DNA from: Halodesulfovibrio sp. | GTDB taxonomy: Bacteria > Desulfobacterota > Desulfovibrionia > Desulfovibrionales > Desulfovibrionaceae | Assembly: GCA_003252375.1 (NCBI GenBank) | Contig: QKEJ01000041.1 | Coordinates: 1-32,434 of the forward strand | Direction: 5' to 3' | Length of the DNA: 32,434 nt | The notes under the pieces: model-generated | The model's database searches: none | Seen by the model: only the letters and a program-made list of their open reading frames with translations | Told to the model about the DNA's origin: nothing | Part shown: positions 1-32,434 of the stretch, piece by piece | Layout: every line of letters starts with the position of its first letter | Numbering within the stretch: position 1 is the first letter of the stretch | Position numbers and translations under genes: made by a program

Positions 1-466
1 CAAATATAATTTTTAAAGAAAATCTATGAATTAGAGTAAGGTATATGAGCAACTCATTCCTGCGGATAGGTGTTTTGCGCTGAGATAACGAGTCTAAAAA
101 ATTAATTATGTGCTCTGTCGAAAAGAAAACATTTGATATTCTATTATGTATTTCTTTATGGAGTGGTGTTTTGAGGTTTTCTCCAGCGCTAAATATAGGT
201 GCTTGAATTGTGCTGAGGGTGATATCGTCATTACACGCCACCAGCATGAAGCAAAAGTGCTCAAGGCAGAGCAAGTAGTGCTTAAAAAAATTGTGCCAAA
301 CTACGGAATCGCCCTGCCAATAAATATCCCTGAATCCTTCCATTGGATCGTTCAAAGAGTCCGGATGGGCAAAAAATATTGTTTGCCGTTCAAGTTCTTT
401 GTATTCACCCAAAACTTTGTCAATGCCCCGAAATCTATATATTTCTGATGAACGATCCCTGTCCAT
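1..466 (-). CDS. Partial DUF2971-like protein (C-terminus beyond the left edge)
   Basis: Reading the minus strand from the ATG at 466 gives an uninterrupted frame of 155 codons that leaves the window at base 1, so the gene is cut by the window edge. A GGAGA ribosome-binding site lies 7 bases before the ATG. The N-terminus has the pattern YRFRGID, then FAHPDSLNDPMEG, then YWQGDSVVWHNFFKHYLLCLE. This recalls the start of DUF2971 proteins (Y[KR][FY]R followed by F..P..LNDP.E), which are poorly characterised and often found in accessory or defence-related DNA. The DNA is strikingly AT-rich compared with everything after about position 500, which suggests horizontal acquisition. The gene follows the CASDH gene on the same strand but is separated from it by a terminator. 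The family assignment is from pattern memory; the open frame itself is seen directly. Confidence 0.6.
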   Translation of the reverse strand, partial: MDRDRSSEIYRFRGIDKVLGEYKELERQTIFFAHPDSLNDPMEGFRDIYWQGDSVVWHNFFKHYLLCLEHFCFMLVACNDDITLSTIQAPIFSAGENLKTPLHKEIHNRISNVFFSTEHIINFLDSLSQRKTPIRRNELLIYLTLIHRFSLKIIF

Positions 467-544
467 GTTGATGTCTCCAGAGTCAAAATGGTGAGCAATG
501 CCTCAATCGAGGGAAAGCAACGGGGTTAGGGACTAAGCAAGAAT

Positions 545-571
545 AAAAGGGGGCCGGAGACCGGCCCCCGT
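545..571 (-). terminator. Rho-independent terminator after the CASDH gene
   Basis: A perfect 9-bp G+C-rich stem (549-557 pairing with 561-569, three-base loop) lies just past the stop codon of the minus-strand CASDH gene. On that strand it is followed by CTTTTATTC. It separates the polyamine operon from the AT-rich gene to the left. Confidence 0.8.
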
Positions 572-576
572 GCGGG

Positions 577-1779
577 TTACTGCTGCTTGTCGAGATCGAC
601 AACCACCCACGGCAGACCGTGGATGTTGAGCTTGTCCATGAACGGGTCGGGGTCCATCTGTTCCATGTTGAACACGCCGGCACCCTTCCATGCGCCGGTG
701 ACCAGCATCATGGCGCCGATCATGGCGGGCACGCCCGTGGTGTAGGAGATGGCCTGCGATTCCACTTCCTCGTAGCAGGCTTCGTGGTCGCAGATATTGT
801 AGATGAAGTAGTTCTTCACCTCGCCGTTCTTCACGCCCTTCATCTTGCAACCGATGCAGGTGCGGCCCTTGGTGCGTCCGCCCAGGGAGGCGGGTTCGGG
901 CAGCACGCTCTTCAGGAACTGCAGGGGCACGATCTGCTGGCCGTTGTGTTCCACGGGCTCGATGCCGGTCATGCCGACATTCTCAAGCACGCGCAGGTGG
1001 TTCAGGTAGTTGTCGGAGAAGGTCATCCAGAACCGGGCGCGCTTCAGGCCCTTCAGGTTCATGGTCAGGGATTCCAGCTCCTCGTGGTACATGAGGAAGC
1101 ACTTCTTGGGGCCGATGCCCTCGGGGAAGTTGTACATCATGGACCAGCTTAAGGGATCGGTCTCCAGCCATTCGCCGCGTTCCCAGTAGCGGCCGCGGGC
1201 GGTCACTTCCCGGATGTTGATTTCCGGGTTGAAGTTGGTGGCGAAGGGGTGGCCGTGGTCACCGGCGTTGCAGTCGATGATGTCCAGCTCGTGCATCTCG
1301 TCAAAGAGGTGCTTCATGGCATAGGCGCAGTACACGTTGGTCACGCCGGGGTCGAAGCCGGAACCGAGCAGGGCGGTGAGGCCCGCGTCCTTGAAGCGGT
1401 CCTGATAGGCCCACTGCCACTTGTATTCGAACTTGGCCTCGTCGATGGGCTCGTAGTTGGCCGTATCGAGGTAGGGAACACCGGTTTCGAGGCAGGCGTC
1501 CATGATGGTCAGGTCCTGATAGGGCAGGGCCAGGTTGACCACGAGGTCGGGGGCGTGGGTCTTGATGAGCTGCACCAGTTCCGGCACGTTGTCGGCGTCG
1601 ACCTTGGCGGTGGTGATGGTGCGCCCGGTCTTGCGCTTCACGGAAGCGGCGATGGCATCGCACTTGGACAGGGTGCGGGATGCGAGCACGATGTCGGTGA
1701 ATACGTCGGGAACCTGTGCGCACTTGTGGACGCAAACGCCGCCCACGCCACCGGCACCGATGATCAGTACTTTGGCCAT
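577..1779 (-). CDS. Carboxynorspermidine/carboxyspermidine dehydrogenase (saccharopine dehydrogenase family)
   Basis: 400 residues from the ATG at 1779, which has GGAG 7 bases upstream; the 28 extra codons of the longest frame are not needed. The N-terminus MAKVLIIGAGGVGG is a Rossmann dinucleotide-binding loop (Gly8-Gly14). The rest matches the saccharopine dehydrogenase-like family that condenses putrescine (or diaminopropane) with aspartate semialdehyde, giving carboxyspermidine (or carboxynorspermidine). Landmarks include LGSGFDPGVTNVYCAYA in the middle and a Cys-containing CIGCKMKG segment near residue 310. The upstream neighbour is arginine decarboxylase, whose agmatine product leads to putrescine. 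This supports the alternative, S-adenosylmethionine-decarboxylase-independent spermidine route. The partner decarboxylase (nspC type) is not in the window. A lysine-forming saccharopine dehydrogenase is less likely given the neighbour. Confidence 0.88.
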   Translation of the reverse strand: MAKVLIIGAGGVGGVCVHKCAQVPDVFTDIVLASRTLSKCDAIAASVKRKTGRTITTAKVDADNVPELVQLIKTHAPDLVVNLALPYQDLTIMDACLETGVPYLDTANYEPIDEAKFEYKWQWAYQDRFKDAGLTALLGSGFDPGVTNVYCAYAMKHLFDEMHELDIIDCNAGDHGHPFATNFNPEINIREVTARGRYWERGEWLETDPLSWSMMYNFPEGIGPKKCFLMYHEELESLTMNLKGLKRARFWMTFSDNYLNHLRVLENVGMTGIEPVEHNGQQIVPLQFLKSVLPEPASLGGRTKGRTCIGCKMKGVKNGEVKNYFIYNICDHEACYEEVESQAISYTTGVPAMIGAMMLVTGAWKGAGVFNMEQMDPDPFMDKLNIHGLPWVVVDLDKQQ

Positions 1780-1934
1780 TGGCTGTCTCCTTCGGGACCG
1801 TGAGGTCCCAGACGCTTGTGCAATATGTTCAGAATACCGTATTTCAGGGCATTGTAAAACCATGCAGCTGCATTCCTGCCGTCGGCGCGTACTGGCGCGC
1901 GGGGCAGGAAAGCGGCGGCGGGTTCGCGGCCCTG

Positions 1935-3854
<1,920 letters not shown>

Positions 3855-3978
3855 CTGTCGGACCTCATACAAACCCCATTTAACGTGACTGTACAGGAAT
3901 GCCGATGCGTGCGGCATTCAGCCTCAACCGGATCCACGCGGATGGCACAGGAGTGTCACCACATAGCGTGGGGGCCCC

Positions 3979-4007
3979 ATTTAGAAGCAGGGGGGGGCTG
4001 CTGTCAA
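3979..4007 (-). promoter_or_regulatory. Candidate speA promoter P2 with a homopolymer in its spacer
   Basis: On the minus strand, TTGACA (4002-4007) is followed after exactly 17 bases by CTAAAT (3979-3984). The spacer contains an unbroken run of eight C (G8 on the plus strand, 3990-3997). Transcription would start near 3972, shortly upstream of speA. Sequence fit only. Confidence 0.45.
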
Positions 4008-4051
4008 TACCCTCCGCGTGCTTTGCCGGTGACATTTTGGCGGACGGCATG

Positions 4052-4085
4052 CATTGGTATACTATCCAATGGGTTGTCGTGTCAA
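4052..4085 (-). promoter_or_regulatory. Candidate speA promoter P1 with an operator-like dyad over the -10
   Basis: On the minus strand a consensus TTGACA (4080-4085) is followed after 18 bases by TATACC (4056-4061). A perfect inverted repeat CATTGG-N8-CCAATG (4052-4071) covers the -10 element, the position expected of a repressor operator. The implied leader to the preferred speA start is nearly 200 bases. Confidence 0.5.
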
Positions 4086-4360
4086 AAAAGTCGCCCTTGC
4101 ATCCTGCGGCAAGCCGTGTGTCCATGGGGGGCGCCGCATGGTCGGTGCGCGGCGAATTTCGGTTCGGGTGCATATATAATCGCCTGATACTGTTGAGGAA
4201 CGATATGGTCGTGCCGCTCCTGTCCCCCCATGTCTTGCAGGGCATATCGGGTGGGAGCGAGTACTCGCAGTCCTATTGCAAATTGGCCGGGTATGCTATA
4301 GCTGGTTGAGCGATCAATTCTATCGGTGCGAACAGCGCAACCAAGGTGCCGTTTCACGCG

Positions 4361-4376
4361 GCATCATACATGATGC
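4361..4376 (+). promoter_or_regulatory. Palindrome in the transporter leader
   Basis: GCATCAT-AC-ATGATGC is a 7-bp perfect inverted repeat ending 6 bases before the AAGGAG ribosome-binding site of the following gene. It could be an operator or a small RNA hairpin. Confidence 0.4.
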
Positions 4377-4397
4377 ATTTCTAAGGAGAAAGGAACA

Positions 4398-4952
4398 ATG
4401 GAACAGAAGCTTGCTAACCCCGCCCCGCTGGGCCTTATGGGGTTCGGTATGACCACGGTGTTGCTGAATATCCACAACGCCGGATTTTTCCCCATCAGCG
4501 CCATGATTCTGGCCATGGGCATTTTTTACGGTGGCATCGCGCAGGTGATTGCCGGGATCATGGAGTTCAAGAAGGGCAACACCTTCGGCCTGACCGCATT
4601 CACCTCGTACGGCTTTTTCTGGATGACTCTCGTGGGGCTCATCGTCATGCCCAAGCTGGGATGGACCGACGCCACGCCTGAAGGCTACATGGCCTGGTAT
4701 CTCGTCATGTGGGGCGTGTTCACCTTCTTCATGTTCCTGGGCACCCTGAAGAGCAACACCGTCATCAAGTTCATCTTCTTCTCGCTGACCGTTCTCTTTT
4801 TCCTGCTGGCCGCCCGTGACTTCACCGGCAGCCATGCCATCGGCACCTTTGCCGGGTACGAGGGCATTGTCTGTGGCGCTTCCGCCATCTACCTCGCCAT
4901 GGCCGAAGTGCTGAACGAGGTATACGGCCGTACCATCCTGCCCATCGGCTAG
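4398..4952 (+). CDS. satP: SatP/YaaH-family acetate-succinate transporter
   Basis: 184 residues with six predicted membrane segments, the usual size of the GPR1/FUN34/YaaH (AceTr) family. The N-terminal signature NPAPLGLMGFGMTTVLLN (about residues 7-24) is diagnostic of the family. Members move acetate or succinate with protons across the inner membrane. For a sulfate reducer that oxidises lactate incompletely to acetate, export or re-uptake of acetate is a sensible role, but this is inference. An AAGGAG ribosome-binding site lies 9 bases before the ATG. The gene is monocistronic: a strong bidirectional terminator follows, and the next gene is on the other strand. Confidence 0.9.
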   Translation: MEQKLANPAPLGLMGFGMTTVLLNIHNAGFFPISAMILAMGIFYGGIAQVIAGIMEFKKGNTFGLTAFTSYGFFWMTLVGLIVMPKLGWTDATPEGYMAWYLVMWGVFTFFMFLGTLKSNTVIKFIFFSLTVLFFLLAARDFTGSHAIGTFAGYEGIVCGASAIYLAMAEVLNEVYGRTILPIG

Positions 4953-5012
4953 GTGGAGCCATCCGGAACCGGCACTGTGGACGCCGGATATCGGATTGAC
5001 CGGATTCAAGAA

Positions 5013-5046
5013 AAAGGCCGGAGTCGTGAGACTCCGGCCTTTATTC
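5013..5046. terminator. Bidirectional terminator between satP and the ABM-domain gene
   Basis: A perfect 13-bp stem (5013-5025 with 5030-5042) with a GTGA loop. It is flanked by TTATTC on the plus side and a TTTTTCTTG run on the minus side, so it can end transcripts from both convergent genes. Confidence 0.88.
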
Positions 5047-5383
5047 ACTTGTGAGCTCTCTCCTCCGGCGGTTCCGGGAAAAGAGACTCCTGCTCTACTT
5101 TTGCGATGCGCACCGAATACGAGGCGTACCACTCTTCGCGTCCCAAGCGCTGGGCCAGCAGGTGGTCGGCCTGATGCTTCCACCGGTGGATGGATTCAAT
5201 ATCCTTCCAGTAAGAGACGGTGATGCCAAGCCCGTTACGGGTGGAATCGACTCCCAGAAATCCCGGCTGCGTCGCTGCAAGCGTGGAAAGCTTGTCTGCC
5301 ATGGCCGTATACCCGTTGTCCACTTCGGTTCTTACAGAGGCGAAGATGACCGCATAATACGGCGGGGTATGCTTGTCGGTCAT
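5045..5383 (-). CDS. Antibiotic biosynthesis monooxygenase (ABM)-domain protein, YqjZ-like
   Basis: 112 residues forming a single dimeric alpha-beta barrel domain. Family features visible are YYAVIFASVRT at the start, the pair QPGFLGVDS and GITVSYW, then W-HQADHLLAQRLGREEWY. Proteins like this are usually annotated as ABM-domain or heme-degrading-monooxygenase-like; most have no proven substrate. An AGGA ribosome-binding site sits 7 bases before the ATG at 5383. The start is only 8 bases after the pepA stop codon on the same strand, so the two genes are almost certainly cotranscribed. The real function is unknown. Confidence 0.8.
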   Translation of the reverse strand: MTDKHTPPYYAVIFASVRTEVDNGYTAMADKLSTLAATQPGFLGVDSTRNGLGITVSYWKDIESIHRWKHQADHLLAQRLGREEWYASYSVRIAKVEQESLFPEPPEERAHK

Positions 5384-5391
5384 ATGATTTC

Positions 5392-6900
5392 CTATTCGGA
5401 AATGCCGTTGCGCACGATTTCCAGCATGGTGCGCACGGCGAAACCGGTGCCGCCGGGCACGGCCAGCGGGGATTTCTTGGACTTGTAGGCCGGGCCCGCA
5501 ATGTCCAGATGCGCCCAGCGAACGCCCTCGTTGATGAACTGCTTGAGGAACAGGGCCGCGTTAATGGCACCGCCCTCGCGTCCGCCCACGTTCATCATGT
5601 CGGCCACCTCGGACTTGAGGGGTTCGAAGAACATGTCCCACAAGGGCATGGGCCAGAATTTGTCGCCCACCCGGACGCCGGTGTCCTGAATCTGCTTGGA
5701 GAGCGTCTCGTCCGTGGCGAACACGGCGGCGACCTCGGTGCCCAGTGCGACCACGCAGGCCCCGGTGAGGGTGGCCAGATCGATGAGGGCGGCCGGGGAG
5801 TATTCCTGCTGGGCCCAGGTCAGGGCGTCGCAGAGGATGAGACGGCCTTCGGCGTCGGTGTTGATCACCTCAACGGTCTTGCCGGAAAGGGTCTTCACCA
5901 CGTCGCCGGGGCGGGTGGCGCGTCCGTCGGGCATGTTCTCCGTGCACGGGGCAATGCCCACCACGCGGCGCTGGATGTCGGAGTTGCCGAGGGCCTCGAA
6001 GAGCCCGATCACGGCGCCCGCTCCTGCCATGTCGCACTTCATTTCATGCATGCTGGCGCTGGGCTTCAGGGAGATGCCGCCCGTATCAAAGGTGACGCCC
6101 TTGCCCACGAAGACGATGGGGGCGTCCTTTTCGGTGCCCTTGGGGGCGTATTCCATGACCAGCAGCTTGGCCTGCTCCTCGGCGCCCTTGAACACGGACT
6201 CGAAGGCGCCCATGCCCATGGCGGCGAGGTCGGGGCCGTTGATGGCGCGCACGGCAAAGCCGTACTTGCGCCCCATGGCTTCGGCCGTTTCCACGAGGTG
6301 GGAAGGCGTGACGATGTTGGCGGGGCCGTTCACCAGGTTCCGGGTGGCCATGACGCCGATGGCGGCGGCTTCCCCCCGGCGGGCCGCAGCGTGGATCGCA
6401 TCCGGGAAATTCTCTTCCGTGGAGAGCAGGGCGGCCCAGCGTGGTGAGTGCGCGGGTTCGTCCTGCGTGGTCTTCAGTTCGTCATAGGTGTAGAGCGAGA
6501 GCAGCATGGCGAGCACGGTCTCTTCCACCAGCACGGTGTCCTTGGGCTCCATGTCCTTGAAGACTTCCAGCGGTACTGCGCAGGTGTCCACCTTCAGCTC
6601 GCGGCACTTCTGCATGGCGGTGGCCACGGCGTGGCGCAGGGTTTCCAGCGTGAACTTTGCGCGTTCGCCAAGGCCCACGGCAATGCAGCGCGGCAGGGGA
6701 ATATCGGGGTGCCCGTACATGACCACCACCTGATTCTTTTCGCCGCGGAAGTCGTGGCGGGCAGGGGTGATGGTGATCCACGGCACGGCATCGGCCAGCG
6801 CCGGGATATGGTCGAGCAGCTGCTCATCCTTGAAGCCGAAGACAATCACGGTATTGGCGCGCCAGTCCGAGGACGGGGCCTGCTGAAAACGGATATCCAT
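5392..6900 (-). CDS. pepA: Leucyl aminopeptidase (M17 family)
   Basis: 502 residues from the ATG at 6900, which has GGAGG 6 bases upstream; an upstream in-frame ATG at 7014 would add a Pro-rich stretch foreign to the family. This cytosolic zinc/manganese exopeptidase releases N-terminal residues from peptides. The catalytic domain shows VGKGVTFDTGGISLKP (metal and catalytic Lys, about residue 265) and the family signature NTDAEGRL (about residue 350). The N-terminal macro-like domain is present (about residues 1-170). The gene leads a two-gene operon with the ABM-domain protein. A sigma-70-like promoter is visible about 90 bases upstream. Some M17 proteins also bind DNA; nothing here tests that. 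Confidence 0.95.
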   Translation of the reverse strand: MDIRFQQAPSSDWRANTVIVFGFKDEQLLDHIPALADAVPWITITPARHDFRGEKNQVVVMYGHPDIPLPRCIAVGLGERAKFTLETLRHAVATAMQKCRELKVDTCAVPLEVFKDMEPKDTVLVEETVLAMLLSLYTYDELKTTQDEPAHSPRWAALLSTEENFPDAIHAAARRGEAAAIGVMATRNLVNGPANIVTPSHLVETAEAMGRKYGFAVRAINGPDLAAMGMGAFESVFKGAEEQAKLLVMEYAPKGTEKDAPIVFVGKGVTFDTGGISLKPSASMHEMKCDMAGAGAVIGLFEALGNSDIQRRVVGIAPCTENMPDGRATRPGDVVKTLSGKTVEVINTDAEGRLILCDALTWAQQEYSPAALIDLATLTGACVVALGTEVAAVFATDETLSKQIQDTGVRVGDKFWPMPLWDMFFEPLKSEVADMMNVGGREGGAINAALFLKQFINEGVRWAHLDIAGPAYKSKKSPLAVPGGTGFAVRTMLEIVRNGISE

Positions 6901-6990
6901 GGGAAGCCTCCAAATATGATGTCCGGCCGGGGCTGCCGGCAAGGGTCGCGGATATGGCGGCCGGATGCCGCCTCTGTCATGAGTTCCGGG

Positions 6991-7019
6991 AGTATAGGCA
7001 TTGGCAGGCGGCACGTCCA
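6991..7019 (-). promoter_or_regulatory. Candidate pepA promoter
   Basis: On the minus strand TGGACG (7014-7019) is followed after 17 bases by TATACT (6991-6996), a good sigma-70 fit. It implies a leader of about 85 bases before the pepA ATG. Confidence 0.45.
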
Positions 7020-7117
7020 GTGCGATTCCCGCGCGCGCAGGAGCCTGGCCCGTTACGGACCGGGAGATGCTGCGGCGCAGGCTTGCATGAAACCGGACTC
7101 GGGAGTACTAGACGCGT

Positions 7118-8458
7118 ATGAGAAGGAAATATCTGTCTCCTTTCGTGCTCCCTGTGGTGGCCTTTGCGCTGACCATTATCGTGGGAGCCGTCCTGCTGGA
7201 GGCAACATCGGTGCTCCCGGGCGGTCTGGCCTGGGTGGACGCCCTGTTTACGGCAACATCGGCCGTCTGCGTGACCGGGCTTGTCACGGTGGACACGGCC
7301 ACCGCTTTCGGGCGGGAGGGGCACTGGGTGTTGCTGGGCCTTATCCAGCTGGGCGGTCTGGGAATCATGACCTACTCGAGCCTCGTATTCTATCTGTGGC
7401 GCCAGCGGGTTTCCCTTACCGACCGACTCGCCGTGGGGCAGGCCTTGCTGCATGATCCGTCGTTCCATCTCGGGAACTTCCTTGTACGTATGGTGCGCAT
7501 GGTGCTGGTCATCGAGCTGTTCGGCGCCCTCTGGCTCTATGCGCTGGAACCCGCGGTGCTCGGCCCCTTCGGCGCCCTGTTTCACGCCATATCCGCCTTC
7601 TGCAATGCCGGATTCGCCCTGTTTCCGGATAGCCTGGAGCGTTGGCAGTTTTCGCCCGGCATGAACGTCGTCATCATGTTGCTCATCACGCTGGGCGGGC
7701 TGGGCTTCGCCGTGATTGACGAGTGCATTCTCGTGTTGCGTGGTACGGACCTTGGTGTACGCGGTCTCAGCTATCCGGCACGCATGGTGCTGAAGACGTC
7801 GGCCCTGCTGACCTTCGGCGGTGCGGTACTCATATTCTTTGCGGAGGTCATGGGCGGCATGCAGAACGGGGCTGTCATGGACTCGGCGCTGGCCGCGCTC
7901 TTCCAGTCCGTTACCTGCCGGACCGCAGGGTTCAATACGCTCGATATCGCCAGCATGACCAACGTGTCGCTCATGCTCATGATCTTCCTCATGTTTGTGG
8001 GCGGCTCTCCCGGGTCGTGTGCGGGCGGCATCAAGACGACCACCCTGCGGGTGCTGTGGGCCTTCATGGTATCGCAGTTCCGGGGACGGTCGCAGGTGGT
8101 GGTTGAGGGGCGCGCCGTGCACTCCCTGAACCTGAACAAGGCCTTTGCCCTGTTCTTCACGGCCACGTGCAGCATCCTGCTGGCCACGCTGATTCTTTCC
8201 ATCTCGGAAGGCGGGGACATGCCGCATACCATGGTGCGCGGGCAGCTCATGGACTTTCTGTTCGAAGCCACCTCCGCCTTTGCCACGGTAGGGCTCAGTA
8301 CCGGGGTGACGCCGACGCTGTCCGTCACCGGCAAGCTGTGCCTGACCGCATTGATGTTTCTGGGGCGTATCGGCCCCATCTGGCTGCTGACGGCATTGCA
8401 GCAGATGCAGTCCGAAGTGCGCTACCGCTGGCCCGAGGGCGACATGCCCGTGGGCTAG
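7118..8458 (+). CDS. ktrB: Potassium uptake channel subunit, KtrB/TrkH family
   Basis: 446 residues; an inner-membrane K+-translocating subunit built from four membrane-pore-membrane repeats. The four pore loops with their filter glycines are all visible: TSAVCVTGL (47-55), SAFCNAGF (about 159-166), TCRTAGF (about 265-271) and TSAFATVGLSTG (about 382-393). The length is nearer KtrB than the longer TrkH of E. coli. The partner regulatory subunit follows 111 bases downstream. No good ribosome-binding site lies close to the ATG (GGGAG is 12-13 bases away), so the exact start is less certain than the identity. Confidence 0.92.
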   Translation: MRRKYLSPFVLPVVAFALTIIVGAVLLEATSVLPGGLAWVDALFTATSAVCVTGLVTVDTATAFGREGHWVLLGLIQLGGLGIMTYSSLVFYLWRQRVSLTDRLAVGQALLHDPSFHLGNFLVRMVRMVLVIELFGALWLYALEPAVLGPFGALFHAISAFCNAGFALFPDSLERWQFSPGMNVVIMLLITLGGLGFAVIDECILVLRGTDLGVRGLSYPARMVLKTSALLTFGGAVLIFFAEVMGGMQNGAVMDSALAALFQSVTCRTAGFNTLDIASMTNVSLMLMIFLMFVGGSPGSCAGGIKTTTLRVLWAFMVSQFRGRSQVVVEGRAVHSLNLNKAFALFFTATCSILLATLILSISEGGDMPHTMVRGQLMDFLFEATSAFATVGLSTGVTPTLSVTGKLCLTALMFLGRIGPIWLLTALQQMQSEVRYRWPEGDMPVG

Positions 8459-8471
8459 CGGCGGAGAGTGT

Positions 8472-8512
8472 GATATTCCCTGTTCCGGAGCCGCAGTGCG
8501 GCCCGGGATATC
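8472..8512 (+). other. Hairpin between the two K+ transport genes
   Basis: GATATTCCC (8472-8480) can pair with GGGATATC (8505-8512) with one bulged base, enclosing a second small stem CCGC-AGT-GCGG (8491-8501). There is no T run, so this is not an ordinary terminator. It could affect mRNA processing or subunit ratio. Confidence 0.35.
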
Positions 8513-8569
8513 GAGATAGGCCGAAGGGCCATGAGCCGGCGGATGCCGGCAAGACAAGGCAGGAATTGC

Positions 8570-9223
8570 ATGAAGACGAAAATGGAAATCGGCGTTATCG
8601 GGCTCGGCAAGTTCGGGCTGCCCCTTGCGCGGGCTTTGGCGGAAAAGGGCCACTCCGTGGTCGGTATCGACGGGAGTGAAAGCCGGATACGGCAGGCGCA
8701 GAACGTCCTCGACCTTGTCTATGTGGCTGACGCCACGGACAGCACCGCCCTGCGCCAGCTGCGCATTCAGGATCTGGACATGGTGATCGTGAGCGTGGGC
8801 TCCAGCATGGAGGCCTCCATCCTCATCGTGTTCAACCTGCTGGAGATGGGCATGCGCAAGCTGGCCGTGAAGGCGGTGACGCCGGAACACAAGAAGATTC
8901 TCATGCGGCTCGGCGTGGAGAACGTCATCCAGCCGGAGCAGGACGCCGCCCTTGTGCTGGCCCACCGCATCTCCAACCCCGGCATGCTCGACCTGCTGCA
9001 GCTTGGCGGCGGTGTGCTGTTGCAGGAGCTTGAGGTGGACAAGTGGGAAGGCCGGACGCTGATGGAGCTGCAGCTTACCGCCAAGGGCATCATGGTGGTG
9101 GCCGTGCGCGAAGCGGGCGGAGCGGACTACTCCTTCGTGCCCGCTGCCGACAAGCCGCTGGCCAAGGGGGAGACCCTTGCCGTCATCGGCAAGGAAAAGG
9201 ACGTGCTCAGTCTCGTTCCGTAG
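8570..9223 (+). CDS. ktrA: K+ uptake regulatory subunit, KtrA/TrkA family (RCK_N and RCK_C)
   Basis: 217 residues from the ATG at 8570, which is preceded by AGGA at 6 bases; 13 codons of the longer frame are dropped. The N-terminal RCK domain is a Rossmann fold with GLGKFG (11-16) and an acidic residue at the end of the second strand (Asp34) that contacts the nucleotide. The C-terminal half (about 135-217) is an RCK_C domain, with LPLA-type strands such as GIMVVAVREAG and GETLAVIGKEKDV. These proteins form a cytosolic ring on KtrB and gate it in response to ATP/ADP or NAD(H). Located directly downstream of its channel subunit. Confidence 0.92.
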   Translation: MKTKMEIGVIGLGKFGLPLARALAEKGHSVVGIDGSESRIRQAQNVLDLVYVADATDSTALRQLRIQDLDMVIVSVGSSMEASILIVFNLLEMGMRKLAVKAVTPEHKKILMRLGVENVIQPEQDAALVLAHRISNPGMLDLLQLGGGVLLQELEVDKWEGRTLMELQLTAKGIMVVAVREAGGADYSFVPAADKPLAKGETLAVIGKEKDVLSLVP

Positions 9224-9386
9224 CCCCTGACAGCCGTTCCTGCGGGGAGAAGGGTGTTGCGCTCTGCGCAGCTATTTGTCATCGTTCATCATTCGTGTTG
9301 CATTCGCCGAATCGAATGGTTGAACGGTCCGTGCCCCGGCATGAGGATGCCGCTCCCGGAACAACCCCCTTTCAGGCAGGTCTCTC

Positions 9387-11027
9387 GTGAATACGTTGAT
9401 CATCAATCTGACCCGTTTCGGCGACCTGCTGCAGACGCAGCCCGTCATCTCGGGATTCGCCCGGGCCGGTCATCGGGTGGGGCTGGTCTGTCTCGACAAT
9501 TTTGCTCCCGCCACGGCGCTGCTTGAGGATGTGGACGCCGTGTATCCCCTGTCCGGGGGCAGCCTGCTGGCTGCGCTGGATGCGGACTGGCGCACTGCCC
9601 TTGGCGGCGTGTGGCAATGGGGTGATGCGGTGGTGGACGACTTTGTCCCGGAGTCCCTGCTCAACCTGACCGCCACGACCAGCGTGCGTCTGCTGGCCTC
9701 CCATCTTTCCGGCAAGGCAGCCGGTTCCGGCGATACGGAAACAGACCGCCTGCGGGGATTCGGTCTGGATACGTTCGGCTTCAGCATGAACAGCGATCCG
9801 TGGACCACCTTCCTGCAGGCCTCCACCCGTCTGCGCGGATGCAGCCCCTTCAATCTTGTGGATTTGTACTGGATGGCTTCCGGCCTTGGGGCCGGCCCGC
9901 GCGTCTATGCCCTGCGTGAGCCGCTTGACGAGCATCGGGATGCGGCCCGGGCGCTGTTGCAGCAGGCCGTGGACGCCCTTGGTCCGGAAGGGCGAAAGGT
10001 GCGTGGTTTTGTGGGCCTACAGCTCGGCGCAAGCGAGGACCGTCGCCGTTGGCCGCTGGCCCATTTTGCCGAGCTGGGTGACCGGTTGTGGGCCGAGGAA
10101 GGACTGCTGCCCGTGCTGCTGGGTGCAGGGAGCGAACGTCATCTGGCTGAGGGCTACGCCCGGCATGCCTCTCTGCCCCATGCGGACCTGGTGGGCAAGA
10201 CGGGCTTGCCCGTTCTGGCCGCCGCGCTCAGGGAACTGCGCCTTCTGGTCACCAATGATACAGGCACCATGCATCTTGCGGCCGGGCTGGGTGTTCCCAT
10301 TCTGGCCGTGTTTCTGGCCACGGCGCAGCCGTGGGATACCGGCCCGTACCGGGAGGGGAGCTGTTCGCTCGAGCCCGACCTTGCCTGTCACCCCTGTCCG
10401 TTCGGCACGGTGTGCCCGCACGACCTTGCCTGCCGTACCCGCATCTCGTCGGCAACGATGTTCGCCCTTGTCCGTGCATGGCTGCAGGGCGGAGCCTGGC
10501 ATGCCCCGACCTCCGGCGAGGCGCGCATCTGGGAAACCCGGCGGGACGATGCCGGGTTCATGGACCTGCAGTCCCTCTCCGGACATGAGGAGACGGACCG
10601 GACACGCTGGGTGCGCCAGCAGCGATTCTTCTATGGTCAATTTCTTGACCGTGTCCCGGCTTCCCGTATGGGTGAGGGGGCGTTGCGGACCATTGCCCCG
10701 CCTCCGTGGCCTGTGTCGCTGTCCGCAGACAGGCAGGCAGCGGTGGAGGGCGAACTGGAGCAATCCGTCATGCTGCTGCACCTGCTTGCCGAGCAGGGAC
10801 GGGTGCTGGCCGTCCGGCCCACGGATACGACCAAACAGCGATTCCTCGGTACCTGGCAGCGGTTGCAGACCCTGTGGGATAACAGTGCAATGCTGAATGT
10901 CCTCGGGTATTTGTGGATGTGCGAGTCGCAGGAGGCCGGCAACGACCTGTCGGCCATGCTGACGCTTGCGGAGCAGTATCACCGCCTTGCAACCGTATGG
11001 CTTTCCGCCATGCGGGGCGTTTTGTAA
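9387..11027 (+). CDS. Glycosyltransferase family 9 (heptosyltransferase-like) with a long C-terminal extension
   Basis: 546 residues from a GTG start at 9387 preceded by a weak AGG. Residues 1 to about 370 are a GT9 (GT-B fold) enzyme: MNTLIINLTRFGDLLQTQPV at the start, GLQLGASEDRRRWP (about 210-223) and the donor-binding VTNDTGTMHLAAGLGVP (288-304). A cysteine cluster follows (C334, C337, C343, C349), as seen in heptosyltransferases. These enzymes add heptose or related sugars to lipopolysaccharide core or other surface glycans. The last roughly 175 residues are not part of the usual fold; they look mostly helical and I do not recognise them. The place next to flagellar genes raises the possibility of flagellar or cell-surface glycosylation, but this is inference. 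Confidence 0.85.
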   Translation: MNTLIINLTRFGDLLQTQPVISGFARAGHRVGLVCLDNFAPATALLEDVDAVYPLSGGSLLAALDADWRTALGGVWQWGDAVVDDFVPESLLNLTATTSVRLLASHLSGKAAGSGDTETDRLRGFGLDTFGFSMNSDPWTTFLQASTRLRGCSPFNLVDLYWMASGLGAGPRVYALREPLDEHRDAARALLQQAVDALGPEGRKVRGFVGLQLGASEDRRRWPLAHFAELGDRLWAEEGLLPVLLGAGSERHLAEGYARHASLPHADLVGKTGLPVLAAALRELRLLVTNDTGTMHLAAGLGVPILAVFLATAQPWDTGPYREGSCSLEPDLACHPCPFGTVCPHDLACRTRISSATMFALVRAWLQGGAWHAPTSGEARIWETRRDDAGFMDLQSLSGHEETDRTRWVRQQRFFYGQFLDRVPASRMGEGALRTIAPPPWPVSLSADRQAAVEGELEQSVMLLHLLAEQGRVLAVRPTDTTKQRFLGTWQRLQTLWDNSAMLNVLGYLWMCESQEAGNDLSAMLTLAEQYHRLATVWLSAMRGVL

Positions 11028-11176
11028 CGTTCTTCCCGACAGATTCGGGCCGCAGGGCGCGGCCGCCGGTTGCCGCGGATGAGAGCGGGTTCTTTCCGTT
11101 TGTGGCATGAAATTTGTAAAGCCATTTGCGTACCGGAAAAAATTGGCCCTTCAGGGCATTCTTCAGGAGGGAAGCT

Positions 11177-11782
11177 ATGATTGTTATCGACGGTCACCAC
11201 TGCGACATGCAGGTGGGAAACTTTACGAATCTGGAAGAGATACTGGTAAAGGTCATGGAAGACGGTGCCATGCAGGATCGTGTGGTCACCGATGTGCTGC
11301 TCAACAATGAGCCGTTTTCCGAGATCTATCCGCATCAGGCCGAGGATATCGAAAGCAGCGAAATCGCTTCGCTGGAAATCCGCAGCGTCCCGGTGGGCGA
11401 GATGGCCATGAACATCACCCGTGAGCTGTACAAGGTCGTGCAGATCATGGGCGACGGAGCCAAGCATGTGGCCGAGCTGTTCCGGCAGGCCGACGACACC
11501 GAAGCGCTGGAACTGTATCAGGATCTGCTGCAGGTTGTCCGTGACTTCCTTGGCATGATCGGCGTGCTGCGCACCGAGTTCACGCTTAAGGAGCACGCCG
11601 CCTTCAGCGAGGGAGTGGAAGAAATTTCCGATCTCTTCGGCGAAATGACCGAGGTCATGGAGAATGAGGACTGGATTCTTCTCGCGGACCTGCTTGAATA
11701 TGAATTTCTGCCCGCAACCGAGCGTTGGAAGGGCATCATCCACCTGCTGCGGGACGATATCCGCCAGGTGAACAAGGCCTAG
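11177..11782 (+). CDS. Conserved hypothetical helical protein, possibly flagellum-associated
   Basis: 201 residues from the ATG at 11177, which has a strong AGGAGGG ribosome-binding site. Residues 1-75 are predicted beta-rich (MIVIDGHHCDMQVGNF, then VVTDVLLNNEPFSEIYPHQ). Residues 80-200 form long amphipathic acidic helices with repeated EDLLE/LLxxV patterns, like a helical bundle. There is no signal peptide and no membrane segment. I do not recognise a named family. It sits 10 bases upstream of a FlgN/FliT-like gene and a short distance before the motility operon, so a role in flagellar assembly is plausible but unproven. A sequence resembling a sigma-54 site (TGGCAT-N5-TTGTA, 11103-11118) lies upstream, but its -12 element is imperfect. 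Confidence 0.75.
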   Translation: MIVIDGHHCDMQVGNFTNLEEILVKVMEDGAMQDRVVTDVLLNNEPFSEIYPHQAEDIESSEIASLEIRSVPVGEMAMNITRELYKVVQIMGDGAKHVAELFRQADDTEALELYQDLLQVVRDFLGMIGVLRTEFTLKEHAAFSEGVEEISDLFGEMTEVMENEDWILLADLLEYEFLPATERWKGIIHLLRDDIRQVNKA

Positions 11783-11792
11783 GGAGGCACGT

Positions 11793-12143
11793 ATGGCGGA
11801 CAGCCTTTCACTGCTTGATCAGGCTCTGTTTCTGGGTGAACAGGAGCTGCAGGCCCTTGCCATGGGGGATGTGGATACTGCGGACGAGAATGCCTCTCGG
11901 CGCGGCAATCTCATAGCCATGGCGTGGGACAAGCGTGAAGGCGTGGAGCTGGATGCCCTGCGGGGCAAGCTGCTCAAGCTGCAGAATCTGCAGGGGCTGC
12001 TCACCGAAGAGGCCCGGAAGCTCCATGCCTCGCTCAAGAGCGAGCTCCAGAAAACGAAGAAGCACTCCGTGCGTCTTCAGGGATACCGGCAGGCCGTGCG
12101 GGTGAAGCCCACGCACAGCCAGTACGTGAGCAAACAGGGATAG
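11793..12143 (+). CDS. FlgN/FliT-like putative flagellar export chaperone
   Basis: 116 residues, nearly all helical, cytoplasmic. The N-terminal segment LLDQALFLGEQELQALAMGD followed by NASRRGNLIAMA fits the general helix-turn-helix pattern of FliT/FlgN-type chaperones (acidic first helix, then R..LI). The second half is a basic coiled-coil-like helix ending in a disordered Lys/Arg/Ser tail. A GGAGG ribosome-binding site precedes the start and the gene begins 10 bases after the previous stop, indicating cotranscription. Such chaperones hold hook-associated proteins before export. The similarity is structural and weak, so the name is tentative. Confidence 0.6.
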   Translation: MADSLSLLDQALFLGEQELQALAMGDVDTADENASRRGNLIAMAWDKREGVELDALRGKLLKLQNLQGLLTEEARKLHASLKSELQKTKKHSVRLQGYRQAVRVKPTHSQYVSKQG

Positions 12144-12162
12144 TTTCTCCTCCGGATACATG

Positions 12163-12197
12163 GGCCGGGAGCGTTCTGTGCGCTTCCGGCCTTTTTT
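12163..12197 (+). terminator. Rho-independent terminator after the FlgN/FliT-like gene
   Basis: An 11-bp stem (12163-12173 with 12181-12191, one G-T pair) and a 7-base loop are followed by TTTTTT. It ends the transcript from the glycosyltransferase/hypothetical/FlgN-like group before era. Confidence 0.88.
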
Positions 12198-12385
12198 GTG
12201 TGCCTCGTACGGGCTCCGGGATATAATGATGGCGGCCAGCTTGACTTTCCGGTATGTGATGTGAAAGATGCCTGTTCCCAAATGACTGACGCTCTTGCCC
12301 TTACAGAATGTGACCCGCATGTCCGGGAGCATGGGGCGGATGCAGGCATTTCATACCGACGTGACCCGATCAGGAGAATATATAG

Positions 12386-13300
12386 ATGAGTGATACAGAA
12401 CACCGCTGTGGCTGGGTAGCCATGATGGGACCGCCCAATGCGGGCAAGTCTACCATGCTGAACGCCTTTCTCGGGCAGAAGGTGGCTATCGTCACCCCCA
12501 AGCCCCAGACCACCCGGCACCAGATAAGCGGTATCCTTTCCCGGCCCGATGCGCAGATCATCTTCATGGACACCCCCGGCATACACCAGCTGCGCGGCAA
12601 GATGAACCGCCTGCTGCTGCAGACGGCGTGGCAGGCCATGAACGGTGCTGACGTTGTCATGGTCGTGCTTGATGCGGACCTGTACATCCGCAAGCCCGAG
12701 TTTTTCGAGAACGACGTGGAACCCCTGAGCGAAGCCATCCTCAACGAGACGCGTCCCGTTGTGGTGGCCGTGAACAAGGTCGACATGTTCCGCGACAAGT
12801 CCAAGATGCTGCCCTTCCTCGAGCGGCTCAGCAAGCTGTGGCCCAATGCCGAGGTGTTCCCTGTGTCCGCCAAGAATGCGGACGGACTGACCAAGATTCT
12901 GGACTTCATCAAGTCCAAGCTGCCCGTGAGCCCGGCCCTGTATCCGGTGGATCAGCTTTCCACCATGCCCCAGCGCTTCATGGCGGCAGAGGTGATCCGC
13001 GAAAAGCTCTTCCTCGACCTGCGTCAGGAATTGCCGTATTATACCGCAGTGGAAATCGAGAAGTGGGAAGACACGGGTGACCGCATCATTATCAACGCCA
13101 TCATCTATGTTGCCCGCAAGACCCACAAGGCCATGGTTATCGGCAAGGGCGGCCTGACGCTCAAGAGTGTCGGCACCGCTGCCCGCAAGGAGCTGCAGGA
13201 GATGACCGGCAAGAAGGTGCACCTGGAGCTGTGGGTGAAGATCCGCGAGGGCTGGACCGAGGATATCGGCTTCCTGCGCATGCTGGGGCTGTCCTCGTAA
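12386..13300 (+). CDS. era: GTPase Era
   Basis: 304 residues, the normal length for Era. The N-terminal GTPase domain has the P loop GPPNAGKST (15-23), the switch region with TTRHQ, DTPG (about 61-64) and NKVD (about 130-133). The C-terminal KH RNA-binding domain has VIGKGG (about 250-255). Era binds the 3' end of 16S rRNA and is needed for 30S subunit maturation; it is essential in most bacteria. An AGGAG site lies 8 bases before the ATG. A TATAAT at 12222-12227 lies upstream and may be part of its promoter, though no good -35 element accompanies it. A terminator follows immediately. Confidence 0.97.
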
Positions 13301-13313
13301 TATGCACGTACCG

Positions 13314-13338
13314 ATGGCGGCCCCGGCCGCCATTTTTC
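13314..13338 (+). terminator. Rho-independent terminator after era
   Basis: A perfect 8-bp stem ATGGCGGC/GCCGCCAT (13314-13321 with 13326-13333) with a CCCG loop, followed by TTTTCGTT. Confidence 0.82.
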
Positions 13339-13454
13339 GTTGAAGGCCCTGGTGGGCCATGCACCGTCAAAACATCGTATGTCCGGTCAGCAACTGCATG
13401 GAAATTGTCCCGACGACAAAGAGACATGCCCCGGACATGGATTGGTATCGTATC

Positions 13455-14186
13455 ATGATGAATAGGGAAGAGACTGCGGCCTTGCAGGAACGCTACCAGG
13501 AAGTGGCGGAACGGGTGCGCACGGCCGCCCGTGTTGCCGGAAGGGCTGCGGACGACGTGACCCTTGTGGCTGTTTCTAAGCTTCATCCTGCTGAATCCAT
13601 TGATGTTGTCGCAGGAATGGGGCAGCGGGTCTTTGGTGAGAGCTACGTGCAGGAGGCCCTGGCCAAGCAGGAAACACTGCATGCCCTGGACATTGAATGG
13701 CACTTCATCGGCCATCTGCAGAGCAAGAAGGCCCGGGACGTGGTTGGACGGTTTTCGCTCATTCACGGGGTAGATAATCTTAAGTTGGCACAGAATCTGC
13801 AAAATCGTATGGCAATGCTGCCGGTTACGGGAACCGGGGCAGACGCAAGTGTGCAAGACATTCTCATCCAGGTGAACATCGGGCGCGAGGCGCAGAAATC
13901 CGGTGTGGCCATTGAGGAGCTTCATGCCCTTGCGGATGCCGTCCGCCAGCTGCCGCTGCTGCGGTTGCAGGGCCTCATGTGCATGCCCCCGTTGCATTGC
14001 ACCGGAGATCGTGCACGACCGTTTTTTGCGCATCTGCGGCAGTTGAAGGAACAGCTGGAACAGCACCTCGGCGTGGTTTTGCCGCATCTGTCCATGGGCA
14101 TGTCGCAGGATTTCGAGCAGGCCGTGGCGGAAGGCGCCACGCTGGTGCGAGTGGGAACGGATATTTTCGGTGAACGAACCGCCTGA
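13455..14186 (+). CDS. yggS: YggS/PROSC-family pyridoxal-phosphate homeostasis protein
   Basis: 243 residues from the ATG at 13455 (or 242 from 13458); both lack a clear ribosome-binding site, and longer starts at 13437 or 13359 are possible. The PLP-binding Lys is K42 in VAVSKLHPAE. Other family motifs are FGESYVQEA, WHFIGHLQSKKA, QVNIGREAQKSG, LQGLMCMPP and LSMGMSQDFEQAVAEGATLVRVGTDIFG. The protein is a single-domain TIM barrel without catalytic activity; it buffers PLP and affects amino-acid metabolism. It begins downstream of the era terminator and ends 29 bases before motA, so it probably leads the motility transcript. Confidence 0.92.
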   Translation: MMNREETAALQERYQEVAERVRTAARVAGRAADDVTLVAVSKLHPAESIDVVAGMGQRVFGESYVQEALAKQETLHALDIEWHFIGHLQSKKARDVVGRFSLIHGVDNLKLAQNLQNRMAMLPVTGTGADASVQDILIQVNIGREAQKSGVAIEELHALADAVRQLPLLRLQGLMCMPPLHCTGDRARPFFAHLRQLKEQLEQHLGVVLPHLSMGMSQDFEQAVAEGATLVRVGTDIFGERTA

Positions 14187-14215
14187 CGCATCGGGCGGGA
14201 AGAAGAGAGACTGTT

Positions 14216-14977
14216 ATGGATTTGGCAACCATACTTGGCATCGTCCTTTCCTTCGGGCTGGTTGTGGCCGCTATCATGTCGGGCAGCAGTCTGTTCATCT
14301 TCATTGACGGTGCGTCGCTGGCAATCGTGCTTGGTGGCACCATCGGGGCCTTGCTGGTGAACTATCCCCTCGCCCGTGTGCTTGCCCTGATCGGGGTGAC
14401 CAAGAAGACCCTGTTCGCCAAGCCGCAAAGCCCCACCGCCATCATCGAGCAGTTCATGGACTACGCCAACCGTGCGCGCCGCGAGGGCATCCTCTCGCTG
14501 GAGCCCATCATCAAGGAAATTGATGACGCCTACCTGCGCAAGGGGTTGCAGCTGACCGTGGACGGCCTTGAGCCGCAGTCCATTCAGGAAATCATGGAGA
14601 CGGAAATCTCCAATATCGAGGGGCGCCACGAGAACGGGCAGGAGATCATGAAGGCGCTGGGCGAGTATGCTCCGGCGCTGGGCATGATCGGTACGGTTAT
14701 CGGTCTGGTGCAGATGCTGCAGACCATGAGCGACCCCAGTTCCATCGGCCCGGCCATGGCCGTTGCACTGATCACCACATTTTACGGCGCGGTACTGGCC
14801 AACCTTGTGTTCAACCCCATGGCCGGCAAGCTGAAGACGCGGAGCAAGGATGAAATCCTGATCAAGGAAATGCAGATGGAGGGCATACTGGCCATCTCCA
14901 AGGGGGAAAACCCCCGCATTATCCAGGAAAAGCTTTCGAGCTTCCAGCCGCCCAAGGAGCGGAAGACGGAAGGGTAG
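14216..14977 (+). CDS. motA: Flagellar motor stator protein MotA
   Basis: 253 residues, four predicted membrane helices with the large cytoplasmic loop between helices 2 and 3. It forms the ion-conducting stator with MotB and pushes on the rotor protein FliG. Family landmarks are an early GSSLFIFIDGASLAIVLGGT, the loop with NRARREGILSLE, and helix 3 EYAPALGMIGTVIGLVQML with its conserved Pro and Gly. Size and sequence are closer to the PomA/MotA type of about 250 residues than to the longer E. coli MotA. Whether it carries H+ or Na+ cannot be told from this reading. Followed 15 bases later by the first motB. Confidence 0.94.
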   Translation: MDLATILGIVLSFGLVVAAIMSGSSLFIFIDGASLAIVLGGTIGALLVNYPLARVLALIGVTKKTLFAKPQSPTAIIEQFMDYANRARREGILSLEPIIKEIDDAYLRKGLQLTVDGLEPQSIQEIMETEISNIEGRHENGQEIMKALGEYAPALGMIGTVIGLVQMLQTMSDPSSIGPAMAVALITTFYGAVLANLVFNPMAGKLKTRSKDEILIKEMQMEGILAISKGENPRIIQEKLSSFQPPKERKTEG

Positions 14978-14992
14978 CCGGCGGAGTGGCAT

Positions 14993-15841
14993 ATGGCGCG
15001 ACGCAAAAAGAAAAAAGCTGAGGAAGGTGGGGCTGCATGGCTCATTACCTTCTCGGACATGATGACCCTCATGCTCACGTTCTTCGTGTTGCTGGTGAGC
15101 ATGGCCGTCATTGACGAGCGTCGCAAGCTGACCGTGCTGAATTCCATTTCCGGCGCCTTTGGCGAAGGAGTGGGCAGCTTCAACCCCAAGTCGATCCGGA
15201 ACCAGTCCCGTCTGATCGAGCCGGGGGCCATGGACGACATGGAGACGGATTCGCTGGAGCCGCTCCGTGACCTGTTGTGGGACGACCAGCGCGGCGATTT
15301 GAATTACCAGGAAAACCAGTTCGTGCAGGTCCTCTCCATCAGCGACGAGGTGCTGTTTGAACCTGGGACAGCCCAGCTCAGCATTTCGGGTATCCGGCTC
15401 ATGAATCGCATGCTGCCCTGGCTGCTGCGCGTGGAGCACCCGCTGCTGCTGGCCGGTCACACCGCCGGCAAGCGAGAGGAAATGGGCAGGGACTACAAGG
15501 TGGGCCTGGGAGAGAAGGATCTCGTGTCCCCCATGTGGGAGCTTTCGTTTCTGCGGGTCATGGGGCTGTATCGGTATCTCACCGGACGCGGGGTGCCTCC
15601 CTCGCGGCTGACGGTGGAGGGGTTCGGCGCGAACAGGCCGCGCTGGACAGAGAAGACGCCCGAGGGCAGGCGGATGAACCGCCGCGTGGACATCGTGCTC
15701 GACAAGCGCAACAAGGAATGGATCGACAAGATCGAGCAGTTGCGCCAGAAGAAGGACAGGCGTCCCGGGACGTTCAACTACAAGGATTTTCGTTTCCGGG
15801 TGGGCACGCAGCCTGACCAGGAAACCGGGGCAGGGCAGTAG
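14993..15841 (+). CDS. motB: MotB-type stator protein 1 (divergent OmpA-like domain)
   Basis: 282 residues. A short basic N-terminus is followed by the single membrane helix WLITFSDMMTLMLTFFVLLV with the ion-binding Asp at residue 22. The periplasmic part ends in an OmpA/MotB-like domain (about 110-250) with LSFLRVMGLYRYL, GFGANRP and NRRVDIVL. The peptidoglycan-contact region is unusual: where most OmpA domains have GH[ST]D, this has GHTAGKREE, and a long insert follows before the LS..R motif. This may weaken or change cell-wall binding. A lysine/arginine-rich tail follows. A second, more typical motB starts 2 bases after the stop codon. Confidence 0.9.
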   Translation: MARRKKKKAEEGGAAWLITFSDMMTLMLTFFVLLVSMAVIDERRKLTVLNSISGAFGEGVGSFNPKSIRNQSRLIEPGAMDDMETDSLEPLRDLLWDDQRGDLNYQENQFVQVLSISDEVLFEPGTAQLSISGIRLMNRMLPWLLRVEHPLLLAGHTAGKREEMGRDYKVGLGEKDLVSPMWELSFLRVMGLYRYLTGRGVPPSRLTVEGFGANRPRWTEKTPEGRRMNRRVDIVLDKRNKEWIDKIEQLRQKKDRRPGTFNYKDFRFRVGTQPDQETGAGQ

Positions 15842-15843
15842 CC

Positions 15844-16575
15844 ATGGCCCGCAAGAAAAAGGATTCGGGCGGCGGCGGTGGTACGCCGGCATGGTTGATC
15901 ACCTTTTCGGACCTGGTGACCCTGCTGCTGACATTTTTCGTACTGCTGCTGAGCATGGCCTCCATGGACCGGGTGATGCTGGCCAAGATGAGTCCCTTTG
16001 AGAGCCGGACGGATTCGGTGACCTATCAGGGAGCGGGCAAGGTGCCCTCGCGCATTTCGGTTCTGCTGAAACTGCTGGAAGACCCGGTTTCGGCACTGGA
16101 CAAGCCCGAGCGAGTGAAGGATCTGCTGTTTCCGGACGCGGTGCTGCCGCCGGATCTTGACGTGAGTACGCTGGACCGGAACCTGCGGATACTGGAAAAG
16201 CCCGAGGGCGTGGCCATAGCGCTGACCAACGATCTGCTGTTCACCCCCGGAAGCTACGAGCTGAGCCCGGCGGCCAAGAAGCTGCTGGAGCAGGTGGTGC
16301 TGATGCTGCAGTACTCGTCGGCGGATTGCAATATCGCGGGCCATTCGGATTCGTTGCCGGGGCCGGGCATGGACAATTACGTGTTGTCCGGGAAACGTGC
16401 CCTCTCGGTCCTGGAATTTTTCATCGCCTCCGGGTTGGAGCCGAACCGTTTTTCCATAAGCGGATACGGACCGGACAAACCCCTGGCGGACAATACCACC
16501 GAGGCCGGGCGTGCGTTGAACCGGCGGGTGGAGATTCTGCTCAAGACCACCCAGTGGATGGGACGCTACATGTAG
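15844..16575 (+). CDS. motB: MotB-type stator protein 2 (canonical OmpA-like domain)
   Basis: 243 residues. The N-terminus is basic and glycine-rich, followed by WLITFSDLVTLLLTFFVLLL with the ion-binding Asp at residue 23. The OmpA-like domain (about 120-240) has the standard peptidoglycan-binding elements IAGHSDSLPG, YVLSGKRALSVLEFF, ISGYGPDKP and GRALNRRVEILL. It is a clear paralogue of the preceding gene, with no more than a 2-base gap between them, so the two are translationally coupled. Both have a complete membrane helix with the essential aspartate; either could pair with the single MotA encoded upstream. Confidence 0.92.
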   Translation: MARKKKDSGGGGGTPAWLITFSDLVTLLLTFFVLLLSMASMDRVMLAKMSPFESRTDSVTYQGAGKVPSRISVLLKLLEDPVSALDKPERVKDLLFPDAVLPPDLDVSTLDRNLRILEKPEGVAIALTNDLLFTPGSYELSPAAKKLLEQVVLMLQYSSADCNIAGHSDSLPGPGMDNYVLSGKRALSVLEFFIASGLEPNRFSISGYGPDKPLADNTTEAGRALNRRVEILLKTTQWMGRYM

Positions 16576-16642
16576 CGCCGGCATGGGGTGGACAGCGCCG
16601 GACATTTCCGGGCAAGACGGGAAAACGCAAAGGAGAGAAGCT

Positions 16643-17143
16643 GTGGCTGAAGACGACAAGGAAAAAAAGAAGGGCGGAAAGCTCAAGCTGATCATCATCC
16701 TGTTGCTGATTCTCGGCCTGTTGGGTGCCGGTGGCTTTGTGGCGTGGAAGTTCTTCCTCGATAAGCCTGCCGCAGACCCCAACGCGGACCCGCAGCAGGT
16801 GCAGATGCAGGACGGCCAGCAGGCGGAGGCAAGCCCCAAGGACGCACAGGTCGTCACGCTGCCGACCTTCCTTGTCAACCTTGCCGACCCGCTGGGGCGG
16901 CGGTACATAAAGCTGACCCTTGACGTTGAGGTCATCAACCCCGAAGCAGCCCAGGAATTGGAAGGGTCGCAGGCCAAGGTCCGCGATGCTGTCATCCTGC
17001 TGCTGTCGAGCAAGTCCTATGCGGACCTTGCCCCGCTGGAGAGCAAGATTCTGCTGAAGAACGAGCTGGTGACGCGGCTGAACCAGATCCTTGGCGGGTC
17101 CAAGGTGGTGCGCGTGTACTTTACGGAACTGGTTATCCAATAG
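16643..17143 (+). CDS. fliL: Flagellar basal body-associated protein FliL
   Basis: 166 residues from a GTG at 16643 that has AGGAGAG 5-6 bases upstream; an ATG 20 codons earlier lacks a site. The protein has a charged N-terminus (AEDDKEKKKGGKLK), one membrane helix (about 14-35), a Gln/Pro-rich linker, then the periplasmic FliL domain. Visible domain motifs are LPTFLVNLADP, YIKLTLDVEV, RDAVILLLSSKSYADL and VYFTELVIQ at the extreme C-terminus. FliL surrounds stator units and supports torque under load, which fits its place directly after the stator genes. Confidence 0.93.
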   Translation: MAEDDKEKKKGGKLKLIIILLLILGLLGAGGFVAWKFFLDKPAADPNADPQQVQMQDGQQAEASPKDAQVVTLPTFLVNLADPLGRRYIKLTLDVEVINPEAAQELEGSQAKVRDAVILLLSSKSYADLAPLESKILLKNELVTRLNQILGGSKVVRVYFTELVIQ

Positions 17144-17180
17144 TTTTGCAACCTGAACCTTTCCCCAAGGAAGGTGCCAT

Positions 17181-17768
17181 ATGTCAGACGAACTCGATCA
17201 GGACGAATTGGCGGCGCAGTGGGCCGCGGCGTTGGAAAATCAGGAAGAGGGCGATCCCGATCCCTTTGAAGCGGCAGCTGCCGCAGCGGCTGCGCCAGCA
17301 GCCCCAGCTGCTCCTGCTGCCCCTGCGGCAGGCGGGGGCACACCCGACGACGAACAACTGGCCGCCGAGTGGGCTGCCGCACTTGCCTCTGATGAGCAGG
17401 ACCAGATGAAGAAGGAAAAGGAACAGGCGTTTTTTGCTTCCGCAGCACGGGAGGCGGCCTTCAAGGACCTGACGGAAGAGGCCAAGGGCTTCCGTCCCGA
17501 CAGTGGCAAGCGGGAGCTGGACTTCATCCTCGATATTCCGCTCGACGTTTCCGCCGAGCTGGGACGTACCCGCCTGCTCATCAACGAACTGCTCCAGCTG
17601 GGGCAGGGGTCCGTGGTGGAGCTGAACAAGCTGGCCGGTGAGCCGCTGGAGATCTTCGTGAACGGCAAGCTGGTGGCGCGCGGCGAAGCCGTCGTCATCA
17701 ACGAGAAGTTCGGTGTGCGTCTTACCGATATCATCAGCCCCATCGAGCGGGTCAAGCAGCTTGCGTAA
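17181..17768 (+). CDS. fliN: Flagellar motor switch protein FliN (long form with duplicated N-terminal motif)
   Basis: 195 residues, longer than the 130-140 of enteric FliN. The C-terminal SpoA domain (about 112-190) is standard: LDIPLDVSAELGRTRLLINELLQL, GSVVELNK, GEPLEIFVNGKLVARGEAVVINEKFGVRLTDI. It forms the bottom of the C ring and helps dock the export ATPase complex. The N-terminal 80 residues carry two copies of one motif, ELAAQWAAAL (9-18) and QLAAEWAAAL (59-68), joined by an Ala/Pro linker. Enteric FliN has one similar stretch (LWAEAL). AAGGAAGG precedes the ATG. No fliM is in the window. Confidence 0.94.
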   Translation: MSDELDQDELAAQWAAALENQEEGDPDPFEAAAAAAAAPAAPAAPAAPAAGGGTPDDEQLAAEWAAALASDEQDQMKKEKEQAFFASAAREAAFKDLTEEAKGFRPDSGKRELDFILDIPLDVSAELGRTRLLINELLQLGQGSVVELNKLAGEPLEIFVNGKLVARGEAVVINEKFGVRLTDIISPIERVKQLA

Positions 17769-17784
17769 CAGGAGCACGGCAGCC

Positions 17785-18396
17785 ATGCGGGCACAGATAC
17801 GCCGTATTGCAGTGCCGGTTGCGCTTGTCCTTGCGCTGCTGGTGACGTTGCCTGCCCTTCCGGTGCAGGCTGATGATGGTTCGGCCAATGCCACCTATCG
17901 CGGCGCTGTTGCGGGCAACGCCACGGACGCAGCCGTAGCGCATGGTGCCGCACAGGCGCCTGCGGGGAGCGGCGCGGGCATTGCCCGGGAAGGTGCGCCC
18001 GCCGGCCATGGAACGTTGGGCATTCCCTCCTCCGAAGCGGCGCGCCCGTCTTCCGGATGGGGCAGCTACTTTCAGGCCATCGGCATTCTGCTGCTGATTC
18101 TGGGAGCCCTCTACATGGGGCTGTGGGCCATGAAACGGTATGGCAAGCTGCGCGGTCTGGGCGGCAAGCTGGGGCGTCAGGGACTTGCCGTGGAAGGGCA
18201 GTTTCATCTGGGGCCCAAAAAGACTTTGGTGGTGGTACGCTTCTTGAATAAAAGGTTGTTGCTGGGGGTCACCGACCACCAGATCAACCTTATAACCGAG
18301 ATGGAAGCGGATGATGACGCCACGCACACCTCAGACACGTCAGCAGATTTCAGTTCAGTCCTGGACGAGGCTGGCAACACGGATTCTCCCTCTTAG
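17785..18396 (+). CDS. fliO: Flagellar biosynthetic protein FliO
   Basis: 203 residues from the ATG at 17785 with AGGAG 10 bases upstream, 16 bases after the fliN stop. A signal peptide-like segment (about 1-30, ending PVQADD) is followed by an Ala/Gly-rich periplasmic linker. Next come one membrane helix (about 96-115, AIGILLLILGALYMGLWAM) and a cytoplasmic FliO domain with LAVEGQFHLGPKKTLVVVRFLNKRLLLGVT. FliO assists assembly of the FliP ring of the export gate. Its last 86 bases overlap the start of fliP in another frame. Confidence 0.88.
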   Translation: MRAQIRRIAVPVALVLALLVTLPALPVQADDGSANATYRGAVAGNATDAAVAHGAAQAPAGSGAGIAREGAPAGHGTLGIPSSEAARPSSGWGSYFQAIGILLLILGALYMGLWAMKRYGKLRGLGGKLGRQGLAVEGQFHLGPKKTLVVVRFLNKRLLLGVTDHQINLITEMEADDDATHTSDTSADFSSVLDEAGNTDSPS

Positions 18397-19129
18397 CCTC
18401 TTCCTGCTGTGCATCCTCCCTGCGCTGGCGCATGCCGCGCAGGATCTGGCCTTGCCGACCCTGTCGCTGCAGCTGGCGGGTGGTGAAACCGAACCGGAAA
18501 AGGTCTCCGTCCTGTTCGAGATCCTTTTCATGCTCACCGTCCTGTCGCTGGCTCCGGCCATCATGCTGACAGTGACATCCTTCACCCGTATCATCATTGT
18601 CTTCCACTTTGTGCGTCAGGCTCTTGGCGTCCAGTCACTGCCCCCCAACCAGGTTCTGGCCAGTCTTGCCATTTTTATGACTGTGGCCATCATGATGCCG
18701 GTGGCGACGGAGATAAACCAGAAAGCAGTACAGCCGTATCTGAACGAGGAGATCGGCTTTACCAAGATGCTCGATACGGCGCAGGCCCCGCTGCGGACAT
18801 TCATGTTCAAGCATACCCGCGAGAAGGACCTCTCCATTTTCTATACGATCACCAAGATGGAACGCCCCCAGAACAAGGAGGAGGTCCCCACCTTCATGCT
18901 GGCGGCCGGGTTTATCATCAGTGAGCTGAAAACGGCCTTCACCATCGGCTTCCTCATCTACATCCCCTTCCTCGTCCTGGATATGGTCATTTCGAGTATT
19001 CTGCTTGCCATGGGCATGATGATGCTGCCGCCGATGATGGTTTCGGCCCCCTTCAAGCTGCTGCTCTTCGTCATGGTTGACGGGTGGAGTCTGCTGACCG
19101 GGTCTCTTGTAAACAGTTTCCTTCTTTAA
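18311..19129 (+). CDS. fliP: Flagellar export gate protein FliP
   Basis: 272 residues. An N-terminal signal sequence (about 20-43, LPLSLFLLCILPALAHAA) precedes four membrane helices. Core family sequence: FEILFMLTVLSLAPAIMLTVTSFTRIIIV, RQALGVQSLPPNQVL, then ELKTAFTIGFLIYIPFLVLDMVISSILLAMGMMMLPP and FKLLLFVMVDGW. FliP forms the pentameric core of the type III export gate with FliQ and FliR. The ATG at 18311 (a second ATG follows directly) lies inside fliO, giving an overlap of 86 bases. No later ATG preserves the signal peptide, so the overlap appears real. Confidence 0.95.
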   Translation: MMTPRTPQTRQQISVQSWTRLATRILPLSLFLLCILPALAHAAQDLALPTLSLQLAGGETEPEKVSVLFEILFMLTVLSLAPAIMLTVTSFTRIIIVFHFVRQALGVQSLPPNQVLASLAIFMTVAIMMPVATEINQKAVQPYLNEEIGFTKMLDTAQAPLRTFMFKHTREKDLSIFYTITKMERPQNKEEVPTFMLAAGFIISELKTAFTIGFLIYIPFLVLDMVISSILLAMGMMMLPPMMVSAPFKLLLFVMVDGWSLLTGSLVNSFLL

Positions 19130-19142
19130 ACGGAGCCATGCC

Positions 19143-19412
19143 ATGACCCCCGAATTCGTTATCGGTTTTGCACGCCAGGCCATCGAACTTGCCCTGATGC
19201 TCGCCCTGCCCATGCTGGGTGTGGGCCTTGCGGTCGGTGTCTTCGTCTCCGTTATCCAGGCCGCCACGCAGATTCAGGAAATGACCCTTTCCTTTATTCC
19301 CAAGATCGTCTCCATCTTTCTGGCGCTGCTGATTTCCTTTCCGTGGCTCATGGATCAGATGGTCTCCTTTACACGGGATGTCTTCCTGAATATTCCCAAT
19401 TACGTGCGCTGA
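19143..19412 (+). CDS. fliQ: Flagellar export gate protein FliQ
   Basis: 89 residues, the standard size, with two membrane helices. Family sequence is clear: ARQAIELALMLALPMLGVGLAVGVFVSVIQAATQIQEMTLSFIPKI. It is a peripheral subunit of the export gate, four copies around the FliP/FliR core. It starts 13 bases after fliP and is the last gene of the motility operon in the window; fliR, flhB and flhA are not here. A strong terminator follows. Confidence 0.96.
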   Translation: MTPEFVIGFARQAIELALMLALPMLGVGLAVGVFVSVIQAATQIQEMTLSFIPKIVSIFLALLISFPWLMDQMVSFTRDVFLNIPNYVR

Positions 19413-19438
19413 CCTACGGACGCAGGTTGGTTCGCAAA

Positions 19439-19470
19439 TAAAAAAAAGGCCGCCCTGGGGGCGGCCTTTG
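19439..19470. terminator. Bidirectional terminator between fliQ and the acidic repeat protein
   Basis: A G+C-rich stem of about 10-11 bp (19444-19454 with 19458-19468) with a very short loop. It is preceded by an A8 run that gives a long U tract for minus-strand transcripts, and it ends in TTT on the plus side. Confidence 0.88.
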
Positions 19471-19484
19471 TGCGTTGCGTTCGT

Positions 19485-21206
19485 CTATTCTTCGCCAAGC
19501 AGGGCGGAGAGCTCTTCCCGGATGATGTCTGCGGCAGCCTGAGCGGCGGCCTTGTCCAGCCCGGATCGCAGTTCTTCCTTCAGTTCGCGGCTCTGGACGT
19601 TCCAGTCCTTGTGCGTGAAGGCGGACTTCTCGAGCTGGGCGAGACGTTCGTCTATGCGCCGGTCAATGCACTCTTCGATGCGCTTCATGGCCGATCCCTC
19701 CGGAGCAAGGGCATCGTCAATGGCCAGCAGCAGGGCGGAGCGCTCGTCGTTGGCGATGCAGGCCTCGTCCTCTGCGGCGGATTCCGCGATCTTGCGGGCC
19801 ACGATGTCCTCAATGTGCTCCTCGGAGGGGCTGAGGCGCTTCTCGATGGCGTCTATGCGACGCATCAGGGCTGCCAGGTCGGCCGTTTCCGCCGTGATGT
19901 GCTCCTCGGCGTCCTCAAGGACATCGTCCAGGTCGCCGGCGTCGCTCATGACGGTGTCGTCCTCGTCCTCGCCGCTCTCTTCCAGATCATGCAGCATGGC
20001 GTCTATGTCGGCCTCCGCTTCGGCATCAAGGGGCACTTCCGAGGTGTCCCCGTCGCTCCCGGTGAGGCTGTCGAAATCGGCCTCGGCTGCCGGAGCGGTT
20101 TCCCCCATGTCCAGCAGGGCGTCCAGATCATCCAGTTCGGCACTGTCAGGGGTGGGGGCGGCATCGTCGGCCGTACCGAGAATGTCGTCCAGATCGGGAA
20201 TATCGTCCGTTTCTTCTGCGGGCCCGGCTGTTGCGGGAGCGCCGATGTCGTCGAGCAGGGCGTCCAGCTCTCCCATGTCGGGGGCATCAAGGGATTCGTT
20301 GGGATCAAATTCAAGGGGGGCGGCCGCCGCAGGTGCGGCTTCGGGCGCTGCAGCAGGGGCGGGCACTTCGTCCAGACTGTCCAGCAGGGCGTCAATGTCG
20401 TCCATGTCCGTATCCTCTGCTGCTTCGCCAGGCGCGTCGGGGGCGTCGGAAGGCGGGCTGAGGACAGCATCGCCGGCGGCGGCTTCCTCCAGCAGGGCGT
20501 CGAGGTCGGAAAGGTCGGGCAGCCCGTCGTCTTCCTGAGGTTCGGGAGCCGCTGCCCCGGACTTGGGCACTTCCATGTCCTCAATCAGGGCATCAAGCTC
20601 GGAAAAATCGATATCGGCGTCGTCGCTGTCGTCGGAGCTTGCGGCTGCGGGGGCCGCTGCCGGTTCAGGAGCATCAACGCTGTCGAGCAGGGCGTCGAGG
20701 TCCGAGGTCAGATCGTCATCGGCTTCGGAAGCGGCGGCTGGTGCGGGGGCGTCATCGTCGAGCCCGCCAAGCAGATCGTCAAGGTCTGCGGCCAGATCGT
20801 CGGTCGATTCGGCTTTGGCCGGTGCGGCTCCGTCTTCCGGGGAATCGAGGCCCCCGAGCAGGTCGTCGAGTTCGGCGGAGAAGTCGTCATCAGCGGATGC
20901 TGCGGATGCTTCGGGCGCGGGTTCGGTTCCGCTGCCGGTTTCTTCATCCAGTCCGCCGAGCAGGTCGTCCAGGTCGGATTCGAAGTCCAGTCCGGCATCG
21001 GAGGAAGCGGCTGCGGCGGGAGTATCATCGCCGCCGTCGGCAAAGAGGTCTTCGAGTTCCTTTTCGAAGTCGATCTCGCCTCCGCCCGCATCAAAAAGGT
21101 CATCTGCAGCATCCTGCATGGCCGGCGGTGATCCCTGCTCAACGATGTCCGTCAATTCAATGATGTCGTCTTCTGCATCGAAATCATGCGTATCTTTCGG
21201 TGACAT
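19485..21206 (-). CDS. Acidic, low-complexity protein with about 13 CheY-binding-like short motifs; unknown function
   Basis: 573 residues, rich in Asp, Glu and Ala; no signal peptide or membrane segment, so probably cytosolic. Residues 45-432 are a disordered Pro/Ala/Asp chain carrying about 13 spaced motifs of the form [DE][LI][DE][AD][LIVMF][LIVF]. Examples are DLDDLLGGLD (79, 112, 141), DLDALLDSVD (169), DIDALLDSLD (270) and ELDALLDDIG (313), about 22-43 residues apart. Residues about 440-573 are helical and probably coiled coil (LMRRIDAIEKRL, RRIDERLAQLEK, IIREELSALLGEE). The motifs resemble the CheY-binding peptides of FliM (EIDALL) and CheZ (VDDLLDSLGF). The gene converges on the motility operon, sharing its terminator. 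The frame is real: it has a proper start (AAGG 6 bases upstream) and a coherent composition, while the antisense frame is a shadow. I know no named family; FimV-like acidic repeats are an alternative comparison. Confidence 0.8.
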   Translation of the reverse strand: MSPKDTHDFDAEDDIIELTDIVEQGSPPAMQDAADDLFDAGGGEIDFEKELEDLFADGGDDTPAAAASSDAGLDFESDLDDLLGGLDEETGSGTEPAPEASAASADDDFSAELDDLLGGLDSPEDGAAPAKAESTDDLAADLDDLLGGLDDDAPAPAAASEADDDLTSDLDALLDSVDAPEPAAAPAAASSDDSDDADIDFSELDALIEDMEVPKSGAAAPEPQEDDGLPDLSDLDALLEEAAAGDAVLSPPSDAPDAPGEAAEDTDMDDIDALLDSLDEVPAPAAAPEAAPAAAAPLEFDPNESLDAPDMGELDALLDDIGAPATAGPAEETDDIPDLDDILGTADDAAPTPDSAELDDLDALLDMGETAPAAEADFDSLTGSDGDTSEVPLDAEAEADIDAMLHDLEESGEDEDDTVMSDAGDLDDVLEDAEEHITAETADLAALMRRIDAIEKRLSPSEEHIEDIVARKIAESAAEDEACIANDERSALLLAIDDALAPEGSAMKRIEECIDRRIDERLAQLEKSAFTHKDWNVQSRELKEELRSGLDKAAAQAAADIIREELSALLGEE

Positions 21207-21317
21207 GGCGTACCTTGGGCTAGCAGTTACGTTCCTGACGGCGGGAATACTGTCACGCCGACCATTTCTGCAGTGTGTGCCGCTGGGCGACGCACCGACT
21301 CTGTAGGGAGCTCTACC

Positions 21318-21336
21318 ATTCTATCAGACTTAGAAT
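21318..21336. promoter_or_regulatory. Operator-like inverted repeat upstream of the acidic repeat gene
   Basis: ATTCTA-N7-TAGAAT is a perfect 6-bp inverted repeat in the 200-base gap between the acidic gene and cytochrome c3. A weak minus-strand promoter (a TTGCTT, 18-base spacer, TATTCT) overlaps it. Confidence 0.35.
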
Positions 21337-21359
21337 AACCATACATCTGCTGATAAAGC

Positions 21360-21387
21360 AAGAGGCCGCCCTTGCGGACGGCCTCAT
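21360..21387 (-). terminator. Rho-independent terminator after cytochrome c3
   Basis: A 10-bp stem (21362-21371 with 21376-21385, one G-U pair) has a GCAA tetraloop on the minus strand and is followed by TTGCTTTAT. It lies 25 bases past the cytochrome c3 stop codon. Confidence 0.78.
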
Positions 21388-21409
21388 TCAACTCAATAAT
21401 TCTTGGCTG

Positions 21410-21799
21410 TTAAGGATGGCACTTGGAGCCCTTGCAGCCGGTCAGTTCCTTCTTCTTGGCCTTGTCGCCGCCAGCGGCTTCGGCATGGCAAGAGATACAA
21501 GTAGACATCTTTGCCTTCTTGCTGTGGATGACGTTGTAGTAGGAATCGGCCTTCTTCTTGTCAGCAGCGTCGGTGGAGTGACAGCCAGCAGTACCACACT
21601 TCTGGAAGTTTTCCTTGCCGTCGACGAGATGGTGACAGTCCACACACTTGGCAGTTTTGTGGGTGGAGTGGTTGAAGACCACGGGCTTCTTGGTGGACTG
21701 CATCTTGAGGCCATCGGCGGGAGCGTCGGCAGCAACAAGCGGCAGTGCAAAGGCCAGCGCGAATACGGCAACCAGCGCGATGAACAACTGCTTCCTCAT
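21410..21799 (-). CDS. cycA: Tetraheme cytochrome c3 (type I)
   Basis: 129 residues from the ATG at 21799, which has GGAGG 7-8 bases upstream; an in-frame ATG eight codons earlier is rejected. A Sec signal peptide (about 1-24, cleaved near VAADAPADG) sends it to the periplasm. Four heme sites occur in the classical order: CVDCH, CGTAGCH, CISCH and CKGSKCH, i.e. CX2CH, CX4CH, CX2CH, CX4CH. The distal His ligands sit in FNHSTHK, CHH and NVIH. It matches the main c3 of Desulfovibrio almost end to end. It accepts electrons from periplasmic hydrogenases and formate dehydrogenases and passes them to membrane complexes. It is the last gene of the tetrapyrrole/cytochrome cluster but has its own promoter-like sequence. 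Confidence 0.96.
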
Positions 21800-21840
21800 G
21801 AGTAAACCTCCTTCACAAGGCATGTTATGAATTTCACTCA

Positions 21841-21890
21841 GGGATATAGTAGCGGGACTGCCATGTCAAGGCTGCGACCGTTTTGACATG
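21841..21890 (-). promoter_or_regulatory. Candidate cytochrome c3 promoter with an 8-bp dyad
   Basis: On the minus strand a consensus TTGACA (21864-21869) precedes TATCCC (21841-21846) by 17 bases, or TATATC by 15. The -35 element lies within one arm of a perfect inverted repeat, CATGTCAA (21862-21869) and TTGACATG (21883-21890). The arms are 21 bp apart, about two helical turns, as expected for a dimeric regulator. Confidence 0.5.
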
Positions 21891-21925
21891 ACTCTATCAC
21901 ACGATTTTTATTGTAATTCTCTGCT

Positions 21926-21946
21926 CACTCAATGGGGTTTTGAGTG
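21926..21946 (-). terminator. Weak hairpin after the atypical tetraheme cytochrome
   Basis: CACTCAA (21926-21932) pairs with TTGAGTG (21940-21946) around a 7-base loop, 20 bases past the stop codon. There is no U run directly after, so termination would be weak. Confidence 0.35.
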
Positions 21947-21966
21947 AGTGCACAATCCATATTGGG

Positions 21967-22392
21967 TCAGGGGTGGCACCCCTTGCAATCGGTGGGGCCG
22001 GCCTTCTTTCCCTCTGTCTTGCGAGCCTTGTGGCAGCCGTTGCAACTGGTGGCTGCGGGCGCGTGGTAGGCGTTGCGGAAATAGGCCATGGATTTTTTGG
22101 CCGTCTTGTCCGTCGGGTTGGCAAGGTCGTGGCAGGCAGGGGCGGAGCAGGTGTAGGTTTTCGGCTGGGAGGCGAGCGTGTGGTGGCAGACCGTGCAGTC
22201 CAGTTCGCCATGCTTGGCGTGAGGGAACTGGACAACACTTTTCTTGAGCACGGCACCGGCCGGAGGCTTGATGGCAATGGGCCCTTCCGGCGGCTTGGGA
22301 GCGGCCAGAACGAGCGATGCGCATAGCACAAGCGCCAGCAGAACGACTGCCGGAATGTACCGTGTGCTGAGGGCTGAGTAAGACAGATGCAT
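21967..22392 (-). CDS. Periplasmic tetraheme cytochrome of the c3 family (atypical)
   Basis: 141 residues with a Sec signal peptide (about 1-30, PAVVLLALVLCASLVLAAPK) and a GGAGG site 6-7 bases before the ATG. Four heme-binding sites are present: CTVCH, CSAPACH, CNGCH and CKGCH, i.e. CX2CH, CX4CH, CX2CH, CX2CH. The distal His residues fit FPHAKHG, CHH and NAYHAP. It is a class III multiheme cytochrome but clearly not a duplicate of the neighbouring c3: the last site is CX2CH rather than CX4CH, and a Pro-rich stretch (PKPPEGPIAIKPPAG) opens the mature protein. The gene lies 45 bases after cbiH and upstream of cytochrome c3 on the same strand. An electron-transfer role is certain; the partner is unknown. 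Confidence 0.88.
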   Translation of the reverse strand: MHLSYSALSTRYIPAVVLLALVLCASLVLAAPKPPEGPIAIKPPAGAVLKKSVVQFPHAKHGELDCTVCHHTLASQPKTYTCSAPACHDLANPTDKTAKKSMAYFRNAYHAPAATSCNGCHKARKTEGKKAGPTDCKGCHP

Positions 22393-22437
22393 GCGGACCT
22401 CCTCGGGTTGCCATGCGGCACCGGAGCGTCCGCATGG

Positions 22438-23199
22438 TCAGGATGTGCGATACTTGGCCATGTAGCCGCGGGGCGTGACCATACGGCTTCCTATCATCCG
22501 CGTGGAGGCGTTACCAATGATAACGATGGACAGCATGTCGACATCGTCGGGATTGAATGCCCCGATGGTGGTGGTGATCACGGCCTGCGCCTCGCGGTTG
22601 GCCTGCTGTACGATGCCGACGGGGGTGGCTTTGTCCCTGTGCGAGGCGACGATTTCCAGTGCGCGGGGCAGCTGCCAGTCCCGCTTCTTGGATTTGGGAT
22701 TGTAGAGCACAATGACAAAGTCCGCAGAGCCTGCCGCTTCGAGGCGGCGCTCGATGACCTCCCACGGTGTGAGCAGGTCCGAGAGGCTGATGCAGGCGAA
22801 GTCGTGCATCAGGGGCGCCCCCAGCAATGCTGCGGCCGCAGACAGCGCAGGTATGCCTGCAATGATCTCCAGATCAAGCTCGGTAGCGTTGCCGCCTTGC
22901 TCGGCGACCAGTTCGAAGATGAGGCCCGCCATGGCGTAGATGCCCGGATCGCCCGAACACACCACCGCCGTGTTGCGCCCCTGCAGTGCGTGGTCCAGGG
23001 CTGCCTCGCAGCGGGCCATTTCCCCCATCATGCCTGTGGAGACGATGGTCTTGCCCGCTTTCAGTTCTTCGGGAACCAGCGCCACATAGAGGGTGTAGCC
23101 AACGATGACGTCGGCCTGTCGCAGAGCCTCCGTGGCTTGGGGCGTCTGCAGCGCTGCGTCTCCGGGCCCGAGGCCCACAACCTTCAACCAACCGGTCAT
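22438..23199 (-). CDS. cbiH: (Cobalt-)precorrin-3B C17-methyltransferase, CbiH/CobJ
   Basis: 253 residues. Uses S-adenosylmethionine to methylate C17 and contract the corrin ring. Family motifs are VVGLGPGDAAL at the start, DVIVGYTLYV, CSGDPGIYAMAGL, EIIAGIPALSAAAALLGAPLMHDFACISLSDLLTPW and VIVLYNPKSKKR. It is called cbiH rather than cobJ because the neighbouring cbiG belongs to the anaerobic, early-cobalt pathway. Its ATG overlaps the cbiG stop codon by 4 bases (ATGA), so the two are translationally coupled. Confidence 0.94.
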   Translation of the reverse strand: MTGWLKVVGLGPGDAALQTPQATEALRQADVIVGYTLYVALVPEELKAGKTIVSTGMMGEMARCEAALDHALQGRNTAVVCSGDPGIYAMAGLIFELVAEQGGNATELDLEIIAGIPALSAAAALLGAPLMHDFACISLSDLLTPWEVIERRLEAAGSADFVIVLYNPKSKKRDWQLPRALEIVASHRDKATPVGIVQQANREAQAVITTTIGAFNPDDVDMLSIVIIGNASTRMIGSRMVTPRGYMAKYRTS

Positions 23200-24251
23200 G
23201 CTCTCTCCATGGCGACAGCCAGCGTCGTGCCGCTGTCCTTGATTTTTTCCTGAATGAGGTGTCCCAAGCCCTGCGGCGTGGTCGCCGCCACGATGGCTGC
23301 CGCTTCGGCCACGCTTCGGGTTCCCACCGCCTTTTCCGGCTTGTCGGAAGGGTTGGGAACCTTGATGCCCTTAAGGGCGTCCGAAGGGTAGAACTGCAGG
23401 GGCAGGCCGAGCCGGTCCGCCGCTTCCAGCAGACCCTTTTCCGAAGCCTTGGCGTCCACGCTGGCGATGCCGGCCAGGCTTTCCAGCGCGATCATGCGGG
23501 TGGCCAGCTCGCTGCGAACAAACTGTTCAATGGCGTCTGCAGATCGTCCCTTCCGGCATCCGATGCCCAGATGCAGGATTCTGGGATGCAGAATGAGGGT
23601 CTGCTCTCCGGGGCCCAGGCACATGGGATCCCGCCAGGTCACGATTACGGCCGGACCTCCGGCAAGCGCCTCTTCCGTACTCTCAGCGAACCGGAACAGA
23701 TGAGCGGCAGGAGACTGACGCAGGCCGAGCCGGTTGTCGGGGTCGAACACGCAGACCGGGGTCTGGGCCAGCAGGGCGCCATTCACATGCTTGACGGCAT
23801 CCAGGTTGTGGATGGCGCAGCCGGATTCCATGGCCACCATGTCCAGCGAGGGCAGGGCCTCCGTATCCGTGGCCGTTGTTATGACCGCTGTGCCGCCGGT
23901 GATGCGCGCCACGTCTTCGGCAAGCGCATTGGCGCCGCCCAGATGGCCGGATACGAGGCTGATGGCGAACCGTCCCTTCTGGTCCAGCACAACCACAGCA
24001 GGATCCGTGCTCTTGGCCCGCAGGTGGGGGGCTATGCAGCGCACCACAATGCCCGTGGCCGCCACGAAGATATGGCGCGAGAACCGGGCGTAGCCTTCCG
24101 CCACGCATTCGCGCAGGGTGGCGAAACCGTGTTCGCCCTTGCGGGCCAGCCGTTCGGGCACGCAGACCAGACCGGCGTATTCGGCGGCCAGTCGTCGGGC
24201 CAGGTCTGCCCCCTGCGGGGTGACGGCGTATATGGCGGTGGTTGCGAGCAT
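23196..24251 (-). CDS. cbiG: Cobalt-precorrin-5A hydrolase CbiG
   Basis: 351 residues from the ATG at 24251; the longer frame (ATG at 24308) adds 19 residues unlike the family, but the ribosome-binding site of the shorter form (GGAGG at 12 bases) is distant, so the start is tentative. CbiG opens the delta-lactone of cobalt-precorrin-5A and releases acetaldehyde. N-terminal domain: AIYAVTPQGADLA, then FVAATGIVVRCIAPHL, DPAVVVLDQKGRFAISLVSGHLGGANALA and TTATD. The C-terminal CbiG domain (about 215-340) has LGIGCRKG, the run ASVDAKASEKGL and VGTRSVAEAAA. Overlaps cbiH by 4 bases; follows hemL by 68 bases. Confidence 0.93.
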   Translation of the reverse strand: MLATTAIYAVTPQGADLARRLAAEYAGLVCVPERLARKGEHGFATLRECVAEGYARFSRHIFVAATGIVVRCIAPHLRAKSTDPAVVVLDQKGRFAISLVSGHLGGANALAEDVARITGGTAVITTATDTEALPSLDMVAMESGCAIHNLDAVKHVNGALLAQTPVCVFDPDNRLGLRQSPAAHLFRFAESTEEALAGGPAVIVTWRDPMCLGPGEQTLILHPRILHLGIGCRKGRSADAIEQFVRSELATRMIALESLAGIASVDAKASEKGLLEAADRLGLPLQFYPSDALKGIKVPNPSDKPEKAVGTRSVAEAAAIVAATTPQGLGHLIQEKIKDSGTTLAVAMERA

Positions 24252-24319
24252 GGAAAAACCGGCCTCCGCTGCCCCCCCTCTGGTGGGGGAGCAGCGGGGG
24301 CGCGTCATGTGTTCGGGGA

Positions 24320-25591
24320 TTAGAACTGCACCTTGCGGGCGGCGTCCAGAGCGCGGGCGAAATCCTCGTCCGTGTGGGCAAAGGAAACCATGGCGGCTTC
24401 GAAGCCCAGGGAGGCGAGGTAGATGCCCTGCGCACGCATCTGCTTGTAGAATGCGGTGTACAGCTTCGGGTTTGCGGTCTTGGCAGTGGCAAAGTCCGTT
24501 ACCGGTGTTTCGGTGAAGAAGATGGTAAACATGGACGCCATCGTGTTCAGGGTAACCGGTACCCCCTTGCCCTTGAGGATGCCGAGCAGTTCGGTGGCAA
24601 AGGCGGCGGTGCGCTGTTCAAGAGCGGCGTAGTCGGCGTTCTTCAGAATGTTCAGGGTGGCGATGCCCGTTGCCATGGCCACGGGGTTGCCGGAAAGGGT
24701 GCCTGCCTGGAAGACGGTGCCGCAGGGCGCGATGTGCTGCATGTATTCGCGCTTGCCGGCGTATGCTCCCACAGGGAAGCCTCCGCCGATGATCTTGCCG
24801 AGGGTGGTCAGGTCCGGGGTGATGTTGAACCGGGACTGCGCGCCGCCATAGGACAGGCGGAAGCCGGTAATGACTTCATCGAAGATGAGCAGGGCGCCGT
24901 ACTGGTCGCACAGGGTGCGCAGACCTTCCAGGAAGCCCTCCGCCGGAGGAACAAGGCCCATGTTGCCGGCCGTGGGTTCCACGATGATGGCGGCAATGTC
25001 CTCGGGGTGCAGCTCGAAAAGCGCCTTGACGCGGTCCAGATTGTTGTAGGGGGCGAGCAGGGTGTCCTTTACCGTGTCGGCGGGGACGCCGGGCGTGCCG
25101 GGAATGCACAGGTCTGCGTAGCCGGACCCTGCGGCGGCGAGGAAGGCATCGGCATGACCATGGTAGCAGCCTTCGAACTTGATGACCTTGTCACGCTTGG
25201 TATAGCCGCGGGCAAGGCGCAGGGCGGTCATGGTGGCCTCGGTGCCGGAGTTGACCATGCGTACCATGTCCATGCTGGGCAGGGCGTCGATGACCAGTTC
25301 CGCCAGCTCCAGTTCGGCAGGGCAGGGAGCGCCGAAGCTGGCTCCTGCGGCGCAGGCCTTCTGGGCGGCCTCGGTCACGGCCGGATGCGCGTGGCCGAGC
25401 AGCATGGGGCCCCAGGACTGGACAAAATCGATATAGGTGTCGCCTTCCACGCTGGTAATGGTGGAGCCCTTGGCGCTGGCCATGAAGAGCGGTTCGCTCT
25501 CCACGCTCAGACAGGCGCGGATGGGGCTGTTCACGCCGCCGGGGATCACTTCCTTGGCGCGGGCGTACAGGGTGCTGGAATCTGCTGCCAT
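24320..25591 (-). CDS. hemL: Glutamate-1-semialdehyde 2,1-aminomutase
   Basis: 423 residues, the standard length. This PLP enzyme converts glutamate-1-semialdehyde to 5-aminolevulinate, the first committed precursor of siroheme, heme and cobalamin. Motifs: [69 protein letters not shown] and the PLP Lys in [16 protein letters not shown] (about K266). An AAGGA site lies 8 bases before the ATG. It starts 37 bases downstream of the siroheme decarboxylase gene and heads the run to cbiG and cbiH, so precursor supply and later steps share a transcript. Confidence 0.97.
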
Positions 25592-25628
25592 GATGATAGT
25601 CCTTCTGCTGCTGGAAACGGTTGCGGAC

Positions 25629-26108
25629 CTAGAAATAGGTCATGGATATTTTCTTCAGCTCCTTCAGGGAGGTGAGCACGGCGTATTCCGTAAGCTCGGT
25701 CTCCTTGCGGAGTTGTTCGATCACTTCAAGGTATTCGTTTTCATGGCGTCCGTGGATCATGGTGAACAGCGTGTAGGGCCATTCCGGATGGGACGTGGGG
25801 CGGTAGTAGCAGTGGGAAATGAGCGGGTGCGTGGCGGCATGCTCGCCGGCTGCGTCTATGCGGTCCTCGTCGATGATCCAGGCGACCATGGCGTTGTGGC
25901 TGTAGCCCGCCTTCTGGTGCTTGAGGCTGACCCCGAAGCGCCGGATGGTGCCTTCGTCCTTCATCTGACGGATGAGATTCAGGACGGTGTCCTCGTCGGT
26001 GCCTACCTGACGGGCGATGTCGGCATAGGGGGTCAGGCTGTCCGGAAGGTCGGCCTGGACGATATGCAGGATCTGTCGTTCGATGTCGGAAAATTCGGTC
26101 TTGACCAT
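25629..26108 (-). CDS. ahbB: Siroheme decarboxylase subunit (AhbA/AhbB, Lrp/AsnC-like)
   Basis: 159 residues: an N-terminal winged helix-turn-helix (about 5-60, [48 protein letters not shown]) and a C-terminal ferredoxin-like Lrp/AsnC domain. The pattern [22 protein letters not shown] and [23 protein letters not shown] is that of the NirD/L/G/H and AhbA/B enzymes rather than of true transcription factors. AhbA-AhbB decarboxylates siroheme to didecarboxysiroheme in the alternative heme pathway of sulfate reducers. The WPYTLF.MIHG element suggests AhbB, but the A/B choice is not certain. hemL follows 37 bases downstream; the second subunit is not in the window. Confidence 0.82.
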
Positions 26109-26206
26109 GGCGTGTCCTTGTCGTGTTGCGGAACGCTCTGTGGGAACGTCTGGTGGTGCTGGCCCGGGGCGTTACCCCGCCGTTGGCCCGCGTGTTTCAA
26201 AGGGAG

Positions 26207-26255
26207 TTGATACCTGTTCGCGGCACGGGATGCAACTGCCAGTTGGTGCATGCAC
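26207..26255 (-). promoter_or_regulatory. Candidate ahbB-hemL promoter with two adjacent palindromes
   Basis: On the minus strand TTGCAT (26230-26235) precedes TATCAA (26207-26212) by exactly 17 bases. Directly at and above the -35 element lie two perfect palindromes: CAACTG-C-CAGTTG (26233-26245) and GTGCATGCAC (26246-26255). This arrangement suggests a regulated promoter for the tetrapyrrole genes. The rest of the 283-base gap before gpsA shows nothing else convincing. Confidence 0.45.
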
Positions 26256-26391
26256 GTCAGTGCGCACGCCCTGTCGCGTGCGGATGTTGCCAGCACCGGC
26301 GTGACAGGGTATCCCCCTGTGTGGACAGGCCCGGGCGCAGGAGTCCGGCGTGTCGTAGAATGGGATTAACGGGAATCATGAAGGATACCGA

Positions 26392-27384
26392 ATGAAGATA
26401 GCCGTGATCGGTGGCGGGAGCTGGGGAACGGCCCTGGCCCAGATGCTTGCCGGAAAGGGATATGATATTTCGCTGCTGGTCCGTCAGCAGCATGTGGCGG
26501 ACGCCATTGACCGCACCCGCATGAACTCCGCGTATCTGCCCGGGGTGCGCCTGCACGAGAACATCCGTCCCACCGTGGACAAGGCCGAGGCCGCACGGGA
26601 TGCGGACTGCTTTCTCTTTTCCGTGCCCTGTCAGTTCTTCCGTGCCGTGCTGCGGGACATGAAGCCGTTGCTGCCGGGCGGTGCCGTCGTGGTCTGTTCC
26701 AACAAGGGGATAGAGGTGGACTCCGGCAAGCGGGTCTCGGAAATGGTGGATGAGGAGCTGGGGGATATTGCCCCGCGCTTCGCCATGCTTTCCGGCCCTT
26801 CGTTTGCCGCAGACGTGGTGCGCGGCCTGCCCACGGCCATCGTTATGGGGTGCGCCGATGCCGAGCTGGGGCGGGAACTGCGTGAACTTTTTTCCACGCA
26901 GAGCTTCAGGGCCTATTCGTGTACGGATGTCACGGGCGTGCAGCTGGGGGGTGCCTTCAAGAACGTCATTGCCATTGCGGCGGGCATGTCCGACGGGCTC
27001 GGCTTCGGCGACAACGCCCGCGCCGCGCTCATTACCCGCGGCCTTGCGGAGATGTCGCGTCTGGGCGAGGCGCTTGGGGCTCGTGCCGCCACCTTCATGG
27101 GACTGTCCGGCATGGGCGATCTGGTGCTGACCTGCACGGGCGATTCCTCCCGTAACCGTCGGGTGGGATTGAGGCTTGGACAGGGGGTGCCGTTGCAGCA
27201 GATTCTGGACGAGATGCATCAGGTGGCCGAAGGGGTGAAGACCACGCAGGCGGTACACGCTCTGGGATGCCGTCTCAAGGTCGAGCTGCCCATTACCAAC
27301 GCCATGCACGCCATCATGTATGACGGCAAGGATCCCCATGCGGCCTGGCAGGAGCTCATGCGCCGGGAGCTGAAGGAGGAGTAG
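26392..27384 (+). CDS. gpsA: NAD(P)H-dependent glycerol-3-phosphate dehydrogenase
   Basis: 330 residues, the usual length. Reduces dihydroxyacetone phosphate to sn-glycerol-3-phosphate for phospholipid synthesis, in the cytosol. Rossmann loop GGGSWGTALA (7-16), then SVPCQFFRAVL, CSNKGIE, LSGPSFAADVVRGLPTA, the catalytic Lys region GGAFKNVIAIAAGMSDGLGFGDNARAALITRGLAEM, and GLSGMGDLVLTCTGDSSRNRRVG. AAGGA lies 6-7 bases before the ATG. It is divergent from ahbB and ends in a hairpin shared with the convergent SPOR gene. Confidence 0.97.
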   Translation: MKIAVIGGGSWGTALAQMLAGKGYDISLLVRQQHVADAIDRTRMNSAYLPGVRLHENIRPTVDKAEAARDADCFLFSVPCQFFRAVLRDMKPLLPGGAVVVCSNKGIEVDSGKRVSEMVDEELGDIAPRFAMLSGPSFAADVVRGLPTAIVMGCADAELGRELRELFSTQSFRAYSCTDVTGVQLGGAFKNVIAIAAGMSDGLGFGDNARAALITRGLAEMSRLGEALGARAATFMGLSGMGDLVLTCTGDSSRNRRVGLRLGQGVPLQQILDEMHQVAEGVKTTQAVHALGCRLKVELPITNAMHAIMYDGKDPHAAWQELMRRELKEE

Positions 27385-27413
27385 CGCTTCAGCCGGCTGT
27401 ATCGAATATTAAG

Positions 27414-27447
27414 ACGCCCGCGCATCTTCGGATACGCGGGCGTTCTG
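27414..27447. terminator. Hairpin between gpsA and the SPOR-domain gene
   Basis: A perfect 9-bp stem ACGCCCGCG/CGCGGGCGT (27414-27422 with 27435-27443) with a 12-base loop containing CTTCGG. The flanking T tracts are modest on both sides, so it is a moderate bidirectional terminator. Confidence 0.6.
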
Positions 27448-27448
27448 C

Positions 27449-27700
27449 TTACTTGAGGACAGCCTTGATCTTCACCTCTGGGTGCTGATCCACCAGGGAG
27501 GAATGCACGGAGCGGGCCTGGCGGATGTTGGGGTAGCTGCCCACGCGTACGGTCCACAGGGAGCGGCCGTTGCGCTGAATGGGCGTGGGATTGCTCTTGG
27601 TGTAGCCCTGCTGCACCAGAGAGGAGGCCAGTTGCTGTGCTTCGTTGGGGCAATGGAAAGCCCCGATCTGCACATGGAAGGTCCCGGCTATGTTGATCAT
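27449..27700 (-). CDS. Stand-alone SPOR-domain protein
   Basis: 83 residues that are almost exactly one SPOR domain: FHVQIGAFHCPNEAQQLASSLVQQGY, then RSLWTVRVGSYPNIRQARSVHSSL. SPOR domains bind peptidoglycan with stem peptides removed at the division septum. Normally the domain follows a membrane anchor or signal peptide; none is encoded here, and the frame is closed by a stop at 27785-27787 upstream. The ATG at 27700 has no good ribosome-binding site. It may be a remnant of a longer gene, or the true start and an N-terminal signal may lie in another frame upstream (a frame reading KLAAACFAACAAVS is adjacent, which would need a frameshift). The domain assignment is good; whether the gene is functional is unclear. 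Confidence 0.65.
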   Translation of the reverse strand: MINIAGTFHVQIGAFHCPNEAQQLASSLVQQGYTKSNPTPIQRNGRSLWTVRVGSYPNIRQARSVHSSLVDQHPEVKIKAVLK

Positions 27701-28010
27701 GGATTGATACTGCCGCGCAGGCGGCGAAGCATGCGGCAGCCAGCTTCGCGCGGGAGCGAAGCACTGCCGGTTTGCACAGTGGCGTCACGGTTGCTGTGCC
27801 GCAAGCCGTAACGCGGGCCAGTTGGTCCTCTTGCGTACCGGGGCGGAAAGGAGCCGGAAGCATGGCGCTGGTTTCCGTCCGGTTTGCCGCATCGCCTCCA
27901 CACAGGCGGTACGGACGCGGAATCGAGCAGGAAATATGGCCGTTGCAGATGAACTGTTCAGCCCTCAAATCCCCTCGACTGGTCCGGGAAAATTCCGTAT
28001 ACGGGCCCAT
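27701..28010. other. Intergenic region with alternative hairpins and weak promoter signals
   Basis: This 310-base gap separates the divergent SPOR gene and the C_GCAxxG_C_C gene. It contains a cluster of inverted repeats near the SPOR gene (27710-27762). GCTTCGC (27743-27749) can pair with GCGAAGC on either side (27724-27730 or 27756-27762), and CTGCCGC (27710-27716) with GCGGCAG (27733-27739). On the plus strand a possible promoter TCGACT (27975-27980), 17 bases, TATACG (27998-28003) lies immediately before the next ATG. No convincing gene is seen. Confidence 0.45.
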
Positions 28011-28535
28011 ATGTCAAGTCTAATAAAAAGTATAAGAAATGACAGTGCGATAGCCGCCTGCGGCGATGCCGCCCGGGAGCACTTTTCATCGCTCTATTGC
28101 GCAGAGAGCGTGCTGCGCGCGGTCGCCGAGGCCGAAGGGGTGACGAGCGAACTCATCCCGCGCATCGCCACGGGCTTCTGCGCCGGCCTTTCCCGCATGG
28201 GCGGCCTGTGCGGCGCAGTGGCCGGAGGCATCATGGCCATTTCCATGGTCCATGGGCGGGATGTGGGCGAGGAGCCGGTGCAGGAGGCCTATGTCCGCGT
28301 GGCGGCATTGCAGAACGCGGTGCAGGACGCCTGGGGCAGCACCAACTGCCATGCGCTTACGGGATGCGATCTCAACACCGAGGAAGGGCAGGATCGGTTC
28401 CGCAACGGCGGGGTAAAGGAGGGGGTCTGTCTCGCCATTGCCAGCGACTGCGCCTCTCTGGCCCTGTGGCTGGTGCGCAATGACCTTGCCACCCTAGGCA
28501 AGAGCGTGGACCTGCGGGCGGGGCTGCGGCGATGA
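28011..28535 (+). CDS. C_GCAxxG_C_C family redox-type protein
   Basis: 174 residues from the ATG at 28011; a start at 27936 (199 residues, AGGA 4 bases away) is possible, and the chosen ATG lacks a ribosome-binding site. The family is defined by spaced cysteines: YCAESVL (first Cys), then TGFCAGLSRMGGLCGAVAGGIMA, the eponymous C-GCA-G element, and later NCHALTGCDLNT and CLAIASDCA. The protein is cytosolic and single-domain. The family is thought to bind metal or a redox cofactor, but no reaction is established. Its stop codon overlaps the start of an EamA transporter (ATGA), so the two are translationally coupled. Confidence 0.8.
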   Translation: MSSLIKSIRNDSAIAACGDAAREHFSSLYCAESVLRAVAEAEGVTSELIPRIATGFCAGLSRMGGLCGAVAGGIMAISMVHGRDVGEEPVQEAYVRVAALQNAVQDAWGSTNCHALTGCDLNTEEGQDRFRNGGVKEGVCLAIASDCASLALWLVRNDLATLGKSVDLRAGLRR

Positions 28536-29401
28536 TTGTCTATCTCCGCCTTTTGCTGACGGCCTTCATCTGGGGCGGCACCTTTGTGGCCGGACGCCTG
28601 CTGGCCGGACATGCCCAGCCCTTTGCCGCCAGTTTCTGGCGCTTCGCCATGGCCTCGGCCTGTCTCGTGTGGCTGGTGCGTCGCAAGCAGGGGGGGCTTC
28701 CTTCCCTGACGCCGAAGGGGTGGATAGGGGTGAGCCTTCTTGGCGCCACCGGCATCTTTGCCTACAACGCCTGTTTCTTTACCGGCCTGCAGACCGTGCC
28801 CGCCGGGCGCGCCGCCGTGATCGTGGCCATGAATCCGGTGTGCATCGCCCTTTTTGCGGCGCTGTTCTTCAAGGAAGGGCTCTCACGCCTGAAGCTTGCA
28901 GGCATCACCCTTTCCGTTTCCGGCGCCATAACCGCCATCTCGCGGGGGGACATCCCCTCACTCTTTACCCACGCCATAAGCTGGGGCGATCTTTTCATCT
29001 TCGGCTGCGTGGCCAGTTGGGTGGCCTACTCGCTGCTGGGCAAGCGCATGATGCACAGCCTTACGCCGCTGGCCGCCGTCACCTATTCCTGCCTTACCGG
29101 CACCCTGATGCTGTTGCCCTTTGCCGTGGCCGAGGGCATGCTTTCGCAGGTGGCGGGGTATCCGCCGCAGACCTGGCTGGCCTTCGCCTATCTGGGCGTG
29201 TTGGGAACTGTGGTGGGATTCACCTGGTTTTATGAGGGCGTGAAGGCCATAGGCGCATCCAAGGCCGGAGTGTTCATTAACTTCGTGCCGGTTACGGCCA
29301 TCCTCAGCGGCTGGCTGCTGCTGGGCGAACCCGTTTCCTCCTCCCTGCTGCTGGGAGGCGTACTGGTTGTTTCCGGGGTCTATCTGACGAACCGGGGCTG
29401 A
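28532..29401 (+). CDS. EamA/DMT-family transporter
   Basis: 289 residues with ten predicted membrane helices in two EamA repeats (about 5-135 and 150-285). Typical features are FIWGGTFVAGRLLAGHAQPFAASFWRFAMA in helix 1-2, LQTVPAGRAAVIVAMNPVCIALFAALFFKE at the end of repeat 1, and ASKAGVFINFVPVTAILSGWLLLGE in repeat 2. Family members export amino acids, nucleobases or other small metabolites across the inner membrane; the substrate cannot be read from sequence. Coupled to the preceding C_GCAxxG_C_C gene by a 4-base overlap. It converges on cbiA with only 26 bases between and no clear terminator. Confidence 0.9.
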   Translation: MIVYLRLLLTAFIWGGTFVAGRLLAGHAQPFAASFWRFAMASACLVWLVRRKQGGLPSLTPKGWIGVSLLGATGIFAYNACFFTGLQTVPAGRAAVIVAMNPVCIALFAALFFKEGLSRLKLAGITLSVSGAITAISRGDIPSLFTHAISWGDLFIFGCVASWVAYSLLGKRMMHSLTPLAAVTYSCLTGTLMLLPFAVAEGMLSQVAGYPPQTWLAFAYLGVLGTVVGFTWFYEGVKAIGASKAGVFINFVPVTAILSGWLLLGEPVSSSLLLGGVLVVSGVYLTNRG

Positions 29402-29427
29402 CGATCGGGGCTGCTGAATCGGGCGTG

Positions 29428-30822
29428 CTAGGCGCGGGATTGCCTGCGGCGGCGTGCGGCCTGCACCAGATTGACGGCCCAGTGCGGCTCTCCCAGCGCG
29501 AAGAGGTGGGTGTAGGAGGCAAAGACGTTCTTGTAGACAAGGCCGTCCCTGTCCGCACCCATGCCTTCGCCTCTTGCCATCTGCAGTCCGAATGCCGGCT
29601 GCGCTCCGGCGTCCACCACGCACTTAGAATAATGGAATTCGTGCCCTCTGATCACTGAGCCTGCGGGGTGATAGGGGTTTTCCTCCGTTACCGTTGCATC
29701 GATGTAGCCGAGCCCCTGAGGGCGCTCGCAGAGATGGGTGGAGACAGGGAAGACGCCGGTCATGGGATACTCCGCACCTTGGTAGACAAGGCTGCGCGAC
29801 AGGACCATGAAGCCGCCGCATTCGGCGTAGATGGGCAGGCCGGATTCGGCCAGTTCACGGATGTGGGTGCGCAGGGACGTGTTGTCGGCAATGCGTCCGG
29901 CCAGCGTCTCGGGAAAGCCGCCGCCCAGATAGAGGGCGTCCAGCTCCGGCCACGGTTCCGGGGAAAGCAGGGAGAGCTCTATCAGTTCGGCCCCGGCATG
30001 GCGCAGGGCCTGCAGGTTTTCCTCGTAGTAGAACCACAGGGCTGCGTCCCGCACATAGCCTATGCGCACCGGTGAGTCTGCAGTTTCCGGCGCAGGCATC
30101 AGGCTCCACACATCGGGGGCTTCGGGCACTGCGGGAGCGGAGCAGGCAACATTCCACAACGCATCCACGTCGCAGTTGTCACTGATGAGGTCCGCAACCG
30201 TGTCCAGCGGGTCGTTCTCGGGATCGTATTCCTGATCGGAGATGAGCCCCATATGGCGCTCCGGAATGGGGTTCTGCCGCATCTTGGGCAGGGCGCCCAG
30301 CACCGGGACTCCGGTGTAGTGTTCAATGGTCTGGCGCAGGATGCTCCGATGGCGGTCGTTGGCCGTGCGGTTGAGGATGACCCCGGCCACCCGGACGCCT
30401 TCCTCGAAGTGGATGATCCCGGAGACGATGGCCGCCGCCGTGCGGGTCATCTTGGTGCAGTCCATGGCCAGGATGACGGGCGTGTCGAGAATGCGGGCCA
30501 GTTCGGCCGTGGAGCATGAACCGGTGAGGTCCTTGCCGTCGAAGAGCCCCCGGTTGCCTTCGATGAGAGCGCCGTCACACGCACCGAGACTTGTGCGGAA
30601 CAGGGCCTTGAGCACCGGTTCGCGGAGCAGGTAGGGGTCAAGGTTGGTGGCAGGGCAGTGCGCGGCCAGCCCCAGCCACTTGGCATCAATGTAGTCCGGC
30701 CCTTTCTTGAACGGTTTGATGGCGCGGCCCGCTCGGACCCAGGCGCGGGTGGTGCCGAGGCTGGTGATGGTCTTGCCGGTGCCGCCGTTCAGGCCGGCGA
30801 TGATGATGCGTGGTCGGTGCAT
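29428..30822 (-). CDS. cbiA: Cobyrinate a,c-diamide synthase CbiA
   Basis: 464 residues from the ATG at 30822 (MHRPRIIIAGLNGGTGKT); earlier in-frame ATGs overlap the dsrD terminator. ATP-dependent amidation of the a and c side chains of (cobalt-)sirohydrochlorin-derived cobyrinate using glutamine. The N-terminal synthetase domain has the P-loop GLNGGTGKT (about 10-18) and FKKGPDYIDAKW. The C-terminal glutamine amidotransferase domain has the nucleophile Cys in YAECGGFMVL (about C334) and the His in GHEFHYSK (about 394). The same enzyme in some anaerobes also amidates sirohydrochlorin. Lies directly downstream of dsrABD, past a terminator. Confidence 0.93.
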   Translation of the reverse strand: MHRPRIIIAGLNGGTGKTITSLGTTRAWVRAGRAIKPFKKGPDYIDAKWLGLAAHCPATNLDPYLLREPVLKALFRTSLGACDGALIEGNRGLFDGKDLTGSCSTAELARILDTPVILAMDCTKMTRTAAAIVSGIIHFEEGVRVAGVILNRTANDRHRSILRQTIEHYTGVPVLGALPKMRQNPIPERHMGLISDQEYDPENDPLDTVADLISDNCDVDALWNVACSAPAVPEAPDVWSLMPAPETADSPVRIGYVRDAALWFYYEENLQALRHAGAELIELSLLSPEPWPELDALYLGGGFPETLAGRIADNTSLRTHIRELAESGLPIYAECGGFMVLSRSLVYQGAEYPMTGVFPVSTHLCERPQGLGYIDATVTEENPYHPAGSVIRGHEFHYSKCVVDAGAQPAFGLQMARGEGMGADRDGLVYKNVFASYTHLFALGEPHWAVNLVQAARRRRQSRA

Positions 30823-30853
30823 GGTGATCCGGGAGGGCATTCGGGGTGTCATA

Positions 30854-30889
30854 AAGAGAAAGAGCGTATGGACGCAGGTCCATACGCTT
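30854..30889 (-). terminator. Rho-independent terminator after dsrD
   Basis: A perfect 11-bp stem (30863-30873 with 30878-30888) with a 4-base loop, followed on the minus strand by CTTTCTCTTTA. It ends the dsrABD transcript, 30 bases past the dsrD stop codon. Confidence 0.85.
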
Positions 30890-30918
30890 TTCTTCAAAAA
30901 GAGTCGCGGCTGCGAAGA

Positions 30919-31155
30919 CTAATCTTCGTGCTCGGCAGCAGCCTGCTTGCCAGCGCCCTTGAGGCCGTACATGGTCGTGGACCCGGAGGACCAGTATTCC
31001 ATGACTTCCTGCTTGACCAGCTCGGACATGATCTTCTTCACTTCGCGAGCCTTCATGTCAGGGAACAAGGGCAGGAAGTCGTTGAAGTAGAACTTGGACT
31101 TCTGCTTGGCTTTGGATTCAATGAATTCAACGATTATTTTCTTTGCGTCTTCCAT
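30919..31155 (-). CDS. dsrD: Dissimilatory sulfite reductase-associated protein DsrD
   Basis: 78 residues, the same size as DsrD in Desulfovibrio. A small winged-helix protein: KIIVEFIESKAKQKSKFYFNDFLPLFPDM, REVKKIMSELVKQEVMEYWSSGSTTMYGL, then a charged tail. DsrD is not a DNA regulator as once thought; published work describes it as an allosteric activator of DsrAB. It is the third gene of the operon, 67 bases after dsrB, with a hairpin in between. The ribosome-binding site is weak (AAGGGG 8 bases upstream). Confidence 0.96.
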   Translation of the reverse strand: MEDAKKIIVEFIESKAKQKSKFYFNDFLPLFPDMKAREVKKIMSELVKQEVMEYWSSGSTTMYGLKGAGKQAAAEHED

Positions 31156-31177
31156 GGGAAGCCCCTTTAGCTTTTAG

Positions 31178-31200
31178 CGGGCGGGGAAAATCCCCGCCCG
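31178..31200 (-). other. Hairpin in the dsrB-dsrD intergenic region
   Basis: A perfect 10-bp stem CGGGCGGGGA/TCCCCGCCCG with a 3-base loop. It is followed on the minus strand by CTAAAAGC, not a U run, so full termination is unlikely. It may act as a partial terminator or an RNase barrier that sets the ratio of DsrD to DsrAB. Confidence 0.65.
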
Positions 31201-31222
31201 ACAATTATTGCTCAGGTTCTGC

Positions 31223-32368
31223 TTAGAACTTGAACTGGGTCGACTGACGCCAGGTGTAGTAAGCAGGATCGCGGAAGTCGTCGATCAGGTGGTGGGTGAA
31301 CTCAAGGCCGGTCAGTTCGAAGAACTTTTCCCAACCAATGCGGTTCGCCCATTCGCCCAGACGTTCGTACTTCCGTGCGTTGGCGGCGTACACTTCGATG
31401 ATGTGCTTGATCTTCTCGGTCAGAGAAGGCCAGCGAGGCGTTTCGTTGGGGATGTACGCAACCACAACCTTGGAGAACATGGGCTGGCTGATGCGGTTGG
31501 AAACCTTGCCGCCGACCATGATGATAACGCCGTCGCCTTCACCATCGGAGATGGGGAGAGCGGGACACATGGTGTAGCAGTTACCGCAGTACATGCAGCG
31601 ATCGTTCTTGATGGCGATGGAGTTCATCTTCTTGTCGCCGAGCTCGACCTTGGTGGGACGAACAGCTGCGGTGGGACAGGAAGCAACAGCCAGCGGAATT
31701 TCGCAAAGCTGGTCGGTCCATTCGTGGTCGATCATCGGAGGCTTGCGGTGGATGCCCACCACGCCGATGTCGGAGCAGTGCACAGCACCACACATGTTCA
31801 GACAGCAGGCAAGTGCGATACGCACGGGGGCGGGCATACGCATGCTCTGGAAGTCTTCGAACACGGTGTCCATGATGGCCTTAACCGGGCCGGAGGCGTC
31901 GGTTGCGGGGGTGTGGCAGTGAACCCAACCCTGGGTATGGACGATGTTGTTGATACCAGCGCCGGTACCACCGATGGGGAACTTGTAGGAACCACCGGCG
32001 AACTTGCGGGAGGTAAGGTCGGCCTTCAGGCCGGCCAGCTTGGATTCGTCGTCCACCATGAATTCCACGTTGTTACGCGTGGTGAAACGCAGGTGGCCGC
32101 CGCAGTGCTTGTCTGCGATTTCGCAGATTTCGCGGATGTGGGTCACGGACATCAGACGAGCGGCACCAACGCGGACGGTGAAGACCTTGTCGCCGGATTC
32201 TGCCACGTGCACCAGCACGCCGGGCTCGAGGATTTCGTGGTATGCCCACTTGCCCTTGTTCTTGGCAATAACGGGCGGCAGGAAGTCATGGTAATCACGG
32301 GGGCCGATGTCAGTAATACGGCCTTCCATGGGTTTCGCGGGATTGTATCCGGAAGAGATGAATGCCAT
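31223..32368 (-). CDS. dsrB: Dissimilatory sulfite reductase beta subunit
   Basis: 381 residues, as in Desulfovibrio. DsrAB reduces sulfite in the cytoplasm to a DsrC-bound trisulfide, the energy-yielding core of sulfate respiration. The siroheme/[4Fe-4S]-binding cysteines are C151, C188, C189 and C193 ([15 protein letters not shown]), with CPTAAVRPT following. An inserted ferredoxin domain carries [12 protein letters not shown] (C258, C261, C264, C268). AGGAG precedes the ATG by about 9 bases, 21 bases after the dsrA stop codon. Codon use and conservation suggest high expression. Confidence 0.98.
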
Positions 32369-32389
32369 TTTTCAGTACTCCTCTCTTGA

Positions 32390-32434
32390 CTAGCGCTGGT
32401 GGCGCTTGCGGTATTCGGTGATGTCGCGGTCCCA
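32390..32434 (-). CDS. dsrA: Dissimilatory sulfite reductase alpha subunit, C-terminal 14 codons only
   Basis: The last 45 bases of the window read, on the minus strand, WDRDITEYRKRHQR and a TAG stop. This lies immediately upstream of dsrB with the 21-base spacing typical of dsrA-dsrB, and it resembles the basic C-terminus of DsrA. The gene continues beyond the right edge. Identification rests on context as well as on these few residues. Confidence 0.85.
   Translation of the reverse strand, partial: WDRDITEYRKRHQR

Follow-up and report, generated by a model that had tools for sequence, protein, structure and literature searches.

What is a long, acidic protein, lined with peptides that resemble the CheY-docking sites of FliM and CheZ, doing beside a flagellar operon, and is it a motor protein at all? 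Within the 32,434-nucleotide stretch of Halodesulfovibrio sp. DNA analysed here (the window), the gene that raises this question occupies 19485..21206 on the minus strand (the strand of every feature given below), starts with ATG and encodes 573 amino acids, arranged as an N-terminal ELTD motif, an acidic arm with 13 hydrophobic-acidic motifs and a helical C-terminus. The initial annotation, which had suggested that the protein may be a multivalent binder of CheY-P or another response regulator at the motor, stands in part: its motifs are real, conserved and track CheW, but the status of motor gene that it drew from the neighbourhood is not supported.

We assessed the motif array by counting the pattern [DE][LI][DE][AD][LIVMF][LIVF] in residues 1-435. 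Exactly 13 copies were found, where about 13 spaced copies in a disordered chain had been proposed, with neighbouring copies 22-43 residues apart; 5,000 shuffles of the same residues yielded a mean of 0.10 copies and a maximum of 2. The first copy, ELEDLF (residues 50-55; 21042..21059), belongs to a conserved F-x-x-ELEDLF element recognized in the alignment, and the others, each placed by the pattern count and the alignment of relatives, are DLDDLL (motif 2, residues 78-83; 20958..20975), ELDDLL (motif 3, residues 112-117; 20856..20873), DLDDLL (motif 4, residues 141-146; 20769..20786), DLDALL (motif 5, residues 169-174; 20685..20702; lost in the three closest relatives), ELDALI (motif 6, residues 203-208; 20583..20600), DLDALL (motif 7, residues 234-239; 20490..20507), DIDALL within DIDALLDSLD (motif 8, residues 270-275; 20382..20399; the most CheZ/FliM-like copy), ELDALL (motif 9, residues 313-318; 20253..20270), DLDDIL (motif 10, residues 338-343; 20178..20195), DLDALL (motif 11, residues 360-365; 20112..20129; in a gapped part of the alignment and absent from one of three relatives), DIDAML (motif 12, residues 400-405; 19992..20009) and DLDDVL (motif 13, residues 425-430; 19917..19934; poorly conserved and not kept as a motif in relatives). 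The narrower pattern D[ILV]D[AD][LI][LI] occurs seven times in the window protein.

The arm that carries these motifs is acidic (aspartate and glutamate make up 31% of the whole protein, and proline 6.5%) and is predicted to be disordered, with most of residues 1-392 below a pLDDT of 50 in an AlphaFold2 model. That model, which was built from one sequence, has low confidence (mean pLDDT, 48.9) and was for that reason used for helix positions alone, puts one short helix on every motif, with linkers largely below a pLDDT of 50 in between, followed by long C-terminal helices (residues 411-571; 19494..19976; pLDDT of 44-78 in ten-residue blocks); the helical C-terminus that had been claimed thus corresponds to roughly the last 160 residues, as predicted at this low confidence. 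The window protein gave two Pfam rows below cut-offs and no NCBIfam match, a phmmer search of the PDB returned just designed helical proteins and tropomyosin (E ≥ 0.19), and Foldseek with the model gave nothing at E ≤ 0.001, the top rows, from the spliceosome, being meaningless matches of a model with low confidence. A profile of the family's C-termini (A4) drew a single row from solved structures (E = 0.59).

Do relatives keep the motifs or only the acidity, the alternative outcome that the initial annotation had itself raised? In three close relatives, identity to the window is 82% for the motif hexamers, compared with 47% for the remainder of residues 26-435 and 50% for acidic positions outside motifs; the motif residues are therefore retained beyond mere acidity, and the motile relatives gave no refutation of the proposal. 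Among the 62 family members outside the CheW-less genomes, 44 carry a total of 194 instances of a FliM-like core, [DE][ILV][DE][ADSN][LI][LI], with the consensus D-[LI]-D-[ADS]-L-L-x-x-[LM]-[DE]. At core position +2, where FliM EIDALL has its conserved aspartate, aspartate outnumbers glutamate by 182 to 12, though the pattern permitted either, which supports the view that the motifs look more FliM/CheZ-like than acidity requires; on the strength of the shuffles, the conservation in relatives and this aspartate preference, chance or acidity alone was rejected as their source.

The resemblance to known peptides extends to the flanks. The family core (D/E-I/L-D-A/D-L-L, with its conserved D) is like the EIDALL of FliM and FliY and is preceded by SQD in some members; [SGA]QDDID[AD]LL occurs eight times in total, in four members, and two members carry SQDDIDDLLAGL/SQDDIDDLLASL. 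Likewise, [IVL]D[AD]LLDSL is found in five copies in four members, one of them in the window, and this IDALLDSL form resembles the C-terminal peptide of CheZ (VDDLLDSLGF). FliM and CheZ carry one docking peptide each, whereas the broad motif reaches about 15 copies in one family chain, the family maximum, in a protein with no recognized switch or phosphatase domain. EIDALL is described as the CheY-P site of both FliM and FliY, the docking groove in activated CheY lies between helices 4 and 5, and a value of 27 uM is given for the binding of a FliM peptide (PMC9126983). For the Caulobacter FliM peptide (...NQDEIDSLLG; ...ILNQDEIDSLLG), an ID-to-WA change is reported to abolish two-hybrid interaction with the CheY-like protein CleA (PMC5677366).

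To place the protein, we examined its relatives. A protein search gave matches in 10 of 59 genomes, the window's own included, with homologues of 408 to 1224 amino acids that share an N-terminal DIIELTDIVExG, the F-x-x-ELEDLF element and a C-terminal AAAxIIREELxALL helix, the A-A and R-E-E of which are invariant across the 10 rows of the C-terminal alignment (A1). The corresponding hallmarks in the window are the N-terminal motif DIIELTDIVEQG (residues 14-25; 21132..21167; alignment A2) and a conserved C-terminal helix region ending AAADIIREELSALLGEE (residues 540-573; 19488..19589; alignments A1 and A4), which hhalign places in a PopZ-like register with PopZ C-termini. The C-terminal profile matched 236 of 247 sampled genomes of the class (E ≤ 0.01), with a single match per genome in almost all cases; the N-terminal profile matched 176 of the 247 (E ≤ 0.01). 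In a phylum-wide sample, 13 of 297 genomes matched (E ≤ 0.01), of which 11 belong to the class, and the two matches outside the class (L153 and L154) were judged unrelated on reading their frames. A relaxed pattern found an ELTD-type N-terminus in 82 of 87 members, with close variants in G029 and G222 among the remaining five. Across the family, orthologues range from about 100 to 1350 residues, and the smallest (G103, 103 aa; G201, 131 aa; G066, 174 aa; G116, 210 aa) retain the two ends around a short linker, and none of them has more than one motif. It is the two ends, ELTD and IIREEI, rather than the motifs that form the conserved core, and the protein belongs to an unnamed, apparently scaffold-like family that is class-wide in one class of sulfate-reducing bacteria and mostly single-copy.

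This distribution bears directly on the flagellar neighbourhood. In the window, the family gene is convergent with a fliN-fliO-fliP-fliQ operon, and between it and fliQ a hairpin scan found a GC-rich, 11-pair hairpin with a T-tail (19445..19469); the shared terminator proposed in the initial annotation is probable, as a bidirectional one, at a background of three terminator-like sites in the whole scanned region versus 2.6 expected from shuffles. Convergence with the stator/fliN-fliQ operon, which extends to three close relatives, and the FliM/CheZ likeness of the motifs would both suit a dedicated motor-operon protein with the sole purpose of a CheY-P sink or buffer at the motor. However, FliQ, FliP, FliN and MotA were nearby in only 3 of 28 relatives' loci (7-16 kb each, some stopping close to the family gene), these three being the window's closest relatives; upstream instead were hemL, on the same strand (22 of 28), cytochrome c3 (21-22 of 28, with two c3 queries), CobJ (18 of 28) and CbiG (17 of 28). 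Because the flagellar operon is near in just these three loci, we regard it as a local, incidental neighbour.

Genomes lacking flagellar and chemotaxis genes gave the same answer. FliP (PF00813) was found in 230 of the 247 class genomes; of the 17 without it, 13 have the family (C-terminal profile A1) and 15 lack CheW. CheW was also absent from 14 of 16 further genomes with weak FliP matches (E of about 1e-63 to 1e-65, chosen by eye, with G224 at 2.8e-60 and G245 at 2.0e-53 left out), which we took for type III secretion. Profile A4, built from 27 of 29 C-termini (L025 and L026 were omitted as near-copies of L023), found the family gene in 25 of 29 CheW-less genomes, the minimal forms among them. 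Retention of the gene in genomes devoid of flagella or chemotaxis means that it is no motor gene in itself; its distribution largely refutes the motor-operon reading as to the protein core, and we consider that reading highly improbable.

If not a motor protein, what kind of protein has this layout? The closest likeness that we found is to PopZ (DUF2497, PF10691), the polar organizing protein of alphaproteobacteria, which has the same order of parts: a short N-terminal element, an acidic disordered arm and C-terminal helices. Caulobacter PopZ has VLELTD (6xry) and a Sphingomonas DUF2497 protein VLELSD, both like the family ELTD, and an ELTD-like motif of the PopZ kind arose in 23 of 20,000 shuffles. 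At the last helix pair, PopZ and the family fall into ungapped register, with V/I and EE-I/V common to both and the PopZ-shared P present in 16 of 29 family members. This register comes from an hhalign comparison of family and PopZ C-termini (P = 3e-4), with a probability of only 39% from five PopZ rows, three of which are close rhizobial relatives and one only partly drawn from a record; its score of 20.0 was reached by none of 300 column shuffles (mean 7.9, maximum 16.7), a procedure that also destroys helix periodicity. By HMMER, four PopZ C-termini scored 0.1-5.8 bits, compared with 11.4 for the best of 20,000 shuffles. Pfam DUF2497 matched nothing in the window genome, while the Caulobacter control was matched, and matched none of 27 family C-terminal segments at E ≤ 10. 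Differences from PopZ are also evident: its N-terminal EEILASIRRII helix was not seen in the family members read, A-A precedes IIREE in the family, and the family arm, packed with LDALL motifs, is in many cases several-fold longer. Sequence similarity to PopZ is thus weak, and the family more probably works like PopZ than is a PopZ. According to a study of PopZ, C-terminal helices drive its oligomerization, an acidic arm of about 23% proline tunes the condensate, and the material state depends on the length and charge of that arm (PMC9512792).

A second polar protein invites comparison. The arm of HubP is described as large, acidic and made of variable repeats that diverge strongly between genera (PMC12918733), and the family's arm is of a similar kind; a polar hub role would also be probable for the family. 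These likenesses might suggest a FimV/HubP homologue, that is, a polar landmark that has acidic repeats and is anchored in the membrane and to peptidoglycan. The window protein, however, has no Pfam or NCBIfam match to a LysM, FimV or TPR domain and no stretch hydrophobic enough to cross a membrane (the highest 19-residue Kyte-Doolittle mean is 0.7), and neither domain searches nor hydropathy gave any sign of the FimV-like link to membrane or wall that had been considered at the outset. Membership of FimV/HubP was therefore rejected, and homology of this sort is barely credible.

With the core of the family separable from motility, we assessed whether the motifs are. Presence of motifs was compared in 87 proteins, a non-random set of loci picked across genera plus all the CheW-less ones found by A4 (L164-L167 were included; L214, at a contig end in G239, and L215, cut in G182, were excluded as lacking the C-terminus; the longest member was kept where a genome had several). 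These comprised 25 members from CheW-less genomes, 17 from genomes tested as CheW-positive and 45 classed by FliP alone. The broad motif, [DE][ILVF][DE].[LI][LF], was missing in 20 of the 25 CheW-less members, none of the 17 CheW-positive members and 2 of the 45 FliP-only members (CheW-less versus CheW-positive, Fisher's test, p = 1.1e-7), and the FliM-like core was present in 1 of 25, 13 of 17 and 31 of 45, respectively. The motifs thus track chemotaxis, and are absent from most family members in CheW-less genomes. Exceptions include the FliP-positive G040 and G045, with no motifs, and the order-level families f2 and f3, with 0-2 motifs irrespective of motility. An RpoB tree of 28 genomes (G143 and G010, with no RpoB, were excluded; G000, G035, G125, G167 and G180 were classed by FliP alone) shows at least nine changes of CheW status. 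Of eight branch-independent pairs, 5-6 had motif status going the same way as CheW, none the opposite way, and 2-3 showed no difference in motif status, the counts varying with the threshold and with how pairs were drawn (sign test, p = 0.03-0.06).

Part of this loss could reflect the arm rather than its peptides. CheW-less members are shorter (median 274 versus 617 amino acids), and several permuted acidic-hydrophobic patterns also become rarer: per residue, the core dropped 41-fold and the broad motif 10-fold in CheW-less members, compared with 7-fold for a reversed control, 9- and 17-fold for two permuted controls (the 17-fold one overlaps the motif), 1.7-fold for a third, and a rise for another, such that only the FliM core shows a clearly greater drop and the broad motif behaves much like three of the five controls. 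These results, along with the predicted short helix around each motif in the low-confidence model and the reported dependence of PopZ material state on arm length and charge (PMC9512792), would suit motifs that act as homotypic stickers, short acidic amphipathic helices that tune a condensate by pairing with one another or with the helices of the C-terminus, and that go missing in non-motile lineages through arm shrinkage or drift. Yet among members of at least 450 amino acids, four of six from CheW-less genomes have no motif (G089, 755 aa; G157, 747 aa; G222, 485 aa; G250, 465 aa; the other two, G215 and G235, carry 2 and 1), compared with none of 55 others, so length is not the explanation of motif absence. 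Nor does acidity change (acidic fraction 0.22 versus 0.24, p = 0.13, for 21 CheW-less versus 62 other members), and the strong preference for aspartate at +2 would not be expected from stickiness alone. We consider the sticker explanation improbable.

The reading that we tentatively favour, while holding it short of confident, is that the family protein is a soluble, PopZ-like scaffold whose arm docks CheY, preferentially CheY-P, and concentrates or buffers it near the polar motor. The protein would be soluble and self-associating, with its ELTD motif, disordered acidic arm and C-terminal helices laid out as in PopZ, and its conserved ends would serve a core function kept in non-motile species, most likely the organization of an assembly in the cytoplasm, probably at the pole. 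Where chemotaxis is present, the arm displays up to about 15 short amphipathic peptides of the consensus given above, which would most likely behave like the N-terminal peptide of FliM and the C-terminal one of CheZ: they would fold against the CheY receiver domain, with a preference for CheY-P, and bind it weakly, many such peptides together concentrating or buffering CheY-P near the motor. Desulfovibrio vulgaris has one polar flagellum (PMC3944678).

That same polar flagellum would also suit a PopZ-like scaffold whose motifs dock some other motility partner, such as FlhF/FlhG, a C-ring protein, a chemoreceptor-array protein or another receiver domain, and which places flagella or arrays at the pole instead of buffering CheY-P. 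Several motility regulators are linked to HubP, a polar hub (PMC8789113), and CheW and FliP are absent largely together, as in the 15 of 17 FliP-less genomes above; because their absences mostly coincide, the comparison is unable to separate chemotaxis from flagella, and the partner could be another motility protein. Against this, the consensus fits the published CheY-docking peptide in detail, down to aspartate over glutamate at +2 and the SQDDIDDLL variants, and motifs are kept where CheW is present and FliP is doubtful: five in G231 (CheW found, FliP not found, in a draft 91% complete), and three and one in G209 and G217 (both with CheW and a weak FliP match). We judge a different partner unlikely, though a serious contender to CheY docking.

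CheY docking on such a scaffold invites a broader proposal, which we regard as possible but speculative: that chemotaxis of the Desulfovibrio type runs via a polar PopZ-like condensate, in which some ten CheY-P docking peptides per chain would stand between receptor arrays and the polar motor as a multivalent antenna or buffer. The older part would be a housekeeping scaffold of the pole, to which the peptides were added as an evolvable array that is discarded together with chemotaxis. If true, this antenna or buffer would set the local CheY-P level, the response time or the noise, and the testable claim would be that a multivalent CheY-P buffer distinct from the switch can serve chemotaxis.

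Our literature searches found no description of this family or of an array of FliM-like peptides, no multivalent CheY-P sink, nothing on DVU3172 (which we take to be the locus tag of the neighbour of D. vulgaris cycA) and no evident PopZ homologue in Desulfovibrio in the literature on PopZ and Desulfovibrio; as free text, EIDALL retrieved irrelevant texts among the best 20 of 153 matches. The parts are of known kinds, a PopZ-like scaffold and a FliM-like peptide, and their combination appears new. This class-wide, unannotated, scaffold-like family occurs in sulfate reducers, for which our literature searches gave no polar organizer. Its orthologues, about 100 to 1350 residues long and naturally rich in motifs or devoid of them, constitute ready-made variants for the study of multivalency in motor signalling and in condensates.

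One long member of the family, a 1347-aa protein (locus L134 of genome G229, 5880-9923, reverse strand), carries, as read from its sequence, a unit of ~65 aa (NGSIAAALTAKIEQAV...) in several near-identical tandem copies ahead of the C-terminus, and these copies indicate that the helical part of the protein, like the arm, is expandable. Long variants devoid of docking-like motifs (the FliM/CheZ-like hydrophobic-acidic hexamers of the arm) also occur in nature: the members at L192 (G089) and L193 (G157), of 747-755 aa and from genomes lacking a CheW match, contain none.

Upstream of the family gene in the window, two class III cytochrome c3 genes lie side by side (21410-21823 and 21967-22392, both reverse strand), separated from it by a terminator-like hairpin (21362-21385). 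Together with hemL, cbiG and cobJ, c3 accompanies the family gene in most of the 28 relatives' loci.

In the neighbouring motor operon (forward strand), a single MotA-type gene (14216-14977) is followed by two MotB-type genes in succession (14993-15841 and 15844-16575). The N-terminal part of the FliN encoded there (17181-17768, forward strand) holds two similar peptides, DELAAQWAAAL and EQLAAEWAAAL, with an Ala/Pro run between them, as if an N-terminal motif had been duplicated.
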